Source of the DNA: a virus
Virus record (IMG/VR): IMGVR_UViG_3300025117_000113
Location: 1 to 45,542 of that record
Strand: one strand, 5' to 3'
Length of the DNA stretch: 45,542 nucleotides
Both the position numbers and the translations under genes were made by a program. Below the pieces are notes generated by a model, which saw only the letters and a program-made list of their open reading frames with translations, did not search any database and was not told the DNA's origin. This document shows positions 1 to 45,542 of this stretch, piece by piece (within the stretch, counting starts at the first letter, position 1; each line of letters starts with the position of its first letter).

Positions 1-1
1 G

Positions 2-1414
2 TTTGCACAAATGCAACATGTTTGTGGAAGAGAAATTACAGGATTGTTGCAGAAGAATGAATATTATTCAAATTATTGGAACAGAAAAGGAGTAGAAATT
101 GTTGATTCAATGAGAGCACCGTTAACCTTTAGAAGTGAACATTTAAAACTTAATCTAGTAGACACATATTGTACGGAAGATTGGTATAGATATTGTACTA
201 CAGGAATTATAGTTAATATACATGGTATGGAAACAATGCACTGGGCAGGTTCAGATTTTGACATGGATATTTTGGCTACCACATCGGATATTACAGTTAT
301 CAAAGGAATTTACTCTGATGAGTTACCAGTTGTCTATGATGCACCTAAACCTAAACCAATAGAATTAACTTCAGAAGCTTTATTTACAGCAGATTTGTTT
401 GCTTTTGGATCTATTATAGGTTCAATTACTAATAAAAGTACAAGTGCGTATGCCTTGCTTCCTTTATTTAAAAAGGAAAGTGAAGAATACAAACAAACAA
501 TGAATAGAATTAAAATGTGTACAAAACTTCAATCTGCACAGATTGATAAGGCGAAGATAGGAAAGGAAGTTAAGGGAATACCTAGAAAATGGGTAGAAAG
601 ACAGGTGATATATAGAGAAGATACTCAAGATATTAAAAAAGATTCTGTTAAAACTATTGAAAAAAAAGAAATACTTAATAACATGCTCCTAGATAGACAT
701 CCATATTTCTTTAAATATCTTTACAAAGATACTAAAAGAAAATATATGAAACATATTAGTGGTTACGATTTGTCTAGTAAGCAAAAATTCGGAATGTCTT
801 TGAATGATTTAATTAATAAACAAAGAAAAAAACCAGAAGAAGAAAAATTGCTTAAAGCTTATTATCAATATATGCCAGTGATTGATAGTGATTGTGTAAT
901 GAATTTATTGTGTAAACATATCGAAGGGATTGACTTCAATCTTAAAGAAAAATTAAAAGTAGAAAATGATTTAGATTTTTACAAACAATATCTAAGAAAA
1001 GAACAAATAGATAATAGAGATACATATGATAAAGTTTTAAATGGATATAATGAATTTAGAACTGAGATTAAAGACCTTGGTAATATGGGTATAAGTAGTA
1101 AATCTAATGATGATAAACATGATGACAGTTTAGAAGCACAAACCAAAGGAATATATGAAGGGTTTAAAAAGAAAATGGTTGAAATATGTCCTAATGTTTA
1201 TGAATTAGTAAATTACTTAGTGGAAATATTTTATGTCAAATATCCAAAATTCAATAAAGATTTTTTATGGAATATTTATGGAAAATATTTGTTTTCAAAT
1301 GTTAAATTACATAATAAGATTAACAAAGGACAAGTATTATTCCCTATGCCAAATAAAAATGGAGAAATTGAGTATTTAAATAAGAAATTTAAATTACAAG
1401 AGGTGAAAATATGA
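2..1414 (+). CDS. YonO/QDE-1-like single-subunit RNA polymerase, C-terminal part (5' truncated by window edge)
   Basis: The frame is open to the left edge of the window, so the N-terminus is missing; the first ATG at 11 is probably internal. About 80 residues after it lies WAGSDFDMDILATTSD (nt 254-268 encode DFDMD). This corresponds to the DxDGD metal-binding motif of the double-psi-barrel polymerases (QDE-1 RNA polymerases, phage YonO). All three Asp are kept but Gly is replaced by Met. Downstream the order typical of this family follows: IGSITNKS, then CTKLQSAQIDKAKIG, matching the ...AVDFPKTG-like helix of the eukaryotic RdRP family. The C-terminus (CPNVYELVNYLVEIFY, DFLWNIYGKYLFSNV) is family-like as far as I recall. 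The likely role is DNA-dependent transcription of phage genes. The next gene overlaps by ATGA. Confidence 0.75.
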   Translation, partial: FAQMQHVCGREITGLLQKNEYYSNYWNRKGVEIVDSMRAPLTFRSEHLKLNLVDTYCTEDWYRYCTTGIIVNIHGMETMHWAGSDFDMDILATTSDITVIKGIYSDELPVVYDAPKPKPIELTSEALFTADLFAFGSIIGSITNKSTSAYALLPLFKKESEEYKQTMNRIKMCTKLQSAQIDKAKIGKEVKGIPRKWVERQVIYREDTQDIKKDSVKTIEKKEILNNMLLDRHPYFFKYLYKDTKRKYMKHISGYDLSSKQKFGMSLNDLINKQRKKPEEEKLLKAYYQYMPVIDSDCVMNLLCKHIEGIDFNLKEKLKVENDLDFYKQYLRKEQIDNRDTYDKVLNGYNEFRTEIKDLGNMGISSKSNDDKHDDSLEAQTKGIYEGFKKKMVEICPNVYELVNYLVEIFYVKYPKFNKDFLWNIYGKYLFSNVKLHNKINKGQVLFPMPNKNGEIEYLNKKFKLQEVKI

Positions 1415-2247
1415 TTCAGTTTAGATATAATGAAAAGAAATATGCAGAAGAGATATTAAAAAAAGGTTTTTTAACTCAATATCACAGATATGAATTAAAA
1501 ATATTAGTTAAATATTATAAAGAAGTGTTAGCAGAAAAAGCAAGTGAAAGGAAAAAATTAGTATATCAGTTTTGCGAAAATAATATAGTAAAATTCAATA
1601 GAGTAAAATACTTCAAAATAATTAATTCAGCTTTAGCGTATGGCAGTAAGAGAATAAATAAATTAATTTTAATAGAAAGTATTCCGATTACAAAAAATGA
1701 GATTAAATATATTAATGGGTTGGAAATTGATAGTGTGCATAAAAAAATATTATTTACGTTTATTGTAAAAAATAAATTGAATAAAGAAATGTCTAAGCAG
1801 ATATATGGAAAAGTTTCTGATTATAATATATTTGGTGGAAAAACAGAATCGTACAAAGAAGTATTTGAAATGTCTAGATTGTCTGGAGAATATGATATTA
1901 ATAAATTAGTAAATGGTTTATCAAATTTAGGTTATGTTGATGTGAGGACTAGGGGTAAGATTAATTTATCTTTTATAGATGATATTGTGGTTGACAAAGA
2001 TGACAAAGGTAATAAAATTGACAATATTGTTTTTGAGATAACTAATTTTGATAATGTTGGATATTATTTTGATTGGTATAATGGAGATGATAAATACATG
2101 AAGTGTGAGAATGAAGTTTGTGGAGAGATTATTAAAAAGACAAATGGTAATATAAAATATTGCATAGATTGTGCGAAGAAAATGCAGTTTAATCAAAAGA
2201 AAGAGTGGGATCAAACAAAGAGAATCCGAAAAGCTGATAAACCTTGA
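1411..2247 (+). CDS. Hypothetical protein with C-terminal zinc ribbon
   Basis: A 278-residue product whose start overlaps the RNA polymerase stop (ATGA), so translation is probably coupled; GAGGTG lies just upstream. The N-terminal 200 residues are Lys/Tyr/Ile-rich and not recognised. The C-terminus has a four-Cys metal site, CENEVC followed by YCIDC, then a basic tail ending RIRKADKP. Small zinc ribbons of this kind close many phage proteins of unknown role. Coupling suggests a partner or regulator of the polymerase, but that is inference. The last codons (GAT AAA CCT) are repeated in the same codon phase at the start of the PhoH gene 666 nt later; see findings. Confidence 0.7.
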   Translation: MIQFRYNEKKYAEEILKKGFLTQYHRYELKILVKYYKEVLAEKASERKKLVYQFCENNIVKFNRVKYFKIINSALAYGSKRINKLILIESIPITKNEIKYINGLEIDSVHKKILFTFIVKNKLNKEMSKQIYGKVSDYNIFGGKTESYKEVFEMSRLSGEYDINKLVNGLSNLGYVDVRTRGKINLSFIDDIVVDKDDKGNKIDNIVFEITNFDNVGYYFDWYNGDDKYMKCENEVCGEIIKKTNGNIKYCIDCAKKMQFNQKKEWDQTKRIRKADKP

Positions 2248-2297
2248 AACCCTACTCCCACAGCGATTTCAGAAATATTATAAACAATGCTTGTAAT

Positions 2298-2352
2298 GAT
2301 AGGGTATAGTAATATAATCCCTATCTTATAAGCGTTTGGTCGATACGCTTAT
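2298..2352 (+). other. Two consecutive stem-loops in the spacer before the small HEG
   Basis: GATAGGG pairs with CCCTATC (loop about 15 nt), and ATAAGCGT pairs with ACGCTTAT immediately downstream. They lie in the 160-nt non-coding part of the segment between the zinc-ribbon gene and the PhoH gene. No group I or group II intron core could be recognised. Weak terminator or leader structure is the simplest reading. Confidence 0.5.
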
Positions 2353-2409
2353 GAAACATAATATTAAAAACAAAAACTCCAAACTAAAAGGAGCATCAAA
2401 CAACAAACA

Positions 2410-2856
2410 TTGGAAAAAATCACAAAACAAGAAACACAATACTTAATCTCTAAAAACATAATCCATCAAAAACATGGAAATTATGGAGAATCCCTAGTAG
2501 TAATAGGAAAATTTAGTAGTGGTAGGCGTAAACAACGCTATGTAACCCCACCTGTATACAATCTACTCTTAAAACTAAAGAAAAAAGATAGATTAGAGCA
2601 ATATTTCAATCTAAATAACACTATATTCTCTCAAAACTACAGATTAGAAGGTATTGATAAAATCTATTATATCTTTGACTATGCAGTATTTGAGGATGAA
2701 TCAAGAACTAAATTAAAATATCTAATAGAGTTTTATAATGGTGATTATTATGACAAATTCAAAGTTGATTCTTGTAGTATTAATGGTATTAAGTTACTAA
2801 GAATTAAGTATGATGAATTTGTTAATATTGAAGAAGTTGTAAATTGTGTCTTATGA
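2410..2856 (+). CDS. Short Vsr/EDxHD-like homing endonuclease, probably degenerate
   Basis: A 148-residue product with TTG start; AAAGGAG at 2387-2393 is the ribosome site, with long spacing. The C-terminal half follows the PD-(D/E)xK/Vsr-like homing nuclease pattern seen in the other HEGs here: FDYAVFEDESRTKLKYLIEF supplies the first acidic residues and GIKLLRIKYDEF the final strand. The stretch between them is much shorter than in the intact copies (IEFYNGDYYDKF where they have IEFDGEQHD and a further helix), and the His is missing. This suggests a decayed or minimal nuclease. No DNA-binding module is visible beyond a basic segment (GRRKQR). It sits alone between the zinc-ribbon and PhoH genes. 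Confidence 0.55.
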   Translation: MEKITKQETQYLISKNIIHQKHGNYGESLVVIGKFSSGRRKQRYVTPPVYNLLLKLKKKDRLEQYFNLNNTIFSQNYRLEGIDKIYYIFDYAVFEDESRTKLKYLIEFYNGDYYDKFKVDSCSINGIKLLRIKYDEFVNIEEVVNCVL

Positions 2857-2895
2857 TACAAAGTAATAAAATAAATAGTAGAGGATTGGTTTATA

Positions 2896-4149
2896 TTGCC
2901 CGATAAACCATGTCAATCACCTTACATTGATTCAAATGTATTAATGGATCATCCTAAAAAAGTTTTTGAAGATTTTTCAGATTCAGGGATACAATTATCA
3001 GGATTTGTTCTTGGTGAATTAGACAATTTGAAGAAAAATGGAAAATCAGAAGAGGTAAAATTTCAGGCCCGTAGAGCGACTAGATATATAAACGCTAATC
3101 GAGACAAAATTAAATATATCATTGATGAAACAGATTATAATAATCTTCCTTCATGTTTTGATAAAGAAATTATGGATAATAAAATCATTTCACTCCTGAA
3201 GGTTTTGTACGAAAAAGATAATAATACAATCGCTTATAGTAATGACATGTTATTTAGAGCAAAATGTGATTCTCTTAATATTACTTGTAAACAATATGAA
3301 CCTACAGATTATGACGATGAAAAATATACTGGTTACACAATCTTAGATATGTCAGAGTATGAATTGGCTAATTGGTATGAATCAGAAACCAAAGCAAATC
3401 TATGGAATCTAAATATCAATGAATACCTATTACTCAAAGTTAACAATTCAATTGTTGATAAGCAAAGATGGACACAACAAGGATTTAAAAGCATTGTGAA
3501 AAAAGACTTTAAAAGCATGATGTTTGGAAATCTAAAACCAAAAGATATATTCCAAGAACTATGTATTGATAGTTTGCATAATAATCAATTTACTGCTATT
3601 ACAGGAAAACCAGGAAGTGGAAAAAGTCTTTGTAGTTTAATGTATATTATGTGGGCATTACAATATCAAAAATATGACACTTGTGTAGTAATGTATAATC
3701 CTACAAAAGTGCGCGGAGCAGTTGATATGGGATTTTATAGTGGTGATTCCGTTCAAAAGGGTATGCAAAATTTTATCGGCAATATGCTTATCACTAAATT
3801 TGGCGATAAAGGCATTGTAGATAATTTAATTACACAAGATAAGATTAGATTAATACCTATGGCAGACAGTCGAGGAATGGAAATAACTGATAATCAAATT
3901 CTATATATCACTGAGGCACAAAATACAACACCTGATTTAATGAAACTTGCTTTATCCAGATGTAGTAAGGATGCAAAAATCATAATTGAAGGTGATCCAT
4001 ATCAGCAGGTAGACAAGGTTGAATATGTTGGTAAAAATAATGGGTTGCTCAAAGCAATAGAAGTGTTTAAAAATGAGGATATGTTTGGTTGTATACATCT
4101 TCCCAATGTTTGGAGAAGTAGGATGGCAGATATATCTGATAAAATGTAA
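2896..4149 (+). CDS. phoH2: PIN-PhoH fusion (PhoH2-like RNase/ATPase)
   Basis: A 417-residue product with two domains. The N-terminal PIN nuclease has YIDSNVLMD (Asp12), an acidic FVLGELDNLK (Glu41) and YSNDMLFRAKC (Asp117), the residues of a metal site. The C-terminal PhoH ATPase has Walker A GKPGSGKS (237-244), ITEAQN and IIEGDPYQQVD, with the closing RSRMADISDKM in the usual place. PhoH2 proteins are sequence-specific RNA-unwinding RNases in bacteria; phage copies are very common and usually assigned to RNA metabolism or stress response. The TTG start lacks a strong ribosome site (AGAGGAT about 10 nt upstream), and the first residues PDKPCQSP are unusual for the family, consistent with an altered 5' end. 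Confidence 0.85.
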   Translation: MPDKPCQSPYIDSNVLMDHPKKVFEDFSDSGIQLSGFVLGELDNLKKNGKSEEVKFQARRATRYINANRDKIKYIIDETDYNNLPSCFDKEIMDNKIISLLKVLYEKDNNTIAYSNDMLFRAKCDSLNITCKQYEPTDYDDEKYTGYTILDMSEYELANWYESETKANLWNLNINEYLLLKVNNSIVDKQRWTQQGFKSIVKKDFKSMMFGNLKPKDIFQELCIDSLHNNQFTAITGKPGSGKSLCSLMYIMWALQYQKYDTCVVMYNPTKVRGAVDMGFYSGDSVQKGMQNFIGNMLITKFGDKGIVDNLITQDKIRLIPMADSRGMEITDNQILYITEAQNTTPDLMKLALSRCSKDAKIIIEGDPYQQVDKVEYVGKNNGLLKAIEVFKNEDMFGCIHLPNVWRSRMADISDKM

Positions 4150-4202
4150 ATGTATGTTATTTTCGGTACTACCAATGAGTAGATACCTTAGTGGATAAAA
4201 AT

Positions 4203-4275
4203 TACTCCTTTGATTGAGGGAGTAGAAAAATAAATTATGATTAAATACTCCCTCTTTATTAATTTAAAGGAGGGT
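4203..4275 (+). promoter_or_regulatory. Leader with mutually exclusive hairpins overlapping the HEG ribosome site
   Basis: Segment A (TACTCCTT, 4203-4210) can pair with AGGGAGTA (4217-4224). Segment B (GAGGGAGTA, 4216-4224) can instead pair perfectly with C (TACTCCCTC, 4246-4254, followed by TTTATT). C in turn can pair with the Shine-Dalgarno AAAGGAGGG (4266-4274) with one bulge. A:B frees C to mask the ribosome site; B:C frees it or terminates transcription. Read from complementarity only. Confidence 0.5.
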
Positions 4276-4278
4276 AGA

Positions 4279-5307
4279 ATGTCTAAAGCAAAGACTTATG
4301 AAGATATTAGAGACTATTTTAAAAGTAAAGGTGATTATATTGTAGTAACCACTAAAGAAGAGTTTAAAGAACAAACAAAATATAGTAAACCAACAACTAT
4401 ATGTTTAATAATTCAAGATAAAGACAAGTATTATTATAATATAACATATCATAATTTTAGAATAAAACAAGATCCCTTTAAATTTATTAAATTTAATAAA
4501 TTTAATCCATATACAATATATAATATAAAATTATGGTGTAAATTAAACAATAAACCATTTGAATTAGTCAGTGATATATATGATGGTAATGGTAAAAAAC
4601 TTAAATGGAGATGTTTAAAAGAAGAGTGCGGAGGAATATTTGAATCAAGTTGGGCGGATATTTCTCAAGATCATGGTTGTGGTATATGTCACGGTAAACA
4701 AGTTGGTTTATCTAATTGTTTGGCAACAAAAAATCCAGAACTTGCTAAAGAATGGCATCGTACTTTCAATGGAGATTTGACTCCTTATGATGTTACTTTT
4801 TGTAGCAACAAAGAAGTTTGGTGGCAATGTAAAGATAATCCTATACATGTGTGGCAAGCAAAAATATCTAATAGGAAAAACGGTAAGGGGTGTCCAGAAT
4901 GTAGTGAATCAAAAGGTGAAAAAGAATGTAGAAAAGTTTTTATTAAAAAAGAATTTGTTGAGATAAATCAAACAGATTATGATAATTATTTAGACAATCA
5001 TAATAATAACTATTTTATACCACAAAAAACATTTGAAGGTTTGCGAGGAGTTGGTAATGGATTATTATCTTATGATTTTTATTTATCAAAATATAATCTT
5101 CTTGTAGAATATCAAGGTATTCAACATGAAGGTTTTTGCAAGGGTTTACACAAATCTATTGAAGACTTCGAAAAACAAGTAGAACATGATAGGCGTAAGA
5201 AAGAATATGCCCTATCAAATGGATATAATTTTCTAGAAGTTTGGTACTGGGATTTTGAGAATATTGAAGAAATACTTAAAAAAGAATTTTCTAAATATGA
5301 AACATAA
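4279..5307 (+). CDS. Homing endonuclease: zinc-ribbon modules plus Vsr/EDxHD-type nuclease
   Basis: Start chosen at ATG 4279 (MSKAKTYED), with AAAGGAGGG just upstream, rather than the longer frame from 4237. The 342-residue product begins with two modules of the 61-62-residue type found in the HEG at 21824 (second copy NPYTIYNIKLWCKLNNK with a Cys pair). It continues with a treble-clef-like zinc module (LATKNPELAKEWH...WWQCK...GCPEC) and ends with the nuclease: LSYDFYLSKYNLLVEYQG, QHE, then EHDRRKKEYA and FLEVWYWDF. Acidic and His residues of the EDxHD active site are visible. Freestanding between phoH and the HU gene. The nuclease domain is very close to that of the HEG at 28508. Confidence 0.8.
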   Translation: MSKAKTYEDIRDYFKSKGDYIVVTTKEEFKEQTKYSKPTTICLIIQDKDKYYYNITYHNFRIKQDPFKFIKFNKFNPYTIYNIKLWCKLNNKPFELVSDIYDGNGKKLKWRCLKEECGGIFESSWADISQDHGCGICHGKQVGLSNCLATKNPELAKEWHRTFNGDLTPYDVTFCSNKEVWWQCKDNPIHVWQAKISNRKNGKGCPECSESKGEKECRKVFIKKEFVEINQTDYDNYLDNHNNNYFIPQKTFEGLRGVGNGLLSYDFYLSKYNLLVEYQGIQHEGFCKGLHKSIEDFEKQVEHDRRKKEYALSNGYNFLEVWYWDFENIEEILKKEFSKYET

Positions 5308-5337
5308 AATAACAAATCAACAAATTAAAAACACAGG

Positions 5338-5359
5338 TCTGACATCAAAGATGTGCAGA
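5338..5359 (+). other. Small stem-loop in the HU gene leader
   Basis: TCTG-ACATC (5338-5346) pairs with GATGT-G-CAGA (5350-5359) around an AAA loop, one bulged G. It lies about 35 nt before the HU start and may affect mRNA stability or mark the old gene junction at the HEG insertion site. Confidence 0.4.
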
Positions 5360-5391
5360 TACTATTAAAGAATAAAAGGGGATATATTAAA

Positions 5392-5670
5392 ATGGTAAAC
5401 AAGAAAGATATTATTACACGTATGGCTCAAATCGTTGAAGGTACAAAAGTAGAAAGCGAAAAACAATTAAATGCATTTCTGCAAGTTTTAGAAGAATGCG
5501 TTGAAACAAAAGAGGATGTTAAAGTTGGAAGTCATTTTGGAATGGAAATTGTAGGACGTGCTAGTAGGTCGGGAAGAAATCCGCAAAATGGTGAAACAAT
5601 TCAAATTCCTGCAAAAAATGCAATTAAGACAACTATTTATAAGTCTCTTAAAGATAAAGTTGTACAGTAA
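5392..5670 (+). CDS. HU/IHF-like DNA-binding protein
   Basis: Start chosen at ATG 5392 (MVNKKDIITRMA) behind AAAAGGGGA; the frame is open further upstream but this gives the usual HU length of 92 residues. The signature arm GRASRSGRNPQNGETIQIPA is complete, as is the N-terminal helical dimer region. HU-like proteins bend and compact DNA and help replication, recombination and packaging. Phage copies (for example SPO1 TF1) also regulate transcription. Whether this one is structural or regulatory cannot be told from sequence. Confidence 0.88.
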   Translation: MVNKKDIITRMAQIVEGTKVESEKQLNAFLQVLEECVETKEDVKVGSHFGMEIVGRASRSGRNPQNGETIQIPAKNAIKTTIYKSLKDKVVQ

Positions 5671-5681
5671 ATATAATAATT

Positions 5682-5747
5682 TTGTGCTATCAGTGTTAGT
5701 CCCCTATATTCAATAGATATCATTGGATATAGGGCAGGATAGCACAA
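5682..5747 (+). ncRNA. Long three-tier hairpin between HU and tRNA-Thr
   Basis: TTGTGCTATC (5682-5691) pairs with GATAGCACAA (5738-5747). Inside, CCCTATAT (5702-5709) pairs with ATATAGGG (5727-5734), then a T-G pair and CAAT/ATTG close a 7-nt loop. No U-run follows, so it is not a standard terminator; it could be a processing stem for the tRNA transcript or a small RNA. Confidence 0.55.
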
Positions 5748-5756
5748 TTACAATAA

Positions 5757-5831
5757 GCCGATATAGCTCAATAGTAGAGCAACACACTTGTAATGTGTAG
5801 GTTGTGGGTGCAAGTCCTATTATCGGCTCCA
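5757..5831 (+). tRNA. tRNA-Thr (anticodon TGT), CCA encoded
   Basis: A 75-nt cloverleaf. The acceptor GCCGATA pairs with TATCGGC, D stem GCTC with GAGC, anticodon stem ACACA with TGTGT around CTTGTAA (anticodon TGT at 34-36), and T stem GTGGG with CCTAT using two G-U pairs. T and CCA follow. Two loop features are unusual: the D loop AATAGTA has one G where bacterial tRNAs have GG, and the T loop is TGCAAGT, with G in place of the U55 that normally pairs with G18. Stems are intact. It would read ACA, a natural choice in an AT-rich phage. Confidence 0.9.
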
Positions 5832-5895
5832 TATAAATTAGTATAAGGTAAATTATCAATCATAAAATAAAATTAAAGGTGGAATTTATTAATAT

Positions 5896-6090
5896 ATGGC
5901 AAATTTGAATAATCAATTCTGTGAATCATGTGTAAAAGCCAGTGTATGCGAATGGTCTACTAAATTGTATAAACTTGAAGGAACAGAAAAGAAACCCGGC
6001 ATCTTAGATATTACAATTAATGGTTGTGAACAATATTTATCTTTAGATGGGGAATCTGAGGATGCTGAAGATCAGGAAGATGACGATTAA
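5896..6090 (+). CDS. Small acidic Cys-containing protein, unknown
   Basis: A 64-residue product starting at ATG 5896, with AAAGGTGG at 5875-5882. The N-terminal half carries four Cys (FCESCVKASVCEW and NGCEQY) that could bind a metal. The C-terminal tail is almost entirely acidic (GESEDAEDQEDDD). No family is recognised. It stands alone between the tRNA and the long structured non-coding stretch. Acidic tails of this kind occur in DNA-mimic or protein-binding takeover peptides, but nothing here proves such a role. Confidence 0.6.
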   Translation: MANLNNQFCESCVKASVCEWSTKLYKLEGTEKKPGILDITINGCEQYLSLDGESEDAEDQEDDD

Positions 6091-6101
6091 TACCTTACCA
6101 T

Positions 6102-6222
6102 ACCACAATATGAGATATAATTGATAGTCTAACATTTGATATATCACTTAAAGAAATGGTGTGGCATCGTTAACTTTTAGACGATATATCAAATGAATTG
6201 ACTGCGACACTACTATTGTGGT
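6102..6222 (+). ncRNA. Structured RNA element 1: nested inverted repeats
   Basis: ACCACAATA (6102-6110) pairs with TATTGTGGT (6214-6222). Inside it CATTTGATATATC (6133-6145) pairs perfectly with GATATATCAAATG (6183-6195), and AGTC/GACT can pair between the two. The 37-nt apical loop is large enough for further folding. No reading frame covers it. Confidence 0.6.
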
Positions 6223-6237
6223 CTGATAATTTATCTA

Positions 6238-6268
6238 GAGAGTGATGATGTGTACAATTGTTACTCTC
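6238..6268 (+). ncRNA. Structured RNA element 2: 8-bp hairpin
   Basis: GAGAGTGA (6238-6245) pairs with TTACTCTC (6261-6268), with one G-U pair and a 15-nt loop. It directly follows element 1 in the gene-free stretch. Confidence 0.45.
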
Positions 6269-6310
6269 ACAGAAAAACATAATAAGCATAGTTTTTGCTA
6301 GGCGAAATTT

Positions 6311-6341
6311 TAATATTAATTATTAGCTATAATTAATATTA
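6311..6341 (+). ncRNA. Structured RNA element 3: 13-bp AT-only hairpin
   Basis: TAATATTAATTAT (6311-6323) pairs perfectly with ATAATTAATATTA (6329-6341) around TAGCT. AT-rich palindromes occur by chance more easily than the neighbouring stems, so this is weaker evidence on its own. Confidence 0.45.
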
Positions 6342-6473
6342 CTAAGAAGTTAAAGATTTTTAGATGCTTATAATTAGATTCTTTTCTTACTAAATACTTT
6401 CCTCTATAAATTGTTGTGGTGATGATTTTTTGGAAATTGCATAAGCCAAACAACAACAATAAATAAAAACTTA

Positions 6474-6530
6474 TTTTAGGGTTTAATAAAATTAGGTTAA
6501 CGTGAGTGTAATTACGAACCTTCCCTAAAA
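6474..6530 (+). ncRNA. Structured RNA element 4: nested stems
   Basis: TTTTAGGG (6474-6481) pairs with CCCTAAAA (6523-6530). Within it AGGTT (6494-6498) pairs with AACCT (6517-6521), and CGT with ACG extends the inner helix. Confidence 0.5.
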
Positions 6531-6614
6531 TCATGTGCATAAGTTAGTAAGCCCTTGAAATACAGGTATTGCTCTGAAAATAGTATGAGGTTTTTAGATG
6601 CATTTTTGCTTGTA

Positions 6615-6687
6615 TTATGAAGGGATTGTAGAAGTGTAAACTTCCTCGAATTATAACTAATTCGGTTCAAGTGCAATTCCTTCATAA
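6615..6687 (+). ncRNA. Structured RNA element 5: three-way junction of tRNA-like size
   Basis: TTATGAAGGGATTG (6615-6628) pairs with CAATTCCTTCATAA (6674-6687), 13 Watson-Crick pairs plus one G-U. It encloses two hairpins, GAAGT-gtaa-ACTTC (6631-6644) and CGAATT-ataact-AATTCG (6647-6664), and then a single strand GTTCAAGTG that resembles a T-loop sequence. A proper cloverleaf cannot be drawn: no T stem and no CCA. Confidence 0.6.
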
Positions 6688-6852
6688 TAATAAATAATGG
6701 GTGGACAGGGCAGTAAAAAAAACATAAGTCCAACCACAACAAAATGAATTGAGTTAACAACTCTAACAAAGAAGATTTATATTTTGGCTTTACGCCACCA
6801 AGAGCAAGATTTAAACTTTTAAAATTTAAAATTAAAGGGGATAAATAAAAAT

Positions 6853-7494
6853 ATGACAACTGAAACAATGACAATCCACAAAGCATTATCAGAACTAAAA
6901 GTAATTGGTGCAAGAATTGATAAAACTATTTCCCAAGGGGTATATTGCAAAGCAAATAAACACTCTAATGATAAAATTAATGGTGTATCAGTAGATGAAT
7001 TTAAAACACAAATCCAAGCTAGTTGGAATAAAGCAAATGACTTAATTAGTCGCAGAAATGCAATTAAAAGAGCAACTGTTTTATCTAATGCAACTACTAA
7101 AGTTAAAATTGGTGACAATGAAATGACAGTAGCAGAAGCAATTGAGATGAAAAATAGTGGAATGTTATATAAGAAAACTCTGATGAATACTATGAGTCAA
7201 CATTATGTACATTCTATTCAAATTATAGATAAGGAAAATGGTGAAACATTAAATCAAAAGGCAGAAAACTATGTAATTGGATTATTTGGTTCAAAAGAAG
7301 GGAAGACAAATACTGATGAACTTGAAAAAGTTAGAAAGGAATTTATTCTCAATAATTCTTTTGAATTTGTAGATCCGATTAAAGTTAAAGATAAGATTGA
7401 TGAATTGGAGAAAGAAATTTTAGAGTTTGAGAGTGAAATTGATTCCAGTTTATCAACAAGCAATGCTCTAACAGTGATAGAAATTGAATATTAA
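6853..7494 (+). CDS. Conserved-looking hypothetical protein, coiled-coil C-terminus
   Basis: A 213-residue product with ATG 6853 behind AAAGGGG. It starts TIHKALSELKVIGARIDKTI, continues with helical, Lys/Asn-rich sequence, and ends with a predicted coiled coil (VKDKIDELEKEILEFESEI). No enzyme motif, membrane segment or Cys is seen apart from one VYCKAN. Proteins opening with a similar ALxELKxLdxRI helix occur in large Firmicutes phages, but I cannot name a function. It sits alone between two structured non-coding stretches, so it may be expressed from its own transcript. Confidence 0.75.
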   Translation: MTTETMTIHKALSELKVIGARIDKTISQGVYCKANKHSNDKINGVSVDEFKTQIQASWNKANDLISRRNAIKRATVLSNATTKVKIGDNEMTVAEAIEMKNSGMLYKKTLMNTMSQHYVHSIQIIDKENGETLNQKAENYVIGLFGSKEGKTNTDELEKVRKEFILNNSFEFVDPIKVKDKIDELEKEILEFESEIDSSLSTSNALTVIEIEY

Positions 7495-8091
7495 TCCATA
7501 AGAAATAACTACTTACTGCTTTCTGAAAACTTTTAACCATAATTGACAAGTCTTTTATGTACTTAGACTGGTTTAATAAATATAAAGAAAGTACATATTA
7601 TTTGCATCTTTCACAGGATGTGCAGAAAAACAAAAATTAATAGATTAACCGACACCTTAATGGAAAGTCGGTTACATATTAAACTATATGATTTTAAAGA
7701 TTCTGTAAAGATTAAAGTTTAAGACTAAACGCTTAAAGATAAAAATTCAAAGTTTAATAAGTGTAAAGTTTAAGACTTAAAGAGTAAGTAATAAAGATTG
7801 ATTAAATCCCTGATAAAACGGTTTGGTATGATTATGCTTGACCAAAAGTATCCGCAGGGCTGGAAAGCAGTAAGTATTATATAAATTATAATAAAATATG
7901 GAGGCATTTGTCTCCCTTGGTATTTTTGATATGGGAGAGTTTAATTATCTCTCCCCTTCCAATAAACTAAATAGGTTTTGCAAGTTATATCCTAAATAAA
8001 AAACTTGCAACTATTAATAATTATAATAATACAAGAAAAACTGTTTTTATAGAGTCATTATTCTCTAAAAGGAGGATTAAACAATTATCAA
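7495..8091 (+). ncRNA. Gene-free ~600-nt stretch with stems and direct repeats
   Basis: No credible frame. Visible stems: TAACCGAC/GTCGGTTA near 7646-7674; a three-tier hairpin CCCTG/CAGGG, CGG/CCG, TTTGGT/ACCAAA at 7808-7859; GGGAGAG/CTCTCCC near 7933-7956; TTGCAAGTT/AACTTGCAA near 7978-8010; and ATGTACTT/AAGTACAT near 7558-7597. A 14-nt direct repeat TAAAGTTTAAGACT occurs at 7713-7726 and 7764-7777, with a partial copy (AAAGTTTAA) near 7750. The stretch may be a long leader, a second structured RNA, or an origin with iterons upstream of the primase operon. The end carries the ribosome site of the next gene. Confidence 0.4.
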
Positions 8092-8394
8092 ATGAAACTA
8101 AATAAAGGAACTCAAGTACAAATCCTAGACAACTCTAATTGGCATGGATTATTTGCAATTGTTGATGACATTGTAAATATTGATGATAATAATATTAATA
8201 TTCCAGTGCTATATTATGTTTGTAAGCCGACAGAGAAATATTATGTTTATAGTTATTTGGAAGATAAGATTAGGATTGTTGAAGAAGAATTATGTTGTCC
8301 AAATTGCGGAAAACAAAGATATTGGATTAAATATTTTGTCAATAAGAATATAATGTTCTGTCAAGATTGTCAATATCATGAGGATATAAAATAA
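8092..8394 (+). CDS. Small protein with C-terminal zinc ribbon, unknown
   Basis: A 100-residue product from ATG 8092 behind AAAAGGAGGATT. The N-terminal half (KLNKGTQVQILDNSNWHGLFAIVDDI) reads like a small beta-barrel of the KOW or SH3 kind. The C-terminal half has CCPNCGK and FCQDCQ, a four-Cys zinc ribbon. Such proteins often bind nucleic acid or ribosomes. A terminator follows at 8423-8453, so it probably forms its own short transcript. Function unknown. Confidence 0.7.
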   Translation: MKLNKGTQVQILDNSNWHGLFAIVDDIVNIDDNNINIPVLYYVCKPTEKYYVYSYLEDKIRIVEEELCCPNCGKQRYWIKYFVNKNIMFCQDCQYHEDIK

Positions 8395-8422
8395 TTTCAA
8401 TAATCATAAATTACAACAGATT

Positions 8423-8453
8423 AAATTCCTTTATTTTTGTAGAGGAATTTTTT
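8423..8453 (+). terminator. Rho-independent terminator
   Basis: AAATTCCT (8423-8430) pairs with AGGAATTT (8443-8450), and the U-run continues after the stem. It ends the transcript of the zinc-ribbon gene. Confidence 0.7.
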
Positions 8454-8470
8454 GTGTTGTAAATAACACA

Positions 8471-8528
8471 AATAAGCAGACTAGACTGATCATCGAAAAG
8501 CGTAATCCTTAACGCCTGTTTGCTTATT
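8471..8528 (+). promoter_or_regulatory. Structured leader of the primase gene
   Basis: AATAAGCAGAC (8471-8481) pairs with GTTTGCTTATT (8518-8528), 11 bp with one G-U. Inside, GCG (8500-8502) and CGC (8513-8515) close a second hairpin. It lies 50 nt before the primase start. Leader control or mRNA protection is plausible; no known riboswitch is recognised. Confidence 0.45.
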
Positions 8529-8576
8529 ATTTAAATTAAGGAAACAAATAAAAATATTGAAGGAGATGTTTAAGAA

Positions 8577-10718
8577 ATGAAAATCAAATTAATTATTGAC
8601 AAGGTAAATTATCAAACCAAGCCCAGTACAGACATTGGAGCAATTATCAATAGAATGAAAATTGATAATGTAAAAGAGTATTCAATCGAAGAAATTAAGA
8701 AAAGTGTATTAGATGGAAAAACTATTAGACCGTCTTATTGCGGAGGCCAAGAAACAGATTGGATATCACAGCAGGTATTTATGATTGATATTGATAATAA
8801 ACCTGTAAAACCTAAGAAAATGTCTGATAATGAATATGAGATATTAACAGAACAATATTTAAAAGAAAATCATAAAACATATGATGAAATAATTGAGCAT
8901 TGCAAAAAGATAAATATAATACCTAATTTTGTTTATACTTCTTTTAATCACAAAGAAAATCATCATAAAATGAGATTAGTATTTGTACTAGATAAAGTTA
9001 TAATTGATGAAAATACAGCAAAGAAGATATTATTATATTTAATGGAATCTATTGGAGAAGTAGATGAAATGTGTAAGAATCTTAATAGAATATTCTTTGC
9101 AGGTAAAAATATAGTATTTGATTCTGGTAATATATTAAATAGTGATTATATCATAGGTTTATCTAAAGATATTGTATTAGAGGATTCTAAACCTATAAAA
9201 GTTAAAAATAATAAAATAAATAATAATAATAAAAGTAATAATAAGGGTAAAAGCCTTATGAAAAAGTATCCTAAACTCTATAATAAAGATTATAAGATTA
9301 AGGATATTGTGAGAGGGTTAAGGGTGACTAATATATATACTTATAACTATAACTCCTTTAATTTAATAGTCACCCTTTCTCAACGGTTCGGAAACCCCTC
9401 TCGCACAAAGGTATTAGGTAATCCCAAACCTTCTCCCTCTATAAAAGAGAGATATAATATTAAAGCATTGATAAATAGAGAAGTAGAATATTTACAAAAT
9501 AGTTTGAATTGTGACCCTATAGTTTTTGATAATAAGGAAGATTTTTGGTATCACATTTATTATAACATTAACATGGCAGAACTATTAGAATTTAAATATC
9601 CTTCATCAGTTAAATGTCTATTTCACAAAGATAGTAATCCGAGTGCAAGTATATTTCAAACCAATGAAGGAAAATGGCTTTATAAATGTCATAGTGGTAA
9701 ATGTGGAGTATCTATGAATACAAAACAATTAATTGAAAAACTTGGTGGTTTTAAGAGTGAATATAGAGCAATAGAATTTATTAAGACAATATTCAATTTA
9801 TCAATAAAAGAAACTCAATGGAGTATTGAACAAAAGACAAATCTTGATTTAATTATTAATACAATGAATTTAAATAAGTTTATGGATTTATGTCCACAAA
9901 CAGATAAAAATATTAGATATGTTAAGGAATTATTTTTAGTAATGGCAGGAATTGCACAAAATAATATTTATGGTGAAAATTATATGAATTCAGATGGAGA
10001 CGCTGTATTCTTTGTTTCATTAGGAGAATTAGCTAGAATTACTAAAACGGCAGCCAACAATCTAAAAAGAATAAGTCAAAGACTTGCTGTTTTAACTTAT
10101 CACGATTTAATAAGGAAATTAGATGATGATAAAATTCCTCCAAAAATGCTTGCTAAAGCTCAAGCAATTGCAATAGCAAACAAAACAACTCAGAGAGTAA
10201 GTTTCTATTCTATTCCCTCTTGGGTATTTGATCAACTTAATAATATTGAATCCCAAGGAGTTAAATGGAAACAAAATGGATATACAGTAAAAGGTACTTC
10301 ATATGAGATGTTTTATAGAACAGAAGGTTTAGAAGTTGCTCAAAATATTTACCCTCAATATAAAAAGGTAGCATCAAAGGATATTGATTATGAAACAGGT
10401 GAAATAACAGAATCAGTTAAAGATAGAACAACAACCAAAAAAAGTGATGAAAGAGTTGAAAATATTGTTTCAGTTGTTGAAAAATTAGTAGATGAAAAGA
10501 ATTACACTACTGAGAAAGAAATTGTATTATATTTATCTAAAGAATATAAATGGGAAGTAACTGAAATTCAACTTCGCAAAATGCGTGGAGAACTTGAAAA
10601 GTTAGGTTACATAAGAATTAGAGTCAATAAAGAATTGAAAGAGAAATATGCCGTTCAGAGCAATGGGTATCCAGTAATTATTTGTAAGAGTAGTGAAAGT
10701 GACTTAATAATAAAATAA
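8577..10718 (+). CDS. DNA primase: AEP/PrimPol-like domain plus CHC2 zinc finger
   Basis: A 713-residue product from ATG 8577, ribosome site AAGGAGATG. Residues 1-195 look like an archaeo-eukaryotic primase core: VFMIDIDNK with the metal-binding Asp71 and Asp73, and YTSFNHKENHHKMRLVFVLD with the conserved His and Arg133. An Asn/Lys-rich linker (205-230) follows. Then comes an odd Ser/Asn/Pro segment (245-290) encoded by a strong RNA hairpin. Residues 345-378 form a CHC2 finger (Cys347, His350, Cys371, Cys376). The C-terminal 300 residues contain winged-helix-like segments (TEKEIVLYLSKEYKWEVTEIQLRKM) but no helicase motifs. It would synthesise primers, with the helicase supplied elsewhere, perhaps by the D5 protein at 43987. 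Confidence 0.75.
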   Translation: MKIKLIIDKVNYQTKPSTDIGAIINRMKIDNVKEYSIEEIKKSVLDGKTIRPSYCGGQETDWISQQVFMIDIDNKPVKPKKMSDNEYEILTEQYLKENHKTYDEIIEHCKKINIIPNFVYTSFNHKENHHKMRLVFVLDKVIIDENTAKKILLYLMESIGEVDEMCKNLNRIFFAGKNIVFDSGNILNSDYIIGLSKDIVLEDSKPIKVKNNKINNNNKSNNKGKSLMKKYPKLYNKDYKIKDIVRGLRVTNIYTYNYNSFNLIVTLSQRFGNPSRTKVLGNPKPSPSIKERYNIKALINREVEYLQNSLNCDPIVFDNKEDFWYHIYYNINMAELLEFKYPSSVKCLFHKDSNPSASIFQTNEGKWLYKCHSGKCGVSMNTKQLIEKLGGFKSEYRAIEFIKTIFNLSIKETQWSIEQKTNLDLIINTMNLNKFMDLCPQTDKNIRYVKELFLVMAGIAQNNIYGENYMNSDGDAVFFVSLGELARITKTAANNLKRISQRLAVLTYHDLIRKLDDDKIPPKMLAKAQAIAIANKTTQRVSFYSIPSWVFDQLNNIESQGVKWKQNGYTVKGTSYEMFYRTEGLEVAQNIYPQYKKVASKDIDYETGEITESVKDRTTTKKSDERVENIVSVVEKLVDEKNYTTEKEIVLYLSKEYKWEVTEIQLRKMRGELEKLGYIRIRVNKELKEKYAVQSNGYPVIICKSSESDLIIK
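9311..9402 (+). repeat. Long inverted repeat inside the primase coding region
   Basis: GAGAGGGTT (9311-9319) pairs with AACCCCTCTC (9393-9402), one bulge; next to it AGGGTGACTA (9321-9330) pairs perfectly with TAGTCACCCT (9367-9376). The segment is unusually C-rich for this genome, stays in frame, and coincides with the linker between the AEP and CHC2 domains. Confidence 0.65.
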
Positions 10719-10743
10719 ATATATAGGGTGGTATTAATAAATA

Positions 10744-12129
10744 TTGTCAAAATCAAAAGATGAACTTTATATTATCGGTGTCGATTTCAAAAATAATAGA
10801 GATAAATATAAAAAAATACTTAATACTAAAAATCCTTCTTGGAATGATTTGAATGAGTCTCAAGGATTTCCATTTAAAACTGGAGAACACTATCGGCAAT
10901 TTATCAAAAAAAGGCAGGATCGCGATGGGACATTAAAGAAGTTGGGTGTTGTTAGGGATGAGATTGTTGATAAGAAACTTGAGCAAGTTAGAACTATTCC
11001 TAATTATAAGGAATCTGTAGAAATTAAAAGTGATAATTCTCAGGTATCAGACAAATTATTGGAAATGAGTCTTGAGGAATCAAAAGATCCTGATTTTGTT
11101 TTAAAGTCACATGGGTACTCGCCTAGTGAGTGGTCTATTACATCTGCTAAGAATAGTATGTGGCACATGAATACTAAAGAAGATGGAGTTAAGGTACTTT
11201 ATAGTTCAAAGGTGAGCGTAAAACCTCGAACTGAATACCAATGGAATGAAGAAGATGCAAAGAAAATATTTTCTAGTTTAGAAACATGCACAAGAACAAT
11301 AAATAAATCAAATATAAAAACATCTCAATATAAGAAAAATGGCAAATTATTAATTGTTCCTATTTCTGATTTTCACTTAAATCTTTTATCAGACAAATTA
11401 TCAACAGGAAATGAATATAATATGCAAATTGCAGAAGATATATTCTTTCAGGTAATTAATGATGTGATAGATAGAGTTGAAGATAAGGTTTTTGAGAAGG
11501 TTTTATTTGTTACAGGAAATGACTTTATAACGGCTGATAATACTAATGGAACTACGACTCGTGGAACACCACAAGAGGTTTCAGCATCGTGGTTTAAAGC
11601 AGTACATAAGGCTACAGAATTAATTGTTAGAGCAATTGATATGCTTACTGAAATTGCACCCGTAGACGTTATCCTAGTGCCTTCTAATCATGATCTTCAT
11701 ACTATGTTTGGTGTAATTCAAACTGTAAAAGCATGGTATAGAGGCAATGATAATGTTTATGTGGATGATAGTCCTTTACCTAGAAAATATTATGAATTTG
11801 GAAAGACTTTACTTACTTTTTCTCATGATATTAAAGTTAAAGATGCTTTGCAAATTATTACTACTGAAGCAAAAGATAAATGGAGTAATTGTGAGCATAT
11901 AGTTCTTATGTTGGCTCATTTACATCAAGCAATGGTATATGAGAAACAAGGATATTTAGAAGTGTTAAGATTGCCGACAGTTAGCGGTTTTTCAAGGTGG
12001 AGTAACGACAAAGGTTATATTCAGACAGAAAAGAAAAATCAGAGTTTTATTGTTAGTAAGGAATATGGGATTACAGATATTTTGAATACTGTGATCGGGA
12101 TTAATAGAAAAATAAAATATATGAGGTAA
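10744..12129 (+). CDS. Calcineurin-like metallophosphoesterase (nuclease-like)
   Basis: A 461-residue product from TTG 10744, with AGGGTGG upstream and 25 nt after the primase. The metallophosphoesterase motifs appear in order: ISDFHLN (Asp209, His211), VTGNDF (Asp260), VPSNHDLH (Asn315, His316, Asp317), FSHDIK (His361) and LAHLHQ (His392, His394), so the two-metal site is complete although GNHD is SNHD. The N-terminal 190 residues hold a helix-turn-helix-like segment (PSWNDLNESQGFPFKTGEHYRQFIKK). Phage enzymes of this family are mostly annotated as DNA repair exonuclease-like. Position after the primase suggests a replication or recombination nuclease. Confidence 0.8.
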   Translation: MSKSKDELYIIGVDFKNNRDKYKKILNTKNPSWNDLNESQGFPFKTGEHYRQFIKKRQDRDGTLKKLGVVRDEIVDKKLEQVRTIPNYKESVEIKSDNSQVSDKLLEMSLEESKDPDFVLKSHGYSPSEWSITSAKNSMWHMNTKEDGVKVLYSSKVSVKPRTEYQWNEEDAKKIFSSLETCTRTINKSNIKTSQYKKNGKLLIVPISDFHLNLLSDKLSTGNEYNMQIAEDIFFQVINDVIDRVEDKVFEKVLFVTGNDFITADNTNGTTTRGTPQEVSASWFKAVHKATELIVRAIDMLTEIAPVDVILVPSNHDLHTMFGVIQTVKAWYRGNDNVYVDDSPLPRKYYEFGKTLLTFSHDIKVKDALQIITTEAKDKWSNCEHIVLMLAHLHQAMVYEKQGYLEVLRLPTVSGFSRWSNDKGYIQTEKKNQSFIVSKEYGITDILNTVIGINRKIKYMR

Positions 12130-12135
12130 TTACAT

Positions 12136-12726
12136 ATGGAAATATTAATACCAACTGACAAAATAATTGACGAGATGAAATTAACATCTGCTATTAGAGA
12201 TCGAAGAATTTTCATAAACGAAATAATAGATCAAGATATCTCTTTCAAGACAGTTTATTTTTTAGATAGAATTGTTGCATTAGACAATAAATCTAATATT
12301 CCTATTTCTGAAAGAGAAAGTATAGAAATTCTCATAGATTCGCCTGGAGGTAATATAATTTCTGGATTGAGTATAATTTCTAAAGTCGAGGAACTTAAAG
12401 ATATGGGATATAAGATTATTACTACTAATCAAGCTTCATCTGCATCTATGGCATTTATGCTATTAATTGTTGGTTCTGAACGTAGAGCATATAGATATAG
12501 TTACGCTTTAGCACATCAGCCTTCAATGTGGGTTGGTGGTACACTTCAAGAATTAGAAGATGAAGTTACTGAATTAAAAAGATTATGGGATTTAATGAAA
12601 ATGTTGATTCTTAAATATACTAAAATACCAGAATCAAAATTAGATGAAGTTAAAAGAGAAAAGAAAGATTGGATACTTACCCCTTCTGAATGTTTAGATA
12701 TGGGTTGTATTGAATACATCATGTAA
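12136..12726 (+). CDS. ClpP-like serine protease
   Basis: A 196-residue product, ClpP length, from ATG 12136; the ribosome site GAGGTAAT overlaps the end of the upstream gene. It has the ClpP handle DSPGG (69-72), the nucleophile segment ASSASMAF (Ser104), ALAHQPS (His127) and KKDWILTPSECLDMG (Asp178), so the catalytic triad is complete. In many phages ClpP-like enzymes mature the prohead, but here the gene lies among replication genes, far from the capsid block, which has its own protease. A role in modifying host proteolysis, or mixing into the host ClpP ring, is therefore more likely. That is inference. Confidence 0.85.
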   Translation: MEILIPTDKIIDEMKLTSAIRDRRIFINEIIDQDISFKTVYFLDRIVALDNKSNIPISERESIEILIDSPGGNIISGLSIISKVEELKDMGYKIITTNQASSASMAFMLLIVGSERRAYRYSYALAHQPSMWVGGTLQELEDEVTELKRLWDLMKMLILKYTKIPESKLDEVKREKKDWILTPSECLDMGCIEYIM

Positions 12727-12763
12727 AATTAATAAAATAATTTAGATAATAGGAGAATCAAAT

Positions 12764-13150
12764 ATGTGCGATAATTGTAAAGAAACAACTACACCAGAAG
12801 AATTGAACGAACTCAAATGTGATAAACCAGATGCAGAAGAAATAAAATCTCCATTGGATGATGTCCTCATGTTCACAGAACCATTTTCTATTTCAACGGA
12901 AAATTTAGAAAATGATACAGATATTCAAATTGATAAAGAAGAATTTATTAAAGGCATGAAAGATGCAAGTTATTTTTCTGGATTTTATACTTGTTTGATT
13001 AATTCAGGAATGTCTATGGAGGATGTGGTTAGCATTATTATGAATAAAATGAATGTTGACCATAATATTACCATGTCACAAATTCAGACTAATGGTAGTA
13101 TTGAGGTTTCTAAGAATAGTGTCTTGGTTAAAGAGAAAGATATGCTTTAG
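12764..13150 (+). CDS. Small acidic hypothetical protein
   Basis: A 128-residue product from ATG 12764, ribosome site AGGAGA. It opens MCDNCKETT, a possible half zinc site with the later LKCDKPD, and is Asp/Glu-rich throughout. It ends with a helical segment (DASYFSGFYTCLINSGMSMEDVVSIIMNKM). No family is recognised. It follows the ClpP gene and precedes a much more Cys-rich acidic protein. Confidence 0.65.
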   Translation: MCDNCKETTTPEELNELKCDKPDAEEIKSPLDDVLMFTEPFSISTENLENDTDIQIDKEEFIKGMKDASYFSGFYTCLINSGMSMEDVVSIIMNKMNVDHNITMSQIQTNGSIEVSKNSVLVKEKDML

Positions 13151-13214
13151 GTTTAAATAATACAATTAAATAACAAAACAAAATAAAATAAATATAAAGG
13201 TAGGAAATCGCAAA

Positions 13215-14081
13215 ATGGCAAATAAATTAACTCTCACAGATATTGATAATATTCTCGATAATCACATCGAAACTTCTATAGATTTTCTCATGGTTGTTGA
13301 TCATGGCCTTGCATTTTATATTTCAGAATATTTAGGAGAAACGTATGATCTTATTGATGAGACTAATGATTTAAGCCCTTACACAAAGGAATATTATATT
13401 TCCATGCTATTCGATGATGAAGAAATTCAAATGTTCTGTGAAACTGCTAGAGCAAATGATGGTGATTATAAGTATTCTGACTTCTTTGATTCATATGGAG
13501 ATTATTATATTTTTACAGATATGGATAGGGAAACAGTAGATAAGACATTAGTTGGAAATGCTAGTTGGTCATTTTGTGAGTTAGTTGAGGATAAAGATGA
13601 CAGTAATGACAGTCAATATGATGTAAGTTCTGAATGTTCTAATTGCGATGGGTGTGATGAGCATTGTGGTCGTGAAAATCATAATGAGGAATATATTGAT
13701 GATTCAGAGGATGATATTTGCTCAGAATGTGGTGAAACAGATTGTGTATGTGATTATGAAGAATGCCAGTGCGATGATTGTCGCTCGCAAAGACATGATG
13801 ATATTGTAAATGCATCTGTTGGTAAGGCATTTGAGAAAATTATGGCGAGTGAAGGTTGCCCGAATTGTATTGTTGACGCTTTATTTCAGATGAGTTTGGA
13901 AATGAAGAGATTGGGGTGGTCGGATAGAGGAGATTTTGAAGAAGAAAATAGGGAATCGGAAGAAAGTAATAAGACAATTAATATTCATATTGGTAATATT
14001 CAATTTCCTAATGTTACGGATAACATTAATGATTTTATTAGTGGCATTAAAGATTATGCAATTAAGTATAGTAAACAATAG
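13215..14081 (+). CDS. Acidic Cys-rich hypothetical protein
   Basis: A 288-residue product from ATG 13215 behind AAAGGTAGG. Residues 1-120 are strongly acidic with aromatic residues. Residues 135-195 contain about a dozen Cys in CxxC-type pairs (ECSNCDGC, HCGRENH, CSECGETDCVC, CQCDDC) among many Asp and Glu. The C-terminal 70 residues are helical and include GCPNCIVDALFQM. Several zinc clusters or a redox site are possible. Acidity suggests binding to a basic partner or DNA mimicry. No family is recognised. A terminator follows at 14125. Confidence 0.7.
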   Translation: MANKLTLTDIDNILDNHIETSIDFLMVVDHGLAFYISEYLGETYDLIDETNDLSPYTKEYYISMLFDDEEIQMFCETARANDGDYKYSDFFDSYGDYYIFTDMDRETVDKTLVGNASWSFCELVEDKDDSNDSQYDVSSECSNCDGCDEHCGRENHNEEYIDDSEDDICSECGETDCVCDYEECQCDDCRSQRHDDIVNASVGKAFEKIMASEGCPNCIVDALFQMSLEMKRLGWSDRGDFEEENRESEESNKTINIHIGNIQFPNVTDNINDFISGIKDYAIKYSKQ

Positions 14082-14124
14082 CAATTATCCAATCAAATCT
14101 AAGTTTTAATTTAACTCAGATAGA

Positions 14125-14152
14125 GGGCATCTAATTTAAGATGTCCTTTCTT
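14125..14152 (+). terminator. Rho-independent terminator
   Basis: GGGCATCT (14125-14132) pairs with AGATGTCC (14139-14146) around AATTTA, followed by TTTCTT. It closes the replication/takeover operon. Confidence 0.7.
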
Positions 14153-14198
14153 GTGTGTTAAAATAGCACAAATATATGATGAGAGGAAGTGAATTAGA

Positions 14199-14381
14199 GT
14201 GATAGAACAAAAAGAAAGATATGTCTATATTTATAATCCTTTGCAAAGTAATTATTACATATCCCAAGGAGTAATGATTAAAGAAGTTGGGATTCATAAT
14301 GTGACAAAGAAGCCGTGGTACAAATTCTCTTTTTTGGAATCTGAAGAAGCATATCATAGTTGGTGTGTCAGAGGCAGATAG
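14199..14381 (+). CDS. 60-residue protein, family member 1 (paralogue of 40495 and 43748)
   Basis: GTG start at 14199 with AGAGGAAGTGA upstream. The product reads RYVYIYNPLQSNYYISQGV, then VGIH, WYKFSF and ends YHSWCVRGR. Two other genes in the window have the same plan: V-Y-x-Y-N-x-x-Q-x-x-F/Y-Y, a central hydrophobic G, a KF strand and W-C near the end. Small proteins of this type are common in Firmicutes phages and have no known function. This copy lies 21 nt before an ORF6N antirepressor gene; the copy at 40495 lies before a Rha antirepressor gene. Confidence 0.75.
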   Translation: MIEQKERYVYIYNPLQSNYYISQGVMIKEVGIHNVTKKPWYKFSFLESEEAYHSWCVRGR

Positions 14382-14402
14382 TATTTTAGGGTGATTAATA
14401 AT

Positions 14403-15290
14403 ATGAGAAAGAAGTGTGATTTAATAATGGAAAATAATAATATTGATAAGTTAATAATTAAAGGAACAACAAAAGTATGTGGAATTGATGTTCCTAATGT
14501 TTATGGAGGATTTGGTGGAGATCAAAAAGTTATCTTAGTAAAGACCATTGCGGAATTACATAATAAAAAACCAAGTCATGTAAATGAATTAATAAATAAG
14601 AATATAAAACATTTTGATATAGGAATTCATTATCTTGACTTAAAAGACAGTAAAGAAGCAACTGCCGTTTTGGTCGGCAGTCATATATTTACAAATCAAG
14701 CGATTAAAGTTAGTAAAAATATCTTCTTATTGTCTGAACGTGGATATAGTTTACTATTGAAGTTTATGGATAGTGAATTGTCTATCATTCAATATAAAGC
14801 CGTAATTGCAGATTATTTTTCTATTAAAGAGATAATTTTAACTCAAGCAATAACTCCATCTGAATTAAAGCAATTAGTTGCAAGAGAAATAGGAACAATA
14901 AAAAGAAATAAAGAAACAGAAGCAATGTCTATTTTGAAAAGTCGTGGTGAATTGAGTCATTTTAATAATCCATATGCCTGTATTACGAATTCTTGCTATG
15001 AAATCTTGTATGGCATGTATGCTAAAGAAATTAAGAAATATTTAGATTTAAAAGAGCGTGATAATCTTAGAGATTTTTTATCAACAAGAGATTTAGAGGA
15101 AATAAAAGAAATCGAAGAAGAAATAGTATGGATGGTAAAGAAAAATTACACTTGGAAACAAATTTATAGTGATTTGGTTAGGGAGTATCCTAATAGAATA
15201 GTTCCAGTTAGAGCAGAAAAGTCTATTAAGGAATTGAAGAAGATAGATAAAATTATGATTGGTGACGGTGGTATTAAGAAGTTAAAATGA
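14403..15290 (+). CDS. ORF6N-type antirepressor
   Basis: ATG 14403 (MRKKCDLIM) is preferred over GTG 14391 because AGGGTGA at 14388-14394 is correctly spaced for it. The N-terminal domain matches ORF6N DNA-binding proteins: LIIKGTTKVCGIDVPNVYGG, KTIAELHNKKPSHVNELINK, FDIGIHYLDL and LSERGYSLLLKFMDS. The C-terminal 150 residues are helical and not recognised. ORF6N proteins are phage antirepressors or regulators that counter the CI-type repressor during induction. A run of three terminators follows, so it probably ends an operon started by the 60-residue protein. Confidence 0.75.
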   Translation: MRKKCDLIMENNNIDKLIIKGTTKVCGIDVPNVYGGFGGDQKVILVKTIAELHNKKPSHVNELINKNIKHFDIGIHYLDLKDSKEATAVLVGSHIFTNQAIKVSKNIFLLSERGYSLLLKFMDSELSIIQYKAVIADYFSIKEIILTQAITPSELKQLVAREIGTIKRNKETEAMSILKSRGELSHFNNPYACITNSCYEILYGMYAKEIKKYLDLKERDNLRDFLSTRDLEEIKEIEEEIVWMVKKNYTWKQIYSDLVREYPNRIVPVRAEKSIKELKKIDKIMIGDGGIKKLK

Positions 15291-15320
15291 TAAAGGTACG
15301 GCATTAATGACGCACCTTTA
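15291..15320 (+). terminator. Terminator after the antirepressor gene
   Basis: TAAAGGT (15291-15297) pairs with ACCTTTA (15314-15320), with an inner CG/CG. A T-rich stretch follows but no continuous U-run. Confidence 0.5.
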
Positions 15321-15346
15321 TATAATAAAGTTTTGTAAGTTATAAG

Positions 15347-15370
15347 ACGCTTGAGCAATCAGGCGTTTTC
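15347..15370 (+). terminator. Terminator with GCAA tetraloop
   Basis: ACGCTTGA (15347-15354), loop GCAA, TCAGGCGT (15359-15366), then TTTTC. Confidence 0.75.
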
Positions 15371-15399
15371 TGTGTGGATGGAAATTGTGTTTAGATTAT

Positions 15400-15426
15400 G
15401 CCTAGTCAATTAAGACTAGGCTTTTA
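15400..15426 (+). terminator. Strong rho-independent terminator
   Basis: GCCTAGTC (15400-15407), loop AATTAA, GACTAGGC (15414-15421), then TTTTATG. It separates the regulatory block from the HNH/terminase block. Confidence 0.8.
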
Positions 15427-15456
15427 TGTGAGCATAATTATTGATTTTGTTCATTG

Positions 15457-15532
15457 GAAGATAGGTTTTTGGGATTAGCTATCCCATCTCTGCACCCTAT
15501 CTTCTATTTACTTTTTAGTGGTTAGTGCAGAG
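15457..15532 (+). promoter_or_regulatory. Possible pseudoknot leader of the HNH endonuclease gene
   Basis: GAAGATAGG (15457-15465) pairs with CCTATCTTC (15496-15504) and encloses TGGGAT/ATCCCA (15470-15486). The loop segment CTCTGCAC (15488-15495) can pair with GTGCAGAG (15525-15532) downstream, giving a pseudoknot. CCCTATCTTCT also has partial complementarity to the ribosome site of the HNH gene. Confidence 0.45.
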
Positions 15533-15565
15533 GGAAATATAATTTGCAGAAAGAAGGGTTATAAA

Positions 15566-17056
15566 ATGGAAGAAATTAATCAAGAGTTAGAAGTAAAAAT
15601 GAAGGTTTGCAAAATGTGTTGCGAAGAATTACCATCAACAAAAGAATATTTTCATGTTCATAACGGATGTAAGGACGGTCTAAACTCTGTCTGTAAAAAA
15701 TGCAGAAGTAAATTAGCTTCAGAGAAAAATAGAGGAAATATAAATACTACTGGAGTAAAGAAATGTGTAGATTGTGAAAATATTTTGGAAATAAATTCTA
15801 CAAATTTTAAAACATCTACAAAATCATTGGATGGTTATTTAAATGTTTGCGTTAAGTGCCAAATAAAGCGTAGAGACAAGGAATCTCCCGAAGGATTTAA
15901 AAAATGCTCTAAATGTGATAGAGAATTTCCAATATCTAGGGACTATTTTCAATTAAGTAAAATATCTTTGGATGGGTTTGTGAATACATGTTTGGAGTGC
16001 AACAATAGAAAATTCTTTCCAGACTTTGCAAATGAGCCATGGTCGCAAGAAGATATTAATATTGTAAAAGATAATTATAAAGAGTTATTTACATATGATA
16101 TTATACCACTTTTATCAGTAAAAAGAACAGAAAAATCAATATTACATATGGCAGGTAAACTTGGTTTAAGGAAAATAGAAAGTTATATTGAAAATTATAA
16201 TAGTTTTAAATATAAAATAATAGATAATAAATTACATAAGTATTGCAAATCATGTAAGAGGTATTTGCCTATGGAATACGATTATTTTCCTAAAGATGAA
16301 TCATGTACAGATTCATATCGCAACGTCTGCCGTGAATGCAAAGGAGAATTATTCAGATTTAATTCTGATGTTTATAAATGGTCAGAACAAGATATTCAAA
16401 TTCTAAAAGATAATTATCCTCATATGACTAATAAAGAATTATATAATACATATTTTCCGTTCCTAAGTATAAATAAAATCATGCATAGAGCGAATGATTT
16501 AGGATTTTATAAAACAGAAGAAACTTTACAAAGAGTGCATGATGAAATAGGGAAATTCCATTCTGAAAGATTAATAGGAACAGATAAGTGGAAAAGTGAT
16601 AATAATCCTCAATATGATAGTAAAAGATTTGGTTCATTAAATCCAAATTATAAAGGTGGTATTAGTGCATTATATCAAGAATTAAGAAGAAATTTAAAGC
16701 AATGGAAAATAGATAGTGTTGAGAATTCTAATTATGTTAGCTTGCTTACTGGAAAGAGGTTTAATGATATTCATCATTTGTATTCTTTTGATAATATAGT
16801 TAAAGACACCTTGAGTGAAACCAGATTACCTTTATATGATGATATTTCATTTTATTCAGATGAAGAAATAAAATTATTAGTAGATAAATGTCTTGAAATT
16901 CATTACAGACATCCTTTAGGCGTTTGTTTAGAAGAGCGATATCACGCCAAATTCCATGAGGAGTTTGGATACGGTGGTAATACTGAAGAACAATTTTATG
17001 AGTTTTTAGATAATTATTATAATGGTAAATATAAAGATTTAGAAGAAGTAAGTTAA
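15566..17056 (+). CDS. HNH homing endonuclease with zinc-finger and SANT-like modules
   Basis: ATG 15566 chosen (AAAGAAGGG upstream); the frame is open back to GTG 15518. The 496-residue product has three N-terminal CxxC...CxxC modules of about 45 residues (CKMCCEELPSTKEYF...CKKC and two relatives) and a fourth after residue 225. Two Myb/SANT-like helices (WSQEDINIVKDNY and WSEQDIQILKDNY) are interleaved. The C-terminus is an HNH-type nuclease: LYQELRRNLKQWK, LTGKRFNDIHHL, and HAKFHEEFGYGGNTEEQFYEF. The first His pair and the distal H..FH are present, while the usual Cys before LTG is replaced. Freestanding, just before the terminase genes. Confidence 0.8.
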   Translation: MEEINQELEVKMKVCKMCCEELPSTKEYFHVHNGCKDGLNSVCKKCRSKLASEKNRGNINTTGVKKCVDCENILEINSTNFKTSTKSLDGYLNVCVKCQIKRRDKESPEGFKKCSKCDREFPISRDYFQLSKISLDGFVNTCLECNNRKFFPDFANEPWSQEDINIVKDNYKELFTYDIIPLLSVKRTEKSILHMAGKLGLRKIESYIENYNSFKYKIIDNKLHKYCKSCKRYLPMEYDYFPKDESCTDSYRNVCRECKGELFRFNSDVYKWSEQDIQILKDNYPHMTNKELYNTYFPFLSINKIMHRANDLGFYKTEETLQRVHDEIGKFHSERLIGTDKWKSDNNPQYDSKRFGSLNPNYKGGISALYQELRRNLKQWKIDSVENSNYVSLLTGKRFNDIHHLYSFDNIVKDTLSETRLPLYDDISFYSDEEIKLLVDKCLEIHYRHPLGVCLEERYHAKFHEEFGYGGNTEEQFYEFLDNYYNGKYKDLEEVS

Positions 17057-17076
17057 TAATTAAAGGAAGTGACCTT

Positions 17077-18213
17077 GTGGCAGGAAGACCTAAAAAAGTG
17101 GCAACAACTAAGACAAAAGAAAATATAGAAGTGTCTCTGCCACAAGTTGAAAAAGAATATTATAGATGTCCTTGTTGTGCAAAGAAATATACAGACCAAG
17201 ATAAGGGATTTTATCAATCAACATCTTTATTAATTAAAAGTAATAATGGTCGGATGTTTATATGTCGTAAGTGTGTAATTGAATTATATGCGTATCTTGT
17301 TGAAACCCACGAAGACACAAAAAAAGCATTATATTTATTATGTAGGTGGTTAGATATATACTTTGAATCTAATTTATATTCTAGTGCAGAGCAACAGGCA
17401 AGAAACTCTAACGGGAATATAGCACAAGTATATATTACAAAAGTTAATTCATTGCCACAATATTCTAGTTTGTCATTTATTCATTCTGCAAGTATAGATG
17501 GTCAAAAAAATGAATTTTTACCACCATCAGAAACAGATATACAAATAAAAACTTGGTCTGAAGAAGATGTTCGTAATAGAGATGATGTAATTAGATTAGT
17601 TGGTTATGATCCATTTGAAAATGAAAATCCAATGGATAAAAAATATCTCTGTAACGCATTGGTTGATTTTCTTGACCAAGATACTGTAGATGATTCTTTT
17701 AAGTTACCTATTTGTATAGAGATTGTTAAAAGTTTTAATCAAATTGATAAAATTAATCAAGCTCTTGCTCTTATGACTGCTGATATTAGTAACATGTCTA
17801 GTCAGGTCGGTGGAGTAAAATCATTAGTAGAAGCAAAAGAAAAAATTTATCGTTCAATTTTAGCAATGGCTAAAGATAATGGCATTTCAGTTAATCATAA
17901 TAATAACAAAAGCAAAGGTGGAAATACATTAAATGGCACAGTAAAGAAATTAAATGAAATTGGATTATCAACAGCAGAATTAAACTTATTTGATTTAGAA
18001 ACTTGTGATGCCATGAAACAAATTGCAGATTTTAGCAATAAAAGTATTATAGAACAATTAATGTTTGATGAAAATGATTATACGGACATGATATCTCAGC
18101 AAAGGGATTTAATAAAGAAATTAGATGATGAATTGATTAAATTAAGAGAAGACAATAGACTTATGAAAATTCAAATTATACAACAATATGATATATTATC
18201 TAGTGGGGGTTGA
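17077..18213 (+). CDS. Terminase small subunit candidate
   Basis: A 378-residue product from GTG 17077 behind AAAGGAAGTGA. It begins AGRPKK, an AT-hook-like basic start common in phage small terminases, followed by a four-Cys zinc site (YYRCPCCAKKY...FICRKCVIE). The middle is helical and the last 40 residues form a coiled coil (RDLIKKLDDELIKLREDNRLMK). The stop overlaps the start of the large terminase gene, the usual arrangement for terS-terL. The family is assigned mostly from position; a DNA-binding packaging factor fits the zinc site and coiled coil. It is longer than a typical small terminase of 150-200 residues. Confidence 0.6.
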   Translation: MAGRPKKVATTKTKENIEVSLPQVEKEYYRCPCCAKKYTDQDKGFYQSTSLLIKSNNGRMFICRKCVIELYAYLVETHEDTKKALYLLCRWLDIYFESNLYSSAEQQARNSNGNIAQVYITKVNSLPQYSSLSFIHSASIDGQKNEFLPPSETDIQIKTWSEEDVRNRDDVIRLVGYDPFENENPMDKKYLCNALVDFLDQDTVDDSFKLPICIEIVKSFNQIDKINQALALMTADISNMSSQVGGVKSLVEAKEKIYRSILAMAKDNGISVNHNNNKSKGGNTLNGTVKKLNEIGLSTAELNLFDLETCDAMKQIADFSNKSIIEQLMFDENDYTDMISQQRDLIKKLDDELIKLREDNRLMKIQIIQQYDILSSGG

Positions 18214-20111
18214 TTGTTTTGGAATATTTTCTTAGAAGCTCTGAAACTCAACTTTCCCAAAAAAAACTTGAAGGTTATTTAAAGTTGTCGGAAATAATAC
18301 AATGGGGGAGAAAAGCACCAATTAAGTTTTGCGAGAGATTCATGGGAATTGAGTTCCTCGATGCACAAAAATATGCATTTATGAATTCTTGGTTAAAAGC
18401 ATATAATCTTTGGTGTATTACTAGAAATGGCGGAAAATCAACCCTCGCCGCACCTTTTCTCATGTCAAAAGGAATACTAATACCTGGACACAACAGTTAT
18501 ATTCTAAGTAATGTTTCAGCGCAAAGTCAAGATACGTTTATGAAAATTGAAAAAATAGCCAAGAAAGAAATTCAAAGTTTTGCAGGATTGACAGATTTTT
18601 TTATGGGAGAACTTGTTAAATCTACAGCTAATACGGATGGGTTTACTCATTCTCAATCTGGATTTAATTATAAACTATATAATGGCAGTTCCGTGACTAG
18701 TTTAAGTGGTGACATAACAAATAATAGAGGAAAAAGATCATCGTTAAATGTGTATGATGAAAGTGGTTGGACGGAAGAAGAATATGTAGTAGCCACTATA
18801 CCATTTTTGTTACAGAATTCTACTTTTAGGCTTGGTGGTGATTTAGATGTAACTACTTATCCCCAACAAATACCTAATCAAAGATTGTTTATCTCGTCTG
18901 CGTCAAGCACAGATAGTTATTATTATGCCTTATATAAAGATTATGCAAAACGAATGTTTTTAGGAGATAAGAATTATTTTGTATGTGATTTAAATTGTGA
19001 AATTATGATTAATGCTACTTATAATGGAAAATTATATCCTGTTCCACTTATTAATAAAGATGAAATTGATGCAGAAATGAGAAAAAATAAAGAAAAAGCC
19101 ATGAGAGAATTTTACAATAAATTTAGTCTTGATGGTGGAGATAAACAGGTTTTTAAAAGGGCAACAATTGTTAGAAATTCTCAATTAAGATTGCCAGTAT
19201 TAAAAAATGATGATCGTGGAGAAAGAAAGTTTATAATAGCCTATGATCCAGCACATCAATATGACAACTCTGTTTGTTTAGTTGGAGAAGTAATTTTTGA
19301 TGAAAATGTCGGAGAAAGATTAGAGATATGCAATGGAGTAAGTTTCGTAGATATAGGTAAAAAGAAAAAAACACCTATGAGAACACCTGAGCAAATATCT
19401 TTAGTAAAACAAATGATATTGGATTATAATGGAAAAGGAAATCCAGACTATGAAAATATTGAATGTATACTAATCGATGCAGGTGCAGGTGGACACGGAA
19501 CTACAATAGCAGATTATCTTATGGAGGATTGGAAAGATTCGAATGGTCTTAAACATAAAGGTTTTATTGATAAAGAGGAGTGTAAAGAACATATTCATAA
19601 ATTTCCCAACGCTGTTGATAAATTAAAATTAATATCTCCACAAAAATATAAAAAAGAAATGTTTGACGCATTGTTAGAAATGAATAATTTAGATTTAATA
19701 TCATTCACTAATGAATATGATTCAAAAGGATATTTATTATTGCCAAATTATACAGGAAAAATGATTGATGTAGAAGACGATGATGGTAACATAGTTAAAG
19801 AAAAAGAGATAATTTTTAAGAAATCCACTTTGGACTTTGAAGAAGAGTTAGCATTAAAAAATATTGATTTAGCAAAAGAAGAATTGATTTATACCTACAG
19901 ATACACAGGTAGCAATGAAAATTATAGATATGATTTAGCTAAAGACAAAGAAAATGAATTAAATGATGATAGAGCTTATTGTTTAGCTTTATTAGGGTGG
20001 TATTTGAAACAAATTAGAAGAAAGAATATCACTAATAAAAAACGTCCAACAAACATCTCCCCCTCATCATACTTCGCAATAGCAAATAAATCAAGCAGAG
20101 CAAGAAAATAA
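18210..20111 (+). CDS. terL: Terminase large subunit
   Basis: A 633-residue product; TTG 18210 overlaps the upstream stop. TTG 18219 is an alternative with better spacing from the GGGGG run. The packaging ATPase has Walker A TRNGGKST (71-78) and Walker B LNVYDES (Asp183-Glu184). The RNase H-like nuclease has IAYDPAH (Asp346), ILIDAGAGG (Asp423) and a late NDDRAYCLALLGW, giving the three acidic residues of the headful-cleaving or cos-cleaving nuclease. It pumps DNA into the prohead through the portal encoded next. Length and motif order are normal. Confidence 0.92.
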   Translation: MIVLEYFLRSSETQLSQKKLEGYLKLSEIIQWGRKAPIKFCERFMGIEFLDAQKYAFMNSWLKAYNLWCITRNGGKSTLAAPFLMSKGILIPGHNSYILSNVSAQSQDTFMKIEKIAKKEIQSFAGLTDFFMGELVKSTANTDGFTHSQSGFNYKLYNGSSVTSLSGDITNNRGKRSSLNVYDESGWTEEEYVVATIPFLLQNSTFRLGGDLDVTTYPQQIPNQRLFISSASSTDSYYYALYKDYAKRMFLGDKNYFVCDLNCEIMINATYNGKLYPVPLINKDEIDAEMRKNKEKAMREFYNKFSLDGGDKQVFKRATIVRNSQLRLPVLKNDDRGERKFIIAYDPAHQYDNSVCLVGEVIFDENVGERLEICNGVSFVDIGKKKKTPMRTPEQISLVKQMILDYNGKGNPDYENIECILIDAGAGGHGTTIADYLMEDWKDSNGLKHKGFIDKEECKEHIHKFPNAVDKLKLISPQKYKKEMFDALLEMNNLDLISFTNEYDSKGYLLLPNYTGKMIDVEDDDGNIVKEKEIIFKKSTLDFEEELALKNIDLAKEELIYTYRYTGSNENYRYDLAKDKENELNDDRAYCLALLGWYLKQIRRKNITNKKRPTNISPSSYFAIANKSSRARK

Positions 20112-20146
20112 CCAAAAATGAATAAAAAAAGAAAGGAGGTTCTTCC

Positions 20147-21742
20147 TTGCCAAACCAAAACAATCAAAATAAACCCCTCTCCCCAAATCTTTTCGCATTA
20201 AAAGAATCATGGGAACCATCAAAATCTAAAAACTTCTCTCTATCTCGTATTGCTTCATTCTTCTCCAACAAAAGAAATACAAAAAACAACAAAAACATTA
20301 CAATAGATAAAATAAAACTATGGTTAAATAATCCAATTAAATATCAAACAGAAATTCTCGATTTATCCGATTTATTATATGTCCCTGAAGGGATCTATAA
20401 AACTCTAGTAAATTTAACATCAAATATGGCAACTTTAGATAATTATCTTCAACCAACAAAATCAACAATGAGAAAATTAAATTTAGAATTAAAAGCAAAA
20501 ACTAAATTTGATGAATTAGGGAATCCAATTGATCAAGATGCATTTGATAAAATACTAAACAACTTTGAAAATGAATTTGATACAGTTAGAGATTATATTG
20601 AGAATATTGATATAAAGAAAACTGGAAGAAGAATTATTGAAAGTATAGTTCGATATGGTGCATACTGTGGATTTGAGAAAAACGATGGAGATTTTCCTTA
20701 TTTATGGGATTTGCCAATAAAGTATGTAAGATTGTATTCAATAAAAAGTGGACAATATAAGGTTGAATTCAACTTCAAGTATTTTGATGATTTATCAAGA
20801 GATAATGAATTATCAGAATTTGCATGGGGAGTATATCCTGCTGAATTTAAGGTGTTATATGATAGATATAAGAAAAATCCAGATAAATTAAGATACCCTG
20901 AATGGCAACCATTACCTAGTGAAAAAGTATGTTGTATTAAATTAGGTGGAGATAATGATACATTTTTCTTGCCTTTGTATAGTCAATTGTTTACAGAATT
21001 ATTTTTGTTAAATGATTTGATTGATGAGGAGATTGAAAACTCGCGTGACGACAAAATTAAATTAATAAATATAGAATTTCCAAATCAAGAAGGTGTACCT
21101 TTGGTAGAACCAGAAATCGTTGCACAATGGGTTAACGTGGTAGCTTCGGGTGTTCCATCGTCCGTATCGGTTACGGGCTCTCCTTTTCCGTTAAAAGAGA
21201 TTCCATTTAAATCTATACAAAATGAAAAAACAAATTTAGCTGAATTTGCAAAATCAATGGCTTATATGCAAGCAGGAGCAAATCCTTTATTATTAGGTGG
21301 ATCAAGCACAAATTCATCAGTAGGTGTAACTCAGAATTTAGTTTACATACAGTCTAATGTATTTAGTATATTAGATAAAATACAGAGTTGGTTTAATTAT
21401 CGTATTAGTAATGTAAATTTGCGTAAAAAATACACATTTGAATTAAATATATGGAAAATCACTTGGTATAATAAAACTGAAGAGGTTGAAACCGAATATA
21501 AATTAACTACAATCGGAGGAAGTTTAGCTGTCTTATCCTCAAAGGTTGGACACAATTTTGACTCTTATGACGCAACCTTACAATATGAAAATCTGACAAA
21601 AACTAAGGATAATTGGCGTGTTCCTAAAAATATGAATCAAACAGCAGGAAATGATGATTCAGGTGGAAGACCAACTAAAGCAGATGGTGATTTAAGTAAT
21701 TCTGGCACAATTAGTCGCGATAAGGAAAACAACAAACGATAA
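20147..21742 (+). CDS. Portal protein
   Basis: A 531-residue product from TTG 20147 behind GAAAGGAGG. Position directly after terL, length, and the pattern LSDLLYVPEGIYKTLVNLTSNMATLDNYL, the IPFKSIQNEKTNLAEFAKSMAYMQ helix and AGANPLLLGGSSTNSSVGVT fit portal proteins of Firmicutes phages. It forms the dodecameric DNA channel at one capsid vertex. The last 45 residues are disordered (Asn/Ser/Asp/Gly). The first 100 nt of the gene are C-rich and G-poor compared with the neighbours. A terminator follows at 21752. Confidence 0.85.
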   Translation: MPNQNNQNKPLSPNLFALKESWEPSKSKNFSLSRIASFFSNKRNTKNNKNITIDKIKLWLNNPIKYQTEILDLSDLLYVPEGIYKTLVNLTSNMATLDNYLQPTKSTMRKLNLELKAKTKFDELGNPIDQDAFDKILNNFENEFDTVRDYIENIDIKKTGRRIIESIVRYGAYCGFEKNDGDFPYLWDLPIKYVRLYSIKSGQYKVEFNFKYFDDLSRDNELSEFAWGVYPAEFKVLYDRYKKNPDKLRYPEWQPLPSEKVCCIKLGGDNDTFFLPLYSQLFTELFLLNDLIDEEIENSRDDKIKLINIEFPNQEGVPLVEPEIVAQWVNVVASGVPSSVSVTGSPFPLKEIPFKSIQNEKTNLAEFAKSMAYMQAGANPLLLGGSSTNSSVGVTQNLVYIQSNVFSILDKIQSWFNYRISNVNLRKKYTFELNIWKITWYNKTEEVETEYKLTTIGGSLAVLSSKVGHNFDSYDATLQYENLTKTKDNWRVPKNMNQTAGNDDSGGRPTKADGDLSNSGTISRDKENNKR

Positions 21743-21751
21743 AAAATTTTT

Positions 21752-21804
21752 GTGGCTAGGTCATGCAAACTGAAAAGAAGTTTCCCTGCTTCCTGCCACT
21801 TTTA
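21752..21804 (+). terminator. Terminator between portal and HEG
   Basis: GTGGC-AGG-GCA-AACT (21752-21771) pairs with AGTT-TGC-CCT-GCCAC (21779-21799) with small internal loops, then TTTT. The HEG start lies about 20 nt later, so the HEG needs its own promoter or read-through. Confidence 0.6.
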
Positions 21805-21823
21805 TAATTTAAGGGATTTCTAT

Positions 21824-23320
21824 ATGAAGGGAGATATAATATTGAGAAAAACAGATTATTATGTAGTAAAACAATATGTAGAAGAATTAGGATATGATTT
21901 AATTAGTAAAGAATATTTAAATAATGCACAAAAATTGATTTTAAGAGACAAAGATGGATATTATTATGTAATTCGTTGGGCAGATATTCTTAAAGGATAT
22001 AAACCACGTTTTGTACATAAAGCTAATCCTTATTCTATTGATAATATTAAGTTATTTTTAAAAATTAATAATTCTAAGTTAACTTTATTATCTGAAACAT
22101 TTGAAGGTGAAGATGTTGATTTAAAATTATCTGATAACGAAGGATATTATTATTCATCTCCTTGGTGTAATATAAAAGAACTTAAAGGAATCGCCATTGT
22201 TTCTAAGATTAATACTTTCTCTAATCAAAATATTCAACTATTTTTAGATAAACGTAATATGAATTTTAAATTAATAAGTAGTTTTACAGATAGTAATATT
22301 AAACTAAATCTTATTGATAAATATGGTTATTTATTTAGTATTTCTTGGACTAATCTACATGCTGGTAAAACTCCACAGTTTGTCGAGAAAAATAATCCAC
22401 ATTCAGTACATAATATTAAATTGTTTTTGAAAATAAATAACTATGATTTTACTTTATTGTCTGAAATATATGAAGGAGAAGACATCCCTCTAATTTTATT
22501 AGATAGTGAAGGGTATTATTATTCACAAACTTGGCGAACATTATTAAAACTTACTCGTCAATTATTTGTTAGTGATACTAATACATATTCCACACAAAAC
22601 ATTATATTATTTTTAACTAAGAATAATTCAAAATTAGAACTTATAAGTAAATATAAAAATAGTAAGACTAAACTAGTATTAAGGGATATCAACGGATATT
22701 TATATACCCAATCATGGGGAGATACACAATATTTAAGAATGCCTAGTCTAGCATACAAAGGTAATCCTTACTCAATCCAAAATATTAAGCTTTGGTGTAA
22801 ATTAAATAATAAACCATATAAATTGTTAAGTATGAAATATATTAAAAATAATAAATTATTATTATGGAAATGTTTAGATAATGATTGTGGTGAAGAATTT
22901 AAAATGTGTTGGGCAAATATTTCACAAGGTCAAAATTGCTCGAAATGCAAGTTATCTAAAGGTGAGAGAAGAATAAGGAATTATTTAAAACAAAATTCAA
23001 TTCCACATGACAAAGAGTATACTTTTGATAATTTAGTAGGATTAAGGGGTGGATTGTTACGCTTTGACGTACCAATATTCTATGATGCAGATAGAACAAA
23101 ATTAAAAATGCTTATTGAATTTGATGGTGAACAACATGATAAATGGGTTAATGGATGGATGACAAAGAAAGAATTTAGAAGATTACAAATTCATGATAAA
23201 TTGAAAGATGAATATTGTAAAAATAACAATATACGACTATTACGTATTAAATGGTGTGACTTTGATAACATAGAAGCAATCCTAACAAAAGAACTCAATA
23301 TACTAGCAAAAGTATCATAA
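21824..23320 (+). CDS. Homing endonuclease: six tandem ~61-residue modules plus Vsr/EDxHD nuclease
   Basis: ATG 21824 (AAGGGA upstream) or TTG 21842 (AAGGGAGA upstream) are both well spaced; the longer frame from GTG 21752 overlaps the terminator. The N-terminal two thirds is a tandem array: units begin near nt 22025, 22211, 22394, 22580 and 22763, spaced 62, 61, 62 and 61 residues, and one diverged unit precedes them. Consensus: N-P/T-x-S-x-x-N-I-x-L-F-L-x-x-N-N, then L-L/I-S, then D-x-x-G-Y-x-Y-x-x-x-W. The last unit carries Cys pairs (WKCLDNDCG...NCSKC). The nuclease follows: LLRFDV, LIEFDGEQHD, IHDKLKDEYC, LLRIKWCDFD. The array is probably a modular DNA reader. Confidence 0.8.
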   Translation: MKGDIILRKTDYYVVKQYVEELGYDLISKEYLNNAQKLILRDKDGYYYVIRWADILKGYKPRFVHKANPYSIDNIKLFLKINNSKLTLLSETFEGEDVDLKLSDNEGYYYSSPWCNIKELKGIAIVSKINTFSNQNIQLFLDKRNMNFKLISSFTDSNIKLNLIDKYGYLFSISWTNLHAGKTPQFVEKNNPHSVHNIKLFLKINNYDFTLLSEIYEGEDIPLILLDSEGYYYSQTWRTLLKLTRQLFVSDTNTYSTQNIILFLTKNNSKLELISKYKNSKTKLVLRDINGYLYTQSWGDTQYLRMPSLAYKGNPYSIQNIKLWCKLNNKPYKLLSMKYIKNNKLLLWKCLDNDCGEEFKMCWANISQGQNCSKCKLSKGERRIRNYLKQNSIPHDKEYTFDNLVGLRGGLLRFDVPIFYDADRTKLKMLIEFDGEQHDKWVNGWMTKKEFRRLQIHDKLKDEYCKNNNIRLLRIKWCDFDNIEAILTKELNILAKVS

Positions 23321-23359
23321 ATCATTAGATAAAATTAATAGAAAGGTAATTATTATAAA

Positions 23360-23536
23360 ATGAATTTCATTCACTGTTTTAATTTAGAACTAAAAAACAA
23401 ATTACTTAAAGATGGATTTAAACTTTTATCTGAAAATAATAGATTCTCTATTTTTGAAAATAACCAATCATTAAATTTTAATTTTAATCAAATTGATAAA
23501 AAACAATTTGTATTTAGCAATAAAATGATATTCTAA
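23360..23536 (+). CDS. Small 58-residue protein next to the head genes, unknown
   Basis: ATG 23360, with GAAAGG at 23341-23346. The product begins MNFIHCFNLELKNKLLKDGF and ends DKKQFVFSNKMIF. It ends 28 nt before the prohead protease gene. The composition (Phe/Asn/Lys) and the layout, a short hydrophobic strand, a helix ending in DGFKLL and a strand SIFENN, suggest a folded mini-protein. A distant resemblance in plan to the 60-residue family (hydrophobic strand, helix, G, strand) is possible but not convincing. Confidence 0.55.
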   Translation: MNFIHCFNLELKNKLLKDGFKLLSENNRFSIFENNQSLNFNFNQIDKKQFVFSNKMIF

Positions 23537-23564
23537 TTTAATATTTGAAAGGAGGTGATAAATA

Positions 23565-25277
23565 TTGAGCGAAATAAAAGAATTACAAAACGTATCATTG
23601 GCAACAACATATGAAATAGACAATTCTTTTGATTCCGATAGGTTTATCAAAATGAGGTTAAGAATATGCCATGACGGTATTAATCCCAACTCTTCATTTT
23701 TTGAAGTTGAAAATATGGAAAAAGCTAAGGATTCTATTGTAAATATTCCTATTCTTGCAAATGTTATTTTTGATGAAAACAATGTACCCCAATTTGGCAG
23801 TCATGATATGGATATTGAAGAAAGTAAAATTGCTGAAGGAGAATATAAATTAATCTATAAAGAAACACCTATTGGGCTTATCCCTTCAGATTGTAATTAT
23901 ACTATTGAAGAATTTAATGATAAAAATTATGTATTTGCTGATGGATACATATGGAAATCTTATTCAAATTATGCAGAAGATATAATTGAAAGAGATAAAG
24001 ATATTAAATTATCAATGGAAATTTTAGTTGATTCTTTTGAATATAATTCCAAAGATCAATATTATAAAATTAATGATTATAGATATTCTGGCATTACATT
24101 TTTAAATAATAATTTAGGAACAGGTATGGAAAATGCTTTAGCAACCACAAATTCATTTGCACATAACAACTCAAAAGAAAAGTTTATTATTATGATGCAA
24201 GAGTTAAAAGATACTCTGGATCAATATAATATAAATAACCAAAATAACATCACAGAAGAAGGAGGTAAAGAGTTAGTGGATAACCAAGAAAAAATAGACT
24301 TATTGCAAAAATATAATCTTACTGTAGAAACTTTTTCATTTAATATTGATGAATTAAGCTTAGAAGAAATTGAAAGTAAGATTAAAGAACAATTTTCTTT
24401 AAGTAACAGTCAACTAATGACAGAAATTGATAAAATACTTCAAACAATGACTGAAATGAAAAAGAATTATTGGGGAGAATTGGTAGAAAGACGTAGTTTT
24501 TATTTGATGGATTTAAAAGATGACAACGCTATTGTGGTTACAAATAGTTGGGATACATATTATGGTGTTCCATATAGTCTAAATGGGGATATTGTAACTC
24601 TGGATTTTGAAGCAAAGGCTGAATTTATTCCTGATTGGAGACCAAAACAAGCAGGGGATGCTTCTTTATTTACAAAAATAGATGAAGTTATAACTTCTGA
24701 GTTTGAACAAATTAAAGAAGAAACTGATTCTAAAATTACTGAGGCAAATGAAAAATTCACTGCACTTGAATCAGAAAAAACTGAAATTCAGACAAAACTT
24801 GAAGCAATCACTATTGACTATGAAAAAGTTAAACCTGAATTAGAAGAAGTTCAAACTAAATATTCTGCTTTAGAATCAAAAGTAACAGAATATGAAACAA
24901 GTATCTCTACTCTAACTGAACAATTCAACACAATTAAATCAGAAAATGAAACTCTTATTCAATCCAATCAATCTCTAGCAGAATTTAAATCTAACACAGA
25001 AATTGCCCAACAAGAAGCATTTGAGCAAAATCAAATTCAACTTAAAGCAGAATTAGTAGAAAATTTCTCTAAAGTATTGACCCTTGAAGAAGTAAAATCA
25101 GTACAAGATAAAGACCTTTCCACTGATGAAATGGAAAAGGAATTTAAGCTTCTTTATGCAGATAAAGATTTGCAAGTAAAATTTAATAAAAAACCTAAAA
25201 AAGTAGAAACAGAAATTCCAATAAATAGTTTTACTTGTAAGAAAAAAGATGATTGGACATCATGCATTAAAAAATAA
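23565..25277 (+). CDS. Prohead protease with C-terminal scaffold region
   Basis: A 570-residue product from TTG 23565 behind a near-perfect AAAGGAGGTGAT. Residues 1-215 resemble the capsid maturation proteases that precede Firmicutes phage capsid genes: IVNIPILANVIFDEN, GSHDMDI, IGLIPSDCNYTIEEF, KLSMEILVDSFEY, YRYSGITFL. Asp/Ser/His candidates are present but I do not assign the catalytic residues. Residues 240-530 are helical and coiled coil (long Glu/Lys heptads), as in a scaffold or delta domain, and the last 25 residues are basic with two Cys. It would scaffold and then process the prohead. See the nested start at 24276. Confidence 0.65.
   Translation: MSEIKELQNVSLATTYEIDNSFDSDRFIKMRLRICHDGINPNSSFFEVENMEKAKDSIVNIPILANVIFDENNVPQFGSHDMDIEESKIAEGEYKLIYKETPIGLIPSDCNYTIEEFNDKNYVFADGYIWKSYSNYAEDIIERDKDIKLSMEILVDSFEYNSKDQYYKINDYRYSGITFLNNNLGTGMENALATTNSFAHNNSKEKFIIMMQELKDTLDQYNINNQNNITEEGGKELVDNQEKIDLLQKYNLTVETFSFNIDELSLEEIESKIKEQFSLSNSQLMTEIDKILQTMTEMKKNYWGELVERRSFYLMDLKDDNAIVVTNSWDTYYGVPYSLNGDIVTLDFEAKAEFIPDWRPKQAGDASLFTKIDEVITSEFEQIKEETDSKITEANEKFTALESEKTEIQTKLEAITIDYEKVKPELEEVQTKYSALESKVTEYETSISTLTEQFNTIKSENETLIQSNQSLAEFKSNTEIAQQEAFEQNQIQLKAELVENFSKVLTLEEVKSVQDKDLSTDEMEKEFKLLYADKDLQVKFNKKPKKVETEIPINSFTCKKKDDWTSCIKK
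24276..25277 (+). CDS. Possible nested in-frame scaffold protein
   Basis: Within the protease gene GAAGGAGG (24258-24265) stands 10 nt before an in-frame GTG (24276, protein VDNQEKIDLLQKYNL). This is a much better ribosome site than expected inside a coding region. It lies at the junction between the protease-like part and the coiled-coil part. The product would be 333 residues, mainly coiled coil. Overlapping in-frame scaffold genes are known in lambda (Nu3 within C). Expression is not proven. Confidence 0.45.
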   Translation: MDNQEKIDLLQKYNLTVETFSFNIDELSLEEIESKIKEQFSLSNSQLMTEIDKILQTMTEMKKNYWGELVERRSFYLMDLKDDNAIVVTNSWDTYYGVPYSLNGDIVTLDFEAKAEFIPDWRPKQAGDASLFTKIDEVITSEFEQIKEETDSKITEANEKFTALESEKTEIQTKLEAITIDYEKVKPELEEVQTKYSALESKVTEYETSISTLTEQFNTIKSENETLIQSNQSLAEFKSNTEIAQQEAFEQNQIQLKAELVENFSKVLTLEEVKSVQDKDLSTDEMEKEFKLLYADKDLQVKFNKKPKKVETEIPINSFTCKKKDDWTSCIKK

Positions 25278-25308
25278 ATTAAATTAATTAGAAGGAGGAA
25301 AATGAATA

Positions 25309-25860
25309 ATGGCTAATGTAAATAATGTAGTAACTGGTAGATATGGTATTGTAAATCTTCGTAAAGTGGCAGGGGTTAAGACAGGGGAACATAACATTCA
25401 GTATGCTTTGAATGCAACTGATTTTGCTGCTACAGCTTGTCAAAATGGATTTCTTTTAGAGGAAGAACACTATACAAAAACTCTTGGTCTTCCTAGTGGC
25501 CCTACAATTAGATGTGGTTTGATAGCATGTGTAGAAAAAATGTATGATGAGAGCGATATGTCTCTTGGTAATTTCAAATTGAATTTGGGTGAATTTTTAC
25601 CTCGTATTTATCGTTTTCATATTGGTGATATGTTTGATACCAATAACTTTAAATATGATGATGGTGATTATGCTGATTATGCTGCAATTGTAACCGCTAT
25701 AGTTGCAGGTACTCCTGTATATGCTTATCCTTCCACTAATGGACAGATTGAATTAGAACCTATTCAAAACGCTGGTGCAGCAATCGAATTGCAAGCAACT
25801 AGAGTTGTGACTTTACCTGCAGGAGAATCTGCGCTTTGTTTCACATGTACAAAAGCTTAA
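25309..25860 (+). CDS. Putative head decoration or minor head protein
   Basis: A 183-residue product from ATG 25309 behind AAGGAGG. It lies between the protease/scaffold gene and the major capsid gene, the usual place of decoration proteins. The sequence is mostly beta-like with short turns (VTGRYGIVNLRKVAGVKTG, VYAYPSTNGQIELEP) and ends with a strand pair. No metal or enzyme motif and no signal peptide. Assignment is by position and composition only. Confidence 0.55.
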   Translation: MANVNNVVTGRYGIVNLRKVAGVKTGEHNIQYALNATDFAATACQNGFLLEEEHYTKTLGLPSGPTIRCGLIACVEKMYDESDMSLGNFKLNLGEFLPRIYRFHIGDMFDTNNFKYDDGDYADYAAIVTAIVAGTPVYAYPSTNGQIELEPIQNAGAAIELQATRVVTLPAGESALCFTCTKA

Positions 25861-25903
25861 TAAATAATAATATTTAATAATTAGAAGGAGGAATTAAATT
25901 AAC

Positions 25904-26905
25904 ATGGAAAGAAAATATTTTGAGTTAGCAAAACAAGCATATAATCGTAAAGATACTATAGAAAATGGGGTTACTTACACTTCAGACGAAAAGAATAGTG
26001 CATTAAGAGATGCTTTTAAAGAACTGGTTCCAGATGATAAAAATAGATATAGAAGTTTTCGTAAGAATAGAGAAGAAATTTTTGAACTTGTTGAGGATAA
26101 TGTTGATGAAATACTTCCAAAGAGAGTTGACGATGCTTACGGTGGTTTTGTTGAGTATCAAATTTTAGGTCAGGGACAAAAACCTAAATTTAAAACAAAA
26201 AAAGGAAAGAGGGGATTACTCAACTTTATTACGAAAGTTGGTTTAGGTGGAGAGATTGAAAGAACTAGATTAGATGTTGACTATATTAATATGACAATGG
26301 AAGCGTATGGCGGTGCTGTGTACATAGAATTCGAGCAATTTTTAGACGGATTCATGGACTGGACAGATTTAATTAATGCTATAGTAGATGGTATTATGGA
26401 AAAAATAAATATTCAAATTCAGACTACTTTAATTGCTTCTTTTACTGGTCTTTCCAGTAATATGAAAGTTATTGCAAATGCGTTTGTTCCTAGTCAAATG
26501 GGTAGTCTTATTGCTAATGTTCAATCTTATGGTGATAACGTTGTAATTTTCTGTACTCCTACATTTGCAGGAACAATCGAAGAAACTCTTGGTTTTATAA
26601 CAGATATGGACAAAACGGAACGTAGGGAATTTGGAAGAATTGGTAAATTTAGAGGTGCAAGTGTTGTTGTACTACCTAATGCCTTTGCTGATGATACTAA
26701 TTCTAGTAAGGTATTGAGTGATCAATATGCAATAGTAGTAGCGACAAACGAGGCAAAAATCGTCAAAATTGCTTTTGAAGGAGAGACTATTGTAAAGGAA
26801 ACCGAAAACTCAGACAATAGTTTAGAATTTAAATCTTATAAAAAATTTGGAGTTACAATAATTTATTCTAATTACTATAGTATGTATAAAAATAGTTCGC
26901 TTTAA
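25904..26905 (+). CDS. Major capsid protein (HK97-fold type)
   Basis: A 333-residue product from ATG 25904 behind AAGGAGG. The N-terminal helical part (YFELAKQAYNRK, LRDAFKELVPDD, YRSFRKNREEIFELVEDNVDEILP) and the later FKTKKGKRGLLNFITKVGLGG, IEFEQFLDGFMDWTDLINAI and VVIFCTPTFAGTI follow the plan of capsid proteins in large Firmicutes phages as I know it. The end (FKSYKKFGVTIIYSNYYSMYKN) is typical of the last strand of the fold. No separate N-terminal scaffold region is seen, consistent with scaffold being supplied by the upstream gene. Confidence 0.85.
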   Translation: MERKYFELAKQAYNRKDTIENGVTYTSDEKNSALRDAFKELVPDDKNRYRSFRKNREEIFELVEDNVDEILPKRVDDAYGGFVEYQILGQGQKPKFKTKKGKRGLLNFITKVGLGGEIERTRLDVDYINMTMEAYGGAVYIEFEQFLDGFMDWTDLINAIVDGIMEKINIQIQTTLIASFTGLSSNMKVIANAFVPSQMGSLIANVQSYGDNVVIFCTPTFAGTIEETLGFITDMDKTERREFGRIGKFRGASVVVLPNAFADDTNSSKVLSDQYAIVVATNEAKIVKIAFEGETIVKETENSDNSLEFKSYKKFGVTIIYSNYYSMYKNSSL

Positions 26906-26912
26906 TAAATAA

Positions 26913-26959
26913 TATTGGAATAAGAGAGTTGAATTTGATTTTCCTCTCTTATTCCAATA
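26913..26959 (+). terminator. 16-bp hairpin after the capsid gene
   Basis: TATTGGAATAAGAGAG (26913-26928) pairs perfectly with CTCTCTTATTCCAATA (26944-26959). The following sequence is ACTTAATTTTG-like, not a strict U-run, so it may attenuate read-through or protect the abundant capsid mRNA 3' end. Confidence 0.7.
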
Positions 26960-26991
26960 CTTAATTTTGAAATAAAAAAGGAATGGTTAAA

Positions 26992-27498
26992 ATGGCAAAA
27001 ACAATTGATTATAAATCAACAGATCCAGATCCAGATACAAAAGTTAAAATTATTAGTAATACACATAGTAAAATTTATTGGATTCAGTTAAATAGCAGAC
27101 CTATAAATTTATTAAGGATTGGTACACCTGCCTCCTTGTCATATTTAGAATTGGAAAATATGGCATACACAAGTGATTTAATTCAAACTGGTGATGTTTA
27201 TGTGGCAGATAAAAATGTGTTTGAAGCATTACAACTTCAAAATGTAAAATATGAAGATATAAAATTATCTTCAGAGTTAAAGAAAATGCTCTCTTTAAGT
27301 TCGGAAGAATTAAAAGAGGAAATGCAAAAATTACCAGAAGGAAATAAAGAATTATTAGCTGAATTAGCTCTTGCAAATTATAGTGATTTAAAAGGATCTG
27401 TAATTGATGTAATTGAAGAAGAAACAAATATTAAAGTAACATTAGTTAAAGAAGATGAGAAAGCAAATAAAGAAAATCAAAAGAAAAATACTAAGTAA
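26992..27498 (+). CDS. Hypothetical protein after the capsid gene (neck region)
   Basis: Start chosen at ATG 26992 (MAKTIDYKS), because AAAAAAGGAA ends 9 nt upstream; the ATG at 26983 is too close. The 168-residue product has an N-terminal beta-like part (VKIISNTHSKIYWIQLNSRP) and a Lys/Glu-rich helical C-terminus. Position between capsid and connector genes makes it a virion or assembly protein. No family name can be supported. Confidence 0.65.
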   Translation: MAKTIDYKSTDPDPDTKVKIISNTHSKIYWIQLNSRPINLLRIGTPASLSYLELENMAYTSDLIQTGDVYVADKNVFEALQLQNVKYEDIKLSSELKKMLSLSSEELKEEMQKLPEGNKELLAELALANYSDLKGSVIDVIEEETNIKVTLVKEDEKANKENQKKNTK

Positions 27499-27516
27499 AG
27501 GTGTGTGATAAATAAA

Positions 27517-27954
27517 ATGTCCACATCATACGATTTAATTTTTCCAAAATTCATGCATGAAATTAATGATTTTGACCTAACATCTTTGAACGAATCACAA
27601 ATGAAAGTAGAAAATAAATTAACCCTATCTAAAGCTGTGACATTATTTAAAAAATGTAAACAAGTTTTAACCAGAGATGATACTACTGAAACATTTACAA
27701 ATACATTAACTGAAGAAGAGATGTGGATTTTAGCAGATTATATGCGTAAAGTTTGGTTAGATGAGAAAATAAATAATGGCGAATTATTAAAACTTAGATT
27801 AACAGATAAGGATTTTAAAACATTCAGTCCTGCTGATCAATTAGGGACTATGAATAAAATTAAAACTGTATATGATAAAGAATTAAAATTAAAAGTTAAT
27901 GATTATTTGTATGACGGTTATTTATATTCTAAGTTTTATAAAAGTGGGAATTAG
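27517..27954 (+). CDS. Putative head-tail connector (adaptor) protein
   Basis: ATG 27517 (MSTSYDLIFPKF) preferred to GTG 27505; AAAGGTG at 27497-27503. The 145-residue helical product has the plan of the neck proteins found after Firmicutes capsid genes: a first helix ending DFDLTSLNES, a Cys-helix LFKKCKQVL, LTEEEMWILADYMRKVWLDEKI and a basic C-terminal helix pair. It is likely to attach to the portal. The match is by pattern, not by any specific residue. Confidence 0.55.
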   Translation: MSTSYDLIFPKFMHEINDFDLTSLNESQMKVENKLTLSKAVTLFKKCKQVLTRDDTTETFTNTLTEEEMWILADYMRKVWLDEKINNGELLKLRLTDKDFKTFSPADQLGTMNKIKTVYDKELKLKVNDYLYDGYLYSKFYKSGN

Positions 27955-27992
27955 TATTAGAGAAAAGATATTTAATATAAGGAGGTTGAAAA

Positions 27993-28376
27993 ATGAGTGA
28001 ATTTAATTATAAAGTAGTTTCGGAATCAGAATTAAATGTACTTGATGGACTTACTGTTACAACTGCTAAAATTAATTTATTGACACAAGGAGTTGCATCA
28101 GGTTATAAAATTGCACGAGGAGTTGCTACTATTGGGGCAGCCAGTGTAGATGTTGTAACAGGATTAGCATCTGTTGTTGGGGTTGTTGTTAGTTTGGTCG
28201 GAGATCCAAGTCTGACACATATGTATAGTACATGTACGGTTGGTGATCAAGCAGGCGCACCTGCCAGTGGTTCAATAAGGATAAAATCTTGGAAACCTAC
28301 GGCGGTAGGAGATGTTACGCCTGTGGTTTCGACCTCACCCTTCGCCAATGTAAGTTGGATCGCAATCGGTACTTAA
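27993..28376 (+). CDS. Putative head fibre or decoration protein
   Basis: A 127-residue product from ATG 27993 behind AAGGAGG. SESELNVLDGLTVTTAKINLL matches the ELNxLDG trimerisation repeat common in phage fibres and head fibres. The rest is small-residue and Val-rich (VVTGLASVVGVVVSLVGD, IRIKSWKPTAVGDVTP), as in a beta-structured trimer. Position after the connector gene supports a decorative protein of the head or neck. Confidence 0.6.
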   Translation: MSEFNYKVVSESELNVLDGLTVTTAKINLLTQGVASGYKIARGVATIGAASVDVVTGLASVVGVVVSLVGDPSLTHMYSTCTVGDQAGAPASGSIRIKSWKPTAVGDVTPVVSTSPFANVSWIAIGT

Positions 28377-28410
28377 ATAATATTTTCCTTAACTAAATAT
28401 CTAGTACATT

Positions 28411-28442
28411 GTTAGAGAATTAATTCTCTAACTTATTTATTT
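28411..28442 (+). terminator. Palindromic terminator
   Basis: GTTAGAGAAT (28411-28420) pairs with ATTCTCTAAC (28423-28432), followed by TTATTTATTT. It separates the head fibre gene from the HEG. Confidence 0.65.
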
Positions 28443-28454
28443 ATGGGGTATTTT

Positions 28455-28504
28455 AAGGAGTGTAAGCCTTAGTACCTCCTTCAATTTATTAGTGATTGGA
28501 GGAG
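28455..28504 (+). promoter_or_regulatory. Leader with SD-masking hairpin and competing anti-masker
   Basis: CTCCTTCAAT (28476-28485) pairs with ATTGGAGGAG (28495-28504), which contains the HEG ribosome site: 10 bp with one G-U and a 9-nt loop. AAGGAG (28455-28460) can instead pair with CTCCTT (28476-28481) and so free the ribosome site. The HEG ATG is at 28508. Confidence 0.6.
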
Positions 28505-28507
28505 AAA

Positions 28508-29896
28508 ATGGGATTAATAACTAAAGAAGTCGAAGTGGAGTTAAATGGAAATAACGTTAAATATTTAGAAAGTTTAGGATATGAAATTCCTAGAAGAAAA
28601 GATAAAAGAGGTAGAATTAGTTATATAAAAGGACAGAAAATAAAAATAAAACCAAGTGATTTGAAAGATAAAAGTAATGAAAAAGTAGATATTCAATGTG
28701 ACAATGACAATTGCAAAAAGATACTTAAAGATATCAGATGGGAACATTACAAAGACAACATAGAAAAATTTGGAGCTTATTATTGCTATGATTGTGCGAT
28801 GCATTTACATGGAAGGGAAAACATACTTTTAACTAAGTTAAAAAATAGTATATCTTTTAAGCAATGGTGTATTGATAATCATCGTCAAGATTTACTAGAC
28901 AGATGGGACTATGAACTGAATAAATTAAACCCAGATGAAATGTGCTATAGTACATCTAAAAAATATTATTTTAAATGTCCCAATAGCAAACATCCTAGTG
29001 AATTAAAAAGAATAAGTGATATTACTAATATACGTGAAGGAAGTACAAAATGTAATCAGTGTAACTCCTTTGCACAATTAGGAGTAGACAAAATTAGAGA
29101 AAACTTCTTAGATAAATATTGGGATTACGAAAATAATATTGATATTGATCCTTGGAAAATTGCTTCGCGAAGCAATAGTAAAGTTTGGATTAAGTGCCAA
29201 GAAAAAGATTATCATGGAAGCTATGAAATTACTTGTAATGATTTTACAGAAGGTAATAGATGTTCTTATTGTGCAAAAACTAAAGTGCATCCACTTGATA
29301 GTTTAGGAACATTGCATCAAGAAGCGTTAATTGTCTGGTCAGGCATAAATCCAAAATCACCTTTTGAATATGCTCCAAAAAGTCATCAAAAAGTGTATTG
29401 GAAATGCAAAGACGGAAAGCATGATGATTATTTAAGAAGTATAGACGGTTCCAATAGACTTAATTTTCGTTGTCCTGATTGTAATTTCTCTCTAGGAGAA
29501 GAAGAAATAAGTTTCCACTTGATAAATAATAATTGGACAAAAATCTCGCAAGATGATTACGAGAAGTTGTTGGTAGGAAGTATTATCAAATATTACATAC
29601 CACAAAAAACATTTAAGGGATTAATAGGTGTTGGCAATGGTTTATTATCTTATGATTTTTATCTGCCTAAATATAATCTTCTTATTGAGTTTCAAGGCAA
29701 GCAACATGAGAAACCTGTAGATTTTGCAGGTAAAGGGAAAGAATGGGCAGAAAAACAATTCGAACAGCAAAAAGAACACGATAAACGTAAAAGGGAATAC
29801 GCCGAAGAAAATAAAATTAAATTGCTAGAAATATGGTATAAGGATTTTGATAATATAGAGACTATTCTTGAAAAAGAATTGTCTCTTATTAAATAA
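28508..29896 (+). CDS. Homing endonuclease: zinc modules plus Vsr/EDxHD-type nuclease
   Basis: ATG 28508 with GGAGGAG immediately upstream; the frame is open to TTG 28496. The 462-residue product has an N-terminal four-Cys site (CDNDNCKK...YCYDC). Two treble-clef-like modules follow (YYFKCPNSKH...KCNQC; VWIKCQEK...RCSYC), then one more (YWKCKDGKH...FRCPDC). The C-terminal nuclease has LSYDFYLPKYNLLIEFQG, QHE, EHDKRKREYA and LLEIWYKDFD. The nuclease part is nearly the same as in the HEG at 4279, while the N-terminal modules differ, showing module exchange. Freestanding between two virion genes. Confidence 0.8.
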   Translation: MGLITKEVEVELNGNNVKYLESLGYEIPRRKDKRGRISYIKGQKIKIKPSDLKDKSNEKVDIQCDNDNCKKILKDIRWEHYKDNIEKFGAYYCYDCAMHLHGRENILLTKLKNSISFKQWCIDNHRQDLLDRWDYELNKLNPDEMCYSTSKKYYFKCPNSKHPSELKRISDITNIREGSTKCNQCNSFAQLGVDKIRENFLDKYWDYENNIDIDPWKIASRSNSKVWIKCQEKDYHGSYEITCNDFTEGNRCSYCAKTKVHPLDSLGTLHQEALIVWSGINPKSPFEYAPKSHQKVYWKCKDGKHDDYLRSIDGSNRLNFRCPDCNFSLGEEEISFHLINNNWTKISQDDYEKLLVGSIIKYYIPQKTFKGLIGVGNGLLSYDFYLPKYNLLIEFQGKQHEKPVDFAGKGKEWAEKQFEQQKEHDKRKREYAEENKIKLLEIWYKDFDNIETILEKELSLIK

Positions 29897-29928
29897 TAAA
29901 TTAATAAAACTTAGAGGAGGAATAAATA

Positions 29929-30204
29929 ATGGCAAATGTAACTGGATATGTAAGCAAAAAACTGACGGCAAATCAAGCAGAACAAAATGTAGCACTTGGG
30001 GTAAATATTTTTCAATTAATTAAAAATGAGTCTGCTAATGTGGTAACAATTAATATCGACAATTTGACGACAGAGGAAAACGCTATAGAATTAGTCGCTG
30101 GGGCAAGCATTGAAAATTTTGAAACTTATTGTAAAACTTTTTATTACAAAGCTTCTGCTGATGGTTCCGTTTTAAAAGTTATTGGTCTGCGCGAAAAAGA
30201 ATAG
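29929..30204 (+). CDS. Small virion-block protein, unknown
   Basis: A 91-residue product from ATG 29929 behind GAGGAGG. It begins MANVTGYVSKKLTANQAEQN, similar in style to the decoration candidate at 25309, and is beta-like with alternating polar and hydrophobic residues. It ends with a strand (DGSVLKVIGLREKE). It is transcribed with the connector genes or on its own between the HEG and a terminator at 30215. A minor capsid or neck protein is likely; no family is recognised. Confidence 0.6.
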   Translation: MANVTGYVSKKLTANQAEQNVALGVNIFQLIKNESANVVTINIDNLTTEENAIELVAGASIENFETYCKTFYYKASADGSVLKVIGLREKE

Positions 30205-30214
30205 TTTTTGTTTA

Positions 30215-30241
30215 GGGAGTGGTAATATACACTCCCTTCTC
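30215..30241 (+). terminator. Terminator between 29929 gene and connector gene
   Basis: GGGAGTG (30215-30221) pairs with CACTCCC (30230-30236), then TTCTCT. The U-run is interrupted, so efficiency may be partial. Confidence 0.55.
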
Positions 30242-30283
30242 TATTATAATTTGTAAGAAAATATAAAGGAGGTTGATATTAAA

Positions 30284-31450
30284 TTGACTTGGTGGACGGA
30301 TTATCAAGCAAGGCGAGGACAAGATAGAAAAACTTTGTTTACAGATAACATGAAGAATTTAGTATCAACTGAATTTGAAAATTCTACAAGTTATAATTTG
30401 GTTAAAATTAGTGGTTTTGATAGAAAAACTCGTATTGTTGAAGAAAGTTCAATTATTAAAAATCCTAATAGAAAAAGACTATTATGTTTTCCTGATGAAA
30501 CTATAAGCATTGGTGAAATTATTGAGTTTGATAATTCGAATTGGATTTGCGTAAATGGTGATACAACTTCAAAAATATCTGATGTAGGGATTATTGAGAG
30601 ATCCAACAACACACTCCAATTCTACGACTCAACATCAACTCTCCACTCTATCCCCTGCATAATCTCAAAAGGTTCAATCTCCCTAGATGAACAAAAAATA
30701 ATATCAACATTAGATTCAGAAATTGCAGTTCAAATAAGCGATACTGATATTACTAGACAAATTGAAATTAATGATGTGTACAAAATTGGAATTAGGTCGT
30801 GGAAAGTTACAAATATTGATGATATTACTGTTCCAGGTTTATTATTAATAAAAATGCAGTATAGCGATGTTGAACAAGTATTTCCATCATATTCTCTTAC
30901 TATCTTAAATGGAGATTCAATTCAAGCAGACATTAATACTCCTGTACAATTAAATATTCAAGTAAAAGATAGAGAAACAATAATTACATCTCCATTACTT
31001 ACTTTTACTTCAAGCAATAATTTAATTGCTACTGTATCAAGCACAGGATTAGTAAATTTCTTATCTGTAGGGAGTGTAAATATTAGTTGTAAATTGGATA
31101 ATGATAATTTGATTCAGGATAATATTGGAATTGAGATTGTTGAGGAAGAACAGCATAATTTAACAGTAGAAATTAATGGAAACATTTCAATAATTAAGAC
31201 TTACTCTTCTACTTATATTTGTACATTTAAGGATAATGGAATTGCAATAAGTGATAGTTCTGTTTTCTATTTGACTGGAGATGATGGAGTTAGCGAGACT
31301 GTATTGGCAAGTATTGTAAGTCAGGATAGTGTTGGGAATAGTTGTGTTGTGAAGGGATTAGGTTTGGGGTATGTTAGGTTGTTCTGTAAAAATGTTGGTG
31401 AGACAGTATTTAGTGGTGGATTTAGGATTCAAATTAAGAGTTTGTTTTAG
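30284..31450 (+). CDS. Head closure/connector-like protein with Ig-like (BIG2-type) domain
   Basis: A 388-residue product from TTG 30284 behind AAAGGAGGTTGAT. The N-terminal 200 residues follow the plan of phage stopper/connector proteins (TWWTDYQARRGQDRKTLFTDN, then strands, SNNTLQFYDSTSTLHSIPCII). Residues about 205-280 resemble a BIG2 domain (PLLTFTSSNNLIATVSSTGLV, NFLSVGSVNISCK), and a second Ig-like unit follows (FYLTGDDGVSET). Ig-like domains on neck or head proteins often bind surface glycans. A C-rich, G-poor patch lies around 30600-30680. Confidence 0.6.
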   Translation: MTWWTDYQARRGQDRKTLFTDNMKNLVSTEFENSTSYNLVKISGFDRKTRIVEESSIIKNPNRKRLLCFPDETISIGEIIEFDNSNWICVNGDTTSKISDVGIIERSNNTLQFYDSTSTLHSIPCIISKGSISLDEQKIISTLDSEIAVQISDTDITRQIEINDVYKIGIRSWKVTNIDDITVPGLLLIKMQYSDVEQVFPSYSLTILNGDSIQADINTPVQLNIQVKDRETIITSPLLTFTSSNNLIATVSSTGLVNFLSVGSVNISCKLDNDNLIQDNIGIEIVEEEQHNLTVEINGNISIIKTYSSTYICTFKDNGIAISDSSVFYLTGDDGVSETVLASIVSQDSVGNSCVVKGLGLGYVRLFCKNVGETVFSGGFRIQIKSLF

Positions 31451-31461
31451 GGTGGTGAGAT

Positions 31462-31938
31462 ATGAGTAGATTTTCAGAACTTGGTGCAAATAAATTTACA
31501 ATCCTAATGAAATTAATTAGTAAAAAAGAAATAGTAAAATGTCTTGTGAGTAATGAGCCAAATTTTTTAGATGTTCAATTGCCAGATGATTTTAATGCCC
31601 CATCTTTGATATATAAAAATATATATCCTTGGCGTTTCATACCCACAGTACAAACAGAAGCAAATACCTTTATCACAATGAAATTTAATTATAAACCAAA
31701 TGGAAGAACTTTTAAATATGGCAGTATACATTTCTATATAATTCTACACAATTCATTAATAAAAACAGATTATGGATCTTTAAGGTATGATATGCTTTTA
31801 AACTACATAGACGAAGTATTCAATTCTTCTGAAGATTTGGGATTTAATGAATTAGAGTTTTATGATATGGATGAATTTTTAGTTAATGAAAACTATAGTG
31901 GAATTTATATAACTTATAAAATGCAAGAATTTCAATAA
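31462..31938 (+). CDS. Putative tail completion/terminator protein
   Basis: A 158-residue product from ATG 31462 behind GGGTGGTGAG. Helical start (FTILMKLISKKEIVKCLV) followed by strands and a YGSLRYDMLLNYIDEVF helix, a plan shared by proteins located between the connector and tail tube genes in Firmicutes phages. It would cap the tail tube or join tail and head. Assignment rests on order and pattern. Confidence 0.5.
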   Translation: MSRFSELGANKFTILMKLISKKEIVKCLVSNEPNFLDVQLPDDFNAPSLIYKNIYPWRFIPTVQTEANTFITMKFNYKPNGRTFKYGSIHFYIILHNSLIKTDYGSLRYDMLLNYIDEVFNSSEDLGFNELEFYDMDEFLVNENYSGIYITYKMQEFQ

Positions 31939-31955
31939 ATTAGGTATGTGATTAT

Positions 31956-32642
31956 ATGAATAAATTAAGACTATTAGCAAACTTACCTTTATATGTTGAT
32001 AAGATACCAGTTTACTCCCCACTTCTAAGAGAAATTGCGGAAATTGGACTTGAGCAATATGGTATTCTTTTAGCTTATTGTGTAATTGAAAAAGAAGGAG
32101 TTATAGATTCAGTAAAATTAGAAGTAAAAAATAATTATGATGCTTTAATCTATGTCATTAATTCTACAGAAGGAATTATGGACATTATTTTATGTGGATT
32201 ATATTTTTTTACAAAAGTTAACTTCCAACCTAAAATTCTAAATAATGATTTAATATTTATCAAAGAAGATATTGTATTAAATCGAATTAATTATGATTCT
32301 TTTATAAATAATATTAGATTTTCTAATCGTTTAGAAGTTGGAAACATAGAAGAATTAGATGAATTTGACAAAAGAGTTCTAGAAGCTGAAAAAAAGATAA
32401 ATGAAGTATTAAACAAAGATACAGAACAACCAAATTTTGAAGATTTAATTTCATCAGTAGCTAATTTTGATGGTAATGGTTTAAACATAATAAATATTTG
32501 GGATTTGAATGTATATCAATTTTACGAACAACTTCAAAGAGGTCAAATGAAGGAGCAATATAGATGGAATCTTCAACAGCTATTAGTAGGAGTAAATCCT
32601 GATAATATAAAACTTGAGTCATATCTCAAAAACATAAAATAA
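31956..32642 (+). CDS. Tail assembly-associated protein, unknown
   Basis: A 228-residue product from ATG 31956; the ribosome site (TAGGTATGTGAT) is weak. The N-terminal 60 residues are hydrophobic and helical (REIAEIGLEQYGILLAYCVI) and the C-terminus is IWDLNVYQFYEQLQRG followed by a helical WNLQQLLVGV segment and KLESYLKN. I have seen the latter pattern in proteins near tail genes of Firmicutes phages but cannot name the role with certainty. It lies directly before the tail tube gene; tail assembly chaperones more often lie after it. Confidence 0.5.
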   Translation: MNKLRLLANLPLYVDKIPVYSPLLREIAEIGLEQYGILLAYCVIEKEGVIDSVKLEVKNNYDALIYVINSTEGIMDIILCGLYFFTKVNFQPKILNNDLIFIKEDIVLNRINYDSFINNIRFSNRLEVGNIEELDEFDKRVLEAEKKINEVLNKDTEQPNFEDLISSVANFDGNGLNIINIWDLNVYQFYEQLQRGQMKEQYRWNLQQLLVGVNPDNIKLESYLKNIK

Positions 32643-32663
32643 AAAAATAGGAGGTAATTAAAA

Positions 32664-33452
32664 ATGGCAATTGGGCAAAAGCAGGTTTGGGCGAAGGTGC
32701 TAGATTTCACCGTGCAAGATTATTCTACAAAAGCAGTTCTTTTCCAAGTTAAATACGCTACGGATTGTGCTATCGGAGAAAAATATGAAAAAACAGAAAT
32801 CAAAGGTGGTAGTGATAATCAAATTCAGTATACATCATATCATTCACCTACGGCTACTTTTACCGCACAACTTCCACTGATTGATGATAATGTAGTTTCC
32901 GTAAAAACTGGTGCTACATCAACTACAGGAGCACAAACCAATGCGTTCGAGAAAACTTATACAGTTGATGCAAGCGCAGGAACGGTAATCATAGATGTCA
33001 CTCCTCTTTCGTCAACTTTAAAGGTCTATAATGTTGACACGGATGATAATTTAGGAACAGAAATTGCTGCTGTGGCAAGTGCTCCTACATTAGAACAATA
33101 TACAATCGCGGCAGCCACTTTAACTTTTAATACAGGAAAAAAAGGATCAAAAGTTCTTGTAGTTTGTGATTATACAACCGGAGCTACTGCAACTGGCGTT
33201 AAATTCATTAGTGGAAAATTACCTGCACTAATAAGAATTACGGCAAAAACAAAAGTTGAAGATAAAGCAGGAAACAAAGCTATTAAGACTATTATTGTCG
33301 AAAAAGCTCGTCCAAATCCTGATTTTGAATTTTCAACTAAAGCCGGAACTCCTGCTGTACTTCCATTCGATTGTGAAGTATATGGTTGGACAAATACGGC
33401 TGGTGACTCTCAATTCTTTAATCTTGTAACAGATCCTACTCTGGAAGTTTAA
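32664..33452 (+). CDS. Major tail tube protein
   Basis: A 262-residue product from ATG 32664 behind AGGAGG. Beta-rich and Thr/Ala/Gly-rich, with strands matching a tail tube: GQKQVWAKVLDFTVQDY, AIGEKYEKTEIKGG, TATFTAQLPLID, GVKFISGKLPALIRITAKT, and a C-terminal strand ending VYGWTNTAGDSQFFNLV. GC content is locally higher, as in many highly expressed virion genes. It forms the hexameric tube through which DNA passes. No tape-measure gene follows, which is unusual. Confidence 0.72.
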   Translation: MAIGQKQVWAKVLDFTVQDYSTKAVLFQVKYATDCAIGEKYEKTEIKGGSDNQIQYTSYHSPTATFTAQLPLIDDNVVSVKTGATSTTGAQTNAFEKTYTVDASAGTVIIDVTPLSSTLKVYNVDTDDNLGTEIAAVASAPTLEQYTIAAATLTFNTGKKGSKVLVVCDYTTGATATGVKFISGKLPALIRITAKTKVEDKAGNKAIKTIIVEKARPNPDFEFSTKAGTPAVLPFDCEVYGWTNTAGDSQFFNLVTDPTLEV

Positions 33453-33471
33453 TAAGGTGGTGTAATAAACT

Positions 33472-33660
33472 ATGGAAAAATATTTAGTATATAATCATCC
33501 AGCAGTTGCTCCTATAGGTATTAAATTAGACAAGATATATCTGTTAGAAGAGTTAGAAAAAATCTTTTCTTTAGAAGAAATTAAATGTTTTTTTAAACCT
33601 GATAATTTTAAATGGGAAGAAAGTAAAACAGTAAAAACAATCGATATTGACAAGCAATAA
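33472..33660 (+). CDS. Small protein after tail tube, unknown
   Basis: A 62-residue product from ATG 33472, ribosome site AAGGTGGTG. It begins MEKYLVYNHPAVAPIGIKLD and has an acidic helix (LLEELEKIFSLEEI) followed by a Lys-rich tail. It overlaps nothing and is followed by a strong terminator at 33711, so it ends the virion operon that starts at 30284. Possibly a chaperone-like partner of the tail tube; no family is recognised. Confidence 0.6.
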   Translation: MEKYLVYNHPAVAPIGIKLDKIYLLEELEKIFSLEEIKCFFKPDNFKWEESKTVKTIDIDKQ

Positions 33661-33710
33661 TTAATTATATATGGTTCCTTGTAGATCAGGCCAGATTTAT
33701 AAGAGTAATT

Positions 33711-33746
33711 AAAAGAGACTGAAATTCTGATTTTCAGTCTCTTTTC
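33711..33746 (+). terminator. Strong rho-independent terminator
   Basis: AAAAGAGACTGAAA (33711-33724) pairs with TTTCAGTCTCTTTT (33732-33745), 14 bp, followed by CCC. Read on either strand it ends in a T-run, so it may work in both directions. Confidence 0.8.
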
Positions 33747-33782
33747 CCATTTATTCCTTTAATCAGAAGAGGAGAGATAAGA

Positions 33783-35075
33783 ATGCAATATATAAATAAG
33801 AATTGTTCCATATGCGGAGAGTTAATGATTGGTATACCATCTACAAGACAGCAATGTGATAATTGTAAAAAGAAAAGAAGAAAAGAAATTTGTCATAATC
33901 ATTATAATAGTAAACTCAAACCAAAACAACAAGACAGGCAAAAGGAGTACAAAGATTACTTTGAAGAACTTATATCCATAAATAGTGATCCGAAATATCT
34001 AACCACTAAAGGGTTCAATTCAATTTCTAAATTTAGTATATCTACATATTGTAATTCTTTTGATATTTCATGGTTAGATTGGTTAAAACAATTCAATAAA
34101 TATGATGAGTTGGTTAACTATATTTTAAAAGAATATAGTTATTTTTATGATGCTACTAATTCTCAAGATCTAAAGAATTTCAGTAAAAAACATGAATACA
34201 TTACGATTGATATTTTAACTTCTATTGGACTTGATTTTATTAGAGATAAATGTGGAATTATAAAATCAAGACGCGATAATGAATACTATAAAAATAATTT
34301 TATTGATATAGTTAATAAAATTGGGCATGTTCCTCTCTTTCATGAATTTGCAGAAATATCTCCTATTCCACCAGAGTCATATTCTTCAAGATTTAAATTA
34401 AAGGGAAAAGTTTATGACAATATCGTTAAAATGTATGTTGGTAAAGATGAGTTTACAGAATATAAAATATTACAACAGCAACATAAAACGAATGTAGGCA
34501 AAATAACTTCGACTATAAATAAAAATATAATATCATTAGCAGATTTAGAAGAAGAATTCAGAAAAGTATTTGATGAATGTTTTTTAAATAATGCAGTATA
34601 TCCATCTAGAAGATTATTTAATAAATTATCTAAGTTTGACGACAGAACATACCGTAAAAAATTAGGTTTATCATGGACAAAAGTATGTGAGAGTTACGAA
34701 TATAAGGTTGATAGATATACAAACAAATTTGAAAAATATGTTTTAGGCACAATTTCTAAAATATTAAATGTTGAATGTGATCCACAAAAATCATTTGAGT
34801 GGTTAATTGGAATAAATAATTATCCGTTGTTTTGCGATGGTGTATTTGAAGATTGTAAATTAGTAGTTGAGACGGATGGTAAACACCATAAAATTCCGAT
34901 GAAACAATTTGGTGGTTATGAGAGATTTGAAATACAAAAGCAAAATGACAAACTCAAAGATTATCTTGTTAAGGAACACGGGTACACAATGATTAGAATT
35001 GATATTGATTCAGATTGGTCAAATATTGATTATTTGAAATTACGATTATTAGAAAATGATATTAAAGTAGCATAA
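33783..35075 (+). CDS. Homing endonuclease: zinc finger plus Vsr/EDxHD-type nuclease
   Basis: A 430-residue product from ATG 33783, ribosome site GAGGAGAG. The N-terminus has a four-Cys finger (CSICGELM...QQCDNCKKKRR). The middle is helical (many Tyr and Lys), probably a DNA-binding region with repeated helices that begin in WLDWLKQF and YDDNIVK-like segments. The C-terminal nuclease has LFCDGVFEDCKLVVETDGKHHK, then EIQKQNDKLKDYL and TMIRIDID, so the Glu, Asp and His residues of an EDxHD site are present. It is the most diverged of the full-length nucleases here. Freestanding between tail and fibre genes. Confidence 0.75.
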   Translation: MQYINKNCSICGELMIGIPSTRQQCDNCKKKRRKEICHNHYNSKLKPKQQDRQKEYKDYFEELISINSDPKYLTTKGFNSISKFSISTYCNSFDISWLDWLKQFNKYDELVNYILKEYSYFYDATNSQDLKNFSKKHEYITIDILTSIGLDFIRDKCGIIKSRRDNEYYKNNFIDIVNKIGHVPLFHEFAEISPIPPESYSSRFKLKGKVYDNIVKMYVGKDEFTEYKILQQQHKTNVGKITSTINKNIISLADLEEEFRKVFDECFLNNAVYPSRRLFNKLSKFDDRTYRKKLGLSWTKVCESYEYKVDRYTNKFEKYVLGTISKILNVECDPQKSFEWLIGINNYPLFCDGVFEDCKLVVETDGKHHKIPMKQFGGYERFEIQKQNDKLKDYLVKEHGYTMIRIDIDSDWSNIDYLKLRLLENDIKVA

Positions 35076-35078
35076 AAC

Positions 35079-35107
35079 AATTATAGGAAATTGCAAATCC
35101 TATAATT
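35079..35107 (+). terminator. Hairpin after HEG (possible terminator)
   Basis: AATTATAGGA (35079-35088) pairs perfectly with TCCTATAATT (35098-35107), loop AATTGCAAA, no U-run. Confidence 0.5.
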
Positions 35108-35159
35108 ATCACTATTTCCAATCTCAACCAAAAAATCCCAACATCTATCTAAAACATCA

Positions 35160-35214
35160 AAATAAGGAGAGAAGCAGAAGGAATAAAAACTTCTCTTTTC
35201 TCCTTATTTTTTAC
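35160..35214 (+). terminator. Bidirectional terminator
   Basis: AAATAAGGAGA (35160-35170) pairs with TCTCCTTATTT (35199-35209), with GAAG/CTTC inside, followed by TTTT. The rest of the 35076-35341 spacer is pyrimidine-rich and shows no gene. Confidence 0.7.
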
Positions 35215-35341
35215 TATTTTCCATCCAAATAAATCACTGATTTTAACCTAAATACCAATATTTATGTCTTCTAAAGTCCTTGATATACAAGGGTTTTACA
35301 AATCATAAAAAACAATATCAATAAAGAAAGGAATGATAACT

Positions 35342-35653
35342 ATGCCAATAGGTAATCTCGCACACTCAGGATTTATCAGCTCAATCCATAAAAGTAATTT
35401 AGTAGAATTTTATACAACAACAGCAAATAATCAAATAATTACTTTTACAGACACAAATGGAAATTCAAATCATCTCAACTCATTAACAATTGAAGCAGAC
35501 GCAACAGATTTATTTATTCAGATTTTACCATCAGAATATTGTGTATGCATAGCTGCTGGAAACTCTACCACTATCGACTATTGTAATATTCAACAAATAA
35601 AAGTATTAGGAAACTTGGGCCAAAATTTAAAATGGTATGGATTATATTTCTAA
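35342..35653 (+). CDS. Small virion-associated protein before the fibre
   Basis: ATG 35342 (MPIGNLAHSGFIS) preferred to ATG 35333 because GAAAGGAA is then well spaced. The 103-residue product is beta-like with Thr/Asn/Ser (YTTTANNQIITFTDTNGNS, LFIQILPSEYCVCIAAGN). It lies 25 nt before the fibre gene and probably belongs to the same virion appendage. No family is recognised. Confidence 0.6.
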   Translation: MPIGNLAHSGFISSIHKSNLVEFYTTTANNQIITFTDTNGNSNHLNSLTIEADATDLFIQILPSEYCVCIAAGNSTTIDYCNIQQIKVLGNLGQNLKWYGLYF

Positions 35654-35678
35654 AAGAAAGTAGAGGTGAATTAACAAT

Positions 35679-38351
35679 ATGCCTATAAGTAGTAGTAGTA
35701 ATAAGGGAAGTATGATTTCCAACAATCCTTCTGGGACTACATATATAAAAGGTGATGCTAATACAGATGGTAGCATTAGGATTATTGAGGAAAATGGTAT
35801 TCCAGTAATTGAAAAACGTGAAAATGGTGTATGGAATGATTCTGATTTTCGTATAAGTGGTGATTCTCTTTATATTGGTCGTGATTTACGTATTTCTGCT
35901 GCAGGTCATATTTTAATGGTAAGGTCTGTATCAGATGATTCTAAAACATTGGTAATTCATTCGCATTTTAATGATTCGGGCAGTATAGAACCAGAAGTGC
36001 CATTATTGGCAACAAAAGAAATTAGAACCATTACTCAATCAGATAATATTGATATTTTTACTGGAACTTCATTTGGTTATACTGTAACACCTACTGAAAA
36101 CCAATTAATTTCCAAAGTATATTATCAAACTGGTTCAATACCTGCTACAGATAATATAATTATTCGTTTTTATGTTGGAGTTGACAATACAGGTGTTTTA
36201 TATTTTCAAAAAACAATTCCATCTACTGAGTGGATTGCTGACAGCGAAATTCAAATTGATGTTCCAGGATTGCTTGGTTATGTACCAAGTAAAACGGTTT
36301 ACGGAGAATTAACAAGTTCTTCTTCTTTTTCTATTAAAACAAATGAGTCAGGGACACAACCTTGGAGAGCTGTTGATAGGTGGGCTTTTACAAGAGAGCG
36401 TATTGCCTATTCTTCTCCTTGGAGTGAAAAAACATGGAATAAAGATGATTGGTGTATTGATGATGGGAAGATTTATGTTTGTAATACTGATGGTTCTCAG
36501 AGTGGTTCATTTGAAGCAAATATTTTAAAATGGGATCTACTATCTGATCTTGTAGCAAAAGTTATTGATTATAAGGGTGGTATTACGGTTGCTGATTTTA
36601 ATGCTTTAACTTCTGGGAATAAAGGAGAACAGTATAAATTTACTGATGCTGGTACGCTAATAGGAACAGAGGTTGTAAATGCTAATGATATAATAATTAT
36701 ACGTAATACATTTACTGGTCGATTGATAGCAGGAACAGATTACGATTTTTTTGCTGAACCATCTGATACTGTATTGCAAAGTGGTAGATCGGGAGGACAA
36801 AGCGTTTCTGGGGGAACTAATGCAAGTGAGAATCTTACATTAAAATCAACTGAAAACGCAACAAAAGGCAAAATAATTATAGACGATAATATAGAGCCAA
36901 GTAATACAAATTCAAAATCACTAGGTTCTCTATTAAAAGTATTTCTTAATTTATTCACCAGAAAAGTAGAATCAGATGACACTTTAGATTTGTCAGCAGG
37001 AGGAACGGATAAAAACATTACATTGACCGCCACTGGTATTGGTACAATTATTCCTGCTTCTGATATAGTTCCTAGTACAAATAACACTCGTTCAATTGGT
37101 TCAATAACTAAAGTATTTAAAGAAGTATTCGTTCGAAAAGTAACTTCGGATGATGCTCTAATGATTATGGGTGCAGCTAATAAGACCGTTGATCTTATGT
37201 CTAGTGGCGCAGGGGCAGTAAATGTTAGTAGTGAAGGATCTGGAGCAGTAAACATAGGAGCAGATGCTCGTTCCAAGATTGTAACAGTTGGTAATCTGAC
37301 AGGAACGACAACAGTTAATATAAAAAGCGGTACAGGTGGAATTAATTTAAATACAACAACTACCGGAGCAGTAACTATTGATTCTGGAACAACTGGTGCG
37401 GTTAATATTGGTAATAATACCAATGAAAAAACAGTAACTATTGGTAATACTACAGGAGCTACCACTGTCAATATAAATGCTGGCACAGGCAATGTAAATA
37501 TTGAAGGAAATGTTGACTTAAATAATAAAACATTACGCTTAAAGACTCCTAATCTTACAGATATTGGAGAAGACAATGGCATTAGTTTTTATGAAGGTAA
37601 TGATAACTATAAAATTGGTTATGATTCAGTTGGTGGAACAAAAGGATATTTGAGGCACAATGTTGATCTTGTAGATGTTGGACATGGACATGTATTTTCT
37701 GCTGGAGATTTAGAATCTGGTGAAACTGATTTGATGTTAATTAGAGCAGATGGAAATGTTTCAATTGGTGGAGAACCTAATACAAGTGCAATTTTAGATT
37801 TAGTTTCAACAAGTAAAGGTTTTAGAGTACCGCGAATGTCGCAAGCACAAAGACTAGCAATTGTTTCACCACCTGAAGGATTAGAAGTATATCAGACCGA
37901 TGAATCTAAAGGCAAGTATATTTACAATGGCACAAGATGGGATAAGATGAGCAACTTTGCATACCTAAAAGCTAGTAATACGGTGGCTGTGAATCCATCT
38001 GCCAATACATTGCTTAATTTTAGTTCGGGTGTTGTATTAAACGGAGTCAAAACAAATATGGGTGGTGGAAGATACGAATTATATCCGGGAGTTTATGAGT
38101 TAATGGGCGTACAACTCTTAAATGAAAATGATGCTGGAATAAGCTATCAATTTTACAATTATACAACATCTAGTTACATTGGAGAAAAAGGCAATGCAGC
38201 CGATGTGGTAGGTTCAGCAGGTACTGGAAGCCCTGCATTTGCCATATTGGAATGTACAGTGGATACACAAATTGGATTGCGATGTTCGAATGATAGTGCA
38301 ACAGTTACAGCAACAGAAGGTAACTGGATTAAAATCAAGCAGATATCTTAA
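35679..38351 (+). CDS. Tail/appendage fibre with beta-helical repeats and C1q-like tip
   Basis: An 890-residue product from ATG 35679 behind AGAGGTGAA. Residues about 380-660 consist of short repeats such as TGAVNIGNNTNEKTVTIGNT and GATTVNINAGTGNVNI, typical of triple-beta-helical fibre stalks. The C-terminal 130 residues (FAYLKASNTVAV, RYELYPGVYELMGVQLL, and a final WIKIKQIS) resemble a C1q/TNF-like trimeric head, a receptor-binding tip. The N-terminal 330 residues contain strands and a carbohydrate-binding-like ETWNKDDWCIDDGKIYVC segment. It would bind the host surface. The minus-strand frame covering the repeats is an artefact. Confidence 0.75.
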   Translation: MPISSSSNKGSMISNNPSGTTYIKGDANTDGSIRIIEENGIPVIEKRENGVWNDSDFRISGDSLYIGRDLRISAAGHILMVRSVSDDSKTLVIHSHFNDSGSIEPEVPLLATKEIRTITQSDNIDIFTGTSFGYTVTPTENQLISKVYYQTGSIPATDNIIIRFYVGVDNTGVLYFQKTIPSTEWIADSEIQIDVPGLLGYVPSKTVYGELTSSSSFSIKTNESGTQPWRAVDRWAFTRERIAYSSPWSEKTWNKDDWCIDDGKIYVCNTDGSQSGSFEANILKWDLLSDLVAKVIDYKGGITVADFNALTSGNKGEQYKFTDAGTLIGTEVVNANDIIIIRNTFTGRLIAGTDYDFFAEPSDTVLQSGRSGGQSVSGGTNASENLTLKSTENATKGKIIIDDNIEPSNTNSKSLGSLLKVFLNLFTRKVESDDTLDLSAGGTDKNITLTATGIGTIIPASDIVPSTNNTRSIGSITKVFKEVFVRKVTSDDALMIMGAANKTVDLMSSGAGAVNVSSEGSGAVNIGADARSKIVTVGNLTGTTTVNIKSGTGGINLNTTTTGAVTIDSGTTGAVNIGNNTNEKTVTIGNTTGATTVNINAGTGNVNIEGNVDLNNKTLRLKTPNLTDIGEDNGISFYEGNDNYKIGYDSVGGTKGYLRHNVDLVDVGHGHVFSAGDLESGETDLMLIRADGNVSIGGEPNTSAILDLVSTSKGFRVPRMSQAQRLAIVSPPEGLEVYQTDESKGKYIYNGTRWDKMSNFAYLKASNTVAVNPSANTLLNFSSGVVLNGVKTNMGGGRYELYPGVYELMGVQLLNENDAGISYQFYNYTTSSYIGEKGNAADVVGSAGTGSPAFAILECTVDTQIGLRCSNDSATVTATEGNWIKIKQIS

Positions 38352-38424
38352 TAATGAATAAACAATAAATAATTTACTTAATATGGTTCTTATTTGAGGT
38401 TCGAAATTTAAATAAGGTAAAACG

Positions 38425-38454
38425 AAGAGACTGTGCTGTAACACGGTCTCTTTA
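38425..38454 (+). terminator. Terminator after the fibre gene
   Basis: AAGAGAC-GTG (38425-38435) pairs with CAC-GTCTCTT (38442-38452), one mismatched base, loop CTGTAA, then T. Confidence 0.7.
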
Positions 38455-38495
38455 TCCATTATAAAACTTTTTTACAGAAAGGTGGAAATGATAAA

Positions 38496-39977
38496 ATGAA
38501 TAATAATAAACAAATATTCTTAGAAAATTTACCAAGACATAGAGGTAAAAATATTGATTGGGAAAAAAGTGTTGGAAATACTGTTAATTTTTTTTATGAT
38601 GATATTGAAGGTGAAATAGAAATTGTTAGTTATGATACTAAAAGCGGATATTTAAAAATTCAATACTTAAATCATGATATATTTAGAATCAAGTATGGCA
38701 ATTTTACTAATTGTAAATTAGGTAAATTATTAGGAAAAAAGACAAGCGAATTTAAAGTTAAAATTGGAACAAGGTTTGTTGGCAACAAGAGAGATTTGGT
38801 TATTATGGATAGAGAATATAGAAAAGATAGTAATGGTTTTAATAGAAAATATTATAAATATAAATGTAATGTTTGTGGGTTTTGTGATGATGGAAGTTGG
38901 ATGCTAGAGAGTGATTTATTAAATAAGGGTGGTTGTGCTTGTTGCCGTGGTGCAATAATAGTATTGGGAATAAATTCAATATTCGATACAACTCCTTGGC
39001 TAGTGAAATATTTTAAAAATCCTGAAGATGCTAAATTATATACTAAATCAAGTAGTGCTTTAATTAATCCAATTTGCCCAGACTGTGGACAAATAAAAAA
39101 TAAATCAATGTCTATCAATTCAATATATAATACTAGATCAATAGGATGTCAGTGTTCAGATGGGATAAGTTATCCAAATAAATTTGCATATTCATTATTG
39201 AATCAATTAAATGAAACTTATAAATTTGATTATTTAGAACATGAGTATAGCCCAGAATGGATTAAACCAAAGAGATATGATAATTATTTTGAATATAATA
39301 ATAAAAAATACATATTAGAGATGGATGGAAGTTTAGGGCATGGGAATGAAATACATAGTAAATCAAATATGACTATTGAAGAATCTATCGCCATTGATAA
39401 TTACAAAGACGATATGGCTAAAAAATATAATATAATAGTTATTAGAATTGATTGTCAAAAATCAGATATGGAATATATAAAAAACAATATATTAGATTCA
39501 AAATTAAACGGTATATTTGATTTATCAATAATACAATGGAATAAAATTGAAGAATATGCTTTATCTAATATTGTATTAGAAACGTGTAAATTAAAAAGCG
39601 AAAATCAAGATTTCAGCACAACAGATATTGGAAATATTATGGGCATTCATAAGTGTACTGTAATAAGATATCTCAAAAAGGGGACTAAAATTTGGGATTG
39701 GGTAAAATATAACCCTGAAGACGAGACAAGTAAATTTTGTAGTAAAGCAGGTAAAATGGGTGGAAAACAAATTGAAGTATTTAAAGATGATTCAAATTTA
39801 GGAATTTTTACATCTATTATGGAGTTAGAGAAACAATCTGAAAGTTTATTTGGTGTAAAATTATTACATAGTAAAATATCAGCCGTATGTTTAGGTAAAC
39901 GTAAACACCATAAAGGATTTACATTTAAATATGTAAACAATAATAACGAAGCGCTTTTACAAGTCGCTTCATTTTAA
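38496..39977 (+). CDS. Homing endonuclease: zinc modules, EDxHD-like nuclease, NUMOD-like tail
   Basis: A 493-residue product from ATG 38496 behind AAAGGTGG. Two N-terminal Cys-pair modules (CNVCGFCDDGSW...GCACC; CPDCGQIK...GCQCSDG) come first. The nuclease is around 215-320 (LEHEYSPEWIKPKRYDNYF, YILEMDGSLGHG, DDMAKKYNIIVIRID). A helix-turn-helix follows (TTDIGNIMGIHKCTVIRYL), then a NUMOD1-like DNA-binding tail (IEVFKDDSNLGIFTSIMELE ... GKRKHHKGFTFKYV). The order differs from the other HEGs, with DNA-binding parts on both sides of the nuclease. It sits between the fibre gene and a remnant of a second fibre tip. Confidence 0.78.
   Translation: MNNNKQIFLENLPRHRGKNIDWEKSVGNTVNFFYDDIEGEIEIVSYDTKSGYLKIQYLNHDIFRIKYGNFTNCKLGKLLGKKTSEFKVKIGTRFVGNKRDLVIMDREYRKDSNGFNRKYYKYKCNVCGFCDDGSWMLESDLLNKGGCACCRGAIIVLGINSIFDTTPWLVKYFKNPEDAKLYTKSSSALINPICPDCGQIKNKSMSINSIYNTRSIGCQCSDGISYPNKFAYSLLNQLNETYKFDYLEHEYSPEWIKPKRYDNYFEYNNKKYILEMDGSLGHGNEIHSKSNMTIEESIAIDNYKDDMAKKYNIIVIRIDCQKSDMEYIKNNILDSKLNGIFDLSIIQWNKIEEYALSNIVLETCKLKSENQDFSTTDIGNIMGIHKCTVIRYLKKGTKIWDWVKYNPEDETSKFCSKAGKMGGKQIEVFKDDSNLGIFTSIMELEKQSESLFGVKLLHSKISAVCLGKRKHHKGFTFKYVNNNNEALLQVASF
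39948..39975 (+). terminator. Weak hairpin at HEG 3' end
   Basis: GAAGCG (39948-39953) pairs with CGCTTC (39965-39970), overlapping the stop region, followed by ATTTT. Confidence 0.4.
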
Positions 39978-39985
39978 TTGGTTGA

Positions 39986-40108
39986 AAATCAAGAAGGTAT
40001 TTTACGCCAACAGCCGACATTACTTTAAATTTTAAATGTGTATCTCATACTGGTTCACCAGAATTACAATTTGAGTCATTTAGGATTGAAGTGAAACAAT
40101 TGAAATAA
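39986..40108 (+). pseudogene. Remnant of a second C1q-like fibre tip
   Basis: The frame 40001-40108 encodes FTPTADITLNFKCVSHTG and SPELQFESFRIEVKQLK and then stops. It has no start codon, and a stop lies at 39983. The pattern matches the end of the intact fibre at 35679 (TVDTQIGLRCSNDSA...GNWIKIKQIS): T-x-D-x-x-I/L-x-L/F-K/R-C, then a strand and a K-Q-L/I end. So the fragment is the last 35 residues of a fibre-tip domain whose upstream part was lost, probably when the HEG invaded. The spacer 39978-40494 also holds the small frame at 40208 and a terminator. Confidence 0.6.
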
Positions 40109-40207
40109 CTCAATAAAACATTCGTTTGAATTTGTGAGTATAGTATTCAAATCAAATTTCACAAAACTTAATAAACGGCAAAAATAATTATAAAGTAGGT
40201 GGTGTTA

Positions 40208-40394
40208 GTGGCAAGCAAGAAAAACAAAAACAACCCTGACAATAAATCAAAAGAATCAAATAAAACAAAATAAATTAATATCAAGTGAGTATTGTGAGAA
40301 GAATTGTTTAAATGTCAATGAGTGTCAGAAATATAAAGATTATTTGGTTAGGATGGTTGGTAGAGCTTGTCATGGGATACGTTGCTCAAGGTAA
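40208..40394 (+). pseudogene. Small Lys-rich/Cys-rich gene, apparently frameshifted
   Basis: GTG 40208 (ribosome site TAGGTGG) encodes a 21-residue Lys/Asn-rich peptide (ASKKNKNNPDNKSKESNKTK) ending at TAA 40271. In the +1 frame, translation continues without a start codon through a Cys-rich segment (SSEYCEKNCLNVNEC, then RACHGIRCSR) to the stop at 40392-40394. Together these would be a protein of about 60 residues with a basic tail and five Cys. Either a frameshift has broken the gene, or programmed frameshifting occurs in the A-rich end, or a non-standard start is used. Confidence 0.4.
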
Positions 40395-40415
40395 ATAATT
40401 TGTGATTGATTGAAG

Positions 40416-40445
40416 GAGCATATCTTTATTGATTATGCTCTTTTT
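40416..40445 (+). terminator. Rho-independent terminator
   Basis: GAGCATA (40416-40422) pairs with TATGCTC (40434-40440), followed by TTTTT. Confidence 0.8.
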
Positions 40446-40494
40446 ATGTGTCTCAAAGTTGTGATACAAATTTATGTTGAAAGGAAGTGATAAA

Positions 40495-40674
40495 GTGACA
40501 GAAAAAGAAAGATTTGTTTATCTTTATAACCCAGAACAAGCTTCATTCTATATGGAAAATGGAGTTATGGCAAAATCAACAGGAGTACATCCGACCACCA
40601 AAAGAATATGGTACAAATTTGGATTTTCGGAAACGTCAGATGTCTATGACAGATGGTGTAAAAGAGTTAGGTAG
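40495..40674 (+). CDS. 60-residue protein, family member 2
   Basis: GTG 40495 with AAAGGAAGTGAT upstream; ATG 40474 lies before the ribosome site and is rejected. The product (59 residues) reads RFVYLYNPEQASFYMENGV, then TGVH, IWYKFGF and ends YDRWCKRVR. It is closest to the copy at 14199, and even the ribosome site and GTG start are alike. It is followed by a Rha antirepressor gene, just as 14199 is followed by an ORF6N gene, so the pairing appears twice. Function unknown. Confidence 0.75.
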   Translation: MTEKERFVYLYNPEQASFYMENGVMAKSTGVHPTTKRIWYKFGFSETSDVYDRWCKRVR

Positions 40675-40728
40675 TTTAAGTGTGAATCAGAGTAATAAAT
40701 AAATTAAAAGTGAAAGAAGGAATTAATA

Positions 40729-41874
40729 ATGGAAAATAACTTAACAACTTTTGAAAAGGAATTTGGGTTAGTAATTGATGAAAATGGAAATGTTGTTGTG
40801 AGTAGTAGAACTGTTGCTTTAAAGTATGGGAAAGATCATGCAGACGTCTTAAAGAAAATAAGAAAATTTATGGAAGCTATACCAGAATTAGCCGAAGGGA
40901 ATTTTGCCTTGGGGTCGTATGTAGATGAAAATAAACAATCAAGACCAGAATATAAGATGGATAGGCAAGGGTTTTCTATACTTGTGAACAAATTTTCAGG
41001 AGATGAAGCCTTAATATTTACATATAAATACACAAAGGCATTTGAAGAAATGGCAAAAGAATTAGAATATAGAAGACAACAAAGTACAGAAATTATAAGT
41101 GCATTAACAGAGAAAGATGATAAAATTGCTCGTAAGAAAATGTTGGAGTCACATTTCGGAAAAAGAAAAACTGTTTCAGCGTTTAAATATTGTAATTATG
41201 ATGATTTACTAAATTTATTATCATTATTCAATGAATATATTTATCAAATTAGAGATGCAGATATAAAAAGAATTGAATATAATAGGTTGATAAATGGATT
41301 AACTCAAAATAGGAATAATGTGAATATATCTGATCGTATGTATATGCTTAAAACTACTACCTACTCATACTATATTCAAGAATACGATAGGAAGAAAAGT
41401 TCATCTGAAAATAAATCGTATGGACAAAAGATTAGATATAAAGATGAAATTATAAAAGAACAACAAAATAAATTAGATTTTTTAGATCCAAATATTGAAG
41501 AATTTATGGTTATAAACAAACATGGTATGTCAAACAATAATCTCTATGAGAAAATAAAAGATAAGTATACAAATGAGTACAAAACAGTAAGAACAAATAC
41601 ATATAATAATTGGATAAAATCATTTCCATCAGAACAATTAAAGGATAAAGAATTATTAAATGTTGATTGGAATAAACCAATTATTGTATTCTTAAAGTTT
41701 GATTGCTTAGAATCTATAGATGTTCAAAATCTTGCAAAGAGTATCTTAGATCAAGTAATAACAAGGGAGTACGGCGAGGACGATAATATTGTTGAGAAAG
41801 TTATAGTGGAAAGAAATAGGGTAGTAGAGTCTTATAAAGATGGTAAGATTTATATATGTATTCAGAATCTATAA
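40729..41874 (+). CDS. Rha-type antirepressor
   Basis: A 381-residue product from ATG 40729 behind GAAGGA. The N-terminal 105 residues are a Rha domain: VVSSRTVALKYGKDHADVLK, then FALGSYVDENKQSRPEYKMD, GFSILVNKFSGDEALIFTYKY and FEEMAKEL. The C-terminal 270 residues are helical, Lys/Asn-rich and not recognised; they do not match the common ANT or KilA-C domains by eye. Rha proteins of temperate phages act as regulators or antirepressors; one blocks infection of IHF-deficient hosts in enteric phages. Its partner is probably the 60-residue protein upstream. Confidence 0.75.
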   Translation: MENNLTTFEKEFGLVIDENGNVVVSSRTVALKYGKDHADVLKKIRKFMEAIPELAEGNFALGSYVDENKQSRPEYKMDRQGFSILVNKFSGDEALIFTYKYTKAFEEMAKELEYRRQQSTEIISALTEKDDKIARKKMLESHFGKRKTVSAFKYCNYDDLLNLLSLFNEYIYQIRDADIKRIEYNRLINGLTQNRNNVNISDRMYMLKTTTYSYYIQEYDRKKSSSENKSYGQKIRYKDEIIKEQQNKLDFLDPNIEEFMVINKHGMSNNNLYEKIKDKYTNEYKTVRTNTYNNWIKSFPSEQLKDKELLNVDWNKPIIVFLKFDCLESIDVQNLAKSILDQVITREYGEDDNIVEKVIVERNRVVESYKDGKIYICIQNL

Positions 41875-41898
41875 ATAAAATAGTAACCTTAGTATAAT

Positions 41899-41921
41899 GG
41901 AGTATCTAAAATGGATACTCC
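41899..41921 (+). terminator. Hairpin between Rha and RusA genes
   Basis: GGAGTATC (41899-41906) pairs perfectly with GATACTCC (41914-41921), loop TAAAATG, followed by TTAGTT. Terminator-like but with a weak U-run. Confidence 0.55.
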
Positions 41922-41950
41922 TTAGTTAATAATTATAAGGAGTGAATATT

Positions 41951-42523
41951 ATTTTAAATATACTAAAATTAACATCGTCTATACCTATTAGCGTGAACCA
42001 CTATCTCTCGCCAAGGTCATTCATTATTTATAAAAATGGAAAACCAGTTCCTCAAGTAACAATGTACGAAACAAAACAAGCAAAAGATTATAAGAAAGAA
42101 TTTATTAAAAATATTAAACAACAAGTAAAAAAACAACAATGGATAAAAAGCGATAATAAGTTTCAAAAGTATTATATTGATTGTACGTTCTTTTTTCCAA
42201 GAATTGATATGGATAGTAATAATACATATAAATTAATGTTAGATAGTATTACTGAAAGTGAATTAGTTTGGATAGATGATGTTCAGGCATGTGAAAGGAC
42301 ACAAGGTATCTTCTATGATTCTCAAAACCCGAGAGTAGAAATAGAAATACGTCCTGTTGACTTTGTTGGGATATTCCCAACTGTTGAACATTTAGATGAG
42401 TTTAAATCTAAATGCATCACATGTAAACGATATAAACAAGGTAGATGTAGTATTTTTGTTAAAGCTTGTGAGGGAAGAGCACAAGAGGAAATTGTAGATT
42501 TTGTTTGTAGTAAGTTTAAGTAA
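41951..42523 (+). CDS. rusA: RusA-type Holliday junction resolvase with Cys-rich tail
   Basis: The frame is open from GTG 41942, but AAGGAG occupies 41937-41942 and overlaps that codon. ATT 41951 lies 8 nt downstream and no ATG, GTG or TTG is available there, so an ATT start is proposed (product about 190 residues). RusA features: SIPISVNHYLSPR, FFPRIDMDSNNTYKLMLDSI with Asp pair, VWIDDVQACERTQG with Asp pair, and RVEIEI. The last 45 residues have four Cys (CITCKRYKQGRC...C), an addition found in some phage RusA proteins. It resolves branched DNA before packaging. Confidence 0.75.
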   Translation: MLNILKLTSSIPISVNHYLSPRSFIIYKNGKPVPQVTMYETKQAKDYKKEFIKNIKQQVKKQQWIKSDNKFQKYYIDCTFFFPRIDMDSNNTYKLMLDSITESELVWIDDVQACERTQGIFYDSQNPRVEIEIRPVDFVGIFPTVEHLDEFKSKCITCKRYKQGRCSIFVKACEGRAQEEIVDFVCSKFK

Positions 42524-42563
42524 TTAATATATAAATAAATTATAAAGGAAGTGAATTGAATAC

Positions 42564-43571
42564 ATGACAAGAGGAAGAGTTTATAACAAAATATACAATG
42601 AAGAGGATTGGCAATTAGTCAATTCTCTAAATAAGGAAATAATGGAAGATTATAAAGCGGAATTAAAACAAAACCAAAAATCTAATGGTACAATTCTTCA
42701 ATACTACGCAGATTGGAAAATTGTAATGCTCTATATCTATAGAAAATTAAATAATAAATATATTTTAGAGTTAAATAAAAAGGATTTTAGAAGATATAGT
42801 TTGTGGATAACTGAAGAACTTAAAGTATCAAATGCTAGGCATAATAGACTTATGAGTGCTTTAAGGAGTCTTTTAACATATTGTGAAGAAGATGACGATC
42901 TAGACTATGAAAATAACACTGCCCGTAAGGTAAAAGGGTTAAGAAAAGATCCAGTTAAAGATATTGTATTTTTATCAAACGAACAAGTTATGAAATTAAA
43001 AGATGAATTAATTAAATCAGAAAAATATATGTTAGCCACAATTTTAATGCTTGCCTATGATTCCGCAGGACGCAAAAACGAGTTGTTCCAAACACAAAAG
43101 GAATGTTTTTATGATAAAAATAGAAATCATACAAATATAGTAATTGGCAAACGTGCTAAGAAATTTTCATTACTTTATTTTGATGCAACAAAAGAATGTG
43201 TTGAACTATACTTAAAGCAACGAGGCGAAGATGATTTAAAAGAAATGTGGATTACAGGTAAAGGTGATAACAAAACTCCAGTAACTTTGGGTACAATTTA
43301 TGATTGGTTTGTAGAAATGAGTAATTTATTAAGTAAATTAGAAGGAAAGAAAATTGAGTTTAATGTTCATAGCCTAAGACATATATCTTTAGAAAATTAT
43401 TCTACAGGAGATCATTATATGTGTGAAAAATTAGGGAAAAAAGAAGGTCTGTTGCTTGACGATTTAAAAATACTTGCTCATCACGATTCAAGCGAGGTGA
43501 CTTCTGGATATCTCAAAGATAAAAAAGATGAAAGATTGCAAGAAGTATTCGGGATTAAAATTACAACTTAA
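42564..43571 (+). CDS. int: Tyrosine recombinase/integrase
   Basis: A 335-residue product from ATG 42564, ribosome site AAGGAAGTG. The N-terminal SAM-like domain is 40-115; the catalytic domain contains DSAGRKNE (Arg170), HSLRH (His269, Arg272), LAHHDSS (His306) and TSGYLKD (Tyr316), so all catalytic residues are present. It could integrate the phage, resolve dimers or invert DNA. A C-rich spacer with a hairpin follows at 43572-43700, a candidate att region, but no core repeat can be tested here. Confidence 0.8.
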   Translation: MTRGRVYNKIYNEEDWQLVNSLNKEIMEDYKAELKQNQKSNGTILQYYADWKIVMLYIYRKLNNKYILELNKKDFRRYSLWITEELKVSNARHNRLMSALRSLLTYCEEDDDLDYENNTARKVKGLRKDPVKDIVFLSNEQVMKLKDELIKSEKYMLATILMLAYDSAGRKNELFQTQKECFYDKNRNHTNIVIGKRAKKFSLLYFDATKECVELYLKQRGEDDLKEMWITGKGDNKTPVTLGTIYDWFVEMSNLLSKLEGKKIEFNVHSLRHISLENYSTGDHYMCEKLGKKEGLLLDDLKILAHHDSSEVTSGYLKDKKDERLQEVFGIKITT

Positions 43572-43613
43572 TCCCATCCCATCCATATCTCTCTCCTACC
43601 CCCAACCCCCCAC
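43572..43613 (-). other. G-rich tract on the minus strand (C-rich on plus)
   Basis: Plus strand CCCATCCCATCC ... CCCCCAACCCCCC; the minus strand therefore carries GGGGGG, GGGGG, GGG and GGG runs that could form a G-quadruplex with one long loop. It is sharply different from the surrounding 30% GC sequence and lies just after the integrase stop. Confidence 0.6.
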
Positions 43614-43621
43614 TAAATAAA

Positions 43622-43663
43622 AGGACATTTTCATAGGATATTTAACATCCTGAAAGTGGCCTG
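43622..43663 (+). other. Imperfect hairpin downstream of the integrase
   Basis: GGACATTTTCATAGGAT pairs with ATCCTGAAAGTGGCC with a TA bulge and one mismatch, loop ATTTAAC. A terminator follows at 43681. It could be part of an att site or a small RNA; nothing decides between them. Confidence 0.45.
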
Positions 43664-43680
43664 TAGCAATGGTTTTAGAG

Positions 43681-43710
43681 AATCCCAACGACTTGGGATT
43701 TTAATATTTT
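43681..43710 (+). terminator. Rho-independent terminator
   Basis: AATCCCAA (43681-43688), loop CGAC, TTGGGATT (43693-43700), then TTAATATTTT. Confidence 0.8.
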
Positions 43711-43747
43711 ATAGATATAAAAATAAATAAAAAAGGAATGATTATAA

Positions 43748-43939
43748 ATGATTAACAATCATAATGTCGTTTATATTTACAATTTACGACAAGCAGAATT
43801 CTATTTCAAAAAAGGATTAATTCCTTTAAGTGTAGGTATTGGTTCTAAAAATGACACATATGTCAAATTCGATAAAACTGATTCACTAAAATCTGCTTTT
43901 ATTGAATGGTGTAATTCTAAGACTCCTATAATTAAATAA
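43748..43939 (+). CDS. 60-residue protein, family member 3 (diverged)
   Basis: ATG 43748 with AAAAAGGAATGA upstream. It reads VVYIYNLRQAEFYFKKGLIP, VGIG, YVKFDKTDS and AFIEWCNSK, the same plan as the copies at 14199 and 40495 but less similar. It precedes a replicative helicase gene, not an antirepressor. The family therefore is not tied to antirepressors only. Confidence 0.75.
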   Translation: MINNHNVVYIYNLRQAEFYFKKGLIPLSVGIGSKNDTYVKFDKTDSLKSAFIEWCNSKTPIIK

Positions 43940-43986
43940 TTAATAGTGGCTATGATTTCAAAATGAAAGGACTAGGTGAAATAAAC

Positions 43987-45417
43987 ATGATAAACGAAGA
44001 AACAATTTTTGAGGTAATTAGAGATTATAAAAATAAGAATAAAGAATTTTCTATAGTAATTAAAACAGAGAAAATAACAAAGAAATATCGCTACAATTCA
44101 GATGGTAAAATAAGTGAAATTACTGAAGGAAAATTTTATGAGGATGGTAAATTTATGGATAAATCATTTGTTGATTACTTTATAACTAAGCACAATGTTG
44201 TTTATAGTACGGGTATGGGATTTTTAATATTCAACGGAGTAATTTGGGAGAATTGTTCTGATTTACATATTCAACAATTAATTGCAGAAATACTTGAATC
44301 AGAAGATGAATTGACAAATGCAAAGATAAGTTCTACTTTTCGTATGCTTATAAATCAAGTTAATAACGACAAATTAGCAGAATTACTTAATGCAAACAGA
44401 AATAGATTAATAGTAAAGAATGGAACATTAGATATTACTGACATTGAGAATACTGTTTTCTATAAAGACGAATTCTTTCCAGAAGATTATAGTACAATAA
44501 AATTAAATGTAAATTATGATCCTGAAGCGCTAAATAATTCTCCTAATTGGAAATATTATATGATGTCTACATTTGAAAAAGATGCAGAAAGAGTTAAATT
44601 GATTGGTGAAATGTTAGGTTATTGCCTTACACCTTCATGCAAATTTCATAAATCATTTATGTTGATAGGAGAAGGGTCTAATGGTAAATCAGTATTGTTA
44701 GACATAATGGATTATATATGGGGTAGTAAGAATATTAGTGATGTTGACATAAGCGAATTAGACAGAGCTTTTTCTAGAGTTTCTTTGTTTGGTAAACTTA
44801 TTAATAAATCATCAGAAATAGAAGGTAATTTAAAAACTACCGCATTCTTTAAGAAAATAGTATCTGGGGATATGATTGATGGTGAGTATAAAGGTAAAGA
44901 TAAGTTTTCATTCCCAAGTACAGCAAAATTAATATTTGCAATGAATAACTTACCAGTTACCAAAGATAAATCAGACGGATTGTATAGAAGATTGTCTATA
45001 ATTCCTTTTAATAAACAATTTAAAGGAGACGAGATAGATATTGATTTATCGGAAAAATTAAAACTAGAAGCAGATGGTATATTTATGTTTGCATTAAGTG
45101 GTCTCAAAAGGTTAACAAAACAAAAGAAATTCACTGAAAGTATTGAAGTTAATAATAAACTTGAAGAGTATAAATTAGATTCTAATCCTGTGAAACAATA
45201 TATGGAAGAAAAATATATAACTACAGATGAAGAAAATAAATATATTTCATGTGCATCATTATATGAATCCTATGGAGTATGGTGTGGAGATAATGGATTT
45301 ATGAAAATGAACAATATAAACTTTGGTAAAGAATTGAAGAGATTAAAATATAATAAGAAACAAAAGAAAACTGAAGGAAAAACTATATGGATTTATAGTG
45401 ATTTAAAGAAAAAGTAA
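43987..45417 (+). CDS. D5-type SF3 helicase (phage/plasmid primase-helicase)
   Basis: ATG 43987 (MINEETIFEV) preferred over ATG 43963, because AGGTGA is 8 nt upstream. The 476-residue product has a D5_N-like region (YFITKHNVVYSTGMGFLIFNG, LIVKNGTLDI) and the SF3 helicase core: Walker A GEGSNGKS (228-235), acidic INKSSEIEG, sensor LIFAMNNLP and Arg finger GLYRRLSIIPF. No AEP or zinc domain precedes it, so primase activity must come from elsewhere, possibly the protein at 8577. A winged-helix end (GKELKRLKYNKKQ) is visible. It probably unwinds the origin; GTAACA repeats follow directly. Confidence 0.85.
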   Translation: MINEETIFEVIRDYKNKNKEFSIVIKTEKITKKYRYNSDGKISEITEGKFYEDGKFMDKSFVDYFITKHNVVYSTGMGFLIFNGVIWENCSDLHIQQLIAEILESEDELTNAKISSTFRMLINQVNNDKLAELLNANRNRLIVKNGTLDITDIENTVFYKDEFFPEDYSTIKLNVNYDPEALNNSPNWKYYMMSTFEKDAERVKLIGEMLGYCLTPSCKFHKSFMLIGEGSNGKSVLLDIMDYIWGSKNISDVDISELDRAFSRVSLFGKLINKSSEIEGNLKTTAFFKKIVSGDMIDGEYKGKDKFSFPSTAKLIFAMNNLPVTKDKSDGLYRRLSIIPFNKQFKGDEIDIDLSEKLKLEADGIFMFALSGLKRLTKQKKFTESIEVNNKLEEYKLDSNPVKQYMEEKYITTDEENKYISCASLYESYGVWCGDNGFMKMNNINFGKELKRLKYNKKQKKTEGKTIWIYSDLKKK

Positions 45418-45433
45418 CAAGTAAAATTGTAAA

Positions 45434-45536
45434 GTAACAGGTGAGTAACAGGCAAAATTATTTCACCTGTTACCACTCAAACCCTTACTATAATAGTATT
45501 TTTAATTCATTTTTATTAAAGTAACAAGGTAACAAG
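45434..45536 (+). repeat. GTAACA repeats, candidate iterons
   Basis: GTAACAGG occurs at 45434 and 45445 (11-nt period), its inverse CCTGTTAC at 45466-45473 (giving an 11-bp hairpin with the first copy), and GTAACAAG at 45521 and 45529 (8-nt period). The spacing between is AT-rich with the palindrome ACTATAATAGT. It directly follows a replicative helicase gene. No frame crosses it. Confidence 0.55.
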
Positions 45537-45542
45537 AGGATA

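Follow-up and report, generated by a model that had tools for sequence, protein, structure and literature searches.

The gene at the portal/protease junction of the window, the 45,542-nucleotide stretch of viral DNA analysed in this study, is probably a free-standing homing enzyme in which an N-(A-B)k-Z recognition array has been lengthened by recombination. The computations behind this explanation found repeated units, homology of the units to zinc modules, a nuclease fold, an insertion slot with both occupied and empty sites, a mosaic joint within the array, and purifying selection. The locus is organised as follows.

20147..21742, + strand: portal-like gene, left flank of the slot (function by position and sequence reading)
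21749..21815, + strand: int-alpA-type structured leader RNA (RF02996), lying between the portal stop and the start of the homing endonuclease gene (HEG); Rfam match at gathering score
21842..23320, + strand: homing-endonuclease-type gene (PHROG 559 match, E 2e-51)
22955..23320, + strand: C-terminal EDxHD/Vsr-like nuclease domain (LIEFDGEQH...HDKLKDEYC), from an alignment of 21 relatives and Foldseek
23360..23536, + strand: small host ORF (MNFIHCF...) that forms the right flank of the slot and also occurs in HEG-free relatives

Repeat units and their zinc-module relatives

In this study, we found the motif N-x-[YFH]-S-x-x-NI at residues 92, 154, 215, 277, and 338, where it marks the starts of five units. 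The spacings between these units were 62, 61, 62, and 61 residues, and one divergent unit lay in front of them. The original prediction had described the same regular spacing, which was thus recovered, and the units scored above shuffled ones. Unit-to-unit local alignment scores were 49-175, compared to 23.5 +/- 4.8 for shuffled units (99.9th percentile 49, maximum 70). The weakest pair, unit 1 vs unit 6, scored at the 99.9th percentile of the shuffles, and most pairs were far beyond chance. Pairwise identity among the units was 27-56%. Units 2/4 (56%) and units 3/5 (43%) were closer to each other than all other pairs, indicating that the true period is two units (123 aa) and that the array reads N-A-B-A-B-Z. 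Unit 1 was a distinct N-cap type. The six units were delimited as follows.

21839..22024 (about), + strand: unit 1, N type, metal-free N-terminal module (HMM score 68)
22025..22210, + strand: unit 2, A type, 62 aa, metal-free, net charge -2
22211..22393, + strand: unit 3, B type, 61 aa, metal-free, net charge +3; mosaic, one half B-like and then one half N-like
22394..22579, + strand: unit 4, A type, 62 aa, metal-free, net charge -3; corresponds to the A unit found in L036, a 3-unit allele
22580..22762, + strand: unit 5, B type, 61 aa, metal-free, net charge +6
22763..22948, + strand: unit 6, Z type, Cys4 (CxxxxC...CxxC), DUF4379-like module

The general formula of the array, as read from sequence, is N-(A-B)k-Z, and k=2 in the window protein. 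Mean net charges over 14 alleles were +2.9 for N, -0.2 for A, +2.6 for B, and +3.4 for Z units. All four zinc ligands (Cys4, as CxxxxC...CxxC) were found in unit 6 and in no other unit; units 1-5 had at most one Cys each. The Cys pairs are thus confined to the last unit, as had been predicted. Unit 6 remained below the curated Pfam cut-off (17.8 vs 24.5).

We investigated the relationship of the metal-free units to zinc modules by profile comparison. A profile of the metal-free units matched the zinc-array modules of other phages with an hhalign probability of 97.9 (E 5.8e-13) and the family's own Cys unit with 98.9, compared to 0.2 for an unrelated control, the nuclease profile. The zinc-array relatives matched Pfam CapR and DUF4379. 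Zinc and metal-free units were also mixed within single arrays at three loci (L255, L260, and L261). In the former ligand region of the metal-free units, D was found in 20/21, G in 20/21, Y in 21/21, and a second Y in 19/21. Since the ligand positions are near-fixed as D, Y, and G, the zinc site appears to have been replaced rather than to have decayed. It had been proposed that the units descend from a zinc unit that lost its metal, and both the profile scores and the mixed arrays agree with this. Loss of metal from CapR/DUF4379-type zinc modules is therefore well supported by these alignments. The wide distribution of zinc arrays suggests, on an unrooted comparison, that the zinc form came first.

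No NCBIfam match was obtained with the window protein, and the zinc-module profile gave only chance-level matches in a PDB sequence search; the full profile matched kinetoplastid mitoribosome DUF4379 proteins. A Pfam IPT match reached its cut-off (20) and was rejected as spurious because it spans just 46 residues of one repeat. Weak Pfam matches to TusA, Kinase-PolyVal, and DUF4828 were discarded as spurious as well.

The structure of the array was predicted with AlphaFold2. The whole protein was modelled with pLDDT 89.8 and pTM 0.60 from a shallow alignment of 22 rows, and the four middle units alone with pLDDT 88.5 and pTM 0.77 from 14 rows. Each unit was modelled as a helix, two or three strands, and a short helix. 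The pTM of 0.77 is higher than expected for unconnected beads, and this model confidence suggests that the units may be stacked rather than loosely strung. When the four-unit array was compared with PDB structures by Foldseek, no matches at E<=0.001 were obtained; matches of MORN type were judged irrelevant.

A paralogous gene in the same genome carries related units.

4237..5307, + strand: paralogous HEG with a degenerate N-type unit, a Cys unit (about 4504-4689), DUF4379 repeats, and a related nuclease

This gene had been called a two-unit version of the array. The description is fair as far as the degenerate metal-free unit and the Cys unit are concerned, but it is loose, as DUF4379 repeats follow them. 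Six HEG-like or nuclease-like ORFs besides the gene under study were noted in the 45 kb by reading and some matches (2410-2856, 4237-5307, 15518-17056, 28496-29896, 33783-35075, and 38496-39977), and ORF 2410-2856 looks like a nuclease-only remnant.

Nuclease domain, gene start, and leader RNA

The E, D, H, D, and K columns of the nuclease were invariant in the alignment of 21 relatives. Foldseek matched the AlphaFold2 model of the whole protein to chain B of 3r3p, the catalytic domain of I-Bth0305I, with a probability of 0.99, a TM of 0.67 of the target, and E 0.17. A PDB sequence search with the nuclease profile gave no match. The nuclease is thus related to I-Bth0305I (EDxHD) by predicted fold only. 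Against viral models, 240 Foldseek matches were found at E<=0.001, many of them labelled zinc-ribbon or DUF2726 nucleases or homing endonucleases, from phages and giant viruses. The original prediction of a nuclease with a modular N-terminal region resembling a DNA reader was supported.

The ends of the gene were examined next to related loci. The final codons AAAGTATCATAA are equal to the host flank of an empty site. Several of the HEGs found in the slot terminate with K-(V/A)-S-stop or a similar sequence, and the empty site reads AAGTATCATAA there. As these shared ends match the empty site, the last codons were probably taken from the host flank. At the other end, the ORF 21752-23320 (+ strand) has 522 codons when counted from GTG. 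Because GTG 21752 lies inside the structured leader RNA, translation probably starts at ATG 21824, as in the original prediction, or at TTG 21842. TTG 21842, 8 bases downstream of AAGGGAG, is the more likely start; ATG 21824 and GTG 21752 are the alternatives.

The RF02996 leader was found upstream of the HEG in 7 of the 14 related loci scanned (L009, L010, L011, L013, L016, L047, and L053). The leader alignment showed compensatory changes, with both sides altered, at 4 pairs. No int-alpA-type RNA in a phage HEG context was found in the literature search. A second int-alpA-type RNA (RF02996) lies at 8474-8541, upstream of the non-HEG ORF 8577, which is primase-like by sequence reading. A TATAT/ATATA hairpin was predicted from the leader alignment, with the AAGGGAG ribosome-binding site (about 21824-21845) in its loop, and this hairpin might tune HEG translation. 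In L034 and L070, where the slot holds HEGs with all-zinc arrays, the HEG is preceded by a different leader hairpin (GAGG...CCTC).

Insertion slot and probable lengthening of the array

A scan for the portal protein yielded 53 loci of related phages. The slot was empty in seven of these (L030, L041, L042, L043, L045, L052, and L054), in which the interval from the portal to the protease-like gene was 224-301 bp. The interval was about 1.3-3.3 kb in most other loci having both flanks, a range partly due to divergent protease-gene starts. Filled slots carried either members of the HEG family studied here or nucleases of other types. Presence/absence polymorphism at a fixed portal/protease site, as expected of a homing gene, was therefore observed. 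In L051, L055, L062, and L069, a different nuclease family with an N-terminus that is SANT-like by reading was seen in the same slot, which marks it as a hotspot of unrelated HEGs.

Same-family loci at the slot have 5, 3, or 1 metal-free units ahead of one Cys unit (k = 2, 1, and 0). Since the same phage recurs among many of the compared contigs, there are few independent alleles, and the 1/3/5 series is built on few independent events. A rule of odd metal-free counts holds at the slot and was rejected as a general one, since L082, L084, L086, and L087, at other sites, have two metal-free units each. Two alleles (L012 and L021) were frameshifted and decayed. Comparison of the whole window protein with L009 and L010 gave a dN/dS of 0.17, and all units are under purifying selection. 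The small ORF at 23360-23536 lies downstream of the HEG, and a similar-looking LKPFYCYSNRLKKELL... ORF was seen upstream of the HEG in some loci; this observation covers L028, L036, L046, L051, L055, L057, L058, and L069. The LKPFYCYSNRLKKELL small ORF may travel with the HEG.

We investigated how the array may have become longer. Protein alignment showed that the 5-unit proteins differ from the 3-unit proteins by one extra A-B block of ~123 residues. A tree built from A-B pairs set the first pair of the 5-unit proteins apart as a separate clade (100/100). In single-unit trees, the second (nuclease-proximal) A units grouped with L036 (97/90). Unit 3 was found to be a hybrid. Its first half is nearest to B units, and its second half shares 66-74% of its residues with the N unit of L036. 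Identity to L036 climbs across unit 3 from 2-4/15 to 13-15/15 residues and drops abruptly past the Cys unit, where L036 has a DUF4379 repeat and a different nuclease. The mosaic joint in unit 3 and the L036-like remainder point to out-of-register recombination between two HEG alleles, a process with a precedent in the repeat-to-repeat recombination published for ICP1 gp174 (PMC10448857). An exchange of this kind, at equivalent module points, would be the simplest account of the k=2 array. The crossover would have occurred within a module, between a k=1 (N-A-B) array and an L036-like N-A-B-Z array, and would have extended the array by one A-B pair at its N-terminal side.

Synonymous divergence was also compared unit by unit between the window and L009 and L010. 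Against L009, it was 0.09 in B1/A2 (22211-22579) and 0.36-0.56 in N, A1, and B2. This uneven divergence suggests recent unit-scale recombination between close relatives.

Candidate functions and comparison with known systems

The preferred explanation can be stated as a mechanism. The gene would be a free-standing HEG located at the portal/protease junction in a low-GC phage, and homing activity would be its role. The C-terminal EDxHD/Vsr-like domain would cut DNA. The N-terminal region, with its six units, would recognise the target. It consists of CapR/DUF4379-type modules, and in five of them the zinc ligands have been permanently replaced; homology suggests that the metal-free units may bind DNA. 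The N-(A-B)k-Z array would act pairwise, stacked rather than strung loosely. The basic N, B, and Z units are likely to lie on DNA, and the acidic A units may serve mainly as structural partners or spacers, a division of labour between A and B that we infer.

The alternatives differ mainly in what the A-B pairs do. In a linear code like that of TAL effectors, each 61-62-residue unit would read a fixed number of base pairs ahead of the nuclease. The regular unit length, variable columns interspersed with conserved ones, array lengths that differ among relatives, and the stacked model are all consistent with such a code. However, there are two alternating unit types of opposite mean charge and no one- or two-column hypervariable signature, and the published description of the zinc relatives is one of several domains that fold independently, rather than of a code (PMC10448857). 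The code is thus improbable. That each unit should cover a constant length of DNA is itself doubtful, because the A units are near-neutral to acidic and the same slot holds 1, 3, or 5 metal-free units. A serious rival, with a modest share of the probability, is that only the N-cap, the Z unit, and the nuclease touch the target, while the metal-free A-B pairs are spacers or protein-binding (dimerisation) elements that fix how far the cut lies from the contact. It is serious because the A units are acidic and the unit number varies at one slot. The loss of metal fits it too, as does the EDxHD enzyme I-Bth0305I, which forms a dimer on a target of nearly 60 bp (PMC3943268). However, positive charge is kept in the B units, every unit is under purifying selection, and homologous zinc units stand at the same positions of other arrays.

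The gene might also be a domesticated phage nuclease or regulator, acting for instance against competitors or satellites in the manner of the HEG-derived CapR repressor. CapR-domain proteins are known to have been domesticated (PMC10448857), and the coding sequence is intact and conserved. However, the slot is empty in close relatives and holds unrelated nucleases in others, and frameshifted copies occur, which is the usual gain and loss of homing genes; domestication is thus quite unlikely. The preferred explanation, a homing enzyme with a recombination-lengthened recognition array, has a bolder form in which the array is a metal-independent, rigidly stacked DNA-reading repeat. The A-B pair (123 aa) would then be the working unit, and pairwise length change by recombination would give a graded recognition length at one site. 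We regard this form as rather unlikely.

Previous reports have described related enzymes. T5orf172 (GIY-YIG) HEGs with repeated CapR/DUF723/DUF4379 zinc domains were reported in 2023, and CapR is a zinc-finger DNA-binding repressor (PMC10448857). These HEGs resemble the window gene in their tandem homologous modules, which bind DNA there, in in-frame recombination of repeats, and in domain swapping between HEGs, but they have another nuclease family and zinc-binding modules arranged as 'beads on a string' (PMC10448857). According to a 2025 report, CapR-like ~60-aa domains are combined with an EDxHD/Vsr nuclease in phage group II introns, and thousands of unannotated UniProt relatives were noted (PMC12350094). 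In these enzymes, as in the window gene, several domains of ~60 aa that are related to CapR/DUF4379/DUF723 precede an EDxHD/Vsr-type nuclease of ~100 aa. They are intron-borne with three to five domains, whereas the window gene is free-standing and 5/6 of its units are without zinc ligands. Neither metal-free units nor a two-unit period appears in the passage describing these enzymes (PMC12350094). The original prediction had suggested a natural modular nuclease. Since modular zinc-domain arrays in phage homing enzymes are published (PMC10448857 and PMC12350094), the novelty does not lie there.

I-Bth0305I is similar in its predicted catalytic-domain fold, its multi-domain build, and its long target, of which it contacts nearly 60 bp as a dimer (PMC3943268). 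It has no profile-level sequence match, and the comparison is limited to the catalytic domain. TAL effectors share a regular tandem array with the window protein. However, no homology was seen or is expected, the unit here is twice as long, the types alternate, and evidence of a base code is lacking.

Units 2-5 alone gave no match in a tblastn search of 50,697 phage records. Among the whole-protein matches examined in these records, P1048 and RQ1 were zinc arrays and TR-TP1 was a divergent mix. No description of a metal-free version of the array was found in the literature searched, a scope that left out most subscription journals. Modular zinc-domain arrays in phage homing enzymes and the CapR-like plus EDxHD/Vsr architecture are already published. 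What appears to be new is a metal-free array that carries conserved substitutions in place of the ligands and repeats every two units, together with its lengthening through recombination of related copies. The 1-, 3-, and 5-unit alleles in one slot are natural variants for relating array length to target recognition. If the metal-free units bind DNA, they would offer a cysteine-free and zinc-free modular scaffold. The mosaic joint would represent one route by which such arrays lengthen, and the gene adds a free-standing, metal-free branch to the large and largely uncharacterised EDxHD/Vsr family.
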